A DNA stretch of 64,000 bases, taken from Thermoplasma acidophilum DSM 1728 (GTDB lineage: Archaea; Thermoplasmatota; Thermoplasmata; Thermoplasmatales; Thermoplasmataceae). The notes below the pieces were generated by a model, which searched no databases, had not been told where the DNA came from, and was given only the letters and a program-made list of their open reading frames with translations. Below, one piece after another: positions 1 through 64,000 of this stretch. The position numbers and the translations under genes are program-made. The stretch's first letter is position 1. Each line of letters opens with the position of its first letter. The DNA lies in contig NC_002578.1 in NCBI RefSeq assembly GCF_000195915.1, positions 558,001-622,000 on the forward strand, written 5' to 3'.

Positions 1-42
1 CATCAGCGATCTCACGAACAAAGCCAGTTCCTTGTTAACCAT
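1..42 (-). CDS. 5' end of a gene running off the window edge
   Basis: A minus-strand ATG at 42 opens a frame of 14 codons (MVNKELALFVRSLM) that is still open at the window edge. A TTTTAA-like box lies about 26 nt upstream (65-70), which fits a leaderless archaeal start divergent from the aminotransferase. The product cannot be recognised from 14 residues. Confidence 0.4.
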   Translation of the reverse strand, partial: MVNKELALFVRSLM

Positions 43-170
43 GCTTGAGCTTATTCCTTTCTGATTAAAATCCTTTTGATCCTTGTTGGGAAAGATCTTA
101 GATATATGTCACAGCCATTATCAATTATACGTTATGATAAATACTCGAATAACGCACGTACACAAATAGA

Positions 171-180
171 AAAGTTTTAT
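171..180 (+). promoter_or_regulatory. TATA-like box of the aminotransferase gene
   Basis: The AT-rich element AAAGTTTTAT is centred about 27 nt before the ATG at 203. This is the distance expected if transcription starts at or next to the start codon. Assigned from position and composition only. Confidence 0.35.
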
Positions 181-202
181 TCCACTCAGAGATTATGTAA
201 AA

Positions 203-1351
203 ATGCTCTCCGAAAGGATGCAGTACATAAACGAGTCAGCTACGGTATCGGCATCAAACAACGTTGAAAAGCTCAGAAAACAGGGCCTGAAGATATATAA
301 TTTTGGCATTGGTGAACCTGATTTCACAACGCCGGAAGGGATCATAGATTACGCCTTTGAGATGGCGAAACAGGGAAAGACCCATTATACTCCCTCTGCT
401 GGAATTATGGAACTCCGCGAGAAAATTGCATCTAAGCTGAAGACAAGAAATCGCATAGATGCAAATGCGGAAAACGTGCTCGTCACGCCGACGAAGTTCG
501 GCATAAACCTCGCAATGATGGTCATACTGAATCCTGGTGATGAGGTCATCATACCGGATCCATACTACGTATCATATCCCGATATAGTTAAACTTGCAGG
601 AGGTAAGCCTGTACCTGTGCGAACCACCGACGATTACGATATTGATCTGGATGAGATGAGAAAATTCGTGACACCAAGGACAAGGGCCATAATTCTCAAT
701 AATCCAAATAACCCAACCGGTAAGGTTCTATCGGAGAAAGAGATAAGAGACCTCGTAGATTTCGCATTGGAAAATGATATTTACATAGTATCAGATGAAA
801 TATATGAGGATCTAATATACGAGGGAAGCCTGTATTCGCCAGCTTCTATGGGAAAGGAGGCATTTGAACACACCATAACGCTGAATGGCTTTTCAAAAGG
901 ATATGCCATGACCGGATGGCGCATAGGGTATTTCGTGGCTACTGAGGAGATCGTTGAAGCCGCAAACATCATACAGCAGCAGACAATAACATGTGCTTCA
1001 TCTATATCGCAGTATGCGGCTCTCAGAGCGCTTGATGACAATGAAAGTCCAGCTAGGATGAGATCCGAATTCAGGAAACGCAGAGACCTTGCATACGGCA
1101 TACTTTCTGAGAGCACGGATATGAAGGTGCACAAGCCAGAAGGCGCATTCTACATGTTTCCTGGGTACAGCAAGGATATACCCTCCGAAAAGATCGCTGA
1201 GATGCTGCTGAACCAGGAGCATGTTGTCGTTACCCCAGGAAGCGCCTTTGGCGATCGTGGCCGACACCATTTCAGGATATCATTTGCGACCTCGGAAGAC
1301 ATTATCAAAGAGGGACTTGAAAGGCTGGTCAAATTTATGCACACATTATGA
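203..1351 (+). CDS. Class I/II PLP aminotransferase, aspartate aminotransferase type
   Basis: A 382-residue fold-type I aminotransferase, the usual length for archaeal AspB-like enzymes. It should move the amino group between aspartate (or another amino acid) and 2-oxoglutarate in the cytoplasm. Visible landmarks are NNPNNPTGK near residues 168-176, the PLP-binding lysine K232 in NGFSKGYAMTGWRIGY, and arginine R358 in HHFRISFA, which binds the substrate carboxylate. It precedes thrB and a Cys/Met PLP enzyme, so a role in the aspartate family of amino acids is a reasonable inference. Exact substrate choice (Asp, aromatic or broad) cannot be read from sequence. Start chosen at 203 because a TATA-like box lies about 27 nt before it. 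Confidence 0.85.
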   Translation: MLSERMQYINESATVSASNNVEKLRKQGLKIYNFGIGEPDFTTPEGIIDYAFEMAKQGKTHYTPSAGIMELREKIASKLKTRNRIDANAENVLVTPTKFGINLAMMVILNPGDEVIIPDPYYVSYPDIVKLAGGKPVPVRTTDDYDIDLDEMRKFVTPRTRAIILNNPNNPTGKVLSEKEIRDLVDFALENDIYIVSDEIYEDLIYEGSLYSPASMGKEAFEHTITLNGFSKGYAMTGWRIGYFVATEEIVEAANIIQQQTITCASSISQYAALRALDDNESPARMRSEFRKRRDLAYGILSESTDMKVHKPEGAFYMFPGYSKDIPSEKIAEMLLNQEHVVVTPGSAFGDRGRHHFRISFATSEDIIKEGLERLVKFMHTL

Positions 1352-1400
1352 TTACTAATAGTAATTATTTATAACAAAATTATTAATATTAATACAAGGA

Positions 1401-2333
1401 TTGCCGCAAGTGAAAGTCACAGCATCGGCTCCATGTTCTTCTGCAAATCTCGGATCTGGATTCGATACGCTCGCCATTGCACTGGACGCGTTCCACGATA
1501 GAGTCACGATCAGCGATCATGATGGTTTTAAACTTACCGGCGAGGGCATTCCGCTTGATCCGGAAAGAAATACGGCCGGTCTCGCCGCGATAGCACTTCT
1601 TGACGAACTCGGTCTGGAACGGGACATTGAGATAAGGATAGAAAAGGGAGTGCCAAAGGGTCTAGGCCTTGGAAGCAGTGGCGCAAGTGCCGCAGCGGCC
1701 GTGAAAGCCTTAGATGCCTACTTCGGCCTCGGGCTGACCCAGGAGGAAATGATAGGCTATGCTATGATCGGTGAAATAGCATCATCCGGAAGTCCGCATC
1801 CGGACAACGTCTCAGCGTCCATCATCGGTGGGCTCGTCCTTGTGACGCATGATGATGACTTAAGGGCATCCAGGATAAATATATCTGGAGATTACAGGTT
1901 TCTAGTTGCCATACCTGATCTCTTTACGGAGAATAAAACCAGGGCAGCAAGACAGATGCTCCCAAGATCCATTCCGCTGGATAGCTATTCCAAGGCCTTA
2001 GGGCGTACAGCATCTCTTATAGCTGGCTTGATGTCAGGAAACAGAAATCTAATTAGGGTAGGCATGAACGACGACATTGTGGAGCCTTCTAGGATCTCGC
2101 TCTTTCCCTACTATTACGATATGAAGCGTATGGCGTTGGCAAATGAAGCTGTGGCCGCTGCTGTCAGCGGTGCCGGACCGTCCATTCTCATGGTGTGCGA
2201 TGAAATGTCAGATATGGATTCGATAAGAGCAGGAATCAGTGAAATCTTTTCAAGATATAATATTACGGGGCGTGTAATAGAGGCAAGGATGTCTGGTGGT
2301 GCGTTTGTCGAAGGATCTCCAGTTTCCGATTAG
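1401..2333 (+). CDS. thrB: Homoserine kinase (GHMP family)
   Basis: A 310-residue GHMP kinase that phosphorylates homoserine to O-phosphohomoserine, the precursor of threonine. The N-terminus carries SSANLGSGFDTLAIAL, and the ATP-binding glycine-rich loop PKGLGLGSSGASAAAA lies near residues 85-100. A late AVSGAGPSILMV motif is the typical third GHMP motif. The start is TTG 1401; a GTG at 1410 is also possible. The AT-rich stretch at 1366-1375 would suit a promoter for a leaderless TTG start. The 3' end overlaps the next gene by 38 nt, which suggests co-transcription and a shared role in homoserine use. Confidence 0.87.
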   Translation: MPQVKVTASAPCSSANLGSGFDTLAIALDAFHDRVTISDHDGFKLTGEGIPLDPERNTAGLAAIALLDELGLERDIEIRIEKGVPKGLGLGSSGASAAAAVKALDAYFGLGLTQEEMIGYAMIGEIASSGSPHPDNVSASIIGGLVLVTHDDDLRASRINISGDYRFLVAIPDLFTENKTRAARQMLPRSIPLDSYSKALGRTASLIAGLMSGNRNLIRVGMNDDIVEPSRISLFPYYYDMKRMALANEAVAAAVSGAGPSILMVCDEMSDMDSIRAGISEIFSRYNITGRVIEARMSGGAFVEGSPVSD

Positions 2334-3438
2334 GGATAGTTTCGATAGAAATGCGTTTTCTGTTAACTTTCCAATATATGCGACTACGGCCTACAGGTCT
2401 CCAGAGGGTGATCATTTCCGCTATTCCAGGGAGAATAATCCCACTGTGGAGGAGCTGGCAAGGCAGATATCTCTGCTTGAAGGTTCACAGTTAGCCGCAT
2501 GCTTCTCATCCGGCATGGGATCTATATCAACCGTTTTTCTCTCCCTGCTGAAACCAGGAGACGGCCTGGTGTTGCCTATGGATGTTTTTGGAAGAACGTA
2601 TCTTTTTGCAAAGGACTTTCTATCAAGATTCGGAATAAATGTTTCCATAACAGACCCTGGAACAGATAAAGTTATCGAGGCCATAGGCGATAAAACGCGG
2701 ATGATCTTCGTGGAAAGCCTCTCCAATCCTGTACTTCGAGTTTATGACATAAAAAGGCTTTCTGATTCTGCGAAACAGAACAATGCGCTTCTGGTTGTAG
2801 ATGATACAATAATAACTCCCGTTGGCCAGCGCGCGATCGATCATGGAGCTGATATCGTCGTCAATAGCCTCTCAAAATTCATTGGGGGACACAATGCTGC
2901 TATTGGTGGGTCGTCATCCGGATCATCTGAATTTATAAAAAATATAGATTCTGACAGGAGAAGCCTTGGATCTTCCATGGATCCTTTTTCTGCGTTCTTA
3001 TTTCTGCAGGGGATGAAAACACTGAAGATACGCATAGAAAGATCATCAAGATCGGCGCAGATCATAGCAGAGCATTTGTCGACATTGGATCATGTGGAGA
3101 GAGTCTACTATCCAGGGCTGACCGAAAATGATTATCACGATCTGGCTCTCCGGACATTAAAAAATTATGGATCTGTAGTTTCCTTTGTTCTAGATGATGG
3201 TGTAGACGCATCTAAATTCATGTCATCCCTCGAAAGGATAATTCCTGCAAACACCATGGGCAGTGTAGAAACGCTCATATCTAATCCATACAGTATGTCG
3301 CATAGGAACCTAAGCGATAAGGAACGCGCAAGAATAGGCGTCGTTCCCGGATTAATGAGACTATCCGTAGGGATAGAGGAAATATCAGATATAATGGATG
3401 ATATAGAGAACGCTATCAAAAAAAGTTTGAAAAGTTAG
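2296..3438 (+). CDS. Cys/Met metabolism PLP enzyme (cystathionine gamma-synthase/lyase type)
   Basis: A 380-residue trans-sulfuration enzyme. The PLP lysine is K194 (from GTG 2296) in NSLSKFIGGHN, and the substrate-side motifs SRENNPTVEELA and SSGMGSISTVFLS are recognisable. Family members make cystathionine or homocysteine from activated homoserine, or cleave cystathionine or methionine; which reaction applies cannot be decided here. Its 38-nt overlap with thrB argues for use of phosphohomoserine or another homoserine ester, but this is inference. GTG 2296, GTG 2299 and TTG 2305 are all possible starts; translation is probably coupled to thrB. Confidence 0.8.
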   Translation: MVRLSKDLQFPIRDSFDRNAFSVNFPIYATTAYRSPEGDHFRYSRENNPTVEELARQISLLEGSQLAACFSSGMGSISTVFLSLLKPGDGLVLPMDVFGRTYLFAKDFLSRFGINVSITDPGTDKVIEAIGDKTRMIFVESLSNPVLRVYDIKRLSDSAKQNNALLVVDDTIITPVGQRAIDHGADIVVNSLSKFIGGHNAAIGGSSSGSSEFIKNIDSDRRSLGSSMDPFSAFLFLQGMKTLKIRIERSSRSAQIIAEHLSTLDHVERVYYPGLTENDYHDLALRTLKNYGSVVSFVLDDGVDASKFMSSLERIIPANTMGSVETLISNPYSMSHRNLSDKERARIGVVPGLMRLSVGIEEISDIMDDIENAIKKSLKS

Positions 3439-3456
3439 ATCGTCGTTACTGATCTT

Positions 3457-3825
3457 TTATGAATTTATCTTGTTGATTATCTTCGCAATTTTGCCGTCTT
3501 TGTCAACCGCTTTCAGCGCTTCAGCCAGATTTTTGCTGTCTCTAGATTTTATATTTTCAGGGAGTTCAGATTGAGCCTTCAACCTGGCGCTTATGATCTT
3601 TTCTGCCGTGGCTTCCGGAAGGCCTTTCACCAAGTTGAGATTCGTTTCGCATAGAGAGATATATTCTTTATCGCTGGCTATTTTATCGACATCTTCAATG
3701 AGCCCCTTCATAGCTGTTGATATTTGATCGACATCCTTGTCGAGAAGTCCTTGAAATAGGGCCAGCATTGCGTCGGACTGCTCTTTCTTTTTCATCTTTA
3801 ATATCTTTCCAATATCAGGCTCCAT
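3457..3825 (-). CDS. Small hypothetical protein, mostly helical
   Basis: A 122-residue charged protein beginning MEPDIGKILKMKKKEQSD. No family is recognised. The segment LVKGLPEATAEKIISAR has a helix-turn-helix or HhH-like look, and the whole chain is predicted helical from its heptad-like Leu/Lys/Glu spacing. There is no signal peptide or membrane span. The frame is open to an ATG at 3867, but I prefer ATG 3825 because a good TATA box (3847-3858) sits 22-33 nt upstream of it, and the extra residues of the longer form would be encoded across that box. It is convergent with the Cys/Met enzyme gene. Confidence 0.6.
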   Translation of the reverse strand: MEPDIGKILKMKKKEQSDAMLALFQGLLDKDVDQISTAMKGLIEDVDKIASDKEYISLCETNLNLVKGLPEATAEKIISARLKAQSELPENIKSRDSKNLAEALKAVDKDGKIAKIINKINS

Positions 3826-3846
3826 ATTACTGTATCTCTTCGTACA

Positions 3847-3858
3847 AGATAAATTTTG
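3847..3858 (-). promoter_or_regulatory. TATA box of the small hypothetical gene
   Basis: Read on the minus strand this is AAATTTATCTTG, centred about 27 nt before the ATG at 3825. It fits a leaderless promoter and decides between the two possible start codons. Confidence 0.4.
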
Positions 3859-3865
3859 CATTATC

Positions 3866-3902
3866 ATGATTATAAATCATAAATGCGATTTATTATCGCA
3901 TT
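3866..3902. repeat. Two adjacent small inverted repeats upstream of the hypothetical gene
   Basis: ATGATT (3866-3871) pairs with AATCAT (3875-3880), and AATGCGAT (3882-3889) pairs perfectly with ATCGCATT (3895-3902) across a TTATT loop. Both lie just upstream of the TATA box at 3847-3858, where an operator or activator site could be. Confidence 0.35.
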
Positions 3903-4219
3903 ATATTCACAATTGTATATCGATCAATACCGATACATCATACCAATTTAGGACACCAAATGGAAATGATTCACAGAAATAGGGGCAGACCGAACAACTG
4001 CCGAAACATTGAGAAAATCTATTGAAAATATAGAAACGCCAGGTGCGATGAATGTAAATATATAACATCAATTTCTACGAGGATTAATTTTTGATTCCGC
4101 GATATTCAACCGATTCGCTTTAAAGAATGCTCTGTCTCTAATACCTTAGTTTCCACTTTTCTACGAATATCAATTAGAAATAACCTATCATATCTTAATA
4201 ATATGAAAACAAGAATGGA
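3903..4219. other. AT-rich intergenic region without a recognisable gene
   Basis: About 320 nt between the hypothetical gene's promoter and the tRNA-Tyr gene. I see no open frame with coding character, no tRNA-like cloverleaf and no repeat array. Several short A/T runs could be promoters or terminators but cannot be assigned. Confidence 0.4.
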
Positions 4220-4317
4220 TCCCGGCTTCCGGATTCGAACCAGAGACCTGCGGATTACGGCGAATTCACCGTTGAACTCTCTACAGTCCGCCGCTCTACC
4301 AACTGAGCTAAGCCGGG
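4220..4317 (-). tRNA. tRNA-Tyr (anticodon GTA) with a 25-nt intron
   Basis: A full cloverleaf can be folded on the minus strand. The acceptor stem pairs CCCGGCT with AGCCGGG, the discriminator is A at 4220, and the T arm contains GGTTCGAATCC. The anticodon stem is GCGGA/TCCGC and the loop reads C-T-GTA-G-A once the insert is removed. The intron occupies 4256-4280, between tRNA positions 37 and 38, the canonical archaeal site cleaved by the splicing endonuclease. Removing it gives a 73-nt mature tRNA. CCA is not encoded. The two tRNA genes here are not clustered. Confidence 0.93.
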
Positions 4318-4347
4318 ATAGGCAGTATCCCTAATTTCATCTCATCA

Positions 4348-4358
4348 TTTAATATTTT
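4348..4358 (-). promoter_or_regulatory. TATA box of tRNA-Tyr
   Basis: AAAATATTAAA on the minus strand, centred about 36 nt before the mature 5' end. Transcription would start roughly 10 nt upstream of the tRNA, as is common when RNase P trims the 5' leader. Confidence 0.45.
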
Positions 4359-4380
4359 CGTGGATTGCAAGTGGTTGCAT

Positions 4381-4776
4381 TCACATCTTTTTAAGAATAT
4401 CAACTATCTCATTTTCGTACTTTTTGGCAACATCGGTAGAGAGATCGGTAAAAGTTTCTATCTGCGGCGATATGAGCTGCAATGAAACTCTGGTATTTTC
4501 TCCCATCTGATGTAGGACAAGCTTGCAGGGTATGAACATGCTGGTTTCATACGATTCGCTTATAAATTCATTGGCAGCTGCTGGCTTGCATATGTTGAGT
4601 ATATAGAGTGGATCGATCTTTTTCTGCATTGTCCGCTGGAGGATCTCTGCCACATCCACGTAGGAAAGTATAATGTATCCGGCTTGTTTTAAAACGCTAA
4701 AAATCCTCCCGTATACCTCCTCCAAATTGCCCTGAATGTCAATTTCGAACTTATACATATTTGAGTATTGAGACAT
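4381..4776 (-). CDS. DUF302-family protein
   Basis: A 131-residue cytoplasmic protein of the DUF302 type (COG3439). The features are an N-terminal beta-alpha segment starting FEIDIQGNLEEVYGRIFSVL, a central LYILNICKPAAANEFI and the typical FIPCKLVLHQ strand. Family members are widespread and their biochemical role is unknown. The ATG at 4776 is preceded by TATAAATATA at about 4797-4812, centred near -28, consistent with a leaderless mRNA. No functional partner is evident; the neighbours are tRNA genes. Confidence 0.72.
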   Translation of the reverse strand: MSQYSNMYKFEIDIQGNLEEVYGRIFSVLKQAGYIILSYVDVAEILQRTMQKKIDPLYILNICKPAAANEFISESYETSMFIPCKLVLHQMGENTRVSLQLISPQIETFTDLSTDVAKKYENEIVDILKKM

Positions 4777-5035
4777 TGCAAATTGCTGATAAAATCAATA
4801 TATTTATACTGTGATGATAGCAATGAAAGCAAATTGGGCAATGATCCTGCTGGAAACATCAGTAAATCAATCATAAGCATATTCTAGAAATAGAAAAATT
4901 AGATGCCAAATGAGAACGCATAATCAGCGGATATGACAGATCATCTTTGAATCGTCTCCTAATAGTTCAATCTTAACCAGAAGGTCAATCATTAATTATG
5001 CTCACTGCTATTTTATCTCATTTTCCAGAATCAAG

Positions 5036-5108
5036 TGGGGCCGTCCGGATTTGGACCGGAGTTTCCAGCTCCCGAAGCTGGAAGGATACCAGGCTACCCC
5101 ACGGCCCC
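5036..5108 (-). tRNA. tRNA-Pro (anticodon CGG)
   Basis: A 73-nt cloverleaf on the minus strand. The acceptor stem pairs GGGGCCG with CGGCCCC, with discriminator A at 5036. The anticodon stem CCAGC/GCTGG encloses loop TTCGGGA, giving anticodon CGG. The T arm is TCCGG-TCCAAAT-CCGGA. There is no intron and no encoded CCA. An AAAATTTAAA box near 5150-5160 on the minus strand is a likely promoter. Confidence 0.93.
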
Positions 5109-5324
5109 AGCCGCCTCTTCAAACAGGCAGCACCGATATTTTGTCTCTATGTTTAAATTTTATCATATTGGTTTTGGTTTTGTGCGCACATACTGTCTAT
5201 GTTATGTGCTCGATTAATCGATGGAACATAATGGCGTTGTATTCTATCCTAATTTCGATGCCAACAGAAGATCTATTATACTTTAAATTGATACGCAGAT
5301 GTATAAAATGAATCAATCACGCAG
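5109..5324. other. Intergenic region between tRNA-Pro and the prf1 leader, with one hairpin
   Basis: No convincing coding frame. GCACATA (5186-5192) pairs perfectly with TATGTGC (5203-5209) around a 10-nt loop. It lies upstream of the tRNA-Pro promoter, so it could be a small RNA element or chance. Nothing else stands out. Confidence 0.35.
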
Positions 5325-5345
5325 AAATATAATTTTAAAAATATT
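5325..5345 (+). promoter_or_regulatory. Probable TATA region for the prf1 transcript
   Basis: An AT-only stretch lying about 125-145 nt upstream of the prf1 ATG. If used, transcription would begin near 5360 and leave a leader of roughly 110 nt, unlike the leaderless arrangement seen for many genes in this window. Confidence 0.35.
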
Positions 5346-5354
5346 AAGTAAGTT

Positions 5355-5468
5355 GTACGGGAAATCCGAGACGACCCGTTACAAAAGTGCGTGTTTTAAC
5401 TCTATTCAGTACTGTGAAGTCCACTGCTGCGCAGTGAATTGACTTCCGTATAGTGGAAGGTGTTATTT
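5355..5468 (+). promoter_or_regulatory. Structured 5' leader of the release-factor gene with alternative hairpins
   Basis: Stem 1 pairs GTACGGG (5355-5361) with CCCGTTAC (5375-5382), one bulged U. Stem 2 is strong: GAAGTC (5416-5421) with GACTTC (5441-5446), and inside it CACTGC (5422-5427) with GCAGTG (5431-5436). Stem 3 pairs CTTCC (5443-5447) with GGAAG (5455-5459), masking the Shine-Dalgarno-like GGAAGG before ATG 5469. Stems 2 and 3 share bases 5443-5446, so they exclude each other. A further pairing, TCCACT (5420-5425) with AGTGGA (5452-5457), also competes with stem 2. This looks like translational control by alternative folding; no ligand can be proposed. Confidence 0.45.
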
Positions 5469-6713
5469 ATGGAAGATGATGAACAGATAAGGAGATATGA
5501 ATTTAAGCGTGCTCTGGAGGAGCTTTCGAAGTTGCATGGGCGAGGAACTGAACTCATATCGCTCTACATACCACCAGACAAGCAGATATCGGACGTTGTT
5601 GCATACCTCAGGGATGAATATTCAACTTCCTCGAATATAAAATCAAAATCCACCAGAAAGAATGTGCTGGCCGCCATAGAATCCATTATGGCCAGGCTGA
5701 AATACTACAAGACTCCACCACCTAATGGTTTCGTCTTCTTCGAGGGGCACATAGCGACAAGAGGTGATCAAACGGAGATGTACACCAAGATAATTGAACC
5801 TCCTGAACCCATCACCACATTCATGTATAAGTGCGACTCGGAATTCCATCTGGAGATGCTAAAGACGATGCTGGAGGAAAAGGAGATATATGGGCTCATC
5901 GTCATAGACAGGAAGGAAGCAACCGTTGGCTTCCTCAACGGCACGAGAATAGAGGTTGTTGATAATGTGCAGTCACAGGTTCCCAGCAAGCATCATCAGG
6001 GCGGCCAGTCCTCGCGAAGGTTCGAAAGACTGATTGAGATAGCGGCCAACGAGTTCTTCAAGAAGGTTGGCGAAATAGCGAATAACGCATTCATGCCAAA
6101 AATAAAGGACATAAGGGCAATATTCCTGGGTGGTCCTGGAGCTACGAAGGAATACTTCTTCGAGAAGGATTACTTGCGAAATGAAGTAAAGGAGAAGATA
6201 AAGGATCTGTTCGATGTTGGATACACCGATGAATCTGGTCTCAGAGAACTTGTTGAAAAGGCTTCGGAATCCATAAAGGATATGAAGATCTCAAAGGAGA
6301 AGGATCTGATGAACAGGTTCCTCCGTGAAGTGAGAAAACCCGATGGCGGTCTCGCAATTTATGGCGAACAAGCCATACGAGATGCGCTGGAGCAGAAGAT
6401 GGTTGATCTGCTCCTCATATCAGAGGGTCTCCGAAAGGTCAGGTATACATATCGATGTCCCACATGCCAGGCAGAATTAACCTTAAATCAAGAACCGAAT
6501 GAATGGCCAGTTTGCGAAAAGGATGGCACTCCAATGGAACTGGTTGCTGAAGATGACTTCATAGAGGACCTTTACAGGCTAGCCAAAGAATCGGGTGCCC
6601 AGGTCGAGATCATATCGGATCAGAGCGAAGAGGGTAAACTTCTCAAGCAGGCCTTTGGCGGCATGGCTGCAGTTCTGAGGTTCATTAGAAAGGATAACGT
6701 TCAGATGATGTGA
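5469..6713 (+). CDS. prf1: Peptide chain release factor aRF1
   Basis: A 414-residue archaeal class I release factor that reads all three stop codons and triggers peptidyl-tRNA hydrolysis on the ribosome. The stop-codon-reading NIKS motif is at residues 56-59 and the catalytic GGQ motif at 178-180, counted from ATG 5469. The C-terminal domain has the eRF1 type with a cysteine-bearing insertion (CPTCQ... VCEKDG near 335-358). GTG 5460 is in frame, but ATG 5469 has a GGAAGG ribosome-binding site 8 nt upstream and gives the usual N-terminus. The upstream leader is unusually long and structured. Confidence 0.95.
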
Positions 6714-6717
6714 TCAG

Positions 6718-7617
6718 ATGATCGGAAGCAACGCCAGATCGCAGATCGATGACCTCATCGATTCCATGCACAGCATCGGCATTGGAAATACGCCATTCAT
6801 AGAGGTTGATGATGGTATATATGCCAAAATAGAATGGATGAACAGGTTCGGTTCCATAAAGGACAGGCCAGCATTCTTCATAATATATTCACTTAAAGAA
6901 TCTGGAGATCTCGACGGAAAGACACTCATAGAGGCTTCCTCAGGTAACACAGGCCTAGCCGTCTCCGGAATAGCAAAGATGCTTGGCGTACGATCAATCA
7001 TAGTTCTTCCAGAGAATGCGAGTCCCTTCACCAAGAGATCCATTATGGAGAATGGATCAAGAGTCATAGAGACGCCCGCATCCCTGGGTACAGAGGGATC
7101 GATTAACAGACTCAAAGAGATGGTCTCAACAGATGATTTCATATGGCTCAACCAGCACTCGAATACCAAGAACAGTGATTCTCACTATTATACCACAGCA
7201 AGGGAAATGGTCGATTCCATGGGCGTGCCATCTGCAATAGTCGCCGGGATAGGCACAGGCGGAACAATAACTGGTATCGCCAGGTACTTCAAGGAAATAG
7301 ATCCGGGCGTAAGGGTCATAGGAGTACAGCCGGCAGCAGGTTCCCACATACACGGTCTCAGGAATGTGTCCGCATCGAAATACCGCGGGATAATCGACAG
7401 GTACGGTCATCTCATAGATGAGATTGTATACGTTAACGAAGATCAGGCCATATCAGAGATACGAAGATATTATGAAAAGAGCGGCCAGCTTATAGGAATA
7501 TCCGCTGGCGCAAATCTGTACGCCTCCAGGCTGTTCCATGAGAGGTACAGGAAGATATTCACGGTCTTTCCTGATTCTGGAGAAAAATACAGAGAAGAGA
7601 TAGGACCTTTGATATAG
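6718..7617 (+). CDS. Cysteine synthase / cystathionine beta-synthase family PLP enzyme
   Basis: A 299-residue fold-type II PLP enzyme. The Schiff-base lysine is K48 in GSIKDRPA, and the substrate loop EASSGNTGLAV and the phosphate-binding GIGTGGTITG loop are both intact. Such enzymes make cysteine from O-acetylserine or O-phosphoserine and sulfide, or cystathionine from serine and homocysteine. The length matches a catalytic core without a regulatory CBS domain. It begins 4 nt after the prf1 stop, so it may be co-transcribed with it. Together with the Cys/Met lyase upstream, a role in sulfur amino-acid synthesis is likely. Confidence 0.83.
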   Translation: MIGSNARSQIDDLIDSMHSIGIGNTPFIEVDDGIYAKIEWMNRFGSIKDRPAFFIIYSLKESGDLDGKTLIEASSGNTGLAVSGIAKMLGVRSIIVLPENASPFTKRSIMENGSRVIETPASLGTEGSINRLKEMVSTDDFIWLNQHSNTKNSDSHYYTTAREMVDSMGVPSAIVAGIGTGGTITGIARYFKEIDPGVRVIGVQPAAGSHIHGLRNVSASKYRGIIDRYGHLIDEIVYVNEDQAISEIRRYYEKSGQLIGISAGANLYASRLFHERYRKIFTVFPDSGEKYREEIGPLI

Positions 7618-7680
7618 GATTTTTTTAAAATTGAAGAATAAATACAACGCTTTAAATTGCTGATCATAATTACGAATCGA

Positions 7681-8910
7681 ATGCAAATACTTACTCTCAT
7701 TTCGTGGGATTTCAAAAGAAATAATAACTTCTTCAATCAAGCTGTTCTCAATCCTTACGAATATTGGGCCGATATTTTGGAGAAGAACGGCATTTCCAGA
7801 TACGTCATACTATTGACCTGTAACAGGGTAGAGATATATCTCCGTGCCGGATTTCCAGAGGATCTTGAAGCAATGAAGCCCAACGTATTACATGATGAGG
7901 AAGCAATTAAGCACTTGATGGAGGTTTCTTCCGGCCTTGATTCGATGTCCCTTGGAGAAAACGAGATACTAAAGCAGGTGAAGGAGGCCTACGAGCTATC
8001 TGTCAGAAATGGGAAGGTCGACAAGGTTCTGTCCCTGATCTTTCAGAAGGCCATATTCGTTGGCAAGAAGGTGCGTTCAGAAACAGAGATATCAAGGGGG
8101 AAGGTGTCGGTTCCATCGATCGTATACGACATACTCTCAAGCAGGGTGGTGCAAAAGGTACTGATCATAGGGAACGGCATGATCGCAGGTGAGATAGCGC
8201 CATATCTCAGCGGCAAATTCGAGGTGACCATAGCAGGCCGCAACATAGATCACGTGAAGGATCTTGCATCAAAGTACAACTACAGCTACACTACTATAAA
8301 TGATCTGCACGAGTTGATCATGAGAAACGATGCAATAATATCAGCTACGTCTTCTAAGACACCCATCATCAGAAGGGAAGAGATGGTCGAGGGCAAACTC
8401 TACATCGATCTCGGGAATCCGAGAAACATAGAGGATAAGCCAGGCGCGGACATAATTACAATCGATGACATTTACTCAGTATCCAATAGAAATGGATCAG
8501 CCAGGATGGAAAGCGTCGATGAGGCCCGCAGGATAATAGAGATCGAGATGGCTTCGCTCATGAACAAGATAAAGGACGTCATGATTGACGAAATTTTCGC
8601 GGATTTCTACAAATTCGCCGTCGTCGTTCAGAAGATGGAGATAGAAAAATTCAGCCGAATGCATCCTGAGATCCCAGCATCTGACGTTGAGGCATTTGCC
8701 CATTCCATGATAAACAAGGTCATGAACATACCGGTCATGACGCTGAAGAGTGTTGCCAGATCCCAGAGCAACCAGGATTTCAGCCGGATATTTTCAAAAT
8801 TCTACGACAACTTCAGCGATCTCGTATCTGCTGCTCTCCAGAGCTATGAAGGTCGTCAAGATACCCAAAGTCTACGAGACCGAACTCGTCGGTTATTGCA
8901 AAGATCCTGA
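7681..8910 (+). CDS. hemA: Glutamyl-tRNA reductase
   Basis: A 409-residue enzyme that reduces Glu-tRNA(Glu) to glutamate-1-semialdehyde, the first step of the C5 route to haem precursors. The catalytic cysteine is C47 in LTCNRVEIY. SLGENEILKQVKEAY is the conserved glutamate-binding segment, and a Rossmann NADPH domain (VLIIGNGMIAGEIA) follows. A helical dimerisation domain ends the protein. ATG 7681 is chosen over TTG 7657 because a TTTAAATT box lies about 26 nt before it. The partner gene hemL lies 35 kb away beside hemC and hemD. The last 98 nt overlap the phosphoesterase gene on the other strand. Confidence 0.93.
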   Translation: MQILTLISWDFKRNNNFFNQAVLNPYEYWADILEKNGISRYVILLTCNRVEIYLRAGFPEDLEAMKPNVLHDEEAIKHLMEVSSGLDSMSLGENEILKQVKEAYELSVRNGKVDKVLSLIFQKAIFVGKKVRSETEISRGKVSVPSIVYDILSSRVVQKVLIIGNGMIAGEIAPYLSGKFEVTIAGRNIDHVKDLASKYNYSYTTINDLHELIMRNDAIISATSSKTPIIRREEMVEGKLYIDLGNPRNIEDKPGADIITIDDIYSVSNRNGSARMESVDEARRIIEIEMASLMNKIKDVMIDEIFADFYKFAVVVQKMEIEKFSRMHPEIPASDVEAFAHSMINKVMNIPVMTLKSVARSQSNQDFSRIFSKFYDNFSDLVSAALQSYEGRQDTQSLRDRTRRLLQRS

Positions 8911-9562
8911 AGCAAGATGGTTTCATACCCTTTAGGGCAGGTGTAAAATGCTCCTCGCTCAACAGGGATTGAGAAAGATCGGTTCCTGAGGAGAAGAAAC
9001 TCATCGACGGCGTTATGATGACGTTGCGCCTGAAGTTGAATGCGAATGCCGGAAGCTTGTAGACACCGCCGACACGGTCTCTTAGCACAAGTGACGGATG
9101 CTCGTGCCCAAGTATGGTGATCTTCTTGATTCCCATGTTTCTGTCTCCATGGTAGATGAAGTACCTATCATCCTCGTAAAAATCCATCATGCCTATGTTC
9201 TTCTTTGACAGTATGGTTGCAAGATAGTTATCGTGATTGCCCCTTATGAATATAAGATCTCGGTCATCATACCTATCTATGAAATACAATACATCTGTCC
9301 ATTCGCTGGGTAGATTCTTAGAAAACTCCTGTTTGAAATCTCCATTTATTATTATCCTCTGTGGGTTGTATCTTTCTATGATCCTGTCCATTACGGAAGT
9401 GATGTGATCCCTCTGTATCCTTGGGAGGAACAGGCCGTGAAGGTTCATCTCCTCCTCATACCCCAGATGCAGATCGGATACCACCACTGCCTCTATATCG
9501 CTCAAGTAGACGCAATACAGGTCCGTGAGAAAAACGCCATCGAGGATCTCTATCTCCCGCAT
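8813..9562 (-). CDS. Calcineurin-type metallophosphoesterase
   Basis: A 249-residue soluble two-metal phosphoesterase. All motifs are present in order: SDLHLGYE with D30 and H32, INGDFKQEF, RGNHDN and ILGHEHPS. The architecture resembles the archaeal and DNA-ligase-associated phosphoesterase group (COG1407), whose substrates are poorly defined. The 3' end overlaps hemA tail to tail by 98 nt, and both frames look genuine, because the phosphoesterase C-terminal stretch FRIFAITDEFGLVDFGYLDDL is well ordered. No operon partner is evident. Confidence 0.82.
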   Translation of the reverse strand: MREIEILDGVFLTDLYCVYLSDIEAVVVSDLHLGYEEEMNLHGLFLPRIQRDHITSVMDRIIERYNPQRIIINGDFKQEFSKNLPSEWTDVLYFIDRYDDRDLIFIRGNHDNYLATILSKKNIGMMDFYEDDRYFIYHGDRNMGIKKITILGHEHPSLVLRDRVGGVYKLPAFAFNFRRNVIITPSMSFFSSGTDLSQSLLSEEHFTPALKGMKPSCFRIFAITDEFGLVDFGYLDDLHSSGEQQIRDR

Positions 9563-9648
9563 CTCAACCCTTTCTTACTCCTATGCAGGAGGCATACATT
9601 ATCCTATCTCATGCAGAAAAGAGAAAAAACTGGCTGAAAAATGATCTA

Positions 9649-10788
9649 TCACAGAGATTTTGATCCCAGGTATTTTATATATTTTATGACCTCTGGTATG
9701 TTTATTCGCATGGGGCAGACTTCCTTGCAGCCGCCAGAATGGACGCAGTAGGAAGCAGGCCACGGATCCTTATTGGTTATGTAGTTCCACATGACACCAG
9801 TTGGCCCGTTGTATGGGGATTTTGTGGAAACCCATTCTTTGCCGAGTACTCTGTATATCGGGCATGAAAAGTAGCAGCGGCCGCATTTAATGCAAAGCAG
9901 TGCTTCCTTCAGGCCCTCGTCCTTGCTAGCATCCATCCTGCCATCATCCAGAAGTATCAGATGGAAGTTCTTCGGCCCGGTCGCCGGAGAAACACGCCTC
10001 AGTTCGATGTCTGCAGTTGAACTCGGGCCGGCAGTGACGTTTATGTATGTAGGCGGAAACAGGCCAGCGTAAGCCGACTGCACCATCACCTCGTCCAGCG
10101 CGTCTCTTAGCGTCGGCACTATCTTATCGATGCCAGTGATTGAAATGTGCGTCTGTGGCATAACTGTGTCGATCCTTATATTTCCCTCGTTTTCAACCAG
10201 TGCTATGGCACCGGAATCTGCAGCGACAGCGTTGGCGCCGGTTATTCCAACATCAGCCTTAACGTACTTGGACATCAGAAACTTCCTGACGGCCGCAACG
10301 ACATCCTCAATCGTTGAATTTTCGTTGATGCTCGGATCGATCTTCTTGACGGCTTTTGCAGCGTCCTCCCTTGTCATGCCCAGGGCAGGCGCAACTATGT
10401 GTGTTGGCCATCCCTTCGATATCTGTATTAGATATTCGCCCAGATCCGTTTCCCAGACCTCGTTGTGTTTAGATTCCAAGTATTCCCTGAGCCCGATCTC
10501 GTATGCAACATTTGTCTTTGAAAAGACGACCGTTTTGTTATCACCGACGAGGTCTCCTGCGATCTTCCTAGCTTCTTCTTTGTCCTTCGCTAGATATGCA
10601 TGTCCGCCGAGCCTCTCCACGTTCTTAATCGTTAGACTGACGTATGAATCCAGGTTTTCTATCACCTTCATCTTCTGATCCCTAAGATGATCAGCAAGTT
10701 CGGCTATGTATGGATACTCGGTAAGCACCTTTTCGACTTCAGCGTAATTTCCGCTAGACACCATCGACATGAGATCTATCCAGTTCAT
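9649..10788 (-). CDS. LutB-like LUD-domain iron-sulfur protein
   Basis: A 379-residue protein with an N-terminal LUD domain (LGGHAYLAKDKEEARKIAG onward) and a C-terminal ferredoxin-like part with CIKCGRCYFSCP and CVHSGGCKEVCPM. It resembles LutB of the L-lactate oxidation complex. It probably passes electrons from 2-hydroxyacid oxidation to the membrane. The start ATG 10788 overlaps the LutA-like stop (ATGA) and is preceded by a perfect GGAGGTGAT ribosome-binding site (10792-10800), which settles it. It is the last gene of the glcD-glcF-lutA-lutB set. The exact substrate remains inference. Confidence 0.8.
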   Translation of the reverse strand: MNWIDLMSMVSSGNYAEVEKVLTEYPYIAELADHLRDQKMKVIENLDSYVSLTIKNVERLGGHAYLAKDKEEARKIAGDLVGDNKTVVFSKTNVAYEIGLREYLESKHNEVWETDLGEYLIQISKGWPTHIVAPALGMTREDAAKAVKKIDPSINENSTIEDVVAAVRKFLMSKYVKADVGITGANAVAADSGAIALVENEGNIRIDTVMPQTHISITGIDKIVPTLRDALDEVMVQSAYAGLFPPTYINVTAGPSSTADIELRRVSPATGPKNFHLILLDDGRMDASKDEGLKEALLCIKCGRCYFSCPIYRVLGKEWVSTKSPYNGPTGVMWNYITNKDPWPASYCVHSGGCKEVCPMRINIPEVIKYIKYLGSKSL

Positions 10789-11738
10789 CCGATCACCTCC
10801 GCTATGTCTTTAATATTGCAGTACGGCTCGAGGTTGACGTAGCACAGTGGGCATGCGACAAGCACATTGTCATAGACCGCCTTGAGCGAAGCTGCTCTGG
10901 CCTTCGCTATGCTATCGCTAAGGTCATCGTTGAGTGGTCCAGCGGGCCCTCCACAGCAGAATCCGGATCCCTTTCCTGTCACTGTGGGATCCTCCACCAG
11001 CTCTATACCTGCAGATTTGGCCTTATCCCTAATTGTATCGTACATATCGAGAAACCTGGAATATAGGCACGAATCGTGCATGACAAATTTGCCATTTCCC
11101 TTCACTGTGCCTATGATCGTAAGATAACTGCGGAATGGAATATCGAAGCCTATATATCTCTTCAGGTTCGCGAGAGTGTTCGTGGTGTGGGGATCCACGG
11201 TTATTATCTCCTCGACACCCTTTTCTTTGAAAAACTTTAGAATCTCTGTGCCGTACTCCTTGAACTCGTCAAGGAATCCCAGTTCGTAAAGAAGCGATCC
11301 ACTGTAAGGTTCCTCTTCGTAGAGATAGCCTACATCCGCCCTTACCTTGGAGATCATCCTGTATATGTTCTGCAGTATCCTTACGGATCGATCTATATCC
11401 TCATCCTTGGGCTTTATGAGACGTGATCCTATCGATGCCAGGATCCTTGATTTACCAAGTGATCCGAGCGTCGGCACATATTTTTCGTATGATTTGAATA
11501 CGGACGCCATCTGGTACATGTAAGACGTGTACAGTATAACTTTCCCGCCCCTAGGTATGTTCATACCGCTGGCCCACTTAACTGCCAGCTTCTTGTCCAG
11601 GGGAAAGGGGATGTAGTCTTCCATGAGGTTTCTGTATAAAACACTCTTGATGAGAGCCTCCTGCTTCCTCACGCGATCTTCGTCCAAAACATCACCGTCA
11701 TGATATGATAATAGGTCATAATAAAGTATATTATGCAT
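10785..11738 (-). CDS. LutA-like CCG-domain (heterodisulfide reductase D type) protein
   Basis: A 317-residue cysteine-rich protein with a C-terminal CCG motif (FCCGGPAGPLND) and a following ACPLCYVN. Such domains bind an unusual Fe-S centre in HdrB/HdrD/GlcF/LutA proteins. There is no N-terminal ferredoxin domain. The middle region (EEEPYSGSLLYELGF, then IITVDPHT) closely parallels the GlcF-like protein encoded at 12002-13147, so the two look like paralogues. It is coupled to the LutB-like gene by an ATGA overlap, and upstream a 22-codon ORF ends on its start codon. Confidence 0.78.
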   Translation of the reverse strand: MHNILYYDLLSYHDGDVLDEDRVRKQEALIKSVLYRNLMEDYIPFPLDKKLAVKWASGMNIPRGGKVILYTSYMYQMASVFKSYEKYVPTLGSLGKSRILASIGSRLIKPKDEDIDRSVRILQNIYRMISKVRADVGYLYEEEPYSGSLLYELGFLDEFKEYGTEILKFFKEKGVEEIITVDPHTTNTLANLKRYIGFDIPFRSYLTIIGTVKGNGKFVMHDSCLYSRFLDMYDTIRDKAKSAGIELVEDPTVTGKGSGFCCGGPAGPLNDDLSDSIAKARAASLKAVYDNVLVACPLCYVNLEPYCNIKDIAEVIG

Positions 11739-11806
11739 CAGTCCGGCATCCTGTAAAGTCTTTCTTGGCAGATGCTGCCTTTGAATGAGATCTCTCGTTT
11801 ATTCAT
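11738..11806 (-). CDS. 22-codon leader ORF coupled to the LutA-like gene
   Basis: ATG 11806 opens MNKREISFKGSICQERLYRMPD and its TGA stop (11740-11738) shares one base with the LutA-like ATG (TGATG). A stop codon closes the frame immediately upstream (11110-type position 11810-11812), and a TATA box lies at 11837-11847. It could be a leader peptide that couples ribosomes onto the next gene, or the result of chance. No homology is recognised. Confidence 0.35.
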   Translation of the reverse strand: MNKREISFKGSICQERLYRMPD

Positions 11807-11836
11807 CTGTTATTATCTTAAATAATCAGAAAATCA

Positions 11837-11847
11837 ATTTATATACA
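11837..11847 (-). promoter_or_regulatory. TATA box for the LutA-LutB transcript
   Basis: Reads GTATATAAATT on the minus strand. Transcription would begin near 11815, giving a leader of about 75 nt before the LutA-like ATG and about 10 nt before the 22-codon ORF. It implies that lutA-lutB can be expressed apart from glcD-glcF. The rest of the 11848-12001 gap shows nothing recognisable. Confidence 0.45.
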
Positions 11848-12001
11848 GCGAAGGTTCGATCATAATCAGCGATGATTGCATAAGCAGTGAATTATCTTGC
11901 TTCGTCCAATCGATGAAGCCTATTTCATCTGCGGGTATATCCCAAATAGATGATGGAAAGCGCGTGATTGCACCGTTCTGTTAAGGAATCAGCGCTATTT
12001 T

Positions 12002-13147
12002 TTATTTAGATTTCAGCAGCAACTCGGATATGTCCATGACGCTGTCGTCCTTGGCTAGGTTAGCATAACATATAGGGCATGCCGTCACTATCGGGTATCC
12101 TGTACTCTTGAGCTCTTCGAACCTTTTCTGCGATATTCTTTCGGATATTTCCGGAAAGAGCAACTCATCTGGGCCACCGCAGCATCTAGTCGGATTTTCC
12201 TCCGTGTACGCATCGAAGATCTTGGAGACATATCCCGTAAAATCGAAGTATCTGGAGAAATGGCAAGGTGCATGCACTGCATATTTTCCAGCAACTCTAT
12301 CGATCTTGATCATATCCATATAATATATGACATCAAATTCAAAGTTAACATACTTTGGATATATGTACTTCAGTATCTCGTATGTATGCGGATCAATGGT
12401 AATTATCCTGCGAACGCCATGGGATCTGAACAGTTCTGAAACGTACTTTGCATATTCCCTGAATTCGTTTTCAAAGCCCAGATCGTATATGAACGTACCA
12501 GGATACGGTTCCTCCTTTCCGAGGTATCCGAACTCAATGCCGTTTTGTTTCAGTAGCTTGACAATGTTGCGTAGGTAATCGCTCATCCTTCCCATCATGC
12601 TTCTATCATACAGATCCCGGAACATGGTGGTGAACGATGGGTGCTCCCTCATTATATGGGCGATGGCGCTATCGTAATGTCCCAGGAGCTTCCTTATGCT
12701 CCCGAACTTGCGTAGATAGGCCATGAGCTGGTACATATTTCCCGTGTAGAGCAGCGTTTCCTTGGATCCGAACTCAATGCCAGAAGCCCATTCGGCGCAT
12801 TTTTCCCTTACACCCAAGGGATTCTTGAACTTCATTGTGAATTCAACGATCATCTTTGCTATCTCCGGCGCCTTACCCTGTTCTGCTACGATCATCCTGC
12901 CGATCTCGCTTACCTTTCCAGCATTTACACCTGCGGGGCAGACACTGAGACAGGCATAGCAATCAACGCATGAGTAGAACGATTCTGAGGGATCGATTTC
13001 ACCTTTATTGTAAAGGAATTTAGCCAGGTCTACACGCCCTCTAGCTCCCTTTGTTGAGATGAAGCCCGCAGCCGGCAGCGTTGGGCACACAGATTCGCAG
13101 AAGCCGCAGTTAACGCATTTTCCTGCTTCAGCTATCAGATCCTGCAT
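12002..13147 (-). CDS. GlcF-like iron-sulfur subunit (ferredoxin plus CCG domain)
   Basis: A 381-residue protein. Two N-terminal 4Fe-4S motifs (CVNCGFCESVCP and CVDCYACLSVCP) are followed by a CCG domain ending in CCGGPDELLF and ACPICYANL. This is the architecture of glycolate oxidase GlcF and anaerobic glycerol-3-phosphate dehydrogenase GlpC. It should carry electrons from the FAD subunit GlcD. ATG 13147 is preferred over TTG 13156. The start overlaps the end of glcD by 20 nt, so translation is coupled. It shares long similarity with the LutA-like neighbour. Confidence 0.82.
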   Translation of the reverse strand: MQDLIAEAGKCVNCGFCESVCPTLPAAGFISTKGARGRVDLAKFLYNKGEIDPSESFYSCVDCYACLSVCPAGVNAGKVSEIGRMIVAEQGKAPEIAKMIVEFTMKFKNPLGVREKCAEWASGIEFGSKETLLYTGNMYQLMAYLRKFGSIRKLLGHYDSAIAHIMREHPSFTTMFRDLYDRSMMGRMSDYLRNIVKLLKQNGIEFGYLGKEEPYPGTFIYDLGFENEFREYAKYVSELFRSHGVRRIITIDPHTYEILKYIYPKYVNFEFDVIYYMDMIKIDRVAGKYAVHAPCHFSRYFDFTGYVSKIFDAYTEENPTRCCGGPDELLFPEISERISQKRFEELKSTGYPIVTACPICYANLAKDDSVMDISELLLKSK

Positions 13148-14528
13148 CCTGGTCAAATATATTACCCCTGTTTAGAATGTTCTTCGGATCGAAGATGCGC
13201 TTTATCGATCTCATGAGATCCAGCGTGCGCATGTTATCGTGGAAGCGCATCTCCTCAACGAACAGTTTCTTCTTCTCGAGGCCTATTCCATGTTCTGCTG
13301 ATACACTACCGCCGTGTCTAACAGAGATCATCGCCATGTCCATCATGAACTTGTTTACCTTGGCCATGGCCTCCTCGTTCGAAAGATCCGCGAATATGTT
13401 TGCATGTATGTTTCCATCGCCTATGTGACCGAAGAGAGCGCATCTAACACCATCCACATCACGTGCTTTCTCAATCTCCTTCAGGGCAGATGGCAATTCT
13501 GATACGGGAACAACGATATCCCCGATGACTATGTATTCCTTTTCACTCTTCCTTAGCCTGAGTATTGAAGCATACAGCCCCTTCCTTGCGAGGTAAATCC
13601 TGTTCATCTCCGCCTTGTCTGTTGTGCTCCGTGTCTCTATGGCGTATTTTTTCAGGATACCCTCAATCTGTTCCCTGCGCCTCTGCAGCGTCTCCGGAGG
13701 CCCGGAGGCATCAACGATCAGTGCATAATTCGTACCTTCGGGGTACTTTATGGCGTCTGGAACTGAATCCAGCGAGATCTTGTCCATGAATTCGGCCATC
13801 TCCGGTATTATGCGTTCCTTCACCTCTGATATGGCATTCCCCGCATCATCTATCGTTCTGAAGAAAGCAAGTATTCTGGCTATGCGTTCAGGCTTTGGCC
13901 ATATCTTGAGGTACGCCTTGGTTATTATACCCAGAGTCCCCTCGGAACCGATCATCAGTGCAGTCATGTCGTAGCCCATGGATCTCTTCAGCGCCTTGTT
14001 TCCAAATTTTACGAGCGTGCCATCTGCCAATACTACCTCGAGCCCGAGCACCCAGTCCTTCGTCACACCGTAGGCCACACCCCTGAGGCCTCCGGCGTTG
14101 GTGGATATGGATCCTCCTACCGTGGCAGATCTGGAACTGGCTGGATCAGGAGGATAGAAGTGCCCGTATTTGTCAAGGAATCGTTCCAGATCGTCCAACC
14201 TAACACCAGGTTCTGCAACAACGCACTTATCGTTCAGGTTCAGATCGATTATGTGGTTCATTCTGAGCATTGAAATTACGATACCCTCATTCTTCAGGAT
14301 CGATGATCCAGTGAGCGAAGATCCGCCGCCCCTGACGACAACAGGAACCTCATATTTATAAGCAAGCTTCATTATTCTCTGAACATCTTCCGGTGATCCA
14401 GGCAGAAGGACGGCTTCAGGCATTTCTCCGGTGAAGTAAGAAGCATCGTTCATGTAAGGGATGAGATCCTCCTTCCTTGTGATGGCATAATTCCCAAGGA
14501 AGGTTCTAACTTCCTCAATAAAACCCAT
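13128..14528 (-). CDS. FAD-linked 2-hydroxyacid oxidase (GlcD / D-lactate dehydrogenase type)
   Basis: A 466-residue VAO-family flavoprotein. The FAD-binding domain shows VVVRGGGSSLTGSSI and GGSISTNAGGLRGVAYG; the C-terminal cap contains HIGDGNIHANIF and GGSVSAEHGIGLEKK. It oxidises D-lactate, glycolate or a similar 2-hydroxyacid. Together with GlcF next door it forms a dehydrogenase that would reduce the quinone pool. No transmembrane span is visible, so membrane contact is probably through partners. A leaderless promoter (14548-14560) sits 26 nt before ATG 14528. Confidence 0.87.
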   Translation of the reverse strand: MGFIEEVRTFLGNYAITRKEDLIPYMNDASYFTGEMPEAVLLPGSPEDVQRIMKLAYKYEVPVVVRGGGSSLTGSSILKNEGIVISMLRMNHIIDLNLNDKCVVAEPGVRLDDLERFLDKYGHFYPPDPASSRSATVGGSISTNAGGLRGVAYGVTKDWVLGLEVVLADGTLVKFGNKALKRSMGYDMTALMIGSEGTLGIITKAYLKIWPKPERIARILAFFRTIDDAGNAISEVKERIIPEMAEFMDKISLDSVPDAIKYPEGTNYALIVDASGPPETLQRRREQIEGILKKYAIETRSTTDKAEMNRIYLARKGLYASILRLRKSEKEYIVIGDIVVPVSELPSALKEIEKARDVDGVRCALFGHIGDGNIHANIFADLSNEEAMAKVNKFMMDMAMISVRHGGSVSAEHGIGLEKKKLFVEEMRFHDNMRTLDLMRSIKRIFDPKNILNRGNIFDQDAGSDS

Positions 14529-14547
14529 GTCTAATCATTGCAATTGT

Positions 14548-14560
14548 GGTAATATTTTTT
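14548..14560 (-). promoter_or_regulatory. TATA box of glcD
   Basis: AAAAAATATTACC on the minus strand, centred 26 nt before the glcD ATG. This supports a leaderless transcript. Confidence 0.45.
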
Positions 14561-14751
14561 CTGGATGATTTGAAGACCCGCTATTCCGATATGGTCTGAA
14601 GCTGATCAATGTAAGCACGTATGATATGGCAAGATGAGAAATACAATTTGCGAATCAAAGATTTGGTGCTGTAATTTGGACAAAATTCAAACATTTCCCA
14701 AGTTAATAAAATATAAGTAAGATCATAAATATATTTCGTGCATCGGCGTGC

Positions 14752-17700
14752 ATGCGGAAACAGCTTATAATAATGTTTGCAGCGATCCTTACGTTTTCAT
14801 CATACCCTATGATTCATGCCCATGCACAGCAGATCGATATAGGAGATCCAGAGACTCATTCTGATTACTACTGGTATGGAAACTTGACAGTTCAGCGCAA
14901 TGAGTCGCTCAGTATAATAAACGAAATATTTTTCATATATGGCAGGTCGCTGAACGTCAACGGCACACTCTCTGTGCAGAACTCAACACTGATCCTGAAT
15001 AATACAGAGATCAGCATAACTCGAGGTACGTTCATCATCGGCAATTCAAGCGTTGAGGGTAATGGATCCATAACCATGGACGCATCGACGTTCAGATCCT
15101 TTAACTCTACGGTGTTTGATGGTTATGCGGGAACATTCTCAGCTTTTAACTCATCGGTGTATATCTTGAGATCAAACATTTCTGGCCAGTCAACATCGGA
15201 TGAATTCAACTACACAATGGCAAGGTATTATAACAACAGCTACCAGCCCGGAGGACAGGTTAGCCTGAAGATGGAAAATTATTCTCATGGCTATGCTTAC
15301 AGGCTGAATATCTCGGTTGAATACGAATACGCAAATGCAAGCCATCCTGCCTCAATATACGTTGTGTATGAAAACGAATCTCAGTATCTGCATTTAAGCG
15401 CTTCAACAACCATGACAACATCTTATTTTACCTTCATTCTTCAACGGCCCAGCGCGAATCCGCTACCAGAAATATACGTATACAGCAATGAAAGCGACCT
15501 GGAAGTATATAACATAACCGCACTAGCAATTGCAAATGACACGTACTATCTCTATGGGTCGCAGCATTACGATCTCTACCTCAGCAATAGCATTATGTAT
15601 AGCGTAGATTCGAAATTCGACCTGAACGACAGGCCACTGTACCTGGATGATGGCCTGATCAGCCCATACGCTACAGGCATATACCTTTATCATTCAGCGG
15701 CCTACATGGTCAGCAGTGGATCAGGAATAGCCAACATAACAAGAATCCCATTCATAAGCTCGGCATCGATCGTATATTATATGTCCGCAGTAAATATAAC
15801 TTACCTTCTAGACGGGCGGTCTTACGATTACAATGGCTCTGTATACTATGCAAACGGCCAAGCGATAGATCTGAACAGTACTGTTTCAGCGCTTTCGCGA
15901 TACGTATATTATTCAACATCGGTACATGAGGTTCCTGTATGGATCTTCAATGGAACTATAACCTATAAGGGAAACTATGAGATCGATGTCTACGGAAGAA
16001 TGGAATACTTTTCCATATCTCCATATCCATACCTGAGCAATGTGCTTCAGACGTTCGTGGGTTCGGTCACCATTCCTCAGTTAAACATAACGATACCAGG
16101 CGTGCTCTATACCGGTACGGATCAGACTATAAGCATTGGCTACAAATCCTCATATGCAGGGATATCGAACGCATACATAGATGTGCATCTGATCAACGGT
16201 TCGGAATCCATCTTAATTTTCCGAATACATATTATGAATCTCAGCGCTGATTCCACAAGAAATGCAACAGAAAACCTGAATCTCAGCATATCGCCCGGCA
16301 TGTATCAGGCATACTTTACCACGAACTCATCTGACATAATCTTTATCGATCAATACGTGAATGTAGTTGTTGAAGACCATGTCAACTTGACGATGCGGTG
16401 GTATTATCGTTACACATTGCCATTTCACGATCTGAAGTTTGATCTGAGCATGTTCGATGCATCAGGCGATCCAGCAGAGGGTGGCCTGCAGATGTATTTT
16501 CTGTCTGGAAATAGCACGGCAATCAGTAAAAATACCTTCATACACGTATCTCCGTCATCCTACGATAATCTCACCGTTTTTGCCAACTCATCGAAGAATC
16601 TGACATCAGTCTTCGTAGGCTTGAGATACAATGAAAGCATGTTCAACTATATACCGAATCAGACGGCAAAAATAAGGCTCCGGCCAATATTCAGTAATTA
16701 TGATGTCAAGTTTTCGGTTTTTGGCCAGCAGATTTATCCTATGAACATCAGCATAAATGGCATCTTTTACGTAATTAAGCAGAACAACACGATCATAACG
16801 ATGCCCAACGGCACTTACAGCGCGTCCGCAGTAGGGATATCAGGATATCATATTGCAATCCCTAGATCCTTCAGTATTGATGGTTCAAATATCACAGTGA
16901 ACATTTACATCTCCAAGGTGCTATATGGAATAACATTCAAATCCAATTTGAAATCTGGGTTCAGCATCTTGATAAACGGCAACGAGTACTTTGGCGATAG
17001 CGTTTCATTGCCAAACGGCACCTATTGCCTCACCGTTGATGCGCCGTCTGGATACGATCCGATTAGGGAAAACATGACCGTTAACGGTAGTAACCTCACT
17101 ATATTCCTGAATTTCCAGCGTGCGATTTATAAGATGCGGATGATGATCAACGGATCGATATCTCCACAGAACATCCTGATCAATGGAAGCACTTATTCCG
17201 TGCCAGGTTCTATCAACATATCGCTGACTTCGGGTATTTACAATATAATTGCTCTGAATTCAACATACTTGAGAACAAACTTCAGATCGACGATTGATGT
17301 ATTATCCAACACAACGTTGTATATCGATTACTATCGGCCATATTCAAAGGTATACATCAATGCAAGCGGTTATGCGGATGAATTCGAGATCAAGATGAAT
17401 TCCTCCTATTATTATGTGCACGCAGGAGATACGATTCACATTCCCTTCGGTCTTTACAGCATACGAGCGGAAAATGTACAGGGCTACTCAGAAACATATG
17501 GAAAAAACATCAGCATTGACGATTCATCTGCCATATTGAACATAACCTTCAGCAGGCTAAGGTTTATGATACACATAGCAACCGATATACCTGCAGACAT
17601 CGTCTTTGGCAATACAAGGGAATATGGACAGAATTTCAGCGTTCTGGATTTTTACGGAAATTACGATCTATCAATATCAAGGCCAGGATACTATCCGATC

Positions 17701-18126
17701 AGTGAAAGCGTCATGCTGAACTCTAATATGACGCTGGAATTCGCCCTCAGAGCGATACTTTATAAAATAACGATAGAAGCTGATGTTGATTCCTTCACAA
17801 TTTATGCTGGGAACAAAACGTACTCCGTATCCGGCAATGACTTAACCATCTATCTTCCATATGGGGAACACAGCATAATTCTTCAAAAAGATGGGTACAG
17901 CAATATTTTCGAGACGATAGATGTATCTTCAAACAGTACTATATTCCTGAAGATGCATCGGCTGCCACCGGAATCGATCATCAGAGGTTTCATCGTGGAT
18001 AATTATCAGGATATAGCTACCCTGTCGATATCCATGATAGCAATATATTTATTGATAATCAGGCATCTCCGCATCGTAGGTCGCAATAGTGCGATTATGC
18101 GTCCCAAAGACCGCAAACGAGATTAA
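14752..18126 (+). CDS. Very large secreted, membrane-anchored surface protein with repeated beta domains
   Basis: A 1124-residue protein. An N-terminal signal peptide (MRKQLIIMFAAILTF... ending near HAHAQQ, residue about 25) is followed by an extracellular region, one C-terminal transmembrane helix (IATLSISMIAIYLLII) and a short basic tail. Sequons N-x-S/T are extremely dense, at least sixteen in the first 220 residues, so it should be heavily N-glycosylated. From about residue 665 onward there are tandem PEGA-like beta modules, each with an ING or NGxY hairpin (for example NGNEYFGDSVSLPNGTY). The function is unknown; a surface-layer, adhesion or cell-envelope role is inference. A TATA box near 14721-14735 suits a leaderless start. 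Confidence 0.72.
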   Translation: MRKQLIIMFAAILTFSSYPMIHAHAQQIDIGDPETHSDYYWYGNLTVQRNESLSIINEIFFIYGRSLNVNGTLSVQNSTLILNNTEISITRGTFIIGNSSVEGNGSITMDASTFRSFNSTVFDGYAGTFSAFNSSVYILRSNISGQSTSDEFNYTMARYYNNSYQPGGQVSLKMENYSHGYAYRLNISVEYEYANASHPASIYVVYENESQYLHLSASTTMTTSYFTFILQRPSANPLPEIYVYSNESDLEVYNITALAIANDTYYLYGSQHYDLYLSNSIMYSVDSKFDLNDRPLYLDDGLISPYATGIYLYHSAAYMVSSGSGIANITRIPFISSASIVYYMSAVNITYLLDGRSYDYNGSVYYANGQAIDLNSTVSALSRYVYYSTSVHEVPVWIFNGTITYKGNYEIDVYGRMEYFSISPYPYLSNVLQTFVGSVTIPQLNITIPGVLYTGTDQTISIGYKSSYAGISNAYIDVHLINGSESILIFRIHIMNLSADSTRNATENLNLSISPGMYQAYFTTNSSDIIFIDQYVNVVVEDHVNLTMRWYYRYTLPFHDLKFDLSMFDASGDPAEGGLQMYFLSGNSTAISKNTFIHVSPSSYDNLTVFANSSKNLTSVFVGLRYNESMFNYIPNQTAKIRLRPIFSNYDVKFSVFGQQIYPMNISINGIFYVIKQNNTIITMPNGTYSASAVGISGYHIAIPRSFSIDGSNITVNIYISKVLYGITFKSNLKSGFSILINGNEYFGDSVSLPNGTYCLTVDAPSGYDPIRENMTVNGSNLTIFLNFQRAIYKMRMMINGSISPQNILINGSTYSVPGSINISLTSGIYNIIALNSTYLRTNFRSTIDVLSNTTLYIDYYRPYSKVYINASGYADEFEIKMNSSYYYVHAGDTIHIPFGLYSIRAENVQGYSETYGKNISIDDSSAILNITFSRLRFMIHIATDIPADIVFGNTREYGQNFSVLDFYGNYDLSISRPGYYPISESVMLNSNMTLEFALRAILYKITIEADVDSFTIYAGNKTYSVSGNDLTIYLPYGEHSIILQKDGYSNIFETIDVSSNSTIFLKMHRLPPESIIRGFIVDNYQDIATLSISMIAIYLLIIRHLRIVGRNSAIMRPKDRKRD

Positions 18127-18225
18127 GCGGTAAGAATTGTGTAAACCAAGCATGGCATCAAGACGAGTGAAGGTTTGCGCCTGCATTACCAAAGGTCATA
18201 AAATTGAATCGGACAGGTGGAGACG

Positions 18226-18699
18226 GTGAGGATAATCTACGTTAGAGACAATCAGACGCTGAAAACCGTATTTGTTGATAGAGACGGCACAATAAACCGG
18301 GATTGCCCATACTGCCATGAACTGGACGATCTGCAAATTTACGATGATACGGTTGGCATCCTGAAACATTACCAGGGGAAGGGATACCGCATAATCATAG
18401 TGACGAATCAGTCAGGCATAGGCAGGGGCTATTTCTCAATGGAGGAATTCAGGAGATTCAACGATGGTGTAGTTAACAGATTGCTTGACCTCGGGGTAAA
18501 GGTAAGCGCAACCTATTTTTGCCCGCATAGACCAGATGAAGGATGTTCATGCAGAAAACCTGGGATCGGTCTCATAAACGAAGCCCTATCTGATTTCAGA
18601 GTTGATATAGGCGGATCGCTTGTGATCGGCGACCGTGATGACGTCGATGGCCAGCTCGCCAGAAACCTTGGATTACCCTTCAGGATTGTTAGTCATTGA
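18226..18699 (+). CDS. HAD phosphatase of the GmhB / HisB-N type
   Basis: A 157-residue HAD-superfamily phosphatase. The nucleophile motif FVDRDGTINRD, motif II IVTNQSGIGRG, a zinc-ligand set CPHRPDEGCSCRKP and the final GDRDDVDG metal motif match D,D-heptose-1,7-bisphosphate phosphatase and histidinol-phosphate phosphatase domains. The substrate in an archaeon is uncertain; a sugar bisphosphate for glycan synthesis is possible. GTG 18226 is favoured because a CATAAAATT box lies about 24 nt upstream; GTG 18217 is also in frame. The gene ends inside the convergent tiaS by 27 nt. Confidence 0.75.
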   Translation: MRIIYVRDNQTLKTVFVDRDGTINRDCPYCHELDDLQIYDDTVGILKHYQGKGYRIIIVTNQSGIGRGYFSMEEFRRFNDGVVNRLLDLGVKVSATYFCPHRPDEGCSCRKPGIGLINEALSDFRVDIGGSLVIGDRDDVDGQLARNLGLPFRIVSH

Positions 18700-19995
18700 T
18701 AGCATGTTGAACCGTTCCTCTATCTCGAAGGGCATTGAAAGATGTCTTCTGGCAACAACTGGAACGTCGTATTTGCCTGGAGTTATGTCCCTGGGAACCT
18801 CCACGAAATCTCTGGATCTGTACCTCCTGCCGCACTTAGGGCACCTGAAATCGCTTTGTCCCTTTGAAATCGTACGAACGCCGCAGACATTGCATACTGG
18901 ATTTTCCGTGCGATATATCTTCGCCACCGTGTGTACGATCATCTTTTCGACGTTCAGATTACCGTTAACGTAGGATCCGTAGAATGTTACGAGATCGCCG
19001 CTTCTGAGCCTGGAGAAAATGGATCTGAACTCCTTTGTTGGCTCGAATGCCGCTGCAGTTATGTAACGTTTTCTGTAGGAGAATTTGAGGAAATAATGGC
19101 CGCCGGGTACTGATATCGGATCGGACACCACTTGACCTGTAAGCGCGTAAGAATGCAGATCCTCGATATCATCTGGATCGTGTATTATGTGGTCATCCGT
19201 TCCCTGGTTTGTTATGAAGATGATGCGGCCTTCGTAATCTATATGCCCGGTTTCGTTTATGGCATCGGACGCCTCGAGAAGCGAATGCTGGTAGAAACCG
19301 CGTATACCGTAAATCACTGGGGTTTTTGGATGCGGAAATATGGCTGGATACTCATTCCTCAGATCGACGTTGTTGAATGTGCCTTCGTACCGATCTGCCA
19401 TCGATGCAAGCATCATTTTCTCATCCCTCTGCATCGCGAGTGGTGTTGGATATCTGTATGCAAGCATTTCGTAAGTATATCTTTCTGATGGCCATGCCAG
19501 GGCTGCAGCAGATCCAACGATGCCATGTCCATCCTTCAATTTATAGAAGGATGCCCCAGAATCCTTTATGAATTTCTCTGCATCGGATACCGGAATCTCC
19601 TCTTCAAGAGCCCTCCTGTAGAAGCTTCGATCAAGTGGATGATCCGAGACCACGATTCCTGGATGTGTGCTGTAGTAATCCGTAACCGAATACTCCTCCA
19701 CCAGATTCCTCGCTATTTCCATAAGGTCACTGGCGTCAGGGCTTCCAATTTCTCTATCGTATGACATTATGGGTTTGCCATGTATGTCGCCTATGCGGTG
19801 CGATCTTCCAGTACCGTGACCTAGATGCAAAACCACCGCGCCATTTCCCCTTGTTTTGAACCTTATGTTGGGATTCAGCCTCACCAGGCGTGGATTGCCG
19901 ATGACATCCAGCTTCGACTCATAGATCATCCGCAGTACGAGATAAGTTGTGCACATGCGGTCTGGAGAATCAGTATCGTCGATTGCAATGAACAT
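18673..19995 (-). CDS. tiaS: tRNA(Ile2) agmatinylcytidine synthetase
   Basis: A 440-residue archaeal enzyme that attaches agmatine to the wobble cytidine of tRNA(Ile) with a CAU anticodon, so that it reads AUA. The N-terminal part carries FIAIDDTDSPDRMCTT and the later FKTRGNGAVVLHL. An OB-like region and a C-terminal zinc ribbon (CNVCG...CPKCGRRY) complete the usual architecture. It starts 3 nt after the uppS stop and its ribosome-binding site GGAGGTAAT overlaps that stop, which shows tight coupling. It overlaps the HAD phosphatase gene at the 3' end. Confidence 0.9.
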   Translation of the reverse strand: MFIAIDDTDSPDRMCTTYLVLRMIYESKLDVIGNPRLVRLNPNIRFKTRGNGAVVLHLGHGTGRSHRIGDIHGKPIMSYDREIGSPDASDLMEIARNLVEEYSVTDYYSTHPGIVVSDHPLDRSFYRRALEEEIPVSDAEKFIKDSGASFYKLKDGHGIVGSAAALAWPSERYTYEMLAYRYPTPLAMQRDEKMMLASMADRYEGTFNNVDLRNEYPAIFPHPKTPVIYGIRGFYQHSLLEASDAINETGHIDYEGRIIFITNQGTDDHIIHDPDDIEDLHSYALTGQVVSDPISVPGGHYFLKFSYRKRYITAAAFEPTKEFRSIFSRLRSGDLVTFYGSYVNGNLNVEKMIVHTVAKIYRTENPVCNVCGVRTISKGQSDFRCPKCGRRYRSRDFVEVPRDITPGKYDVPVVARRHLSMPFEIEERFNMLSMTNNPEG

Positions 19996-19998
19996 GGA

Positions 19999-20775
19999 TT
20001 ACCTCCCAAACCTCCGCTGCCTCCTCTGATAGGAATATATTGCCCTAAGGAAATCAAGTTTAGAAAATTCTGGCCAATACACATCTGAAAAATAAAGCTC
20101 AGAATACGCACTCTGCCAGAGCAGGAAATTGGATATCCTCTCCTCTCCGCTTGTTCTGAGTATGAGATCAGGATCTGGTATCCTTCCGTCATACAAGTAC
20201 ATCCTGAACTTTTCCTCGTCCAGTTCATCTATGTTCAATTTCCCGTCCATGGCGTCTCTTGTTATCCTCTTTATCGCATCCAATATCTCCTCCCGGCCAC
20301 CGTATCCTATGGCCAGATTGAGCTGATAGTTGTTAAAATTTTTGGTCGTCTCCTCAACAATATGTATTGTTTGCCTCAGATAAGCAGGGAGTATTGATAG
20401 GTTTCCTATGACCTTAACATTTATTCTGTTTTTGTACACACGCTCGTCCTTCAGGAGAGACTTGAAGGCGTTATCTATGAGATGAAAGAGGAAATCGACC
20501 TCTTCGGGACTCCTACGAAAGTTCTCTGTCGAGAATGCATAAAACGTTACGATTCTTATGTCTAGTTCCATGCACCAGTCAACAACCTCTTCAACCTTTT
20601 CCTTTCCCTTTACATGCCCCTCATTTTCAGATATGCCCACGTTCCTGGCATACCTTCTGTTTCCATCTGTGATTATCCCGATATGGCGTGGCCTCGGATA
20701 CTTCTTAACCTCCTCAAGAAGAACATTTTCGTAAACCTTCGAGGCCAGATCCCCAAGTTTATTGGATACGCTCAT
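19999..20775 (-). CDS. uppS: Cis-prenyltransferase (undecaprenyl/polyprenyl diphosphate synthase family)
   Basis: A 258-residue cis-isoprenyl diphosphate synthase. It has HIGIITDGNRRYARNVG with catalytic D37, then FYAFSTENFRR, LNLAIGYGGREEI and DLILRTSGEERISNFLLWQSAYSE. In archaea it makes the long polyprenyl carrier used for N-glycosylation and envelope glycans, which fits the glycan-rich surface protein in this window. It is the first gene of an uppS-tiaS pair. CGTTTATGATC near 20791-20801 may be the promoter. Confidence 0.92.
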   Translation of the reverse strand: MSVSNKLGDLASKVYENVLLEEVKKYPRPRHIGIITDGNRRYARNVGISENEGHVKGKEKVEEVVDWCMELDIRIVTFYAFSTENFRRSPEEVDFLFHLIDNAFKSLLKDERVYKNRINVKVIGNLSILPAYLRQTIHIVEETTKNFNNYQLNLAIGYGGREEILDAIKRITRDAMDGKLNIDELDEEKFRMYLYDGRIPDPDLILRTSGEERISNFLLWQSAYSELYFSDVYWPEFSKLDFLRAIYSYQRRQRRFGR

Positions 20776-20841
20776 GAACTGCGATTATGATCATAAACGA
20801 CTATATAGGATTATTCGAAAATGAGAGAAGGAGTGATGTAT

Positions 20842-21303
20842 TCACTCCTGTATGATCTCATCCACGAAAGTGGAAATTTTGATAACGGTTGTCTTTTTCA
20901 CTGTTTTCGGTATCTTAAGCACCTTCACGCCGTCTATGAATGCCACGTACTTTGAGAATTCCTCGTCAGTGATATTTTTGAATGTAAGTTCATCTATGTT
21001 TCTGAATGCAACCTTCTGCCCGAGATCCTTCAGATCATCTGCAGTTATCTCAAGTTTCTTGAAGTTGTCTATGTAACGCGGAATGGCTCCCTTTGCACCT
21101 TCTATAAAGCTCTGCGATACGTTTCTAACGCCTTCCACCGTACCCAGAAATGTCCTGTAGGCATCATTGGTTATCTCGCCAATGGTCTTACCGGTATGCC
21201 TTGCAAGCTCGCTTACATTTCTGTACACATCATCCCTGATACCCTTAACGGATATGGTGATCTTTCTGGTCTCCTCTTCATCCTTCTTTTCTTTCTCGAC
21301 CAT
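20842..21303 (-). CDS. Small charged protein with a ribbon-helix-helix-like N-terminus
   Basis: A 153-residue soluble protein. After an acidic/basic tail, the segment RKITISVKGIRDDVYRNVSELARHTGKTIGEITNDAYRTFL has the strand-helix-helix pattern of an RHH DNA-binding fold; the remaining 90 residues are of no recognised family. It might be a transcription factor. The divergent promoter it shares with the gene at 21374 contains direct repeats, which would be a natural autoregulatory site; this is inference. The start ATG 21303 lies about 24 nt downstream of the TATA box on this strand. Confidence 0.55.
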   Translation of the reverse strand: MVEKEKKDEEETRKITISVKGIRDDVYRNVSELARHTGKTIGEITNDAYRTFLGTVEGVRNVSQSFIEGAKGAIPRYIDNFKKLEITADDLKDLGQKVAFRNIDELTFKNITDEEFSKYVAFIDGVKVLKIPKTVKKTTVIKISTFVDEIIQE

Positions 21304-21314
21304 GATTCAATATG

Positions 21315-21338
21315 GCTTACCGGTATATAAGCTTACCG
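21315..21338. promoter_or_regulatory. Bidirectional promoter with flanking direct repeats
   Basis: GCTTACCG occurs at 21315-21322 and again at 21331-21338, exactly 16 bp apart. The TATA element between them (TATATAA, 21324-21330) reads as a TATA box on both strands. It lies about 25 nt before the minus-strand ATG (21303) and about 47 nt before the plus-strand ATG (21374). A protein bound to the repeats would block TBP for both genes. Confidence 0.5.
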
Positions 21339-21373
21339 ATAATAGAGATTACCAGAAAACCAACGAGGTGAGA

Positions 21374-21802
21374 ATGGTTATATCCCATGCTTCAGTTAAC
21401 CCGATTATGAAATACGCGATAAGAGAGTACAAGGGAAAGAATGTGGATATTGCAAAACTTGCAAAGGCCATCGAGGACTACTTCAAGGAGGAGAACTTTG
21501 TGACGCAGTCCAGCCAGCATCCAAATGGATACTTGATTCAGGCCAAAAAAGGTGGGATATTCAGAACAATACTTGGCATGGATCGTGCATTTACGATCAT
21601 AATATCCGGATCTCCGTCGGATTTTCGCATTCAGATCGGAATTGGTAAATGGTTGCAGGATCTCGGCGTAGCTGCCATAGAGGCTTTCTTTATAACTCCA
21701 GTAGTGGCCTTTATCGAGGTTCCGGAATCACTGTGGTCATTCGAGCTTGAACATGAGCTCTGGCAGTTCATAGAAACTCAGATAAATCTAGGCATACAGT
21801 GA
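21374..21802 (+). CDS. Hypothetical protein, 142 residues
   Basis: Begins MVISHASVNPIMKYAIREYKG. The chain is a mixed alpha/beta protein with a hydrophobic middle (VAAIEAFFITPVVAFIEV) that could be a membrane-proximal helix. No family is recognised. The frame is open upstream to 21167, but that would overlap the divergent gene; ATG 21374 has GAGGTGA 3-9 nt upstream and lies downstream of the promoter. Its stop overlaps the start of the HTH gene (TGATG), so the two form a unit. Confidence 0.55.
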   Translation: MVISHASVNPIMKYAIREYKGKNVDIAKLAKAIEDYFKEENFVTQSSQHPNGYLIQAKKGGIFRTILGMDRAFTIIISGSPSDFRIQIGIGKWLQDLGVAAIEAFFITPVVAFIEVPESLWSFELEHELWQFIETQINLGIQ

Positions 21803-22782
21803 TGTCCCTAAGGGAAAAACTGATTCGGGAGCTGAGAAGGAGAGGCCCTATCGGCATAGACCAGTACGAGATAGAAGAGCTGATGGGGTTCTCCAAGTCA
21901 ACGGCATCGGAGGCCCTGTCAAAGCTTGAAGCTGAAGGTATCATAGCGCGTCGTCAGATATCCGGAAGATCGAAGAGGGTGTGGCTGCGAGAATTCATTC
22001 CATACCGTGATCCGGAGATGATACGGATAGGTTGCTTGAAATCCACTGAATATGCAGGATTTCTGAGTGCAGCCAAGGATTATTGTGAGAATAAAGGTAT
22101 AAAGGCAGTTATAAGGTTTTACAACGATGCAACATCCATACTGCACGACCTTTCAACGGGCACGCTTGAATTTGGGCTGTCTCCAATATTCACGGAAACG
22201 CTTTTTGCGCTTTCCAGGCATGATATAGTTATTGCCGGTCCAGTTGCCTCAGGTGGATCAGGAATATTTGAAAATCCTGCATCTTGTGAAAATATTGTCG
22301 CAACAAGCGAATCAACCTCGATGATGCTGCTATCACGCGAGTTCCGCAGAAGAGAGGGCGATGTTAAGATAACCATTTTCAGCGATCCTATTAAGGCCAG
22401 TGATGGATTCAGGGCAGGAGATTTCAGATACATAGCTATATGGGAACCATATGCTTCGGTAATAGGCGCGAACAAGCTGTATGATTATTCCGACCTCATG
22501 GATACATTCCCCTGCTGTGGTATAGCGGTCTCATCGGGCAGGTCAAAGGATGCGGATCTGAAAAGTATAATAGACGCCTACAGGGAAACGGATGTGGAGA
22601 TCAGGTCGGACGTCATAGATATGCTGTCAAAGGCAACAAGATGCAGCAAAAGAGCAGTGATGAATAGTTTAGGAAGCTATAATTTCAAGTTGAAATATGA
22701 CATGCAGACAATACTAAGATATATGGATTTCATTGGATATCCGGCATCGGAGGATGCTATTAAAAAAGTATTCTTGTTATAA
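21802..22782 (+). CDS. Winged-helix regulator fused to a substrate-binding-like sensor domain
   Basis: A 326-residue protein. The first ~65 residues are a MarR/Lrp-like winged helix (EIEELMGFSKSTASEALSKLEAEGIIARR). From about residue 75, IRIGCLKSTEYAGFLSAAKDYCENKG and LEFGLSPIFTETLFAL resemble periplasmic ligand-binding proteins of the nitrate/sulfonate or thiamine-precursor type. It is probably a one-component regulator that senses a small molecule in the cytoplasm. ATG 21802 overlaps the preceding stop. The ligand and target genes are unknown. Confidence 0.65.
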   Translation: MSLREKLIRELRRRGPIGIDQYEIEELMGFSKSTASEALSKLEAEGIIARRQISGRSKRVWLREFIPYRDPEMIRIGCLKSTEYAGFLSAAKDYCENKGIKAVIRFYNDATSILHDLSTGTLEFGLSPIFTETLFALSRHDIVIAGPVASGGSGIFENPASCENIVATSESTSMMLLSREFRRREGDVKITIFSDPIKASDGFRAGDFRYIAIWEPYASVIGANKLYDYSDLMDTFPCCGIAVSSGRSKDADLKSIIDAYRETDVEIRSDVIDMLSKATRCSKRAVMNSLGSYNFKLKYDMQTILRYMDFIGYPASEDAIKKVFLL

Positions 22783-22860
22783 AAATGAAATTATCACCAT
22801 GCAATTGCAAAAATTTATATTCGATTATTGTCTATGTCAGACATAGGAGGTAAAGATAGG

Positions 22861-23190
22861 TTGAACGATGAAAAGAGAGTCACGGTCAGGCTATCCAGAT
22901 CGATGGTCGAAGAGATGGAAGACCTTGTAAACAGGGACGAATATGAGAGCGTTTCTGATCTAGTCAGAAAGGCCGTCTCGGCATTGCTTGAATCCCGTGG
23001 CGTTAACAGTGACTTCCTACCGGTACAGATAATGGTACCGAAGAACCTGATCGAGAAACTCGGAAAGGACTCAACGAAACCCGTAAACCTTAGCCTAGAT
23101 GAGTTCTCTTCGCTCATACTTGATAGGATCAATGGATTAACCGTGCGGGAAACAATAAAGAAAATAGTTCACGAAGAAAATATTAAATAA
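22861..23190 (+). CDS. Ribbon-helix-helix transcriptional regulator
   Basis: About 110 residues beginning NDEKRVTVRLSRSMVEEMEDLVNRDEYESVSDLVRKAVSALL, a clear CopG/NikR-type RHH domain, followed by a C-terminal region of unknown type. TTG 22861 is chosen because a strong AGGAGGT (22845-22851) lies 9 nt upstream and a TATA box (AAATTTATAT, 22811-22820) would start transcription near 22841. The in-frame ATG 22834 lies upstream of the Shine-Dalgarno and is less likely. It ends 22 nt before pheT, which has its own promoter-like box. Confidence 0.75.
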   Translation: MNDEKRVTVRLSRSMVEEMEDLVNRDEYESVSDLVRKAVSALLESRGVNSDFLPVQIMVPKNLIEKLGKDSTKPVNLSLDEFSSLILDRINGLTVRETIKKIVHEENIK

Positions 23191-23212
23191 ACTCCTTGTC
23201 TAACTCTCCTCG

Positions 23213-24844
23213 ATGGTTGTAATAAGGGCTCCGCTGAAGGAGCTTGAGGGGAGGTATGGAAGAGAGATAGTTGATCTTATACTCCGTTATTCAAGTATTA
23301 TAGGTTATTCGGTGGATCATGACGAGGAATTAAAGATAGAGTTCAATCCTGACAGGCCTGATCTTTTCTCTTTTCCCACCCTCATGAAACAGATAAAGAT
23401 ATTCTTCTACGGTGAAGTAGAGATACGAAAGCCGCAAATAAGGGATGATGCGGTGAAAGTAACGGTATCCAAGGGCGTGAGAGATATCAGGCCATATTTT
23501 TCGGCGCTGATCGCCGAAGGATCATCCATTGGCGTCCACTTCGATGAGCTGATAAATTATCAGGAGATCCTTCATGCTTCCATAGGAAAGGACAGGTCGA
23601 AGATGGCAATAGGCATACATGATTTGGAGAAAACTGGAGACAGCATACATTATACGACAGTGAGCAGGAACCAAAGGATGCAAACCTACGATGGAATGGA
23701 AGGAACCGTCGATTGGATCATCAAAAACCATGAAAAGGGCATAGCGTATGGCCGCCTTCTGCCTGGCACTGGAAGGTCCGTGGCTATAACGGATAACGAA
23801 GGAAACATACTATCGCTCCCGCCAATAGTCAACAGCTACAGATCAAGAATCGATGAAGGGACAAAAAAATTCTTCGTGGATATAACTGGAACGGATCTCA
23901 ATTCTGTAAAGTTTGCGCACCATCTTATGTCAAACTTTTTCTCCAGTTTGAAGTACAGGATCAGGACACCATCAATTGACGGCCTGCCATCACGCGAAAC
24001 TGAGATCATAAGGGCATTCGACTTCCGAATCATGAGGCCTGCAAGACGAAGCATAGAGAGATATCTTGGCGAGAAGATGGATAGCGAGGAAACCATAACG
24101 CATTTGAGGAGGATGGGTTATGTTGCAGAACCAGGGTATCCTGAGATTGCGGTGTACGTACCAGGGTATCGCGTGGATGTGATGGGCGAGGCGGACATAA
24201 TAGAAGATATATTAAAGTCTAAGGGAATAGAAAACATAGAGGAGAAGCAGATCTTCATAGGTAAGTTTGGAGAACCGCTCTTCATGAATAAAGTCAAAGA
24301 CCTTGCACGTGATACTATGATTGGGCTTGGTTTTCAGGAGGTAATGACCTTCGTTCTTTCGCCTGCGTCATATCTGCAGGAATACACCGGAGGGGTCAGG
24401 ATACAGAATCCGAAAAGTGAAGATTACTCGGTGATAAGGGACAAGATTTATCCGGATCTACTGGATCTCATAGCCAGGAACAAGAAACACAGCCTTCCAC
24501 AGAGGATATTCGAGATAGGGGATAAGATAGTTGGTGGAAAGCAGAGAACTGCGCTGTCATGCGTTATAGCCGATACCAGATCTGAGTTTTCCACAGCGAA
24601 ATCATACATGCAGGGGTTTCTTGCAAGATTTACAAGCGAAAACCCAGTGATAGTACCGCAGATGATCTACGGATCCATAGACGGTAGATCCGGTTCCATA
24701 AAGATTGGTGAAAAGATCATCGGGGTTATAGGTGAGATACATCCAGCTTTCCTAGAGCGGTTTTCACTGGCTGTTCCAGTTTCATTCTTTGAGATAGATC
24801 TTGACGAAATTTTTATTGCAAATATGGATCACTTGGGCCTATAG
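23213..24844 (+). CDS. pheT: Phenylalanyl-tRNA synthetase beta subunit
   Basis: A 543-residue archaeal-type PheT. It opens with VIRAPLKELEGRYGREIVDLILRY and shows the B3/B4 editing region (RPYFSALIAEG...), the GLPSRETEI stretch, the B5 DNA-binding-like fold and a catalytic-like C-terminus (GFQEVMTFVLSP). With PheS (not in this window) it charges tRNA(Phe). The AT-rich sequence just upstream (about 23176-23190) is placed for a leaderless start at ATG 23213. The last 16 nt overlap the convergent gamma-carbonic-anhydrase-like gene. Confidence 0.93.
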   Translation: MVVIRAPLKELEGRYGREIVDLILRYSSIIGYSVDHDEELKIEFNPDRPDLFSFPTLMKQIKIFFYGEVEIRKPQIRDDAVKVTVSKGVRDIRPYFSALIAEGSSIGVHFDELINYQEILHASIGKDRSKMAIGIHDLEKTGDSIHYTTVSRNQRMQTYDGMEGTVDWIIKNHEKGIAYGRLLPGTGRSVAITDNEGNILSLPPIVNSYRSRIDEGTKKFFVDITGTDLNSVKFAHHLMSNFFSSLKYRIRTPSIDGLPSRETEIIRAFDFRIMRPARRSIERYLGEKMDSEETITHLRRMGYVAEPGYPEIAVYVPGYRVDVMGEADIIEDILKSKGIENIEEKQIFIGKFGEPLFMNKVKDLARDTMIGLGFQEVMTFVLSPASYLQEYTGGVRIQNPKSEDYSVIRDKIYPDLLDLIARNKKHSLPQRIFEIGDKIVGGKQRTALSCVIADTRSEFSTAKSYMQGFLARFTSENPVIVPQMIYGSIDGRSGSIKIGEKIIGVIGEIHPAFLERFSLAVPVSFFEIDLDEIFIANMDHLGL

Positions 24845-25347
24845 CGTTCAAGCCTTCCGCTCATGTGCAGATCCTTCAGCTTTAGGTAGTCCTCTGCATT
24901 GGCCTTCACATAGGCCATCTGTTCCTTATTTATTCTGGTGACCTTGGCGGGGACTCCAAGTATCAAAGAATATTCTTCGGATTCAAAATTCTGGGTAACC
25001 AAAGCGCCTGCGCCAACTATGGAACCTGTTCTTATATGCGATCCATTCATCAGTATTGCACCCATGCCTATCAGCACGTAGTCATCAACGGTACATCCAT
25101 GCACGACTGCATTGTGCCCTATCGATACGTTGCTGCCTATCTTTGTTGGGAATCCTGTATCGGTGTGTATCGTTACATTGTCCTGCACATTGGTGTTGTC
25201 GCCGATCTTGATCGAATCCATATCTGCCCTTATAACTGCACCATCAAAGATCGATACATTGTCACCTATCTCAACATCACCTATTATGACCGCTGTTTCA
25301 GCAATGTATACGTTTTTTCCTATTTTCATAATCAGATATGGTTTCAT
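24829..25347 (-). CDS. Gamma-carbonic-anhydrase-like hexapeptide-repeat protein
   Basis: A 172-residue left-handed beta-helix protein built of hexapeptide repeats (IGDVEIGDNVSIFDGAVIRAD and onward). His residues in VTIHTD, SIGHNAVVHG match the zinc ligands of gamma carbonic anhydrases (Cam/YrdA group). It is cytoplasmic and would be trimeric. Many members have no measurable anhydrase activity, so catalysis is uncertain. Start may be ATG 25347 or the in-frame ATG 25329. Confidence 0.8.
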   Translation of the reverse strand: MKPYLIMKIGKNVYIAETAVIIGDVEIGDNVSIFDGAVIRADMDSIKIGDNTNVQDNVTIHTDTGFPTKIGSNVSIGHNAVVHGCTVDDYVLIGMGAILMNGSHIRTGSIVGAGALVTQNFESEEYSLILGVPAKVTRINKEQMAYVKANAEDYLKLKDLHMSGRLERYRPK

Positions 25348-25414
25348 CTTTTTTAGACTTCTGCAGCCCGTATCACCTACATAACAGTATACGGCGTTCT
25401 CTGCAAAAAAGGAG

Positions 25415-25424
25415 TATATTTATA
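25415..25424 (+). promoter_or_regulatory. TATA box of the archaellum operon
   Basis: TATATTTATA centred about 32 nt before the arlB ATG, with a GAGGTG ribosome-binding site at 25442-25447. Transcription would begin near 25445. Confidence 0.5.
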
Positions 25425-25451
25425 CCGCTGATCGAAGGGATGAGGTGCTAG

Positions 25452-26195
25452 ATGAATAAGCTCTTAAGGAAAGTGCGAAAGGTGTTCAGCCTTAAGGCAG
25501 ATAACAAGGCTGAAACTGGGATAGGCACACTGATTGTTTTTATAGCCATGGTTCTCGTGGCTGCAGTGGCTGCTACTGTCCTAATACACACCGCAGGAAC
25601 TCTGCAACAGAAGGCAACGAGCACGGGCTCGCAGACGACACAGCAGGTATCTACAGGTATTCAGGTTACCAGCATTTACGGACTGGACTCGAATGCAACC
25701 TATCCTACACACGGTATAATTAAATGGCTAGCCATACAGATAACCGTCACCGCCGGCAGTTCGTCGATAAACCTGGCAAACGTAACGATTTCAATGACAT
25801 ACCATGGCGTCGCAGCTTCTCTAACGTATGTTGGTCTTGAAAACATAGGTAATGCAACAAGTCCTAAGAATGTATACGGCTTTAACTCTGCGGTTGGAGG
25901 TACCAATAACGTCTTCAATGCATCATACTTCAACACGATAAATGGCGTTTCCAACGGATCAAAACACTTTGCCATACTCGTACTCAGCGACCCGACAAAC
26001 TCATTAACTGCACAGTATCCAGTGATATCATACCAGGATCAGGTTGATCTGCTGGTTAACGTGAGCGCAGTGTTCGGCGGAATAACCGAGGGTCAGGCAG
26101 TGTCAGGCCAGGTCCAGGCTCCAGTTGGATCTCCGGGTGTGATACAGTTTACGGCGCCAGAGTCCTTCGTATCGGATGTGATACAGCTTCAATAA
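25452..26195 (+). CDS. arlB: Archaellin (archaellum filament protein)
   Basis: A 247-residue filament subunit. The class III signal peptide is KADNKAETGIGTLIVFIAM; the prearchaellin peptidase should cut after A20. The hydrophobic stretch after it (VLVAAVAATVLI) forms the helical core, and the rest is a Thr/Ser/Asn-rich beta domain with several N-glycosylation sequons (NVT, NAT, NVS). This is the only archaellin in this cluster. The stop codon lies inside a large inverted repeat that probably limits read-through into arlC. Confidence 0.95.
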   Translation: MNKLLRKVRKVFSLKADNKAETGIGTLIVFIAMVLVAAVAATVLIHTAGTLQQKATSTGSQTTQQVSTGIQVTSIYGLDSNATYPTHGIIKWLAIQITVTAGSSSINLANVTISMTYHGVAASLTYVGLENIGNATSPKNVYGFNSAVGGTNNVFNASYFNTINGVSNGSKHFAILVLSDPTNSLTAQYPVISYQDQVDLLVNVSAVFGGITEGQAVSGQVQAPVGSPGVIQFTAPESFVSDVIQLQ

Positions 26196-26223
26196 GTATA
26201 AATTGAAGCTGTATTATATTTTT
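26179..26223 (+). terminator. Long inverted repeat and T-run after arlB
   Basis: ATACAGCTTCAAT (26181-26193) and its exact complement ATTGAAGCTGTAT (26202-26214) flank an 8-nt loop; a G-T wobble and one A-T pair extend the stem outward. A TTTTT run (26219-26223) follows. It overlaps the arlB stop codon. Structure and T-run together look like a transcription terminator or attenuator; the AT-rich 3' arm tail could also be the TATA box for arlC. Confidence 0.55.
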
Positions 26224-26233
26224 AGTGACAGCT

Positions 26234-26698
26234 ATGGGTCTCTTGGATAATGTAAAAAAAATGGTTAAGAAGGAGGCCACAGAAAACCCTCAGCAGACCA
26301 GCGATGACCAGAAACAGGTACAGGCCATACATGTGACCAATGGAATAGATCCCAAGGTCATAGACGCAATGAACGAGAGGATGACCAAGATCGAGAATGA
26401 TTTGGGAAAATTGAGCGGAGAGATGGAAGGCCAGAAAAAGACTCTTAACGACATAAAGAACGAACTTGAAGGAATAAAGGAGAATGTTAAGATGGTCGTC
26501 TCACTCTACGAACTGGTTTCACGCGATTTCAATCCATTCATGGACAAGACGCCGGAGGAGATACGGGGAATAACGGACACTCTGGCGGAACAGGTGAACA
26601 ATGTAAAACAATTGGTGGAAGCCGCTATAAAGGATCTCAGAGAACTGTATGGCGTACCTGACATAGACCAGTTCATACAAATGGAGGAGAAAAAATGA
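26234..26698 (+). CDS. arlC: Archaellum accessory protein ArlC
   Basis: A 154-residue soluble coiled-coil protein. It begins MGLLDNVKKMVKKEATEN and carries a long heptad helix (MTKIENDLGKLSGEMEGQKKTLNDI), then VSLYELVSRDFNPFM. ArlC/D/E proteins form the cytosolic ring around the ArlH-ArlI motor and link it to chemotaxis. ATG 26234 is preferred over GTG 26225. Its stop overlaps the next ATG (ATGA). Confidence 0.83.
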   Translation: MGLLDNVKKMVKKEATENPQQTSDDQKQVQAIHVTNGIDPKVIDAMNERMTKIENDLGKLSGEMEGQKKTLNDIKNELEGIKENVKMVVSLYELVSRDFNPFMDKTPEEIRGITDTLAEQVNNVKQLVEAAIKDLRELYGVPDIDQFIQMEEKK

Positions 26699-27357
26699 TC
26701 AACGACTCATTGAAACCGTACCTGGAGGAAAAGCTGGAGGGCGCCAGGAAATCTGTGCCCGGTTTCGCGCTTGAAGAACTGAAGCAGAAGATAATATCTT
26801 CCCCAATCCAGTTCGGTAAAAGTGACATAGACGACCTGGTCTCGAACCTGCTCAAGCGATACGAACAGACAAAGGAGAACTCGCTGATCGGAAAGATAGA
26901 TTCGATATTCAAGGAAATATCGGACATAGAAAAAGTGATGTCAGCAAAACAGCCGGAGCCCGCTCAGCAGCAGGCGCCAGTAGAGAAGCCAAAGAAAAAA
27001 GCAAAGCTGGAGGTCATCGGAGATGATGTGGTATCGATAATGGTATCATTGAGATGGCTCGAATTCCTGCTGGACAACTATGGTCCTGAGAACACGCTGG
27101 ATGTCCTTGACTATTACGAAAGTTTGGGCTGGATTTCAGCCACAGTGAAAGAACAGATGATGAAGTATGCAAAGATGACAGGAGTTATGAATCCTGCCCA
27201 GGAATACAAGATAAAGCCATCGATACAGGATCACATCATAAACATGCTGTTCATAGAGAAGCTGAGAGGTGAGGAGATCAACAGGGATCTCATCGAGGCG
27301 CTCGAAAGGGAGTTTAGAACCATAAGAAAGGGAGTTGACGAGCTGTATGGGATTTAG
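26695..27357 (+). CDS. arlD: Archaellum accessory protein ArlD/E
   Basis: A 220-residue protein with a linker rich in Pro, Gln and Lys (residues 85-102) and a C-terminal FlaD/E domain (LRWLEFLLDNYGPENTLDVLDYYESLGWIS). It belongs to the ArlC/D/E cytosolic ring. It overlaps arlC at its start and arlF at its end, so translation of the cluster is coupled. Confidence 0.83.
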   Translation: MINDSLKPYLEEKLEGARKSVPGFALEELKQKIISSPIQFGKSDIDDLVSNLLKRYEQTKENSLIGKIDSIFKEISDIEKVMSAKQPEPAQQQAPVEKPKKKAKLEVIGDDVVSIMVSLRWLEFLLDNYGPENTLDVLDYYESLGWISATVKEQMMKYAKMTGVMNPAQEYKIKPSIQDHIINMLFIEKLRGEEINRDLIEALEREFRTIRKGVDELYGI

Positions 27358-27760
27358 CTATACAGTGGCGGCGGTAATAATGCTCTCGTCTACTCTTATA
27401 TTTTTTGGAATCGTTTACACTTCATATGTTCAATCCAATGAAAACATCGCAAATGCGAACCAGAAGCTTGTTAAAAGCATATACGATTTAGAAAATACGC
27501 ATGTTTCGATAACTGGTTATTATTATAATTCAAGTTCATCATTATTCATCGTCAACCTGACAAACAATGGGAGTCAGGTCTTCAACATGAGCATGGCCAA
27601 CGTCCTGATCAATGGGACGATGGTTAAATTCAACGTTTCAGGTCCATATCTCTTTCCACTGCAGGCCGTTTCCATTTCGTTTAAGGAACCTGCAGGAACG
27701 TACTCGCTGGAAATAGTGATGCCTGATGGCTATGAGATATTCAGGGAGGTGGTGTCCTGA
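27347..27760 (+). CDS. arlF: Archaellum stator-like protein ArlF
   Basis: A 138-residue protein. One N-terminal transmembrane helix (GFSYTVAAVIMLSSTLIFFGIVY) is followed by an extracellular beta domain with sequons NLT, NGS and NVS. ArlF and ArlG are the pseudoperiplasmic stator proteins that anchor the motor to the S-layer. Start ATG 27347 gives the type III-like N-terminus; a TTG at 27335 is in frame. It overlaps arlD by 11 nt and arlG by one base. Confidence 0.82.
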   Translation: MGFSYTVAAVIMLSSTLIFFGIVYTSYVQSNENIANANQKLVKSIYDLENTHVSITGYYYNSSSSLFIVNLTNNGSQVFNMSMANVLINGTMVKFNVSGPYLFPLQAVSISFKEPAGTYSLEIVMPDGYEIFREVVS

Positions 27761-28203
27761 TGGCTTCGACAGCAGTATCGGAACTGGTCTTCTTCATCGT
27801 AACATTGCTCATAACCGCGTCGGCGGTGGCTGTGCTGTCTGATCAGACGTTCCATCTTGTGGACGGCATGCAGACATCTTCGCAGAAAACCTCTGAGATG
27901 ATACAGCAGAACTTCGCGATAATAAACAATCCTACACAAATACCTTATAATGGTGGTTATGTATTTTACATAAAGAATACGGGAAGCGTGGCCTTTACCC
28001 TGACCAATACATCTGTAACCGTACTCATAAACGGCAATATAGTCACGGGATCGTACGTTCAGTTTGAGACCCCAGGAAATACCGGCGTTCTCTACCCAGG
28101 CCAGGTCGGAGAAATAGTGGTAAATGAAACACTGAGCGGATACAACAGCATAACCGTTTCCCTGTCCAGCGGCGTATCTCACCAGCTGGAATTTGAGGTG
28201 TAA
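27760..28203 (+). CDS. arlG: Archaellum stator-like protein ArlG
   Basis: A 147-residue protein with an N-terminal membrane helix (SELVFFIVTLLITASAVAVL) and an extracellular beta-sandwich domain (NTGSVAFTLTNTSVTVLING). It pairs with ArlF in the stator filament. The ATG shares its A with the arlF TGA. Confidence 0.83.
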   Translation: MASTAVSELVFFIVTLLITASAVAVLSDQTFHLVDGMQTSSQKTSEMIQQNFAIINNPTQIPYNGGYVFYIKNTGSVAFTLTNTSVTVLINGNIVTGSYVQFETPGNTGVLYPGQVGEIVVNETLSGYNSITVSLSSGVSHQLEFEV

Positions 28204-28207
28204 TTAG

Positions 28208-28879
28208 ATGTTCTTCAGCTTCAAGATTGATGGCGATGAGCTTGATAAGAGGATGGGCGGCGGCGTATACGTTGGCCAGCTGTTCACCATATTTGGTGAT
28301 AACAGCGAAGGAAAGACGCTGCTTTCGCTCAGGCTTGCCTATGGATTTCTAAAGAATGGAATATCAATAACCTACGTTTCATCACAGATGCCAGTAAGGG
28401 AATTTATATCATTCTCCGATGCCCTGGGTTACCCTGTGCTGAACTCAGTCATATCCGGATCGATGCTGTACATAACGCCCGTCTTCATGCTCAGAAGAAC
28501 ACGCAGGGCAAATCTTGACGAACTCATCAACAACGATCGGATAAAGGAGAAGAGCGTACTCATAATAGATTCGTTGAATCCTGGTATGTTCAGGGACTTC
28601 GAGATCAATTCGTACATGGAGAAGCTCAGGAAATTCTCTGAAAACAGGGTTGTAATAATAACAGCGAACCAAGCAAGCCTGGACGATGCAACCGTTCTGC
28701 GTATCAATCAGCTCTCCACAACCATAGTTACGCTTCACTCGAAGGAGCTTGGAGGAGTGAAGAGGCATTTCATCGATTTGGTCAAATATCCAATGGTAGT
28801 CAGATCTATACAGCAGAGCATACCGTTCAGGGTTGAACCCGGAAGAGGCCTAATCGTTGAGATATCCAGCGTGTCGTGA
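28208..28879 (+). CDS. arlH: Archaellum ATPase-regulator ArlH
   Basis: A 223-residue RecA-like protein with Walker A GDNSEGKT (residues 30-37) and Walker B VLIIDSLNPG. KaiC-related ArlH binds ATP, sits on ArlI and modulates the motor. The Walker A variant with Glu-Gly-Lys is typical of ArlH. It is 4 nt after arlG. Confidence 0.9.
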   Translation: MFFSFKIDGDELDKRMGGGVYVGQLFTIFGDNSEGKTLLSLRLAYGFLKNGISITYVSSQMPVREFISFSDALGYPVLNSVISGSMLYITPVFMLRRTRRANLDELINNDRIKEKSVLIIDSLNPGMFRDFEINSYMEKLRKFSENRVVIITANQASLDDATVLRINQLSTTIVTLHSKELGGVKRHFIDLVKYPMVVRSIQQSIPFRVEPGRGLIVEISSVS

Positions 28880-28884
28880 TCATT

Positions 28885-30492
28885 ATGGAGAAGGGAGTTG
28901 TTTCTGACAGCTACGAGGTTGCAATAGCGAGGAATCCTCATCTGGCAGAATATCTTTCAAAATACAGGAATGAAACGGGCAGGAGTCCTTCTTTCCTCGT
29001 AAACATAGACAGCTCCCTGAAGAGCCTTGCCCATGTGGACGTGATATATCCGGTTGGCGATCCGATATTCATACATATCTACGAGCGTGGAAAGGAAAGG
29101 AGGTACAAGCCCATAGAGCCTTTGCTGAAAGATGACGAATTCGAGTTCATGGATGCCATACTTGACATAATCATGAGCAGGGCATCTGATTATCCTCCTG
29201 CGGAGAATGAGGAAGAGCAGGAGAAGAACATAGAGGACGTCTATAAGAAGACCGTTTCCGTTGGTTCAAACAAGATAAAAAGGAACAGCGTTACACTTGA
29301 GAAACCCCTCTATGACAAGATGCTGTACAACGTCAAGAAGGAGATAATAGGCCTCGGGCCTCTGGAACCCCTCATAAGGGATTCGCACATAGAGGATATA
29401 AGCGGCATCGGTCCTGAGGATGTTTACATAGTTCACAAGATATTCGGTTCAATGCCCACGGACATAACCTTTGGCAGCATGGAGAGGCTGATGAGGTTCA
29501 GCAAGAGGCTTTCCGAGCGTGTGGGAAGGCCAGTCAGCGACAAGCGGCCAATCGTTGACGCAACGCTTCCTGACGGATCGAGGCTGTCAATCGTATACAG
29601 CACGGACATATCACAAAGAGGGCCAAGTTTTACAATAAGAAAGTTCTCCGAGATACCGCTGAGCATCCTGAACCTGATCAAGTACAACACGATGTCCTAT
29701 GAGGAGGCCGCATACCTCTGGCTTGCCCTTGAGTATGGCCAGAGCGTCTTTGTCTGCGGAGAAACGGCCAGCGGAAAGACAACAGTCGTAAACGCAATAA
29801 TCCCGTTCATAAGGCCGGAATCGAAGATATTCAGCGCGGAGGATACGCCGGAGATCAGGGCACCACAGAAAGCCTGGCAGCAGTTGGTGACAAGGGAAAG
29901 CGGTGCTGAGGAGAGCCGCGTAACTCTTTACGATCTTCTCAGGACGGCCCTGAGATCGAGGCCTAACTACATAATAGTGGGAGAGATTAGGGGCGCTGAG
30001 GGTGCTATGGCCTTCCAGGCTATGCAGACCGGTCACCCAGTGATATCCACGTTCCACGCCTCATCGGTGAAGAAGATGATACAGAGGTTCACCGGCAACC
30101 CGATAAACATACCGGTCACGTTCATGGATAACCTTAACATAGTGCTGATTCAGCAGGCCGTATACGTCGGAGGCAAATTCCTGAGGAGAACAACCAGCAT
30201 CAATGAAATAGAGGGCTATTACGAAGATCTTGGCGGTGTTGCCACAAGAGCAGTGTTTGAATGGGATCCTTCAACGGACAGGCATATGTTCAGAGGAATG
30301 AACAATTCCTACATCTTGGAGGAGAAGATAGCAAAGACGGCTGGCCTGGTGGATACAAGCCTGATATACAACGAGCTGTTTCGCAGGGCCAGGATACTGA
30401 AGGATCTTGCCGATCAGAAGATCTTGGATTATTACCAGGTCTATGAGAAGATAAAGGAGTTCTACGAGGGGGCGTTAGCCAATGGATACTAA
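28885..30492 (+). CDS. arlI: Archaellum motor ATPase ArlI
   Basis: A 535-residue secretion-type ATPase of the GspE/VirB11 superfamily that powers both assembly and rotation. It has Walker A GETASGKTT, a Glu-rich Asp box (SAEDTPEI), Walker B IIVGEIRG and His box STFHASSV. ATG 28885 is preferred over GTG 28876, which overlaps the arlH stop. Its 3' end overlaps arlJ by 11 nt. Confidence 0.95.
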   Translation: MEKGVVSDSYEVAIARNPHLAEYLSKYRNETGRSPSFLVNIDSSLKSLAHVDVIYPVGDPIFIHIYERGKERRYKPIEPLLKDDEFEFMDAILDIIMSRASDYPPAENEEEQEKNIEDVYKKTVSVGSNKIKRNSVTLEKPLYDKMLYNVKKEIIGLGPLEPLIRDSHIEDISGIGPEDVYIVHKIFGSMPTDITFGSMERLMRFSKRLSERVGRPVSDKRPIVDATLPDGSRLSIVYSTDISQRGPSFTIRKFSEIPLSILNLIKYNTMSYEEAAYLWLALEYGQSVFVCGETASGKTTVVNAIIPFIRPESKIFSAEDTPEIRAPQKAWQQLVTRESGAEESRVTLYDLLRTALRSRPNYIIVGEIRGAEGAMAFQAMQTGHPVISTFHASSVKKMIQRFTGNPINIPVTFMDNLNIVLIQQAVYVGGKFLRRTTSINEIEGYYEDLGGVATRAVFEWDPSTDRHMFRGMNNSYILEEKIAKTAGLVDTSLIYNELFRRARILKDLADQKILDYYQVYEKIKEFYEGALANGY

Positions 30493-32137
30493 GGTCAAGA
30501 GAGGCTTCTGGATCGGCATAAACTATTCGAAGACGGATCTATCCATAATAGCAGGATCGGCCGTACTTTCAATAATGTTCTATCTCATTTATTACATGAC
30601 GAAGAAGACTGTTATACTGCTTCTCTTTGTCATGCTTGCGCTCGGCGCCGCATTTTTCTTTCTGAAGCCGATCATCGACAGGGACAACAGGAAGAACGAC
30701 ATCAATTCGAATATACCGTTCTTCATTACTGCGTTCTCATCACTTGCCACCAGCGATGCCAACATCATTGAAGTTCTGGACATACTATCGAAGAAGGAGA
30801 AGCTGGGATACCTGAGAAAGGAACTGGAAAAGATACTGAATCTTGTCAGGAACTGGGGCATGGGCCTTGCCGAGGCCATGAGCTTTGTTGCGAAGAGGAC
30901 GCCGAGCGATATATTCTCAGACTTCCTGACAAGGTTTGGGCATGCCATAGATAGCGGCCAGGACATACAGGAATTTGCTAGAACCGAAGTGTTCAGCACC
31001 ATGAGCAGCTTCGAGACTGCCTATACCTCGGCACTTTACAGCTTCGATCTTTACAGGGATATCTATGTCTCACTCCTTCTCTCCTTTGCATTTCTCATAA
31101 CCTTCATAATGATAATGCCAATACTCATACCGATCAACATAACCGTTGTGCTCAGCCTCAGCCTGCTGATGGTGGCGCTGGGTGAATTCATGCTTGTGTA
31201 CGGAATAAGCATTGTTCTGCCCAAGGATCCTCTATGGCACAAGACAGGGATAAAGACCGATACGGATATAAAGATGAGAAACCTCTTTCTCATAGCCATA
31301 ACCATCTCGATGATCCTGTTCATAATCCTTGATGTGACGAAATTGATGTACAGAATGCCATTTTATTTCACATTTGCAATAATGATTAGCCCGATAGCAT
31401 ATCCAAGCTATCTGGGATCAAAGATGGAAAGAGAGGTGCAGAAGAAGGATGAGATGTACGGCAGTTTCATAAGGTCTCTTTCAGGTTCGGCTTCAGCCAT
31501 GGGGAATCTCCTGATCGATGCCCTCAAGGCAATAGTGATGCATGACTTCGGCATACTGTCAAAGGACATAAATAAGCTTTACAAGAGGCTTCTTTACAGG
31601 ATAAATTCGCTGAAGGCTTGGAAGATGTTTTCCGCAGACACTGGTTCGCATTTAATAGAGATCTACTCTGAAACCTATGCAGAAAGTATAGATCTCGGCG
31701 CGGACGCACTCAAGAGCGGAATGGTAGTATCGGAAAACTTCGAAAAGATCGTAGGCCTAAGAAAGAGAAAGCACTCATCCGTCACAAGTTTTGTAGGCAT
31801 AATGTACGGCATAACTGCAGGGCTTGCCTTCTCGCTCGCCATATCATTCGGTATTCTAAAGATAATAGACGGGATATTTTCAGGCTTCAACCTTTCGGCC
31901 CTGGGCGTGACAGGAATATTCCTCGCACCGCCATCTTCGTCCGTATACCTGATCGAAATCTTTCTGATGATAATCCTCTTCGTTCACTCATTCATAGGTG
32001 GCATTTCTCTGAAGGTTTCCGACGGTGGGCGCATAGTAAACGGCCTCCACCATACTGTCTTGATGATATGGATAGTTTCCTTTGTGGTATACGGCACCCT
32101 TCAGATAACAACTATCCTACTGTCATCAACCGTTTGA
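30482..32137 (+). CDS. arlJ: Archaellum membrane platform protein ArlJ
   Basis: A 551-residue polytopic membrane protein. It has TadC/GspF-like cytoplasmic segments (SIDDxxx-type helices such as FGHAIDSGQDIQEFARTEV) and seven or more membrane helices, for example ILLLFVMLALGAAFFFL and the C-terminal IWIVSFVVYGTLQITTILL. It is the membrane anchor that ArlI turns. It is the last gene of the cluster and is followed by a separate promoter for the TPR gene. Confidence 0.92.
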   Translation: MDTKVKRGFWIGINYSKTDLSIIAGSAVLSIMFYLIYYMTKKTVILLLFVMLALGAAFFFLKPIIDRDNRKNDINSNIPFFITAFSSLATSDANIIEVLDILSKKEKLGYLRKELEKILNLVRNWGMGLAEAMSFVAKRTPSDIFSDFLTRFGHAIDSGQDIQEFARTEVFSTMSSFETAYTSALYSFDLYRDIYVSLLLSFAFLITFIMIMPILIPINITVVLSLSLLMVALGEFMLVYGISIVLPKDPLWHKTGIKTDTDIKMRNLFLIAITISMILFIILDVTKLMYRMPFYFTFAIMISPIAYPSYLGSKMEREVQKKDEMYGSFIRSLSGSASAMGNLLIDALKAIVMHDFGILSKDINKLYKRLLYRINSLKAWKMFSADTGSHLIEIYSETYAESIDLGADALKSGMVVSENFEKIVGLRKRKHSSVTSFVGIMYGITAGLAFSLAISFGILKIIDGIFSGFNLSALGVTGIFLAPPSSSVYLIEIFLMIILFVHSFIGGISLKVSDGGRIVNGLHHTVLMIWIVSFVVYGTLQITTILLSSTV

Positions 32138-32236
32138 ACCTGCCATCAGAATTAGTTAGAGGGAATGCAAGGCTGAGGCAGGAAGAATAACACGATCGGT
32201 ACAATTTTTTATATATATTGAACTATTATTGAAAGG

Positions 32237-35200
32237 ATGGCGGATCCCAAATTGACGAAGGCTCTCATGATGAAGATGAATGCTATCATCACGGAGAAGG
32301 ATCCAGATAAAAAGAAGAGTAAGATAGCTGACCTGATACAGGATCTAAAAACGATGGATCTTACCCAGATAGACAGGAACGATGTTGATCCTTTCATTTC
32401 GGTTCTGGTGAGGAATGTATCGGACAGCGATCAGATACGTGAAATGATACCGTATCTAGAGATGATATCGCCCGGAAATAAGAGCATAGCTGAATCGAAG
32501 GTGCTCGAGAATTACAGCACCGGAAATTATCTGGACGTTATCCGTTTTGTCACTTCAGACCCATACTTCTGCGAGGTTGAAAATATAGTCAACCTTGTCA
32601 TATCCAGCGCGGATCACCTTGAGAAATACGATACAGTTGCAATCTTCCTATCGAAGTGCGGCAGGTATGATGACAGAATAGCTGCCAAATACGCTGAACG
32701 TGATAGAGATGATTCAACAACGGACATTATAATAGATAACTATGAAAAGCACAATGACTGCAGGGCGGTGATCAGCTTCCTGAGGCACGTACTCGCCTAC
32801 GAATACTCTGAAAGATACATAACCAAGTTAATAGAATGTGGAAAGCGGGTGGAAGACAGCGAATCCGTGATCTATGCCGTAGAACTTGCAGAACCGGAAC
32901 GGGTGGAAAATGCAGATTCCTCTGCAATTCTGGCTCGCACAGCACTCGATCTGGGCAAGTACGAGAAGGCTAGGCAGATCGCCGAAAGAGGGCTGAAGCT
33001 GAATCCAGACAGCGAGGATCTGAAGCTGATCATGGCAAGATCCCTATACGCCCTGGGAAGGATAAACGAGAGCCTGGATTTTTACAGGGATGTGTGCAAT
33101 TATCATCCTGAAAACAGGGAAGCGGTTTATGAGATGATGGACATCCTTTACAATCACGGGCGGACAAAGGAATATGCCGAAACGCTGAACCACGTCAACA
33201 GAGAAAGCTTCAGGCCTGAGGATTACATAAGAATGTCCGGCCTGATAAAGGATTCCGGCGATGTCTCGGGATCGGTCAACCTTCTGAAGGAAGCACTTGC
33301 CAAATTTCCCGATAATATCGATATAATAAAGGCCTACGCAGCTGCGATGAAGGAGATAGGCAACGTGGGCGAGGCACTTCAGGCCTATCAGAACCTCATC
33401 AGGATAAAGCCAGACGATGAATCGCTGAAATTTGTAATGGATTACTTCTTCGGCCGGAGGAACTACGAAGATATACTCAATATATACGAATCGCTGCAGG
33501 ATGATGCTTTGAAGGAAAAATACCGGGGAATGGCCGCTGCCTCCTATGTGTACATGGGCTACATGGACGATGCCGTGAGCATGATAAGGGATCATCGGGA
33601 AATACTCGACGATCCATTCTTTGTCGATTCGATACTGTTCTCGGTTAGGAAAAAGGAAGAGGTTCAGATGCTCATATCCTCCGGATTGGAGAACACATAT
33701 TCCAGGTTATCGGTTGATAGACTGTTCGGGATTGAAATTCGTGGGGTCGATTACATACTGGACTACGCAACAAAATCATGCTCCAAGGCCATGGCCTTCG
33801 TAGCCGCAGAAGCAGTATTCAGGAAGATGCATACCGTTCCGGACAAGATAAAGGTGGCACTGTCCACGAAATGCCTCGAAGAGGTCTACGATATAATGAT
33901 CTCTATGCAGGGTATTTACAGTAAGGAGAATGTGAAAATATTTGAGGATCATCCAAGATACCTGTACCCTGCGATAGACACGTTCATAACGGCCGGCCTT
34001 TATGATGAAGCGTACAAGATCATAGAAAGGTACGAAGGCACAAAGGAGGATCCGTTTCTAGATTACGAGTACGCCAGGCTGATGTACGTAATGAACCGTA
34101 CAAAGGATGCCATAAAACTGATCCGCAGGGCAAAGGAATCATTTTCAAACATTGATTTTTACCTTCTTTCCATAACCATAGACGAAGATTCTGTCGTTGA
34201 TGATGTCGCGTCGATACTCGAACTTGACAGAAACGCAATACCTTTCAAGATATTGCGTGAAAAATACCTTGATAACCATGAATTGATGTCCGGAATAATA
34301 TCACTGCTCCATGAAAAGAATATACAGAGCCTTGAAGTGATGAGGCTGGAAAGGGACCATCTCTTCAGATCAGGGAAAAAGGAAGACGCGCTCAATATAT
34401 CAGCTTCGATCATCAAGGATTCAACGGATGATGGGGACATTCAGGCCCATTTCACCATACTAAGAAGCATCAGCGAGGACTCTGCTGCAGAGTTTCTGAT
34501 GCATCACCTGGACAAATTCCAGAACATCGAGGATCTCCGGGAGGCAGCCCACTCATTCTACAGAAGGAGAGACTTCGAGGATGCAATAGCGGTTTACAGG
34601 GCGATCATAAGCAGGGGGGCAAATCCAGTCCAGTTCCCAGAATACGTAGACTGTCTGATCGAAACAGGCAATTACGCTGAAGCTGACGATATAATATCAA
34701 GGCTCCCATCGGTTATACCGGTGACGATCAAGTTCTATCTCAGGATGGGAAAGACTGACAAGATCGTTGAGTATCTGAACTCAAAGGAGGAAAAATCGCC
34801 GGAGGACATAAAGTACATAGCAAGATCCGGTTGGTCATACGATAACATCAAAGAGGCGTTTCTTAAATACTATGAGGAAACTGGCGATCTTGTGGCTGGA
34901 AAGATAATAATGGATAAATTCAAAAATGAGGGTAGGTATGAGGATGCCATCAGAATAGCATCATACCTCTATGAGAATTACGGAGATATGGACGCAGGCC
35001 TTTCGTATGTGGACCTTTTGAGGATAACAGGGGAGAACGAAAGATCGCTGCAGGTTGCAGAGGAACTTGCATCTAGATGCAGCGGAAATAGCTGTATAGA
35101 GGTTTACCGAAGGATCTACGGCATAATGTACGATATGAAGAAGTATGACCAGATAATAAAGATGTTCAGGAAAAGAAAGGATGCAGATTCAAACATAATC

Positions 35201-35839
35201 CCATTTGTTGTCAGGTCGTATCTCGCTGATGATGAAGCAGATCAGGCCGAGGAGATCCTCTCTAGCTATAGCCTGCCCGATAGCGTGAGGACTTCGCTGA
35301 TGCAGGCCATAAATGAGAAGAGATACATCGACAGGCTTTCTAAATACGCATCAAGAATACTCGCCGTGGAATTCAAGCAGGGCAGAAAACTATCCATAGG
35401 TGAAATGGTTTCTAAGGCAGACGTTCCCGAGGACTTCGCCAACGATATAAAGGCGTTCTTCGAAGAGGATAAATACATAGGATCACCGGATACAAAAGAT
35501 CTCGAGAATATCTCCGCAATGGTCATAAAGAAAATTGCAGAAAAAGAGAAGATAAGATCCGCAGATGAAATATACATCCATACCATATTCGGCCATCTCG
35601 ATCCCAGAGATCCTGTTATGGCAAAGAACATCTACGTTTACATGCGCAGGGCAATAAAAGGAGACCATGCCGAAACAGATGAAATAAGGCGAATAGCCGA
35701 TACTGCCATGAGGGATGGAGTTCCTGAAAACGAGATCGAGATCATCAGGAGATACGGTGTTGGCATAGGAACCGCTGCCGCAGTCGTCGACCTGATGAAG
35801 AGGATGAAAGAGAGAGGGTATCAGAATGTACAGACATGA
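32237..35839 (+). CDS. Very large TPR-repeat protein, cytoplasmic
   Basis: A 1200-residue soluble protein made largely of tetratricopeptide-like helix pairs (for example ALDLGKYEKARQIAERGLKLNPDSEDL, then SLYALGRINESLDFYRDVCNYHPENREA). There is no signal peptide or membrane span. The last 150 residues are a different helical domain. It could scaffold a multiprotein complex. A TATA box (about 32205-32220) sits 26 nt upstream of ATG 32237, so it is a separate transcript from arlJ. The next gene, an M50 protease, overlaps its end by 14 nt, suggesting a functional pair. No family-level function is recognised. Confidence 0.72.
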   Translation: MADPKLTKALMMKMNAIITEKDPDKKKSKIADLIQDLKTMDLTQIDRNDVDPFISVLVRNVSDSDQIREMIPYLEMISPGNKSIAESKVLENYSTGNYLDVIRFVTSDPYFCEVENIVNLVISSADHLEKYDTVAIFLSKCGRYDDRIAAKYAERDRDDSTTDIIIDNYEKHNDCRAVISFLRHVLAYEYSERYITKLIECGKRVEDSESVIYAVELAEPERVENADSSAILARTALDLGKYEKARQIAERGLKLNPDSEDLKLIMARSLYALGRINESLDFYRDVCNYHPENREAVYEMMDILYNHGRTKEYAETLNHVNRESFRPEDYIRMSGLIKDSGDVSGSVNLLKEALAKFPDNIDIIKAYAAAMKEIGNVGEALQAYQNLIRIKPDDESLKFVMDYFFGRRNYEDILNIYESLQDDALKEKYRGMAAASYVYMGYMDDAVSMIRDHREILDDPFFVDSILFSVRKKEEVQMLISSGLENTYSRLSVDRLFGIEIRGVDYILDYATKSCSKAMAFVAAEAVFRKMHTVPDKIKVALSTKCLEEVYDIMISMQGIYSKENVKIFEDHPRYLYPAIDTFITAGLYDEAYKIIERYEGTKEDPFLDYEYARLMYVMNRTKDAIKLIRRAKESFSNIDFYLLSITIDEDSVVDDVASILELDRNAIPFKILREKYLDNHELMSGIISLLHEKNIQSLEVMRLERDHLFRSGKKEDALNISASIIKDSTDDGDIQAHFTILRSISEDSAAEFLMHHLDKFQNIEDLREAAHSFYRRRDFEDAIAVYRAIISRGANPVQFPEYVDCLIETGNYAEADDIISRLPSVIPVTIKFYLRMGKTDKIVEYLNSKEEKSPEDIKYIARSGWSYDNIKEAFLKYYEETGDLVAGKIIMDKFKNEGRYEDAIRIASYLYENYGDMDAGLSYVDLLRITGENERSLQVAEELASRCSGNSCIEVYRRIYGIMYDMKKYDQIIKMFRKRKDADSNIIPFVVRSYLADDEADQAEEILSSYSLPDSVRTSLMQAINEKRYIDRLSKYASRILAVEFKQGRKLSIGEMVSKADVPEDFANDIKAFFEEDKYIGSPDTKDLENISAMVIKKIAEKEKIRSADEIYIHTIFGHLDPRDPVMAKNIYVYMRRAIKGDHAETDEIRRIADTAMRDGVPENEIEIIRRYGVGIGTAAAVVDLMKRMKERGYQNVQT

Positions 35840-36404
35840 CGTTTCGAACGAAGAGAAGGACATAGCCGTATCGGTGATAGCCCTGACGGCAGCCTTTGCC
35901 ATAGCAAACAGATTTAGATCACCGTATGGCCCTTTTTTCATACTTGCAGTTTCCTTTCTTGTTGCGGTGACAGCTTTCCTCATGCACGAACTTGCCCACA
36001 GGTACGTTGCTAGGTCTTACGGTGGAATAGCCTACTTCAAGATGTGGCCCCTCGGGTTGCTGCTTGCCCTGATAACCTCGCTTCTTGGCTTCATATTCGC
36101 AGCACCGGGAGCAGTCAACATAGGGGGCATATATCGCAGGGATCAGATCGGCAAAACATCACTGGCCGGGCCGGCCATGAATATCTTCCTTGGCATTCTG
36201 TTCTACGCCATATCGTTGTTCACACTGATACCTGTAGCTATAGCAATATTCAGGTATGTAGCGGAGATGAATTTCTGGTTTGGTTTCTTCAACCTTCTGC
36301 CTATACCGCCGCTCGATGGATACAAGGTATTTTCATGGGATCTGTACGTTTATATAGTTTCTGTCGTTATAGCCCTCGTATTTGTAGTTCTCTTCGTATT
36401 CTGA
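35826..36404 (+). CDS. M50-type (site-2 protease-like) membrane metalloprotease
   Basis: A 192-residue membrane protein with about five hydrophobic helices. The zinc-binding HELAH motif (H54, E55, H58) lies in helix two, and NLLPIPPLDGYKVF carries the third ligand Asp near residue 165. Such proteases cut within membranes and often process regulators or the small tail of transmembrane proteins. It is translationally coupled to the TPR gene through a 14-nt overlap; the TPR protein may present or regulate its substrate (inference). Confidence 0.85.
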   Translation: MYRHDVSNEEKDIAVSVIALTAAFAIANRFRSPYGPFFILAVSFLVAVTAFLMHELAHRYVARSYGGIAYFKMWPLGLLLALITSLLGFIFAAPGAVNIGGIYRRDQIGKTSLAGPAMNIFLGILFYAISLFTLIPVAIAIFRYVAEMNFWFGFFNLLPIPPLDGYKVFSWDLYVYIVSVVIALVFVVLFVF

Positions 36405-36470
36405 TATTATAACAAGGGTTCAAACTGTCAATTGAAATATTTATGTATAGCTATATATTGCTATATAAAT

Positions 36471-37056
36471 ATGAGTAAAGTATACACAATCAGGGAAGCA
36501 TGTGATATATTGCAGATAGATGCAACCACTCTGAGGAGATGGGACCGTGAGGGAAAAATACACTGCATAAGGTTGTCAAATAATTTTAGAAGAGTCCCAG
36601 AGGAGGAAATCAACAGAATATTAGGAATTAAAAACAACAGAATAGATGCAATATATGCACGTGTATCTTCCAACGATCAGAAGAACGATCTTCACAATCA
36701 GATAAACAGATTGAAATCGTTATACAAAGACGCACAGGTATTCAGCGATATAAAATCAGGTCTTAAATTCAACAGGAAAGGATTCCTTGAATTATTGAAG
36801 CTGATCGAGGGCAATAAGATAAATAACATATACATCACACATAAAGACAGGTTGGCAAGATTTGGCTTTGATTTGATTGAAGAGGTGTGTAAGATACATA
36901 ATACAAAAATCATAGAGGTGGACGGCGAAGAAGTATCATCAGCCAATGAAGAATTAACTAAGGATTTTGATATCCATAATAACTTCATTTTCAGCGAGGC
37001 TCTACGGTCTCAGATCACATAAGATGAAGAATATATTGAAGGCGGTGAAGGAATGA
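36471..37056 (+). pseudogene. tnpA: IS607 serine resolvase (TnpA), frameshifted near its 3' end
   Basis: Codons from 36471 encode a MerR-like HTH (YTIREACDILQIDATTLRRWDREG) and a serine-resolvase domain (YARVSSNDQKNDLHNQ). The frame changes at 36974-36975: reading on gives an altered tail that ends at 37022, whereas shifting by one base gives IITSFSARLYGLRSHK and continues to a TGA at 37054-37056, the ending typical of this family. The restored frame's TGA overlaps the tnpB ATG (ATGA), as expected for intact IS607. So one extra C breaks the gene, unless it is a programmed shift. Confidence 0.78.
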
Positions 37057-38249
37057 GCCATCCATGGAGGTCCAGGGGCGAGAAAAGAACTATAATGTTC
37101 GGATACACACCAAGCGATACGATTCTAAAATATCTAAAGGATATGAGGGATTTAATAAATAGGGCAATACTTAATGCATATTCAATAGCAAGATCAAACG
37201 ATGATAGTCTGCCGTCTCCCATCACGCTGAGGAGATCGCTAAAAGATTACTATGATAATAACGTAGCATATGCAAAGCACCACATAAATCCTGTATGCAG
37301 GACAGCGATAGCGATGTTGAGGTCGTACAAGAAGAACAATGGTAGATTGAAGGTTGTTAAAGCAAAAAGACTGGCCATGAGAATAGATTCCGAGCTAGCG
37401 AAGATCGAGGATAATAGATTGAGGATAACAATAAGGCCGAATGTGTACGAATACGTTGATATCGTTGATAGGAACAAAAAATACAGCGAATACTCCAAAT
37501 ATCCTATATCCGAGGTGTTATTGACGGACAACAGGGTATACATCACGTTCATAACAGGAAGCGATGATAAGCCGGTGATCGCAAACAACATAATAGGCTT
37601 TGACTTGAACTTTAAATCGGTTGATTATACGGTGATAAAGGACAACAGAATAGCCTATGTCGATTCTATAGATACATACGATATAGCAAAGACTCAAAGG
37701 GATTACGAGAGGAAGAGGAGGAAGATACAGAAGCATATTAGAAATCCAGCTAAAAGGATCAGAAAGCTTAAGGAGGCAAAACATAGGCAACGCAACATCG
37801 TTAGGGACAAACTGCAGAAATTGACCACGAACATAGTCAAAAATAATGAAGATAAGACCTTCGTGTTTGAGGATCTTACGAATATAAAGAAGAAGGGAAA
37901 AAAGCATAAAGATCATAAAAGGGATGGCCAGAGTTCTAAAAGGTTCAGAACAGATATCAACAGATGGCCGTACAGGCTGTTCCAAATGTTCGTGGAGTAT
38001 AAATCCAAGAATGAAACGCTATATGTAGATCCAGAGGGGACTTCTTCGGAATGTCCTGTATGTGGTGGAATATTGGAGCACCCAATCTGGAAGATGTCCA
38101 AGTGTGATAACTGTGGTGCCACCTTTGACAGGGATCGATTGTCATCGCTGTCGATCGCTGTCAGAGGATTGCACCTTTGCGGTACCCCGTTTTCCGTGAG
38201 TGGCAGTGCCTCTTGGGATTCGATGAAGGATAACTACCTGTACCGTTAA
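37053..38249 (+). CDS. tnpB: TnpB (RNA-guided RuvC nuclease of IS607/IS605 elements)
   Basis: A 398-residue TnpB. The RuvC triad is visible: D184 in GFDLNFKS, E273 in FEDLTN and D359/D361 in FDRDRLSSLSI. A zinc finger (CPVCG...CDNCG) separates the last two. TnpB proteins are ancestors of Cas12 and cut DNA guided by an RNA from the element's own 3' end. The frame is unbroken, so it could be active even though tnpA is shifted. Beyond the stop, TAA reading continues in frame to 38308. Confidence 0.88.
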   Translation: MSHPWRSRGEKRTIMFGYTPSDTILKYLKDMRDLINRAILNAYSIARSNDDSLPSPITLRRSLKDYYDNNVAYAKHHINPVCRTAIAMLRSYKKNNGRLKVVKAKRLAMRIDSELAKIEDNRLRITIRPNVYEYVDIVDRNKKYSEYSKYPISEVLLTDNRVYITFITGSDDKPVIANNIIGFDLNFKSVDYTVIKDNRIAYVDSIDTYDIAKTQRDYERKRRKIQKHIRNPAKRIRKLKEAKHRQRNIVRDKLQKLTTNIVKNNEDKTFVFEDLTNIKKKGKKHKDHKRDGQSSKRFRTDINRWPYRLFQMFVEYKSKNETLYVDPEGTSSECPVCGGILEHPIWKMSKCDNCGATFDRDRLSSLSIAVRGLHLCGTPFSVSGSASWDSMKDNYLYR

Positions 38250-38281
38250 GATCAGGTTGTTATCGAGGATTCCAACGCCTG
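38236..38281 (+). ncRNA. Possible omega-RNA 3' scaffold of TnpB
   Basis: ACCTG (38236-38240) pairs with CAGGT (38253-38257), and CAGGTTG (38253-38259) pairs with CAACGCCTG (38273-38281) with two unpaired bases; the two pairings compete. TnpB guide RNAs usually overlap the end of tnpB and the element's right end, which is where this lies. Weak evidence on its own. Confidence 0.3.
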
Positions 38282-38425
38282 CAAGAGGGAGATGCACAAC
38301 AATGCATAATATCCTGAGAACGGATTCTTATCTTCCATGTGTTGTTTTTATATCAGCTAATTTTTTGAAATTGTTAAAAATTCATGGTTTCCATTTCCCA
38401 TAATCATTTCAATATGCTGCGGGCA

Positions 38426-39493
38426 TCATTTCTCCACAAATCTCTGCAGTTCATACCTGTTTCCACGCCACACAATATGCTTCATCTTTCTAGCAATGAC
38501 GAGATTTCCCAGGTATATGAATGGGAGAGCTAGGAATATTATGGCAAAGGAAGGCCATTTCAGGACTGTTCTATCGTACATCCTGTAGATGCCTATCAGT
38601 TTGGGTATGAACAGATAAACGAAGATTGGGTTTCTTAGGGACAAAACCAGTGCGGAGAAGAAGAGGAATATGTCTAGAGAATAGAATATCACACCATAGC
38701 GGAATACCTTTGGCGACGCGCTTATGGATAATGCTGTCTGCCTGTTTGACCATTCCCAGAACTGGGGAAAAGTTTCAGGGCTGTACACTGCAGGCCTGGA
38801 ATCCCTCACATAGGCTATTCGCAGCCCCTCTGACTTGCAGATAGCCGTCAGAGCTGAATCATCAGAGACGCTTTCCGCAAAGAACTGCATGTGGGCATCG
38901 AGCAGCGTGCGCTTGAAGGCAAGGGATCCTCCCCAGCCGAATCGCGTCATCTTTGACTCCATCAGAGACTGCCCCACCGTTCCCCATACGGCCTTGACCC
39001 TTGAAGGCAAGCCGCCCACAGGGTAAAAATAGGGGAATGTTGTTGAAATACCAACATCACCTTCGGATAACGGACATACCAGATGTTTGAGCCAGTCCCT
39101 CTTAGCCCTGATGTCTGAATCTGCTATAACGTATACATCGTAGTCATGTTTCAAATTTATGGCGGTGGATATTGCTCTGACCTTGCCGCTGCACGTAGTG
39201 CATCTGTAGTTGGAAACGATGTACGGGATTCCAACCTTCTTTATGTACTCGATGGCCGGATCAGATTCATCATCCACGACTGCCAAGTAATCCGCTGCAA
39301 TATTCTGGTCCACTATGGATCTCAGGTTGTCCTCTAACCCGTAATCGACACCTCTGCACGGTATTATGACCAGAATCCTAGCAGAAGGATCCTTTTCACA
39401 AGTATCGTCCCGATCTTTATAAATACCAATGTAGGAAAAACCAAATGCTATTAGGGTGAGCAAAAATATGAAAATTAAGAGGATCAGATTCAT
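38426..39493 (-). CDS. Membrane-bound family 2 glycosyltransferase
   Basis: A 355-residue protein. An N-terminal membrane helix (LILLIFIFLLTLIAFGFSYIGIY) leads to a cytoplasmic GT2 domain with VVDDESDPA, VIADSD (DxD-like) and SVSDDSAL, followed by QFWEWSNRQTAL (the acceptor QxxRQ-like site) and two or more C-terminal helices. It resembles ceramide glucosyltransferase-like GTs, so a lipid-linked glycan is plausible. The substrate is unknown. Start overlaps the end of aEF1B (ATGA), so it shares a transcript with the zinc ribbon and aEF1B genes. Confidence 0.78.
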   Translation of the reverse strand: MNLILLIFIFLLTLIAFGFSYIGIYKDRDDTCEKDPSARILVIIPCRGVDYGLEDNLRSIVDQNIAADYLAVVDDESDPAIEYIKKVGIPYIVSNYRCTTCSGKVRAISTAINLKHDYDVYVIADSDIRAKRDWLKHLVCPLSEGDVGISTTFPYFYPVGGLPSRVKAVWGTVGQSLMESKMTRFGWGGSLAFKRTLLDAHMQFFAESVSDDSALTAICKSEGLRIAYVRDSRPAVYSPETFPQFWEWSNRQTALSISASPKVFRYGVIFYSLDIFLFFSALVLSLRNPIFVYLFIPKLIGIYRMYDRTVLKWPSFAIIFLALPFIYLGNLVIARKMKHIVWRGNRYELQRFVEK

Positions 39494-39756
39494 ATAAGGG
39501 AAACGTTCTCGGTGCTTATCTCGCCCACGCCTTCTATGCTTGATATGCTGTTCTCTACCCTATCGATCTCCCCTTCCTTGTCCTGAACGATTATCTCCAG
39601 CTTTATATATTTGAGTCCGAAGCCTATATCCACCTCATCCATCCTGTTTATGGAGCAGAGGCCCTCTATATTCCTCTTAACCTGATCCTCTATTGATTTG
39701 ATATCTGCATCGGTGTCCTTTGGTAGGATCTTGAGAGTAACCAAGACATCTCCCAT
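39490..39756 (-). CDS. Translation elongation factor aEF1B (guanine nucleotide exchange)
   Basis: An 88-residue archaeal EF-1 beta. It recharges aEF1A with GTP by nucleotide exchange. The fold is a small alpha/beta domain: MGDVLVTLKILPKD, RNIEGLCSINRMDEVDIGFGLKYIKLEIIV. ATG 39756 gives the family's usual N-terminus; GTG 39765 in frame would overlap the upstream stop. The pairing with a zinc ribbon gene is a conserved archaeal neighbourhood. Confidence 0.92.
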   Translation of the reverse strand: MGDVLVTLKILPKDTDADIKSIEDQVKRNIEGLCSINRMDEVDIGFGLKYIKLEIIVQDKEGEIDRVENSISSIEGVGEISTENVSLI

Positions 39757-39761
39757 CTGGA

Positions 39762-39929
39762 TCACGGCCCCTGAAATCCACAGTTATCACAGACATATGG
39801 CGTAGAATGCTCTCTGCATGTCTTGCATCTTCCTATTACCTCGTTTCCGCAGTTGGGGCATAGAAACACTGAATAACCTTCATCTATTAGCCCAACACCG
39901 CATGATGTACAGGTCTCCTTATATACCAT
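39762..39929 (-). CDS. Small zinc-ribbon protein (HVO_2753-like)
   Basis: A 55-residue double zinc ribbon with four CxxC pairs: CTSCG, CPNCG, CKTC and CDNCG. Archaeal members bind nucleic acids or other proteins; the precise role is unknown. ATG 39929 is preferred over ATG 39944 because a TATA-like CCTAATATACG (39947-39958) fits a leaderless start. It is immediately upstream of aEF1B and their stops and starts overlap. Confidence 0.8.
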   Translation of the reverse strand: MVYKETCTSCGVGLIDEGYSVFLCPNCGNEVIGRCKTCREHSTPYVCDNCGFQGP

Positions 39930-40080
39930 ACTCGCAGATAACATTCTCGTATATTAGGTTACGTTAGCTTCCGCTGGCCTTTAAGATCCTTGCCAATATT
40001 CGGAAATATCGGAGAGATTAACAGGATAAAGATACGGAAATTTCCCAATCATTTTATAGACGATGACGCTATTCTTGATC

Positions 40081-41424
40081 ATGGCAGATCAGAGGCTATT
40101 CGGTACCAATGGAATAAGGGGTATACCAAACGATGATCTCACCGTTGATTTTGCGATCCGGGTTGGGAAGAGCATAGGCATGTTCGTATCTGGCGACGTT
40201 GCCGTCGGAAGGGATACACGGATCAGCGGCGATATGATAGCCTCTTCCGTTCTGGCTGGCCTCATGGCCACAGGCCACAATATAATAGATCTTGGCATAC
40301 TTCCCACGCCTGCACTTCAGTACTACTGCAAGAACCATGCACTGTACGGAGTTATGATAACCGCGTCGCACAATCCGCCGCAGTACAATGGGATAAAGGT
40401 AATAGATAGGGATGGCACTGAGATAGAACGCCCCTCTGAGGAAAAGATAGAAAACATATACAGCACCGGATCGTTCAACATGGTCAGGTGGGAGGACGTA
40501 GGCAGGATAAGATACGTGAGCGATGCCATCGATCAGTACATAGATGGCGTTTTATCAAAGGTTGATGTCAGGAGAATAAAAGAAAGAAGATTCAGAGTGC
40601 TTGTTGATACAGGGAATGGCGCGGCCTATGCCTCCACTCCTAAGCTCCTGGAAAAGTTAGGATGCAGCGTCGTTACGCTCAATGCCAACCCTGATGGCAG
40701 ATTCACTTCGAGGAATGCAGAGCCGAAGCCCGAAAACCTCAAAGAACTCATGGCGCTCATGGCGAATGGAAATTTTGATCTTGGAATAGCCCACGATGGC
40801 GATGCTGACAGGGTTGTGTTCATAGATGAAAGGGGAAACTTCATAGACGGTGATAAGAGCCTGGCCCTCCTGGTAAAAAACTTCGCCTCTGCCAGCGATA
40901 TAGTTGTTACACCAGTCAGCTCATCGGACACCATATCAGATGTGTGTTCGGCAATAGGCGCCACGATCATACGGACGAAGGTCGGTGCGCCGATAGTTGC
41001 AAGGACGATGATACAGAACGGTGCTGTTATAGGAGGCGAGGAAAACGGAGGCGTCATCTACGGAAAACATCAGTACTGCAGGGACGGCGCGATGACACTC
41101 TCACTGATGCTGGATCTTATGGCCAGGAGCAACAGGAAGATATCAGAACTGATACGTGAACTTCCACCGTATTTCTTGGAGAAGAGACAGATAGAACGGA
41201 CTGTGGACTGGGGCTTGCTGGAGAGAGAGCTTCGAAAGGGGGAGAAGGTGGATACTACAGATGGCATAAAGATCATAAAGGATGATGGGTGGATACTCAT
41301 AAGGCCATCTGGTACAGAAAAAATACTAAGGGTGTATGCAGAATCCACGGATATGGCCATGGCAAAAAAATATGCCGATCAGTACGTGGCGAAGATAAGG
41401 GATCTGCAGGAAAAATTGGGATGA
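40081..41424 (+). CDS. Phosphohexomutase (phosphoglucosamine/phosphomannomutase)
   Basis: A 447-residue alpha-D-phosphohexomutase. The catalytic phosphoserine lies in TASHNPPQYNG, the metal loop in DGDADRVVF, the sugar-binding EENGG loop and the final RPSGTEKILRVYAES phosphate site are all present. It interconverts hexose-1- and hexose-6-phosphates for nucleotide-sugar and glycan synthesis; GlmM or ManB substrate choice is not decided. ATG 40081 is preferred over 40063 because CATTTTATAGA (40050-40060) is placed for a leaderless start. Confidence 0.85.
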   Translation: MADQRLFGTNGIRGIPNDDLTVDFAIRVGKSIGMFVSGDVAVGRDTRISGDMIASSVLAGLMATGHNIIDLGILPTPALQYYCKNHALYGVMITASHNPPQYNGIKVIDRDGTEIERPSEEKIENIYSTGSFNMVRWEDVGRIRYVSDAIDQYIDGVLSKVDVRRIKERRFRVLVDTGNGAAYASTPKLLEKLGCSVVTLNANPDGRFTSRNAEPKPENLKELMALMANGNFDLGIAHDGDADRVVFIDERGNFIDGDKSLALLVKNFASASDIVVTPVSSSDTISDVCSAIGATIIRTKVGAPIVARTMIQNGAVIGGEENGGVIYGKHQYCRDGAMTLSLMLDLMARSNRKISELIRELPPYFLEKRQIERTVDWGLLERELRKGEKVDTTDGIKIIKDDGWILIRPSGTEKILRVYAESTDMAMAKKYADQYVAKIRDLQEKLG

Positions 41425-41431
41425 TCCCATC

Positions 41432-42037
41432 CTAGTTTTTTGACAGTCTTCTGTATATGATTATGAATCTCTGTATCACCGTTGCAGTTCCGAAGAGGCC
41501 AAACACCAGGAGCAGGATGTTGGTCGGCGTAACGTCGATGGTTGGAAGCCTGTAGAAGGTTCCCACAAATATCTGCACAATAATCAATACGATCATTATA
41601 ACAAGCCTGTCGGCACGGCCCATTATTCCGGCGTACAAGCGGTTGAGACCCAGAGCTTGGGCCTGGGTGCCAAGGTAACTCGTCATAAGAACGCCTATAA
41701 GTGCGAATACTCCAAGATAAATGTTGCCGAATCTGCTGAATGCAAAGCCAAGTATGAGAAAGATATCTGCAAAGCGATCAAAGCTGTGGTCTATGAAATC
41801 ACCGAGCTTTGATGAAGATCCCTTTATCCTGGCGACCTTGCCATCAACGGCATCGAACAAGGCCGAGAATACGACCATTACAAGCGTTACGTATGGATAA
41901 CCGAGATAATAGGACAGGCCACCGAGGCCCGCAAGGATCAGCGAGAGAAGTGATATGCTATTCGGGCTCCACCCGATGAACGCCTTTGAAATCGGAGTCA
42001 ATATGCCATCGACCTTATTTCTGTAAGAGTCCAGCAT
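41432..42037 (-). CDS. CDP-alcohol phosphatidyltransferase family protein
   Basis: A 201-residue membrane enzyme with about six helices. The family signature DAVDGKVAR...GDFIDHSFDR (D-x2-DG-x2-AR-x8-G-x3-D-x3-D) is intact. It would transfer an alcohol phosphate to CDP-archaeol, making archaetidyl-inositol phosphate, -serine or -glycerol. ATG 42037 is preferred over 42100. It is downstream of the AK6-like gene and probably co-transcribed. Confidence 0.83.
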   Translation of the reverse strand: MLDSYRNKVDGILTPISKAFIGWSPNSISLLSLILAGLGGLSYYLGYPYVTLVMVVFSALFDAVDGKVARIKGSSSKLGDFIDHSFDRFADIFLILGFAFSRFGNIYLGVFALIGVLMTSYLGTQAQALGLNRLYAGIMGRADRLVIMIVLIIVQIFVGTFYRLPTIDVTPTNILLLVFGLFGTATVIQRFIIIYRRLSKN

Positions 42038-42133
42038 TTTCGCACGGCCTATCCATGAACATGGAGATAGATATATTATTTCCTGATTATCGAAGCTCAC
42101 TTCATTGATAAGCTAATTGCCAGGGCTATGTGA

Positions 42134-42604
42134 TCAGCCGTTTCTTCCACCGATTATCCTCAGAATGTCGGAAAGTGCCACGTTCAGGTCAGCATTTCTT
42201 ATTCTGAAAATTCTGTTTGCTGGAAGCCGTTCAAGGCTCTCTGCATATATTGTATCAGATCTTTGCGCATCCAGATTCTCATCGATCTTCTCTGGAGAAT
42301 ACCCCCGATCCATCATTCTCTGCCTCAATGCAGATTCATCGGCCTCGAGTATTATAACGATGTTGCATGGCAGCAGATGGGCGTAATGCGCGGCCACTAT
42401 TCCCTTAAAGTTATCCGACCGCATGCGATCCGAAAGGCAGTCCACATCAACCTCATCGCCTGAAAGGCATCCATATTTTACCGCCAATGCGTTGCCCTCA
42501 ACGCAGGTGTATCCAAGATCATTCAACAAGTTGCATATTGTGCTTTTCCCAGTTCCAGGGATGCCGCTGATGCAGATCAATTTTCCTCCAATTTGTTCCT
42601 TCAT
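42134..42604 (-). CDS. AK6-like adenylate kinase (Fap7 family)
   Basis: A 156-residue P-loop kinase. GIPGTGKST is the Walker A, VIILEADESALRQRMMDRGYSPEKIDENLDAQ shows the LID/AMP-binding arrangement of AK6. In archaea and eukaryotes this family acts on nucleotides and in late small-subunit ribosome assembly. ATG 42604 is preferred over 42634 because a GAGGT ribosome-binding site lies 9 nt upstream. Confidence 0.82.
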   Translation of the reverse strand: MKEQIGGKLICISGIPGTGKSTICNLLNDLGYTCVEGNALAVKYGCLSGDEVDVDCLSDRMRSDNFKGIVAAHYAHLLPCNIVIILEADESALRQRMMDRGYSPEKIDENLDAQRSDTIYAESLERLPANRIFRIRNADLNVALSDILRIIGGRNG

Positions 42605-42786
42605 GACTGGAAAACCTCTTTTAAGGCCATTCAAACATGATCATCGAACTGGCCTCAGGATATTGCAACACGTTAAAGGAATTTTGCTTCCGTAATTGTA
42701 TTATGAAGAGATGGTATTCTGCCGATCTGATCGCATTTTCAGGATAGATTCCAAATTGGTTAAATCCATAGTTGCAATGGCAGGCT

Positions 42787-44052
42787 ATGGGTTCAAAGGA
42801 TCTTTTTCAGAGAGGATCTTCCCTCTTCCCGATGGGTGTGAATTCACCTGTAAGATACTTTAAGGATTATCCATTCTACGTTGATAATGCGTCCGGATCA
42901 AGGATATACGATGTGGACGGAAATGAATACATAGATTACTGCCTGGCCTACGGCCCATCCATACTTGGGCACGCCGATCCGGATGTCGTCCGCGCAGTCA
43001 GGGATCAGGCCGAAAAAGGCCTCATCTACGGTGCGCCGTCCGAGGCCGAGATCAGGCTTGGGGATATCATAAGAAGATCGTCAAAGAACATAGAGATGAT
43101 GAGATTTACAAATTCTGGAACCGAGGCGACCATGCACGCGATACGCCTTGCCAGGGCCTATACAGGGAGAAGCATAATAGTGAAGATGGAAGGTGGATTT
43201 CATGGCGCCCATGATTATTCTTTAATAAGATCAGGAAGCGGGACGCTGACGTTTGGATCTCCATCATCACCTGGCGTCCCAGAGGAGGTTGCCAGAACGG
43301 TCGTCGTTGGAAGGTACAACGACGAGGCGAATATAAGAAACATATTCAGCCAGTACGGCAGCAGGATCGCTGCTGTGATAACGGAGCCTATCATGGGCAA
43401 CGCCGGGGTCATAACCCCGGAACCTGGATTCCTTGAATTTTTAAGGGATATAACACAGAAGAACGGATCCCTGCTCATATTCGACGAGGTCATAACCGGT
43501 TACCGCTTCGCCTTTTCACCATATCAGGATATAATAGGAATAAGACCGGATCTGACCACCATGGGGAAGATAATAGGCGGCGGCATGCCCATAGGGCTCT
43601 TTGGCGGATCGGCGGATATAATGAAGAAAGTATCGCCGTCTGGCGATGTCTACCAGAGCGGTACCTTTTCTGGGAATCCAGTTACCATGGCGGCGGGCTT
43701 CGCCGCATTGAAAAAGCTTCAGGGCATGGACTACGCTTCCCTGGTCAGGAGGACGGAGAAGCTGATGAACGGCATCGATGATATACTAGCAAAACGCAAA
43801 ATCAGGCACGTGGTGAATGGATACAGAAGCATGTTCCAGTTCTTCTTCGCAGAGAGTGCCAAGAACTACGATGAGGTGATGAAAGCCGACAGGGATCTCT
43901 ACTTCAGGATATTCAAGAGGCTGATGAATCACGGCGTATACGTTCCGCCATCACAGTTTGAGACAAACTTTGTCAGCTTTGCGCACTCGGATGATGATAT
44001 ATCGAAGACCATAGAGGCCTTCGATCTCTCCGTAGGCGAGGCTGCCAAATGA
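42787..44052 (+). CDS. hemL: Glutamate-1-semialdehyde 2,1-aminomutase
   Basis: A 421-residue PLP enzyme that converts glutamate-1-semialdehyde to 5-aminolevulinate, the second step of the C5 route begun by HemA. PLP lysine K261 lies in [13 protein letters not shown], and [20 protein letters not shown] and FEVITGYRF-like ([13 protein letters not shown]) motifs are intact. It leads the hemL-hemC-hemD operon. ATG 42787 is preferred because a TTAAAT box lies 24 nt upstream. Confidence 0.93.
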
Positions 44053-44936
44053 TCACCATAAGGATAGGCACGAGGCCAAGCAGGCTTGCCGTGAGACAGG
44101 CCGAGATCGTGGCCTCCGCGATCCGGCATGCAGGATATGAAGTAGAAATAGTGAAATACAGATCCGAAGGAGATTCTGACCTGAAATCGCCCCTGTATTC
44201 CATTGGAAAGACCGGTGTGTTCGTGGAAAGGCTCAATTCTCTGATACTCTCTGGCGATATTGATGCAGCCGTGCACAGTGCGAAGGACATACCGTATGAA
44301 ATTGACAGGAGGCTCAGGATCTCCGCTGTTATGCCTCGTGGAAGGTTCGAGGATGCGCTTGTCTCTGAAAATCCACTGTCAAAGCTGCCTCCTGGATCGG
44401 TTATCGGAACATCGAGCCTGAGGCGCAGGTACCAGATCCTTTACCAGAGAAAGGATGTCAAGGTATCGAACATAAGGGGAAATGTAGATACAAGGATCGA
44501 GAAGATGCGGTCTGAGGGGATGGCCGGCATAGTTATGGCGCTTGCGGCCATAGATCGTCTTGAACTGAACCTGAGGTACTGGCCCTTCGATCCTGAGAAG
44601 TTTGTCCCGGCACCGAATCAGGGAATAATCGCCGTAGTGTCCGAAGACGGATCTAAGGCATCAGAGGTGCTTTCCAGCATAAACGATGCGGATACGTACG
44701 ATGATATGATGGCTGAGCGATCGATAACGCAGGGCCTCAAACTTGGATGTTCCACACCTGTGGGAATCCTCAGCAGACATACCGGAAAGGGTATGCGTAT
44801 TCTGGCACAGTTCTTCGCCATGGATGGCTCGGACATGATGATGTTTGACCAGCATGTGGACGGGTTGGATGACGTGGACGGCATAGTCTCCTACATCAGG
44901 GAGAATCTTCCTGAAGAGTACGGGTATAAACTATGA
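44049..44936 (+). CDS. hemC: Porphobilinogen deaminase (hydroxymethylbilane synthase)
   Basis: A 295-residue enzyme joining four porphobilinogen units. The dipyrromethane cofactor attaches to C234 in [10 protein letters not shown]; the substrate-binding SRLAVRQAE and HSAKDIPYE motifs are clear. Its start overlaps hemL (ATGA) and its end overlaps hemD. Confidence 0.94.
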
Positions 44937-45610
44937 AGATCTTCGTCCTGTCCATAAGGCCGGAGGAGAAGGCCCAACGTACCGGCGGGGCGTGTTTCGA
45001 TATACTGAACGTTCCAGTTACGAGACTGGAGCCGATACCAGTCGACTACACCGATCTCATCAGATCAGGCGTAGATTGCGTGGCGTTCACAAGCTCCTAC
45101 GGGGTGCGCCTATTCTTCAAAAATGCGCCTGTGAAAAATTTCAGATACTTCGGGATAGGAAAGTCCACGTGCGAGGAGGTGCGCAAATACGGATACGACT
45201 GCGAATACCCAGAGAAGATGGATTCGGAGGGCCTCGCCGATATGATAATTTCACACTGCTCGGGCAGGAAGGTAGCACTCATAAGGAGCGCAAACGCGAA
45301 CGAGATCGTCAACGAGAAGATCATGGGACATGTTGATTTCATAGATTTAAGGAATTACAGAGCCGTTAATACCAACGTGGATCTCACGCCATACATGGCT
45401 AAAGAGGAATGCATGGGCATCATCGTCACATCATCAATGGAGGCTAAAATCGCCATGCCCGCAATAAAGGCCACTGGAAAGCCGGTTTACTCGATCGGAA
45501 GTGTCACAACTAAGACACTAGAGGAGGCTGGAATTCACCCAGCAATATCCGGCAACTCGGATTTCGTAGATCTGGTTGAAAAAATAAAAAAATACCTATG
45601 CTTGGTTTAA
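44933..45610 (+). CDS. hemD: Uroporphyrinogen-III synthase
   Basis: A 225-residue two-domain enzyme of low general sequence conservation that closes hydroxymethylbilane to uroporphyrinogen III. Recognisable features are VAFTSSYGVRLFF, CEYPEKMDSEGLADMI and IIVTSSMEAKIAM. Its position after hemC, with an ATGA overlap, supports the call. The 3' end overlaps pyrI by 4 nt tail to tail. Confidence 0.87.
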   Translation: MKIFVLSIRPEEKAQRTGGACFDILNVPVTRLEPIPVDYTDLIRSGVDCVAFTSSYGVRLFFKNAPVKNFRYFGIGKSTCEEVRKYGYDCEYPEKMDSEGLADMIISHCSGRKVALIRSANANEIVNEKIMGHVDFIDLRNYRAVNTNVDLTPYMAKEECMGIIVTSSMEAKIAMPAIKATGKPVYSIGSVTTKTLEEAGIHPAISGNSDFVDLVEKIKKYLCLV

Positions 45611-46062
45611 GTGAAAATGTCCTTTTCACCCATCGTTCTCTCGCAGTAGACGCACCTGATCACAAGAGGGTGCTTCGAGACTATCTCGAACTCAGATTCT
45701 ACAGGCTCGCGGGTGTTGGTGATGCAGTTCTGGTTCTTGCATTTCAGCACGCCGATGAGCCTCGAAGGAAGCTCCACCTGGAATTTTTCGCTTATCTCAT
45801 AGTTCTTGATTATGCTGATCGTGGCGTTGGGTGCTATCAGCGATATCATGTCAAGTTCGTTCCTGTCCAGGAATCGGTTTTCTATCTTTATGACATCTTT
45901 GAATCCCATCTTGTTGCTCGGTACGTGTATTGCAAGGCTCACCGTGTAATTGACGTCCTCGTGCACGCCCAGCACACCTATAACACGTATGCCCTTTCCT
46001 GACGGAACATGGTCTATGACCGTTCCATCCCTTATCTTGGATATCCTTAATGTCTTCTCCAT
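45607..46062 (-). CDS. pyrI: Aspartate carbamoyltransferase regulatory subunit
   Basis: A 151-residue regulatory chain. An N-terminal allosteric domain (LRISKIRDGTVIDHVPSGKGIRVI) is followed by a C-terminal zinc domain with CKNQNC and CVYC. It binds nucleotide effectors and contacts PyrB. ATG 46062 lies one base after the pyrB stop (TGATATG); a GTG at 46071 is in frame. It completes a pyrB-pyrI operon for pyrimidine synthesis. Confidence 0.93.
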   Translation of the reverse strand: MEKTLRISKIRDGTVIDHVPSGKGIRVIGVLGVHEDVNYTVSLAIHVPSNKMGFKDVIKIENRFLDRNELDMISLIAPNATISIIKNYEISEKFQVELPSRLIGVLKCKNQNCITNTREPVESEFEIVSKHPLVIRCVYCERTMGEKDIFT

Positions 46063-46063
46063 A

Positions 46064-46981
46064 TCAATCACCCAGAATACGGTATATCAGCGCCATACGT
46101 ACGGGAACACCGTAATAGGCCTGCTTGAAATATCTGGCCTGCGGAAGTTCATCGACCTCGGGCTTTATCTCATCAATCCTAGGGAGCGGATGCATTATTA
46201 TGGCATCTTTCTTCATTCTCGAAACGAGATCCCTGTCCACGGAATACGATCCTATAACGCTCTGGTATTCATTCTGATCGCTGAATCTCTCCTTCTGTAT
46301 CCTTGTCACGTACAGTACATCCGTATCCTCAATCACCTTTGACAGATCGTCGTATTCCATTATACGGCTGCGATCGCCTATCTTTGTCAACACGTATTCC
46401 GGGAGCTTGAGTATCTGCGGGCTAACAAGGTTTATTCTCACATCGAACCTCGACAGCGCTATTATAAGCGAGTGAATGGTCCTTCCATAGCGAAGATCTC
46501 CGACCATGGTTATGGTCTTCCCATCGATCGAACCGGTTTCTCTCTTTATTGTGTAGAGGTCGAGTATTGTCTGTGTTGGGTGCTGACCCGATCCGTCCCC
46601 AGCGTTGATCACCGGTTTGTTTGCAAATTTAGATGCAAGCCTTGCAGCCCCCTCCAGCGGATGCCTTATAACTATGATATCTGAATACGATGAGGCCATT
46701 CGGATGGTATCGGCAAGAGTCTCACCCTTGGCCACTGAGCTGGTTTTAACGTCCGATACTGTTATAACAGATCCCCCTAGCCGGTGCATAGCGCTCTCAA
46801 ACGACAGCCTTGTCCGTGTACTCGGCTCGTAGAAAAGCGTGGCCATTATCCTGTTCCTTAGAAGGTCGGTGCTTCCGCCCTTTTCGATTGTCTTGAGCAT
46901 TGAATCCGAAAGATCGAAGAGATCGTTGAGGTCATCGATGTCCACATCCTCGATTGATACAACGCTTCTGTTCTTTAACAT
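46064..46981 (-). CDS. pyrB: Aspartate carbamoyltransferase catalytic subunit
   Basis: A 305-residue enzyme that makes carbamoyl-aspartate. The carbamoyl-phosphate site FYEPSTRTRLSFE, the HPLEGAARLASKF stretch and NAGDGSGQHPTQTILDLYTI are typical of archaeal PyrB. GATTTTTAACC (47002-47012) is placed for a leaderless start. It is separate from the upstream AAA+/VWA gene despite their common strand. Confidence 0.95.
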   Translation of the reverse strand: MLKNRSVVSIEDVDIDDLNDLFDLSDSMLKTIEKGGSTDLLRNRIMATLFYEPSTRTRLSFESAMHRLGGSVITVSDVKTSSVAKGETLADTIRMASSYSDIIVIRHPLEGAARLASKFANKPVINAGDGSGQHPTQTILDLYTIKRETGSIDGKTITMVGDLRYGRTIHSLIIALSRFDVRINLVSPQILKLPEYVLTKIGDRSRIMEYDDLSKVIEDTDVLYVTRIQKERFSDQNEYQSVIGSYSVDRDLVSRMKKDAIIMHPLPRIDEIKPEVDELPQARYFKQAYYGVPVRMALIYRILGD

Positions 46982-47036
46982 CCACTGGACATAAACGGCT
47001 GGTTAAAAATCTTATCCTGACTTCCCGTACATGAAT

Positions 47037-48881
47037 TCAGTATCTTCTGTAGCCGGAGTATAGAGCGATATGGCCATTTCCGTCCATCTCTATAAGCTGT
47101 CCACCGGAATACCTGCATATATCTTCGTTGTAAGACGGCATGAATCTCTCGCTTCCCATGGTTGAAGATATGAGGAAGAGATCGCTCCTGGTTCCGAGCT
47201 TGGCGGACCATTCTCTTACATCATGGGTTACGTCGTTGCCAAGAGGCACGTTTGCACGGCCGTCTGTTATCATTATCGATACCGTCCTCTGCCTGTACCT
47301 GCTCGAAATGTCGTACATCATCTTCAGCGCAGCGGGTATAGGCGTCTTCCCCTGCGGAACGGTTCTTGATATTTCCCTATCGATCAGATCTAGATTTCTT
47401 GTTGGCTCCACCATGAGGTGGCTCTCAGTTCCATAGAAGGTTATGTAGGAAAGTTTCACACGCATCCTGTATGCGGAGTGAAGGAATGATCGGGCGATGC
47501 CCCTTGCGAGGGCGATCCTGTGCATGGTTTCCATGGATCTGCTTGCGTCAACGGCAAGTATCACCGGTATGGATGCCCTTGATCTGGATGATACGAATGC
47601 CAGATCCTCATATTTCATCCTGCGGCGGCCGTTCATTATCATGTTGACAAGGCTCGCCCTGTAATCAAAATGATCCCCAGGCCGGTTCTGATCCAGTATC
47701 CGGAATATGTCAGCATTTCCGGTTCTCCCGCTTCTGTTTGATTCTTCATCGAACGCGGCTGATACCTCTACATCCTTTTCTTCGTCCTTCCCGTTTCCAG
47801 CCTTCATATCCCTTCTGCCGCTTGATTCGCTTCCTTCTTCGTATCCGCTGTGTGGGCCGGCTTCAACAGATCTCGTGGAAAGATCCCTTGATTCCTTCTC
47901 TATTGTGCCCCTGATCATCGCGCTGTCCTTGACACGATGCTTCAGAACAAGGTTCAGCGCTTCCTTAACGTCATCAATGTTCACACGATCTCTTCCATTG
48001 AATGCAGCGATCGCCTTGGAAGCTTTGACCGCTGTGATCATTGCCCTGTTTCCAGCCTGCAATTTGATCACAACCTCGGCTATGAAACGCTTCAGATCTT
48101 CATCGATTACAACGGATGGCAGCAGCGATCTTGCTCGCATTATCCTGTTTCTTATCTCATTCTGGATCTTTTCATATTTCCTGCGGAAAGCTTCCGGATC
48201 CCTGTCGAACTCCTCGACTCTGTTTGATATCTCTATGAGCTCCTCAGGATCGGATGGCTGCACAGCGGTTACGGAAAGCCCAAAGCGATCCTTAAGCTGG
48301 GGCCTGAGATCACCCTCCTCTGGATTCATTGTGCCAATCAGTATGAAGCGTGCAGGATGCGTCACGCTGACTCCTTCTCTCTCCACCACATTTATACCGG
48401 AAGCTGCAGAATCAAGGATGGAATCCACGACGGAATCATCCAGGAGGTTGACCTCATCTATGTATATTATGCCGCGGTTGGCCTCAGCAAGGAGACCTGG
48501 CTGCAATGCGCGCAGGCCCTCATCTATTGCTCGCTTGATATCAAGACTGCCTACAACTCTGTCCAGCGTTGCCGTCACAGGCATGTTTACAAAGGGGATC
48601 TTTCTCTTTTCGGAGACGATGGTACCGTCGCGATACTTCTTTATGCATTCATCGCACATCGATGAGGGATCGTGGGGGTCGCACTTGAAGGGGCAGTCCT
48701 TGACAACGTCTATGTCCGGAAGCAGATCGGTCAAAGATCTTGCTATTGTAGACTTCGCCACTCCCTTTGGCCCCATTATTAGCACTCCACCTATTCGCTG
48801 ATCGATAGCGTTCAGTATGAGAGCCATCTTCAGGTCATCTTCATCCACCACTGCACTGAAAGGAAATAGAACCTTTTCCAT
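47037..48881 (-). CDS. Fused AAA+ (ChlI/BchI-like) and VWA (ChlD-like) protein
   Basis: A 614-residue protein. The AAA+ half has Walker A MGPKGVAKST, a cysteine cluster CPFKCDPHDPSSMCDEC, Walker B IIYIDEVNLL and a sensor region; a charged linker follows (residues about 345-400); the VWA half carries the MIDAS motif LAVDASRSM and later ITDGRANVP. This is the layout of magnesium or cobalt chelatase ATPase subunits. Without chlorophyll genes here, a role in cobalamin cobalt insertion, or another chelatase or AAA-VWA remodelling job, is inferred. ATG 48881 is preferred over GTG 48890. Confidence 0.82.
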   Translation of the reverse strand: MEKVLFPFSAVVDEDDLKMALILNAIDQRIGGVLIMGPKGVAKSTIARSLTDLLPDIDVVKDCPFKCDPHDPSSMCDECIKKYRDGTIVSEKRKIPFVNMPVTATLDRVVGSLDIKRAIDEGLRALQPGLLAEANRGIIYIDEVNLLDDSVVDSILDSAASGINVVEREGVSVTHPARFILIGTMNPEEGDLRPQLKDRFGLSVTAVQPSDPEELIEISNRVEEFDRDPEAFRRKYEKIQNEIRNRIMRARSLLPSVVIDEDLKRFIAEVVIKLQAGNRAMITAVKASKAIAAFNGRDRVNIDDVKEALNLVLKHRVKDSAMIRGTIEKESRDLSTRSVEAGPHSGYEEGSESSGRRDMKAGNGKDEEKDVEVSAAFDEESNRSGRTGNADIFRILDQNRPGDHFDYRASLVNMIMNGRRRMKYEDLAFVSSRSRASIPVILAVDASRSMETMHRIALARGIARSFLHSAYRMRVKLSYITFYGTESHLMVEPTRNLDLIDREISRTVPQGKTPIPAALKMMYDISSRYRQRTVSIMITDGRANVPLGNDVTHDVREWSAKLGTRSDLFLISSTMGSERFMPSYNEDICRYSGGQLIEMDGNGHIALYSGYRRY

Positions 48882-49098
48882 CACAAACACCGGATCAAGA
48901 TTACAACGTTCAACATCAGGCAGACTCCTGGCATGAACTATACGATGCTATTCGCACATTCTATATCTATATTACTCTTCAGATTTAGAGTGGAATGGTA
49001 TTTGATCAACGCTTTAATAATTCGAGTACTCTTTCCTTCGTATCTGAATCGCCATTGAAGGTCATTAACAGTGGCATGCCACTCACTGAAAAAATATA
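48882..49098. other. Divergent intergenic region
   Basis: Separates the minus-strand AAA+/VWA gene from the plus-strand FAD oxidoreductase. No coding frame, tRNA or hairpin is convincing in it. Confidence 0.4.
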
Positions 49099-49103
49099 GT
49101 GTT

Positions 49104-49126
49104 TATTCCCAGGTTCTATTCCCAGG
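49104..49126 (+). repeat. Tandem 10-bp repeat before the FAD oxidoreductase
   Basis: TATTCCCAGG is repeated exactly at 49104-49113 and 49117-49126, 13 bp apart, directly before the ATG at 49129. It could be an operator covering the transcription start, or a chance duplication. Confidence 0.35.
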
Positions 49127-49128
49127 AC

Positions 49129-50382
49129 ATGAAGTATGATGTTGCCATCATAGGTTCAGGAATAGTCGGTCTCTCAACAGCGTTCCACCTCTCGGAAAAA
49201 CACAGCGATCTAAAGATTGCCGTTATAGATAAGTTCCACACTTTTGCTCAGGGCAATACAGGCAAAAGCGCAGCCGGATTCAGGGACGTATTCTCATCCG
49301 ATACGAGCTTCAAGCTTTCTTCGTCCTCAATAAGGTTCTATGATCATGTTCAAAAGATACTTGGTATAGATCTCGGAATGAAGCATGTAGGCTATCTGTT
49401 TCTGATGGATAATGATTCAGGATCGGATGTTATGGAGGAGATAGGCCGGAAAACGAAGATAGAGGAGGTCGATCTTGACGCGCTGGAAAGCATGGGCATA
49501 TCGATAAAACCTGATACTGAGGTTAAGGAGGCAATGGGGCTTGAGGACATACACAGAGCATACCTAGCGCACAATGCGGGCATAATGGAACCGGACAAGA
49601 TAGCCGCATTCTATCACAGCCAGTGCGTTAACAGGAACATTGAATTCCTATTCGATACCGAAGTACAGTCCCTGAACCTTGTACCGAAAAAGCCCCTGAA
49701 CTATCCAGGAGAACCTTTCATATGGCAGGATAAGACCATAGGCAGCATCAAAACCAGCAGAGGCGAGATAAGCGCAGACACCTTCATACTTGCAACCGAC
49801 GTATGGACAAACTTTCTAACCGATCCTGTTGGCATAGACAGCCACATAAGACCAAAGAAGAGGCAGCTCTTCAAGATAAGAAATGAATTCATAGAAGACG
49901 TGGTTGGCAAGAAGGTGCTTGCCACCGAATCGTTCCCATTCACAGTATTTCCAAAGGGAGTTTACGTAAGGCCGTCCCCAGGTGAGAAAACGTTCTGGGC
50001 AGGTGTGGCTGACGACATCGGCCGGGACTTCTCATTCGTAGAAGATCCTGAAGCCGAGCCGCAGTTCTACACCTACAACGTTTACCAGGTGCTGCAGGCA
50101 TATATGAAACCCATCACATCCGCATCCATAACTGGAATGTGGGCAGGATATTATTCCTACAACACGATAGACGGAAATCCGTACATATTTAGGGATCTGA
50201 ACCTGATTGTGGCAACGGGAACCAGCGGTAGTGGAATAATGAAGGGAGACGCCATTGGCCGAGTTGTTGCCGCGCTATACGATGGCGAGGAAAAAGCCAA
50301 GCTGTACGATGGAATGCGTATTAACACAGCTGATCTTGGGGTAAAGAACAGGAAGGTGGAGGAGGAAAAACTCGTGCTCTGA
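49129..50382 (+). CDS. FAD-dependent amine/D-amino-acid oxidase family oxidoreductase
   Basis: A 417-residue DAO-family flavoprotein. The N-terminal dinucleotide-binding motif is VAIIGSGIVGLSTAFHL, and SAAGFRDVFSSD and GTSGSGIMKGDAIGR complete the FAD site. Sarcosine, glycine, D-amino-acid or glycerol-3-phosphate oxidase activities occur in this family; none can be chosen here. ATG 49129 is preferred over GTG 49099. It is not in an obvious operon. Confidence 0.78.
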   Translation: MKYDVAIIGSGIVGLSTAFHLSEKHSDLKIAVIDKFHTFAQGNTGKSAAGFRDVFSSDTSFKLSSSSIRFYDHVQKILGIDLGMKHVGYLFLMDNDSGSDVMEEIGRKTKIEEVDLDALESMGISIKPDTEVKEAMGLEDIHRAYLAHNAGIMEPDKIAAFYHSQCVNRNIEFLFDTEVQSLNLVPKKPLNYPGEPFIWQDKTIGSIKTSRGEISADTFILATDVWTNFLTDPVGIDSHIRPKKRQLFKIRNEFIEDVVGKKVLATESFPFTVFPKGVYVRPSPGEKTFWAGVADDIGRDFSFVEDPEAEPQFYTYNVYQVLQAYMKPITSASITGMWAGYYSYNTIDGNPYIFRDLNLIVATGTSGSGIMKGDAIGRVVAALYDGEEKAKLYDGMRINTADLGVKNRKVEEEKLVL

Positions 50383-50458
50383 TGCAGATGCGTATCCTTG
50401 CGGTCACATCTGTACAGCCAAATTTTTATATCGCTAATTCACATCTGCTTTCAGAAAC

Positions 50459-51226
50459 ATGGAAAAGAGTGCTATGAAGTTTGACGGTTATTTCAACCTC
50501 TATGGTGTGGTCATATCCCTGGTCATCGTTGCGGTGACCGCAACCGAAATATTTGAGATCGTTGAGCTTCCATTTGAGAAGACTCTTTCGGCGATAAGCG
50601 TCGGGTCCCTCTTCAATTTCTCCGTAGCGGTGGTCTCAAAATCTGGATATCTAGGAGTTTTCGGCTTGATGGCGCTTGAAAGCACATTCATTCCGGTGCC
50701 GAGTGAGGTCATACTTCCACTGTCTGGATACCTTGTTTATATTCATACGTTCACATTTGCTGCCATAATCGCAGACGCAATAGTTGCATCGATGGTGGGG
50801 TCTTTCATAGATTATTACCTGGGTCTCTACATAGGGCGCCCCATAATTGTAAAGATCCTTGGCTTCTTCTACGTGAAGGAGGATTCGCTCGTCAAGGCTG
50901 AAAACTGGATAGACAGATGGGGAGCCAGCTCCGTGTTCTTCGCTAGGTTCATACCCGGTATCAGAAGCCTTATATCCATACCTGCCGGCATGCTGAAGAT
51001 GAAGGTATGGGTCTTTGCCCTGATGACCTTTCTTGGATCTGTCATATGGTCAACTATACTCGTCTACATCGGATTCAAGGCGGGTCCATACTGGTCTTCT
51101 GCAGTACACAGTTTCAGCGTCATACTTGACCAAATAATAATAGATGCAATATTTGCAGCCTGTCTGGCTTATATTGGATATTTCATATATTTGAAGATAA
51201 AAACCAGGACGAAACCATCATATTGA
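50459..51226 (+). CDS. DedA/SNARE-associated family membrane protein
   Basis: A 255-residue membrane protein with about five or six helices. The conserved motif ESTFIPVPSEVILP and the later FARFIPGIRSLISIPAG typify DedA proteins, implicated in undecaprenyl- or polyprenyl-phosphate and lipid recycling. This would suit the UppS-dependent glycan work elsewhere in the window. TATA-like TTTTTATATCGC near 50430-50441 supports a leaderless ATG at 50459. Confidence 0.85.
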   Translation: MEKSAMKFDGYFNLYGVVISLVIVAVTATEIFEIVELPFEKTLSAISVGSLFNFSVAVVSKSGYLGVFGLMALESTFIPVPSEVILPLSGYLVYIHTFTFAAIIADAIVASMVGSFIDYYLGLYIGRPIIVKILGFFYVKEDSLVKAENWIDRWGASSVFFARFIPGIRSLISIPAGMLKMKVWVFALMTFLGSVIWSTILVYIGFKAGPYWSSAVHSFSVILDQIIIDAIFAACLAYIGYFIYLKIKTRTKPSY

Positions 51227-51514
51227 TGTTTCGTTCATGAATATCCTGTTTTTTGGCATCTCTTCCAGGATTGATTTGCCATACTCTGTGGTTTCCTTGA
51301 ATGGCCTGCTCGCTATGAAATCCTTGAATTTTTCAAGGCTTTCCCATTCTGTGAATATCATATACTGCTGTGGATCGTTGACATCCCTGTACAGCCTGAC
51401 TTCCTTAATGCCCATGCCGGAGCTTTTAATCATCGCCATGACGCTGTTAAAGGTCCTTTCAAATTCTTCTTCATGCCCCTTTTTGACCCTGTAGTAAAGA
51501 CCTACGTTTATCAT
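51218..51514 (-). CDS. Antibiotic-biosynthesis-monooxygenase (ABM) domain protein
   Basis: A 98-residue single-domain ferredoxin-like fold: MINVGLYYRVKKGHEEEFERTF, then YRDVNDPQQYMIFTEWESLEKFKDFIAS. Members act as small monooxygenases, haem-degrading enzymes or stress proteins; the function here is open. A TTTTATAAAAT box (about 51534-51545) suits a leaderless start. The gene is convergent with dedA and overlaps it by 9 nt. Confidence 0.78.
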   Translation of the reverse strand: MINVGLYYRVKKGHEEEFERTFNSVMAMIKSSGMGIKEVRLYRDVNDPQQYMIFTEWESLEKFKDFIASRPFKETTEYGKSILEEMPKNRIFMNETSI

Positions 51515-51658
51515 AGTTGGTATAATGTCAACATTTTATAAAAAAGTGAGGTCAGAATACCATATTCGCGATTTGACCGATCTTTATGATGCAATCGAAA
51601 ATGCCCTTATATTTGAACTGATGAAAACAGTTTTTATCTATTCTTCGATCATTATCCT

Positions 51659-52342
51659 GTGAAGGATACTGAGGATGCTTTCGGTCATGCTCTTATGGAT
51701 TATGCGGATGGCAAATGCAGTTACGAGATGGTGGAAACACGGAACGGAAAGATCGACGTGACGTCAATATCCTACTATTTTCGGGACCACGATCAGTGGC
51801 CATCGATGGAGCGGGAGGCGATTAGATATGCAAAGGGACGGGTAGTTGACGTTGGGGCTGGGGCTGGAAGGCATTCGCTTTATCTTCAAGATCAGGGTTT
51901 TGATGTCACCGCACTGGATATATCGCCACTTGCTGTAGAGGTCATGAAACATCGCGGAGTGAAGAATGCAAAAATTGCGAGCATAGATGAGGTTGAACCA
52001 GGATGGGATACCATGATACTTCTTGGAAACAACTTCGGACTCATGAGGACGATAGATGAAGCGATGGCATTTCTTCGCAGGTTCTATTCGGAGTCATCGG
52101 ATGATGCGAGGATAATCGCTGAGACCACGGATCCATTAAGCGCAGGATTTCAATCCGATAAAGGCTATCCGGGTGAACTTGAAATCAGAGTGATATATAG
52201 AGAATATAGGAGTGAATGGTTCAGGTACCTTCTTGCGGACAGGCAAAAGCTGAGAGAGATAATAAAAGATACAGGGTGGAAAATCGATCATTTCTACGAT
52301 ATAGCTGACGTTGATGTTTACTGCTTTGTGCTTTCCAAATGA
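51659..52342 (+). CDS. Class I SAM-dependent methyltransferase
   Basis: A 227-residue enzyme with the SAM motif VVDVGAGAGRHSLYL and ALDISPLAVEVMK. The substrate is unknown. The start is GTG 51659; TTTTTATCTATTC near 51630-51641 sits about 24 nt upstream, consistent with leaderless initiation. The N-terminal extension before motif I is about 65 residues long. Confidence 0.77.
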   Translation: MKDTEDAFGHALMDYADGKCSYEMVETRNGKIDVTSISYYFRDHDQWPSMEREAIRYAKGRVVDVGAGAGRHSLYLQDQGFDVTALDISPLAVEVMKHRGVKNAKIASIDEVEPGWDTMILLGNNFGLMRTIDEAMAFLRRFYSESSDDARIIAETTDPLSAGFQSDKGYPGELEIRVIYREYRSEWFRYLLADRQKLREIIKDTGWKIDHFYDIADVDVYCFVLSK

Positions 52343-52378
52343 GTATCGCTGAAAAAATGATATAATTGACAAAAATGA

Positions 52379-53626
52379 TCATGCTGGAGCAACGTCCAGC
52401 TTTGCGTTCTTGCTCTCCTTGCCTAGGAACCACATTATTGCAGTCAGCGGAAACACTATGAGAACAAGCAGAAGCATCGAATAGGAATAATTGTCGTGGA
52501 ACATGGATGATACGAGCACTTCTATTGTAGAGGCCGTTGAAGCAACCATAACACCGACCATGTAAGCCACACCGGGTATGGTCGCTCTGGCTTCCGCAGG
52601 CGATCTTTCATTCATGTACACGCCTGGCATGGCCCATGCTCCCTGGACTATGAACTGCATGATCACCGGAGCTAAAAATGCCATGTAGATCAGAGACGAT
52701 CTGCCGAATATCTCTGGGAATGCCCATATGGGTGATATTGCTATTCCTACGATCAGGAATGAGATGGCGCTCCATCTCCTTCCAAGCCTGGTATTTTGCG
52801 ATATGATTCCAGATATTATGCCGCCGATTATGGCCGCAGCGTTATATGCTATTGCTATGGATGCGACGTATGTCGGGCTGAAGTGCAGCTGATGCTCTAA
52901 AAACGTTGGATAAAGATCCTGCGTTGAGTGTGAAACGAAGTTCATACCCACGAGCAGTATGGAAAGGTATACGAAGAGCTTCCAGTGCTTTCCTATTGTC
53001 CTGAACGTCTGCTTGAATGAAGCATTTTTCTTAAATTCGTTGTATACAGGGCTTTCCTTCGTTGTCAGCATTATGTATATGACTGCAATCGCCGGTAAAG
53101 CCGCAAAGTAAAACATGGGCCTCCATCCATATCTTGGATAGATGAAAAGATAAACAATCGCAGCAAGAAGATAGCCGGTTGGATAGCCTCCTTGTATCAA
53201 TCCAGATACCCAGCCTCTGGCCTTAGCCGGCAGGGACTCCATGGCAAGTGCGAAGCCTGATCCCCATTCTCCACCCATGCCAAAGCCGTAGAGCGCTCTG
53301 AGTATCAGAAACACGGTTATTGTTGGCGAGAACGCAACGAGCGTATCGAAGAATGCCAAAAAGACTAGGCTGATAACCATCGTTATCTTTCTTCCGTATT
53401 TATCTCCGATAGGCCCAAAGAATAGGGATCCAACGAATCTCATGCTCAGCGTGAGCGTAATGCTCAGCGTCACCACTACAAGGGCGACACCGAACGTCTT
53501 TGATATAGCGATCAGGACGAACGTTATGAGGAAAAAATCAAATGCGTCGAGCGACCAGCCTAGATAGGTTGCCACGATCGTGTGTGCTTGTGATCTAGTC
53601 ATACGATCATTGACAGCAGCTTCCAT
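52379..53626 (-). CDS. MFS transporter, sugar-acid/carboxylate:H+ symporter type
   Basis: A 415-residue protein with about 12 membrane helices. SLDAFDFFLITFVLIAI, GPIGDKYGRKITMVISL (loop 2-3 motif) and GFGMGGEWGSGFALAMESLPAKARG are typical of the AAHS/SHS and sialate or lactate carrier families. The substrate is likely an organic acid, which could feed the lactate/glycolate oxidation cluster at 10-14.5 kb, but this is speculation. TATA-like AATATTATATGC near 53649-53660 supports ATG 53626. Confidence 0.8.
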   Translation of the reverse strand: MEAAVNDRMTRSQAHTIVATYLGWSLDAFDFFLITFVLIAISKTFGVALVVVTLSITLTLSMRFVGSLFFGPIGDKYGRKITMVISLVFLAFFDTLVAFSPTITVFLILRALYGFGMGGEWGSGFALAMESLPAKARGWVSGLIQGGYPTGYLLAAIVYLFIYPRYGWRPMFYFAALPAIAVIYIMLTTKESPVYNEFKKNASFKQTFRTIGKHWKLFVYLSILLVGMNFVSHSTQDLYPTFLEHQLHFSPTYVASIAIAYNAAAIIGGIISGIISQNTRLGRRWSAISFLIVGIAISPIWAFPEIFGRSSLIYMAFLAPVIMQFIVQGAWAMPGVYMNERSPAEARATIPGVAYMVGVMVASTASTIEVLVSSMFHDNYSYSMLLLVLIVFPLTAIMWFLGKESKNAKLDVAPA

Positions 53627-53822
53627 ACGAAGAGGCTAAAGAGATTGTGCATATAATATTTTGCTTCATCTTGATATAGATATTATCCTGTTCATATCTA
53701 TGATATCATTGAAGCGGTGTGGTGCTGCATTCGCTTCAAAATTTGTTTCACAGGGCGATTCCATTTTGATGAAAAATATTATGAATACTGAGAAAACAAA
53801 ATGGACTAAATGAGTTTTTTGT

Positions 53823-54989
53823 TCATTCCACCATTTCGAGTGTGAGAGTGTGCGCGCCTCCGCCTCCATGGCATAGTGTTGCGAGTCCAGTCTTCAGATG
53901 TCTGTGCTTGAGAGCATTCATCAGCGTAACGATGATCCTGGCACCACTGTTTCCAATCGGATGCCCAATGGCAACTGCTCCGCCATTTACGTTGAACCTT
54001 TCATTATCGATCTTCAGTTCGTTTCTAACTATAACAGATGCGATGGAGAAGGCTTCATTGTGTTCAACCAGATCGTAGTAATCTATGCTCTTGTGCTGTT
54101 TCTCAAGCAGCTTTCTTGTTGCGGGTATAGGTGCCTCCACAAAATCTAGGGGATCTAGGGAAGCCTGTTCATACCCCGTGATTCTTGCTATTGGTTTGAG
54201 ACCATACTCATTTATGGCCTTTTCAGAAGCAATCATAAGCGCTGACCCACCATCCGAAAGCTGTGCTGAATTTCCTGCTGTAAGGATGCCATTCTTGTCG
54301 AAGGCAGGCGGTAGCCTGGCAAGGTCCTCCATAGTTGTCTTCCTTATGCCCTCATCATGGTCAAGGCCTTCGAACTGCACGATCTCATCGGCGAATTCTC
54401 CAGATTCAGTTGCCCTTATGGCCCTTTCATAGCTCTGCACAGAGTATTCATCCGCCATTTCCCTTGTAATTCCGAATTTTCTGGATGTTCGCTCTGCGGA
54501 CACTCCCATGTGTTCGAAGTAGAACGCGTCAAGAAGGCCATCGGTGAGCATGGCGTCATCTATCTTATAATTCTTGTGTAAAAGGTGCTTCGGGCCCCAC
54601 CTGAGGTCCGCTGGCAGAAGAAATGGTGCATTGCTCATGCTTTCCATTCCACCTGCTATGACAAGATCCCTTTCTCCGAGTGCGATCTCCCTGGCAGCGC
54701 TCTCCACCGCGAGCATGCCAGATGCACACACAACATTGACCGTATATTTCAAAACGGAGTTAGGAAGCCCACCATGGAAAGCGGCCTGGCCCGCAGGATT
54801 CTGGCCATTTCCTGCCTGTATGACATTTCCCATTATGACCTCCTCAACCGATGCGGGATCTACGTGGGCTTCATCCATAACTGCCTTGATTGCTGCCCCA
54901 CCAAGTTGCGGAGCCTTTAGCTTTGAGAAAGAACGACCAAATTTTCCAATGGCAGTTCTCTTTGCAGCCACTATGAATACGTCTCTCAT
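53823..54989 (-). CDS. Acetyl-CoA C-acetyltransferase (thiolase)
   Basis: A 388-residue thiolase. The nucleophile cysteine is C88 in NVVCASGML, the NEAF motif and the C-terminal ATLCHGGGGAHTL second cysteine are intact. It joins or splits acetyl-CoA units, in the mevalonate pathway or in fatty-acid breakdown. Archaeal thiolases of this type usually form a complex with HMG-CoA synthase and a DUF35 protein, which are not adjacent here. A TTAATTG-type box (55006-55015) suits a leaderless ATG. Confidence 0.9.
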   Translation of the reverse strand: MRDVFIVAAKRTAIGKFGRSFSKLKAPQLGGAAIKAVMDEAHVDPASVEEVIMGNVIQAGNGQNPAGQAAFHGGLPNSVLKYTVNVVCASGMLAVESAAREIALGERDLVIAGGMESMSNAPFLLPADLRWGPKHLLHKNYKIDDAMLTDGLLDAFYFEHMGVSAERTSRKFGITREMADEYSVQSYERAIRATESGEFADEIVQFEGLDHDEGIRKTTMEDLARLPPAFDKNGILTAGNSAQLSDGGSALMIASEKAINEYGLKPIARITGYEQASLDPLDFVEAPIPATRKLLEKQHKSIDYYDLVEHNEAFSIASVIVRNELKIDNERFNVNGGAVAIGHPIGNSGARIIVTLMNALKHRHLKTGLATLCHGGGGAHTLTLEMVE

Positions 54990-55256
54990 ATCCTAAAATG
55001 ATTTGGCAATTAATACACTTTTAGTTGTGCATGTCTATGAAAGTTTCTGACAAAATTCGATACAAAATTAACGTTAATGGGCCATTTCGCGGTGTCTGTG
55101 AAAAAGGACACTGGAATCTGCATTTTTCATTGCAAAAATTTTCATTTGGAAAAAAATTACAGAATATTCAATATTTTCTTGATCATTTCGGTATTCTGAT
55201 CGAATATAAGTTTAAATCATGGACAATGTTAATAAGGTAATGGCAAAGGTGATGCC
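54990..55256. other. Promoter and intergenic region of the actin gene
   Basis: AT-rich. TTTTCATT occurs at 55124-55131 and 55139-55146 and GAATATTC at about 55163 is palindromic. GATAAGT-like TTTAAATC near 55208-55216 may be the actin TATA element. I do not see a regular array of repeats such as a parC centromere. Confidence 0.35.
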
Positions 55257-56237
55257 TTGGTAGTTGTAGGATTGGATGTAGGTTATGGTGATACAAAGGT
55301 AATAGGCGTTGATGGTAAAAGGATAATATTCCCATCAAGATGGGCAGTGACGGAGACCGAGAGCTGGGGTATAGGCGGAAAGATACCCGTCCTCAGCACA
55401 GACGGCGGCCAGACAAAGTTCATCTACGGTAAATATGCAAGCGGAAACAACATACGCGTGCCGCAGGGCGATGGCAGGCTTGCTAGTAAGGAGGCGTTTC
55501 CACTGATAGCGGCAGCGCTATGGGAATCCGGAATACACAATGACGGTAGCCCGGTAGATCTGGTCATAGGAAGCGGTACGCCACTCGGAACATTCGACCT
55601 TGAGGTCAAGGCTGCTAAAGAGGCACTAGAGAACAAGGTGCTCACGGTAACTGGGCCTGAGGGGGAGGTAAGGCAGTTCAACATAACCAGGCTGATAATG
55701 AGGCCGCAGGGTGTCGGGGCTGCACTGTACCTTCTGAATCAGGGTATCATAGAACAGCAGCCTGGGTACGGGGTGGTCATAGACGTAGGATCGCGAACTA
55801 CGGATGTGCTTACCATAAACCTGATGGATATGGAACCTGTTGTCGAACTGTCGTTCAGCCTTCAGATAGGCGTTGGCGACGCGATTTCAGCACTTTCAAG
55901 GAAGATAGCCAAGGAGACCGGTTTCGTGGTTCCATTCGATCTGGCGCAGGAAGCACTGTCGCATCCGGTAATGTTCAGGCAGAAGCAGGTAGGTGGTCCA
56001 GAAGTTTCAGGGCCGATCCTGGAGGATCTGGCGAACAGGATAATAGAGAACATAAGGCTGAACCTCCGCGGAGAGGTTGACAGGGTTACTTCTCTGATAC
56101 CAGTAGGGGGAGGATCCAACCTGATAGGAGACCGCTTCGAGGAAATTGCACCCGGCACACTTGTGAAGATAAAACCAGAGGATCTGCAGTTCGCAAATGC
56201 GCTGGGTTACAGGGATGCGGCGGAAAGATCGATGTAG
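55257..56237 (+). CDS. Archaeal ParM-like actin homologue (Ta0583 type)
   Basis: A 326-residue actin-fold ATPase. The phosphate 1 motif VVGLDVGYGDTKVIG, phosphate 2 VVIDVGSRTTDVLTI and adenosine motif IPVGGGSNLIGD are clear. From recall it matches Thermoplasma acidophilum Ta0583, a described filament-forming actin with structural similarity to plasmid ParM. The start is TTG 55257 with AGGTGATG 5-11 nt upstream. It is followed 7 nt later by a ribbon-helix-helix protein, which parallels the parM-parR operon. Cellular role not settled: segregation or cytoskeleton. Confidence 0.87.
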   Translation: MVVVGLDVGYGDTKVIGVDGKRIIFPSRWAVTETESWGIGGKIPVLSTDGGQTKFIYGKYASGNNIRVPQGDGRLASKEAFPLIAAALWESGIHNDGSPVDLVIGSGTPLGTFDLEVKAAKEALENKVLTVTGPEGEVRQFNITRLIMRPQGVGAALYLLNQGIIEQQPGYGVVIDVGSRTTDVLTINLMDMEPVVELSFSLQIGVGDAISALSRKIAKETGFVVPFDLAQEALSHPVMFRQKQVGGPEVSGPILEDLANRIIENIRLNLRGEVDRVTSLIPVGGGSNLIGDRFEEIAPGTLVKIKPEDLQFANALGYRDAAERSM

Positions 56238-56244
56238 ATAATGC

Positions 56245-56553
56245 ATGACAATACGCATAGTCCTTGACCTTAGCGATGATGAAAAGAAAATAGTGGATCT
56301 GATAAGGATACAGGGGGAGACATACGTAGATACCATCAGGAGGATCATCGAGGATTACTATGAATATCAGTTGGTCAAGGACGCCGTTAATAAAATTTAT
56401 GAAAAGCTGGGCCTGTCAGAAAAAAAGGAGGCTGTATCCGATCCTCCAGAAAATACTACTTCAAAAAAGACCGTTGAAATAACTACTGGCCATCCGGTGA
56501 GCATGACCAAGGTAGAAGAACTCAAAAAGAACCTCGAGAGCAGATGGAAATAA
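56245..56553 (+). CDS. Small ribbon-helix-helix protein, possible ParR-like adaptor of the actin
   Basis: A 102-residue protein. The N-terminal 45 residues (TIRIVLDLSDDEKKIVDLIRIQGETYVDTIRRIIEDYYE) fit the strand-helix-helix of a CopG-type DNA-binding dimer. Helical residues 45-60 are followed by a Ser/Thr/Pro/Lys-rich linker and the tail HPVSMTKVEELKKNLESRWK. The order actin gene, then RHH gene, with 7 nt between them, is that of ParM-ParR, where the RHH protein binds the centromere and its C-terminal tail binds the filament. Homology to ParR itself is not claimed. Confidence 0.68.
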   Translation: MTIRIVLDLSDDEKKIVDLIRIQGETYVDTIRRIIEDYYEYQLVKDAVNKIYEKLGLSEKKEAVSDPPENTTSKKTVEITTGHPVSMTKVEELKKNLESRWK

Positions 56554-56722
56554 TATTTTACCATTTCTTATTTAGCCATTTTTCAGATAATAATATACAT
56601 TATTTCGTTGTAACGTTAACTTTAAGTTTGATGAAATAATACCGGCTTAAATCATGCCTATGTAAGAAAAATCATAGACATGAGGAAGCAAAAGAAATAT
56701 AAAACGATGTGATGGTGATTGT

Positions 56723-57070
56723 ATGGCGAAAATGTTGGTTATGGTTATCACTGGCAAAGAGAATATAAACACGGAGATGGTTGCATTTAACTTTGCCATA
56801 AACTCGGTGCAGAATGCAAAGGCGCAGGTTGAGTTGCTATTTCTTGGGCGGGGTGTCGAAGCTCTATTTAAGAACCAAAACAATTCTGACACTTTTCTTG
56901 CCCAGGTACAAAAGGCTAGATCTCTCGGTATAAGGCTGACAGTTTGTTCCGTCAGCATGAAATCCCTCGGGGTGACCGATGAGATGATATTTGAAGGCAT
57001 AGAGAAGGTCATGGGTGGGGTTGAAACTGCCGCAAGGATAGATGATGGATACCAGGTTATAACATTCTAA
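56723..57070 (+). CDS. DsrE-family sulfur-carrier-like protein
   Basis: A 115-residue DsrE/DsrF-like alpha/beta protein: MLVMVITGKENINTEMVAFNFAI, then KARSLGIRLTVCSVSMKSLG, which contains one Cys at the family's active position. Members carry or sense sulfur. It ends 11 nt before a TauE-type exporter, which makes sulfur handling likely for both. A TATA-like GAAATATAAAAC (about 56692-56703) fits the ATG at 56723. Confidence 0.78.
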   Translation: MAKMLVMVITGKENINTEMVAFNFAINSVQNAKAQVELLFLGRGVEALFKNQNNSDTFLAQVQKARSLGIRLTVCSVSMKSLGVTDEMIFEGIEKVMGGVETAARIDDGYQVITF

Positions 57071-57081
57071 AGCTGATCAAA

Positions 57082-57906
57082 ATGGACATTACAATATTGC
57101 AGTACATTTTTTCGATAATATCGGGAATAATAGTTGGCTTTTCACTAGGTCTGATAGGCGGCGGAGGCTCCATACTCGCAATACCGCTCTTGATCTACTT
57201 TGTCGGAATAAAGAATCCGCATCTTGTGATAGGGACAACTGCACTTGCAGTGGGTATAAATGCGCTCATCAACGTTTACAGTCATCTCAGGAAAAAGAAT
57301 GTGAGTCTCAGGACTGGGGCAATATTCACCGTCTTCGGAATTCTGGGCGTACTCCTGGGGACTACGCTTGGGTTGATAACACCGGGTGGCAAGCTACTCT
57401 TCTTGTTCTCATTCCTAATGATTGTGATCGGAGCCTACATGTTCATAACCAAGTGCAAAACCTGCAAGAATTACGATGCGATTCCAAAGAAGAACAATAA
57501 TGATGATCCTCCTGATCCACCGAAGAAAGGTCTATGGCAAAAGATTAAGCTCGAAGTGTTCGGTGTGTTGGCCGGATTCGCCTCCGGATACTTCGGTATA
57601 GGCGGTGGCTTCCTCATCGTGCCCGCACTCCTCTATTCTGCGGACATAACGATGAATCTTGCTGTGGGCACCTCTTTAATGTCCGTCGGGACATTCGGCC
57701 TGGTTACGGCACTGAGGTACGGAATAGCTGGAAAGGTCCTGGTAACGATTGCGCTGCTTTATGTTCTCGGAGGCATATTCGGCGGATACGCTGGTGCCAA
57801 GCTCTCTTCATCCATGAAGAGATCGACATTACGCAGATTCTTCTCGTTGATAATAATAGTGGTTGGAATATACATGGCCATAGAATCATTTTCAGCCGTA
57901 TTCTGA
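57082..57906 (+). CDS. TauE/SafE-type sulfite exporter family membrane protein
   Basis: A 274-residue protein with about eight membrane helices in two halves: GFSLGLIGGGGSILAIPLLIYF near residue 20 and GFASGYFGIGGGFLIVPALL near residue 165 are the paired repeat motifs. TauE/SafE proteins export sulfite or sulfoacetate-type anions. The cytoplasmic loop between the halves contains Cys-rich KCKTCKNY. It shares an operon with DsrE (11-nt gap). Confidence 0.83.
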   Translation: MDITILQYIFSIISGIIVGFSLGLIGGGGSILAIPLLIYFVGIKNPHLVIGTTALAVGINALINVYSHLRKKNVSLRTGAIFTVFGILGVLLGTTLGLITPGGKLLFLFSFLMIVIGAYMFITKCKTCKNYDAIPKKNNNDDPPDPPKKGLWQKIKLEVFGVLAGFASGYFGIGGGFLIVPALLYSADITMNLAVGTSLMSVGTFGLVTALRYGIAGKVLVTIALLYVLGGIFGGYAGAKLSSSMKRSTLRRFFSLIIIVVGIYMAIESFSAVF

Positions 57907-58041
57907 TGATCGATTGCGATCATAGAACACGTGGCTTCAATTTATCGTCAATATATTGAATACCTCATCATTTGTGTGAAATTCGATCCAATACTGCTCA
58001 ACTTTTTATAAGATTATAACCTATAGTTTAGACCAAATAAG

Positions 58042-61000
58042 ATGGAATCAGAAACCAGGCTATTCAGAATAGAGGATTTCTTCCCGTTTCTCGATACACA
58101 TGTATCTAAATGGTTTAACAGTAATTATTCGTCTCTGACAGAACCGCAGAAGTATGCAATACCACTCATACATTCAGGAAGAAACGTTCTTGTATCCAGC
58201 CCAACCGGAACAGGCAAGACCATGACCGCCTTCCTGACCATCATAAACGAGCTCGTATCGCTTGCAAAGGAAGGCAGGCTTGAGGATAGGGTATATTGCG
58301 TCTACATAAGCCCTCTAAAGGCTCTTGCCAATGATATAAATAAGAACCTGAAGTTTCCTCTAGACGGGATATACTCGATCATGGATTCGGAAGGAATCAA
58401 GGTTCCCAGGGTACGCATATCCGTGAGATCCGGAGATACAACAGAGAGCGAGAGGCAGAAGATGGTTCGGAAGCCCCCGCACATACTTATAACCACTCCA
58501 GAATCATTTTCTCTTGCACTCTCCTCACCCAAGATGCGAGAGAACCTCAGGAATGTCAGGTATGTGATTATTGATGAAATACATGAAATTTCATCAACGA
58601 AGAGGGGAAGCCTCCTATCTGCAAACCTGGAAAGACTCAATCTGATATCTCCTGGAATGGTTAGAATAGGGCTTTCTGCTACACAATCTCCGATAGAAGA
58701 GATAGCCAAATATCTGGTTGGTTTTGAAGGAGAAAAAGCGAGGCCATGCGAGATCGTGGAGGTGCGTGGGGAGAAGCATCTCGATCTCAGAACTATAACG
58801 CCCGTACCGGATCTTACCAGGGTGAGCTATGAGGTTGCCAATGACAGGATGTACGATATCATAGCGGATCTTGTGAAGCAGTACAGAACCACCCTCATAT
58901 TCACGAATACCAGAAGCGGAACTGAGCATGTAGCTATGCGGCTCAAGAGCAGGGGCATTGAAAGTCTTGAGGCCCACCATTCATCAATGGGAAAGGATCA
59001 AAGGTTGGAGGTAGAGAACAAGCTAAAGAATGGCGAACTGAGGTGTGTTATAACATCCACTTCCCTTGAGCTTGGGATAGACATAGGCTTCATCGATCTT
59101 GTCATACAGATAGGAAGCCCGAAATCGGTCAGCAAGGGGTTGCAGAGGATAGGCAGATCGGGCCATGGGGTGGATGAACTTTCTAAGGGCATCTTCATAG
59201 TTTTCACTCTGGACGATCTGGTCGAATGCGCTGTTCTGACTAAAGCCGCATACAGCAGGCAGATAGACAGGGTGGATATTCCGAAGAATCCGCTTGACGT
59301 TTTGGCGCAGATACTTGTGGGAATGTCCCTTGAGAGAGTTTGGAGGATAGAGGAAGCGTACGATCTTCTGAGGAATTCATACACTTTTCATGAACTCAGT
59401 CATGAAGAGTTCATGATGACCATGGACTACCTATCAGGGGAACTAGAGAGTCTTTCGATATACCCGAAGGTCTGGCTCGATCGCGAAGCCGGTACATTTG
59501 GAAAGAAGCGAAGCACAAGAATGATATACTTCATGAACGTCGGCACCATTCCGGATGAGGCTAATTACAAGGCAATAAACGAGAAGGGCAAGAATGTGGG
59601 GGAGCTCAGTGATAAATTCGTTGAACGACTTAAAACTGGGGACGTTTTTGTCCTTGGTGCCAGAACATATATATTTGAAAAAACCGTGAGAAATAGGGTT
59701 TATGTCAGATCCGTTACCGGCATGAAGCCAACGGTACCTTCATGGACGGGAGAAATGCTCCCAAGAAGCTACGATCTTGGCGTCATGATCGGGCAGTTCA
59801 GAGACAGGATAGCTAGCATGATAGGATCTGGAGAGGATCCAACAGAGATGCTGATCAATGAATACCATGTGGACGAAAATGGCGCCAGAAGTATTATTTC
59901 ATATATAAAGGCACAGATAGAATATGGTATACCAACCGAAAACCGTGCGCTGATCGAAGGCTACCAGGAATCGGATGGGGTCTACGGCCTCATATTCCAT
60001 GTGCCACTGGGCAGAAAGGTGAACGATGCGCTTTCCAGGGCCTATGCTCTTGCTATTTCAAATAAGTACGGATCAAACACCCGCATAACCATAACCGATG
60101 ACGGTTTTATAATATATACTGAAAGGAAGATACCGATAGAGGAAGCCGTTAAAACGGTCAATTCTTCAAACTTCAGGGATCTAGTGCGCAGATCCATCGC
60201 GAATACTGAGCTTTTCAAGCAGCGCTTCAGGCACTGTGCCGCCAGATCACTGATGGTTCTGAGATCCTACAAGGGTTACGATATATCTGTGGCTAGGCAG
60301 CAGCTCAGGAGCGACAGGCTTCTGAACGAGCTTCAGAAGCACGAAGATTTCTCCATAATAAGGGAAACCTATAGAGAGATCATGGAAGATCTCATGGATG
60401 TTCCCAGGGCGGAGCAGTATGTCAAATCTGTCATGGATTCGCATTCGTACATGATAAGGAATTACACCAGAGAAACCAGCCCATTCTCATATGGTATGAT
60501 AATGGCCGGATCATCGGATATAGTGATGATGGAAGACAGGTCGAAGATGCTCCGGGATCTGCAGAGCAGAATGCTCGAAAAGATATATGGCGGTGAAACC
60601 ATACATTTCATCTTTGACAACCAGAAGGACGTCGAAGACTATTTCCGGAAAAAGATCCCACAGGTTCAGGACGAGGAATCGCTCATCAGATTCGCCGATC
60701 ATTTTCCCTATATAGACATACTCAAGGACAGATACAATTCACCCTATCAGCATGCAGAGGGCGATATAAGGGAACTGGTGGAAAAAGCAGTAGAGCAGGA
60801 TAAGATCGTTTCAGCCTATGTGCGAGGCCTAGTATGGTCGTCATCTGGAAATTACCCTCTTCTATGGACTCTCTTCAGGAAGAAGGCGGATCTAAATGAT
60901 ACTGATAGGATGGTACTGGCAGCATGCAATGGCCGTTCGTTTTCGGATCTCAGATCGGATCTGAATCTTGATGAAAACGTGCTTAAGAATGTACTTGCCA

Positions 61001-63114
61001 AGCTCGAATCATCTTACCTTATAAGGAGGAAGATAAAGGAAGGCATTACAGTATTCCACAGAAACGAGGGGGATTTTTCTGTTGAAGCCGACCAGGCGGC
61101 TAGGCGACTGATAGAACTAACGCTGTCCGCATACGGGCCTCTCACCATAGATGAGATCGACATTAAGATACCTCTGGGTCGGGAAAGAATCGAATCCATA
61201 CTGAAGTCCATGGTATCGGAAGGAACAGTAATATACGATTACATAACGCCGGTATACAGCAAGCAATACATGCTCTATTCGGATCTCAGGGCCTTAGCCA
61301 ACGTAGAGGATATTACAAAGATAAGGCTCTCAAGGATGGCAAGAAAGGTCAAGGATCCGGAGGAGTATTTCGAGATATACGGGTTCGCGTTTGATGTGGA
61401 GAATGTAAATGCCCGCCTGTTGCAGGGAAGGCTGGACTCCTTTGATGACCTTGTCAACAGCGGCCAGGTTTTGCGCGGGCACTTCATAAAAAATAAGACC
61501 ACATACGCTGCAAGATGGGTCATCGATGTATTATTCAGCCTGAGAGATCATACGATAAGCTCAGAAGAGAATGCCGTCCTGGAAGCGGTGAAAGGAGGAC
61601 TTACAAGCGAGAAGATAATAGCAGAGAAGATCGGCATGGATAAGAAGATCATCCGGCAGATAGTCAGATCCCTGGAATACAAGGTCATACTTTCTAGGGA
61701 TGGCGATTCGGTGACACAGATCCATGCGCGGGATCTAGGTTATGAAAATGCACTGCGTATCCTTATCGATAAATTTGGCCCATTGACACAGGATGAGATA
61801 AGAAAATTCTTCTGGTTCAATCCGGATCTCCGTTCAATGGATCTCAAAAGCGTGTTCTTTAAGGGCGACCTTTACTATTTCACAGAAAAACCAGTGGAAA
61901 TTCCCGGAACATCCGTAATACCTGTGGTAGATCCTGTGATGATGTATCTGCAGATCTATGTTGAGAACATTGATTATAATAGGATACTGGTTGTGGACGG
62001 AGAAGAGTTATCTACGTTTTATCTGGATGAAAAGGATGGTGTGAAATGGATAAGCGATCTTTCCACTTCTGGAGACCATGACGATGCAGTAAGGCGGCTG
62101 ATCGATATCTATACGAATGGTTGGATCGTTGTCATCACTGGGCAATCAACAGAGGGCCGGAAGGCCGAAGCCATCACCAGGCCGGAGGGGCGCATAATAA
62201 ACTATGACGAAGCCCAGATGCTTAGCCTGGCCGTGAGATCCCTGAAGAGAAAAGAGAAGAAGACGAATTTATATGAGTCTTTTTCCGATATTTATTTTGG
62301 AATAAGAGATTCGATAGAAGCTCAGAGGTATGGCATTTCGGAGATGAATGTGGAGAATTATTACGAATCATCTCTGCTTTATCAGTTTAACGGGCCTTTC
62401 GATAAACCTGCAATGGCAACAAGGGAGATAATAGCAGTTTACAGATCGCTGGTGGATCGCGGGCTTGACAAGGATGAGGAGGCTGTGATGAGATCCATAA
62501 TGGTACTGGACGAGGCGAGCGAAAGACAGATATCTGGAAACGTGGATCTCAATCCGCGCACCCTGAAAACTGTACTTGAATCTCTTTACAGAAACAGGTA
62601 CATAGCCAAGAATTTTGAGAGGAAGTTTGTGGCGATTGCGCAAAAATACACTAAAGAAGAAGCCCTAAAGATTCTTGCCTATGCTGCAATAAGGGATCTT
62701 GGAATGATAACCCCATCAAGATTAGCCAGCATGATCGGCATCAATGTGGAGGAATCACTACATGTTCTTAGCAATACAGAGGGATGCAGTGCATATTTCA
62801 ACCTCAAAACAAAGGAAGTCTACTTCAGCAGGGTGGATCTTGCGAATGAAGATGTATCAGCTGAAGCTGCGGATGCAATATTTTCATCCAAGGACATACT
62901 GGCTCTCATATACAGTGACTATCTCAAGATGATCTTCGGATCAGGATACGACATGTTCTATTATGACGGCAGGTTATTCTCAGCGGCGTTTTCTGTTCAG
63001 AGGACGGTCAGGCATCTGAAATTGAAGAAGTTCGCTGGGGACGAATCCTCCCTTGATCGGATTGAGGATAAGCTCAGGGAACTGGGATACCTCTTATCAT
63101 CCCATAGATCCTGA
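58042..63114 (+). CDS. Very large Lhr-type superfamily 2 helicase
   Basis: A 1690-residue helicase, about twice the length of an Lhr core. The first ~860 residues carry the core: SPTGTGKT (53-60), the DEIH box, SAT motif (IGLSATQ), the STSLELGIDIG and QRIGRSGH motifs. The remaining half contains several winged-helix-like segments (DLNLDENVLKNVLAKLESSYLIRR, IPLGRERIESILKSMVSEGTVIY, IGMDKKIIRQIVRSLEYKVIL, DLNPRTLKTVLESLYRNRYIAKN). Lhr proteins unwind 3'-5' and are tied to replication-stress repair. The long C-terminal extension is not characterised here. A TATA box near 58005-58020 suits the leaderless ATG 58042. Confidence 0.88.
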   Translation: MESETRLFRIEDFFPFLDTHVSKWFNSNYSSLTEPQKYAIPLIHSGRNVLVSSPTGTGKTMTAFLTIINELVSLAKEGRLEDRVYCVYISPLKALANDINKNLKFPLDGIYSIMDSEGIKVPRVRISVRSGDTTESERQKMVRKPPHILITTPESFSLALSSPKMRENLRNVRYVIIDEIHEISSTKRGSLLSANLERLNLISPGMVRIGLSATQSPIEEIAKYLVGFEGEKARPCEIVEVRGEKHLDLRTITPVPDLTRVSYEVANDRMYDIIADLVKQYRTTLIFTNTRSGTEHVAMRLKSRGIESLEAHHSSMGKDQRLEVENKLKNGELRCVITSTSLELGIDIGFIDLVIQIGSPKSVSKGLQRIGRSGHGVDELSKGIFIVFTLDDLVECAVLTKAAYSRQIDRVDIPKNPLDVLAQILVGMSLERVWRIEEAYDLLRNSYTFHELSHEEFMMTMDYLSGELESLSIYPKVWLDREAGTFGKKRSTRMIYFMNVGTIPDEANYKAINEKGKNVGELSDKFVERLKTGDVFVLGARTYIFEKTVRNRVYVRSVTGMKPTVPSWTGEMLPRSYDLGVMIGQFRDRIASMIGSGEDPTEMLINEYHVDENGARSIISYIKAQIEYGIPTENRALIEGYQESDGVYGLIFHVPLGRKVNDALSRAYALAISNKYGSNTRITITDDGFIIYTERKIPIEEAVKTVNSSNFRDLVRRSIANTELFKQRFRHCAARSLMVLRSYKGYDISVARQQLRSDRLLNELQKHEDFSIIRETYREIMEDLMDVPRAEQYVKSVMDSHSYMIRNYTRETSPFSYGMIMAGSSDIVMMEDRSKMLRDLQSRMLEKIYGGETIHFIFDNQKDVEDYFRKKIPQVQDEESLIRFADHFPYIDILKDRYNSPYQHAEGDIRELVEKAVEQDKIVSAYVRGLVWSSSGNYPLLWTLFRKKADLNDTDRMVLAACNGRSFSDLRSDLNLDENVLKNVLAKLESSYLIRRKIKEGITVFHRNEGDFSVEADQAARRLIELTLSAYGPLTIDEIDIKIPLGRERIESILKSMVSEGTVIYDYITPVYSKQYMLYSDLRALANVEDITKIRLSRMARKVKDPEEYFEIYGFAFDVENVNARLLQGRLDSFDDLVNSGQVLRGHFIKNKTTYAARWVIDVLFSLRDHTISSEENAVLEAVKGGLTSEKIIAEKIGMDKKIIRQIVRSLEYKVILSRDGDSVTQIHARDLGYENALRILIDKFGPLTQDEIRKFFWFNPDLRSMDLKSVFFKGDLYYFTEKPVEIPGTSVIPVVDPVMMYLQIYVENIDYNRILVVDGEELSTFYLDEKDGVKWISDLSTSGDHDDAVRRLIDIYTNGWIVVITGQSTEGRKAEAITRPEGRIINYDEAQMLSLAVRSLKRKEKKTNLYESFSDIYFGIRDSIEAQRYGISEMNVENYYESSLLYQFNGPFDKPAMATREIIAVYRSLVDRGLDKDEEAVMRSIMVLDEASERQISGNVDLNPRTLKTVLESLYRNRYIAKNFERKFVAIAQKYTKEEALKILAYAAIRDLGMITPSRLASMIGINVEESLHVLSNTEGCSAYFNLKTKEVYFSRVDLANEDVSAEAADAIFSSKDILALIYSDYLKMIFGSGYDMFYYDGRLFSAAFSVQRTVRHLKLKKFAGDESSLDRIEDKLRELGYLLSSHRS

Positions 63115-63459
63115 TATTTGGCATTTTAACATACTTTCCCTGTTGGCATCGAAATTCTCCAGATCTGTATAAACCGTTGACTCTAGGCAACGATCAAATC
63201 AAATATCATTGGGCATAGCCATTCACGGTGATCTGGCAGATCGAGGATGCAATCCTCGGGAAATAGCGGATGATATGATGCATCGATGTCATATAGCGGT
63301 TGTTTTGCAGTCGATAGTTCAGATGCAAGTGCTATGATCGCATGATATTCAACGAAGATGACCCAAATCAGATCAACGGCTAATGATCATAATAAAATGA
63401 TAAAGTTAATACTATTAATGGTCAAATAAATTTATATATGTCAATATCTTTAATAATAT
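63115..63459. other. Intergenic region with one perfect hairpin, possible small RNA
   Basis: CGAGGAT (63242-63248) and ATCCTCG (63252-63258) form a perfect stem with a GCA loop, about 130 nt after the helicase stop and without a following T-run. Several ATGATG stretches follow but no clear C/D or H/ACA guide RNA can be assembled. An AT-rich element from 63423 belongs to the next gene's promoter. Confidence 0.35.
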
Positions 63460-63903
63460 ATGAGAGCTCTGATAGCATACGATGGCAGCGAAACTGCCCA
63501 GTGCGCCCTAGAATTTGCTCTGAATCTTAGGAACTCGGTAAACAAATACATCATACTTTACGTTATCCCTCAGATCATCGGTACCACTCCAACATATGAT
63601 ACGTACGTTCCTGAATCCATGTTCGAAGATGAGAGAAAGAAGGCCGAGGATATCATCGAAAAGGCCAAAAAGCTTGTCAGTAATGAAAATCTCGACATAG
63701 ACTTCCAGATCGTTGATTCCGGTACCAAGACTGTCGCAAAAAAGATAGTGGAGGTGGCTGAGGAGAGCGGGGTTGATCTCATAATAACAGGCTCAAGGAA
63801 TCTCAAAGGTCTCACAAAGATAATACTCGGATCAGTCAGCAGTGAGCTACTGAAGCTCAGCAACGTACCTGTGATGGTCTGCAGTACCAATGCCTGCAAG
63901 TGA
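63460..63903 (+). CDS. Universal stress protein (UspA family)
   Basis: A 147-residue alpha/beta protein. ALIAYDGSETAQCALEFAL opens it and the ATP-binding GSRNLKGLTKIILGSVSSEL motif ends it. It would be a cytoplasmic stress protein of unknown partner. A strong TATA element at about 63424-63437 sits 26 nt before ATG 63460, so it is leaderless. Confidence 0.85.
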   Translation: MRALIAYDGSETAQCALEFALNLRNSVNKYIILYVIPQIIGTTPTYDTYVPESMFEDERKKAEDIIEKAKKLVSNENLDIDFQIVDSGTKTVAKKIVEVAEESGVDLIITGSRNLKGLTKIILGSVSSELLKLSNVPVMVCSTNACK

Positions 63904-63933
63904 TCTTTTTATATAGCTTATCTATTTCGAAAC

Positions 63934-64000
63934 ATGGGAAGTATCAGACCATTCAATGTCAAGAGAACTGCTGAAGAACTTGCAGATAAATTTCCGAACG
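63934..64000 (+). CDS. rps17e: Ribosomal protein S17e, 5' end only
   Basis: The first 22 codons (MGSIRPFNVKRTAEELADKFPN) match the N-terminus of archaeal and eukaryotic S17e; the gene runs off the window. CTTTTTATATAGC (63905-63917) lies 23-29 nt upstream, fitting a leaderless start at ATG 63934. Confidence 0.75.
   Translation, partial: MGSIRPFNVKRTAEELADKFPN

Follow-up and report, generated by a model that had tools for sequence, protein, structure and literature searches.

The ParM-like actin Ta0583 of Thermoplasma acidophilum and its conserved small neighbour: a probable chromosomal ParMR-like operon

In Thermoplasma acidophilum, the gene of the ParM-like actin Ta0583 is directly followed by a gene for a small protein with a ribbon-helix-helix (RHH)-like N-terminus and a conserved C-terminal helix, and the two genes form a real, conserved operon, with an adjacency beyond chance. 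The pair is probably a chromosomal ParMR-like operon of an actin and its adaptor, in which the tail of the small protein would lie in the hydrophobic groove of the actin. The window, i.e. the whole stretch of 64,000 nucleotides that was analysed, corresponds to bases 558001-622000 of the one-contig genome (1,564,906 bp), where Ta0583 is present as a single chromosomal copy; all features given below by window position lie on the + strand. The actin gene spans 55257..56237 including the stop codon (326 aa, TTG start), and the partner gene, encoding the RHH-like N-terminus, a linker and the C-terminal helix, spans 56245..56553, again with its stop (102 aa, ATG start). An earlier note, made by a model from the letters of this DNA, had described an actin followed by a small gene of 102 residues at a distance of 7 nt, and its coordinates are exact: 7 nt separate the actin stop from the partner start, with no terminator-like site between the two genes.

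The same note had named the actin as Ta0583, which is right because the open reading frame and PDB 2fsj, the Thermoplasma acidophilum entry titled ‘hypothetical protein Ta0583’, have identical sequences (phmmer E 3e-213). The best solved relatives after Ta0583 itself are ParMs (pCBH ParM, E 7e-10), Pfam places ALP_N (above the cut-off) and the Ta0583-type C-terminal domain (MreB-like_C) on the protein, and its PHROG match is a partition protein (E 1e-36), while the match to the ParM equivalog NF010498 falls below the cut-off of that model. By its ALP_N, PHROG and pCBH ParM matches, the locus thus has the ParM-type actin of a ParMRC system. Membership in the crenactin family was ruled out, since the PDB matches are to Ta0583 and ParMs only. 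The structure of Ta0583 was reportedly solved in 2006 by Roeben, and its biochemistry is said to date from 2007 onwards, starting with Hara. No partner of Ta0583 was named in the sources covered by a literature search, whose reach lay outside the 2006 and 2007 primary papers. A 2023 survey of Thermoplasmatales reports that Ta0583 is thought to serve in chromosome separation or plasmid partition, rather than in shape (PMC10354927).

Within the order, the actin is present in 37 of 117 genomes, all belonging to one family, and relatives outside that family were found neither among 390 genomes sampled from the phylum nor in the viral contigs searched. When the DNA downstream of the actin was read, a homologous small gene was found directly behind it at 29 loci in 28 genomes of the family, usually after 7-85 nt (the full range being about -62 to +85 nt, with one overlap), so that the adaptor gene shares an operon with the actin as in ParMRC systems. 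Gene-by-gene clustering of the flanks around the actin loci revealed unrelated flanking genes among the T. acidophilum, T. volcanium-type (upstream side), g3, g6, g9/g16/g17 and ASS_A1 loci, and the actin-partner pair is the constant element across these several neighbourhoods. Even the gene after the partner, which encodes a DsrE-family protein in T. acidophilum, varies between genera. When a partner profile was searched against the 117 genomes, all confident matches lay next to the actin, apart from one that is cut by the end of its contig (G093). The earlier note had proposed to check whether both genes stay adjacent in close relatives; they do in Thermoplasma and in most genera, and they do not in genomes of the Ferroplasma and Acidiplasma types, which have a solitary or decaying actin. 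Specifically, seven genomes of these two types have an intact actin without the small neighbour, two genomes of the Ferroplasma-type genus (G063, G069) retain actin remnants only, and the profile search detected no partner elsewhere in the Ferroplasma or Acidiplasma genomes. The actin is therefore able to persist alone.

Such remnants, which contain stops and are absent from the sister genomes, could be taken to mean that the whole pair no longer has a function and is what is left of a plasmid that once integrated and is now decaying, and the occurrence of homologues on conjugative elements (see below) would agree with that. This reading is nevertheless hardly credible, given that the actin is strongly conserved (95-99% identity within the genus and mostly 59-63% between genera keeping the pair), that the tail of the partner is conserved over 28 genomes, and that inheritance is largely vertical.

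The partner itself is highly diverged: homologues from outside the genus share about 14-33% identity with that of T. acidophilum, and two conserved blocks are recognizable, an N-terminal one and the last helix. The N-terminal block consists of a ribbon, a helix, a G-E-S/T turn and a helix with conserved R and E, and it corresponds to the RHH-like domain (residues 2-42, 56248..56370), which was delimited by hhalign, with helices in a low-confidence model. It is joined to the tail by a linker of variable length (56371..56502; about 43-170 aa in homologues). Searches of the partner against Pfam, NCBIfam and PHROG gave no convincing family match and no Pfam RHH above the cut-off. At the profile level, the N-terminus resembles VapB-type RHH antitoxins (hhalign E 1e-6; none of 100 column shuffles scored as high) and a pair of RHH_1 proteins from Thermoplasma whose own Pfam scores exceed the cut-off (E 0.0014; again 0/100 shuffles as high); the PF02697 antitoxins are RHH proteins. 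Identity as a VapBC toxin-antitoxin system was rejected, as no PIN-domain toxin gene adjoins the RHH gene. The AlphaFold monomer of the T. acidophilum partner has helices at 11-20, 27-54 and 87-101 at low confidence (pLDDT 60), a second partner monomer is similarly low (pLDDT 64), and a Foldseek search of both models against the PDB returned nothing significant. Low confidence can be expected for an obligate dimer that is modelled as a lone monomer. With weak monomer models and no PDB match, the RHH fold is thus backed by sequence rather than by structure, and the RHH-type N-terminus of the earlier note holds as a profile similarity with shuffle controls, but has no counterpart among the structural matches.

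The strongest conservation is found at the other end of the protein. The C-terminal helix (residues 87-102, 56503..56550; helix 87-101 in the model) is the proposed actin-binding tail and carries the motif LKKNLESRW (residues 93-101, 56521-56547), a pattern that recurs in Bacillota partners. In an alignment of 20 partners the motif reads phi-(K)-x-x-phi-E-x-x-W, with E98 and W101 invariant and L93 and L97 nearly so, which amounts to the conserved adaptor tail of ParMRC systems; the separate C-terminal tail seen by the earlier note is indeed the most conserved part of the protein. The motif is rare elsewhere, with four matches in 123,069 aa of ORFs of at least 150 aa, a set that may contain partners themselves.

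Changes in the actins that lack a partner point to a matching surface. Among 129 conserved actin columns (those conserved in 93% or more of the archaeal actins that have a partner), R139, V174, D320 and R324 are the only positions that differ in every partner-less actin. D320 and R324 are invariant in the archaeal actins with a partner and altered in all those without one, no partner-bearing archaeal clade has a change at either position, and both belong to the actin's C-terminal helix (residues 313-326, 56193..56234), at a spacing of four residues; this helix is the proposed contact of the tail. If the partner-less groups (n=2) are independent, they share four changed positions where 1.05 would be expected (hypergeometric P 0.011). 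The tree requires two partner losses and a single loss occurs in 0/200 bootstrap trees, but one loss alone is not rejected by an AU test (p 0.121), so that the overlap statistic is suggestive only. By homology with actin, one side of the IA/IIA groove is formed by this C-terminal helix. According to the arcadin-2 report, the C-terminal peptides of ParR and arcadin-2 bind in this IA/IIA groove, arcadin-2 through a Trp (PMC5173319).

From these data we infer dimerisation, groove binding and an effect on filaments. The partner would dimerise through its RHH fold, with a flexible linker bearing the amphipathic C-terminal helix, whose Leu, Leu, Glu and Trp would dock in the hydrophobic IA/IIA groove at the barbed end of Ta0583 and touch the C-terminal helix of the actin at D320/R324. 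At least two tails per dimer could then cap, track or nucleate filament ends, and any DNA bound by the RHH domain would be moved or anchored as the filament grows.

A scan of named genomes placed the nearest actins outside the family in metagenome-assembled genomes (MAGs) labelled Bacillota, at 37-47% identity and with several copies per MAG. These actins adjoin TraG/VirD4-type coupling proteins, a MobL relaxase, ParB and integrase, and are therefore located on conjugative elements. No plasmid ParM found in PLSDB is as close to Ta0583, and the multicopy pairs of actin and RHH-like gene come from loci L105-L112 and L114-L116. Behind the actin, every complete copy examined encodes a small protein whose N-terminus is basic and RHH-like and whose tail ends in one of the sequences LAALEGRW, LAAIQGPW, LSALDRAF, VATLHAYF or VARLEDRY; at L114 the small gene lies further downstream of the actin and has a weaker tail. 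The contact proposed above can be followed here too, as R324 is paired with E or D at position 98 (L105, L107-L111), while two loci have lost both, with G324 and Q98 (L106) or H324 and H98 (L112). L115 is the exception, pairing Q324 with E98, so that joint loss applies to two out of three cases.

The pairs of these elements, which belong to acidophilic Bacillota (L105-L112, L114, L115), thus resemble that of Thermoplasma in having a related actin with an RHH-like gene downstream, and the Sulfobacillus plasmid pY0017 has the same arrangement, with an actin of 28% identity; the tail pattern of the archaeal partner is shared with the Bacillota MAG copies. Unlike the Thermoplasma pair, these pairs are mobile and GC-rich, with a basic RHH core and an N-terminus that has no detectable relationship to its archaeal counterpart. 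Indeed, when archaeal and Bacillota partner profiles were compared, only the LE..W tail was aligned, not significantly, and the N-termini had no detectable similarity. The N-terminus of the Bacillota partners matches the protein in ParR position on pY0017 (E 0.0024; 0/100 shuffles) but does not match that of the archaeal partners. Judged from the sequences, the archaeal and bacterial partners are linked by their tails and by the order of the genes, rather than by the DNA-binding half, and the RHH domain either diverges very fast or was exchanged. On pY0017, three scattered 11-bp repeats (GTGACGGCACG / GTGACGGCAC(G/A); L139:4430-4540) between the ParM gene and the RHH gene are a candidate partition site.

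On the DNA side, the search for a parC-like repeat array was negative upstream and downstream of the genes in Thermoplasma, in the other genera and at the Bacillota loci examined, in agreement with the earlier note, which saw no array next to the genes; the repeats that adjoin the genes of ParMRC systems are hence missing here and in the relatives examined. What is present is an upstream element, TTTCGGTATTCTGATCGAAT (55186..55205), with arms TTCG-N10-CGAA, which was recognized in an alignment of five Thermoplasma genomes and is located just upstream of a TATA-like TTTAAA. This palindromic element is a candidate operator or BRE; no further exact copy exists in the genome, the sole exact site being that upstream of the actin. 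A conserved palindrome just upstream of the promoter would suit an RHH protein that is a mere autorepressor of its operon and never contacts the actin, as would the frequency of autoregulation among RHH proteins and the nearness of the partner N-terminus to VapB antitoxins. Such a role is highly improbable as the full account, because it leaves unexplained the invariant tail, its recurrence beside the bacterial homologues and the D320/R324 changes of the partner-less actins.

The charge of the RHH core differs between the two groups, with net values of -2 to -6, i.e. acidic, for every archaeal partner vs +1 to +5 for those of Bacillota. An acidic core, together with the lack of a centromere-like array, leaves room for a partner whose tail binds actin and whose RHH domain is a dimeriser that does not bind DNA; it would sequester, cap or depolymerise the actin in the manner of arcadin-2, with a role in shape, division or the membrane. 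There are precedents in arcadin-2, whose C-terminal Trp helix is reported to depolymerise an archaeal actin (PMC5173319), and in Cb-cParR, which acts as a depolymerising factor (PMC12270681). However, most RHH domains bind DNA, a core just as acidic (-3) occurs in two Thermoplasma RHH_1 proteins, and the nearest outside actins sit on conjugative elements with basic ParR-like partners; a regulator without DNA binding is therefore rather unlikely.

For the ParMR-like operon that we prefer, DNA binding and a role in the segregation of the chromosome (or formerly of a plasmid) are the least certain part, with a roughly even chance of being true provided that the two proteins bind each other. The actin lies 53 kb from the main orc1 gene in T. 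acidophilum and about 38-139 kb from it in four other genomes, but the distance to orc1/cdc6 is hundreds of kb in two more (G104, G044), which ruled out origin proximity as a fixed rule. Since a parC array is lacking, the RHH core is acidic and the orc1/cdc6 distance varies, segregation is a hypothesis by analogy. The segregation module of the earlier note is accordingly divided: its adaptor half gains from the operon, the RHH-like N-terminus, the tail and its Bacillota pattern and the actin changes, whereas its segregation half is not borne out by the absent parC, the unique upstream element, the acidic RHH core and the inconstant orc1/cdc6 distance. As to origin, it is conceivable, if tentative, that the ancestor of the Thermoplasmatales acquired a ParMR pair from a conjugative element and retained it in its chromosome. 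The pair would today move or anchor that chromosome, or else would have given up DNA binding and turned into a cytoskeletal regulator, its RHH domain having been replaced or remodelled and its actin-binding tail kept.

Type II ParMRC plasmids (R1, pSK41, pCBH) have the same order of an actin gene and an RHH-type adaptor with a separate C-terminal tail, and the ParM of pSK41 is structurally closest to Ta0583 (PMC4911067). The Thermoplasma pair differs from them in being archaeal and chromosomal, in its acidic RHH core and missing parC array, and in an adaptor unrelated to any Pfam or PHROG family above the cut-off; because the centromere was sought and not found, the pair is not filed as ParMRC. 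Chromosomal pairs do exist in bacteria, namely the cParMR of Desulfitobacterium and Clostridium (J Biol Chem 2025; PMC12270681), where a ParM and a ParR-like RHH gene are likewise fixed on the chromosome of a whole genus. These are bacterial, and Cb-cParMR has a mapped parC, whereas no array was found for the Thermoplasma pair; the text of that paper does not mention Ta0583 or Thermoplasma. The crenactin-arcadin-2 system of Pyrobaculum is also similar, in that the C-terminal, Trp-containing helix of an operon partner binds the IA/IIA groove of an archaeal actin, but crenactin belongs to another, eukaryote-like actin family and the available part of the report describes no RHH domain in arcadin-2 (PMC5173319).

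With a conserved cognate partner and a nine-residue motif, the cellular job of Ta0583 is now approachable. If the partner binds DNA, archaeal chromosomes would have a segregation module based on an actin, and, were the conjugative origin outlined above true, an actin-driven chromosome segregation machine in archaea. The mechanisms of archaeal chromosome segregation are, to our knowledge, largely unknown. If the partner does not bind DNA, Ta0583 would be a second archaeal actin under a C-terminal Trp helix, as crenactin is under that of arcadin-2.

Several individual loci deserve mention. The ASS_A1 genome (CP009479.1) contains two diverged actin-partner pairs, each actin with its own partner (L095 and L097; G074:C1:480803 and 1807117), and a second orc1/cdc6-like gene (464 kb) lies some 16 kb from one of these pairs, which suggests an integrated replicon. 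In Thermogymnomonas acidicola JCM 13583 (L113), frameshifts interrupt the actin and several neighbour genes, a pattern more suggestive of an assembly error than of decaying genes. The actin remnants of the Ferroplasma-type genus (G069:C1:7129-8100 and G063:C22:25273-25446; L067, L069) have internal stops or comprise a C-terminal fragment only, and further genomes of this partner-less genus contain no actin at all. In Acidiplasma aeolicum (L099), the partner-less actin still adjoins a homologue of the TauE-like gene which, in Thermoplasma, is the second gene after the partner; this would fit a local loss of the partner gene.
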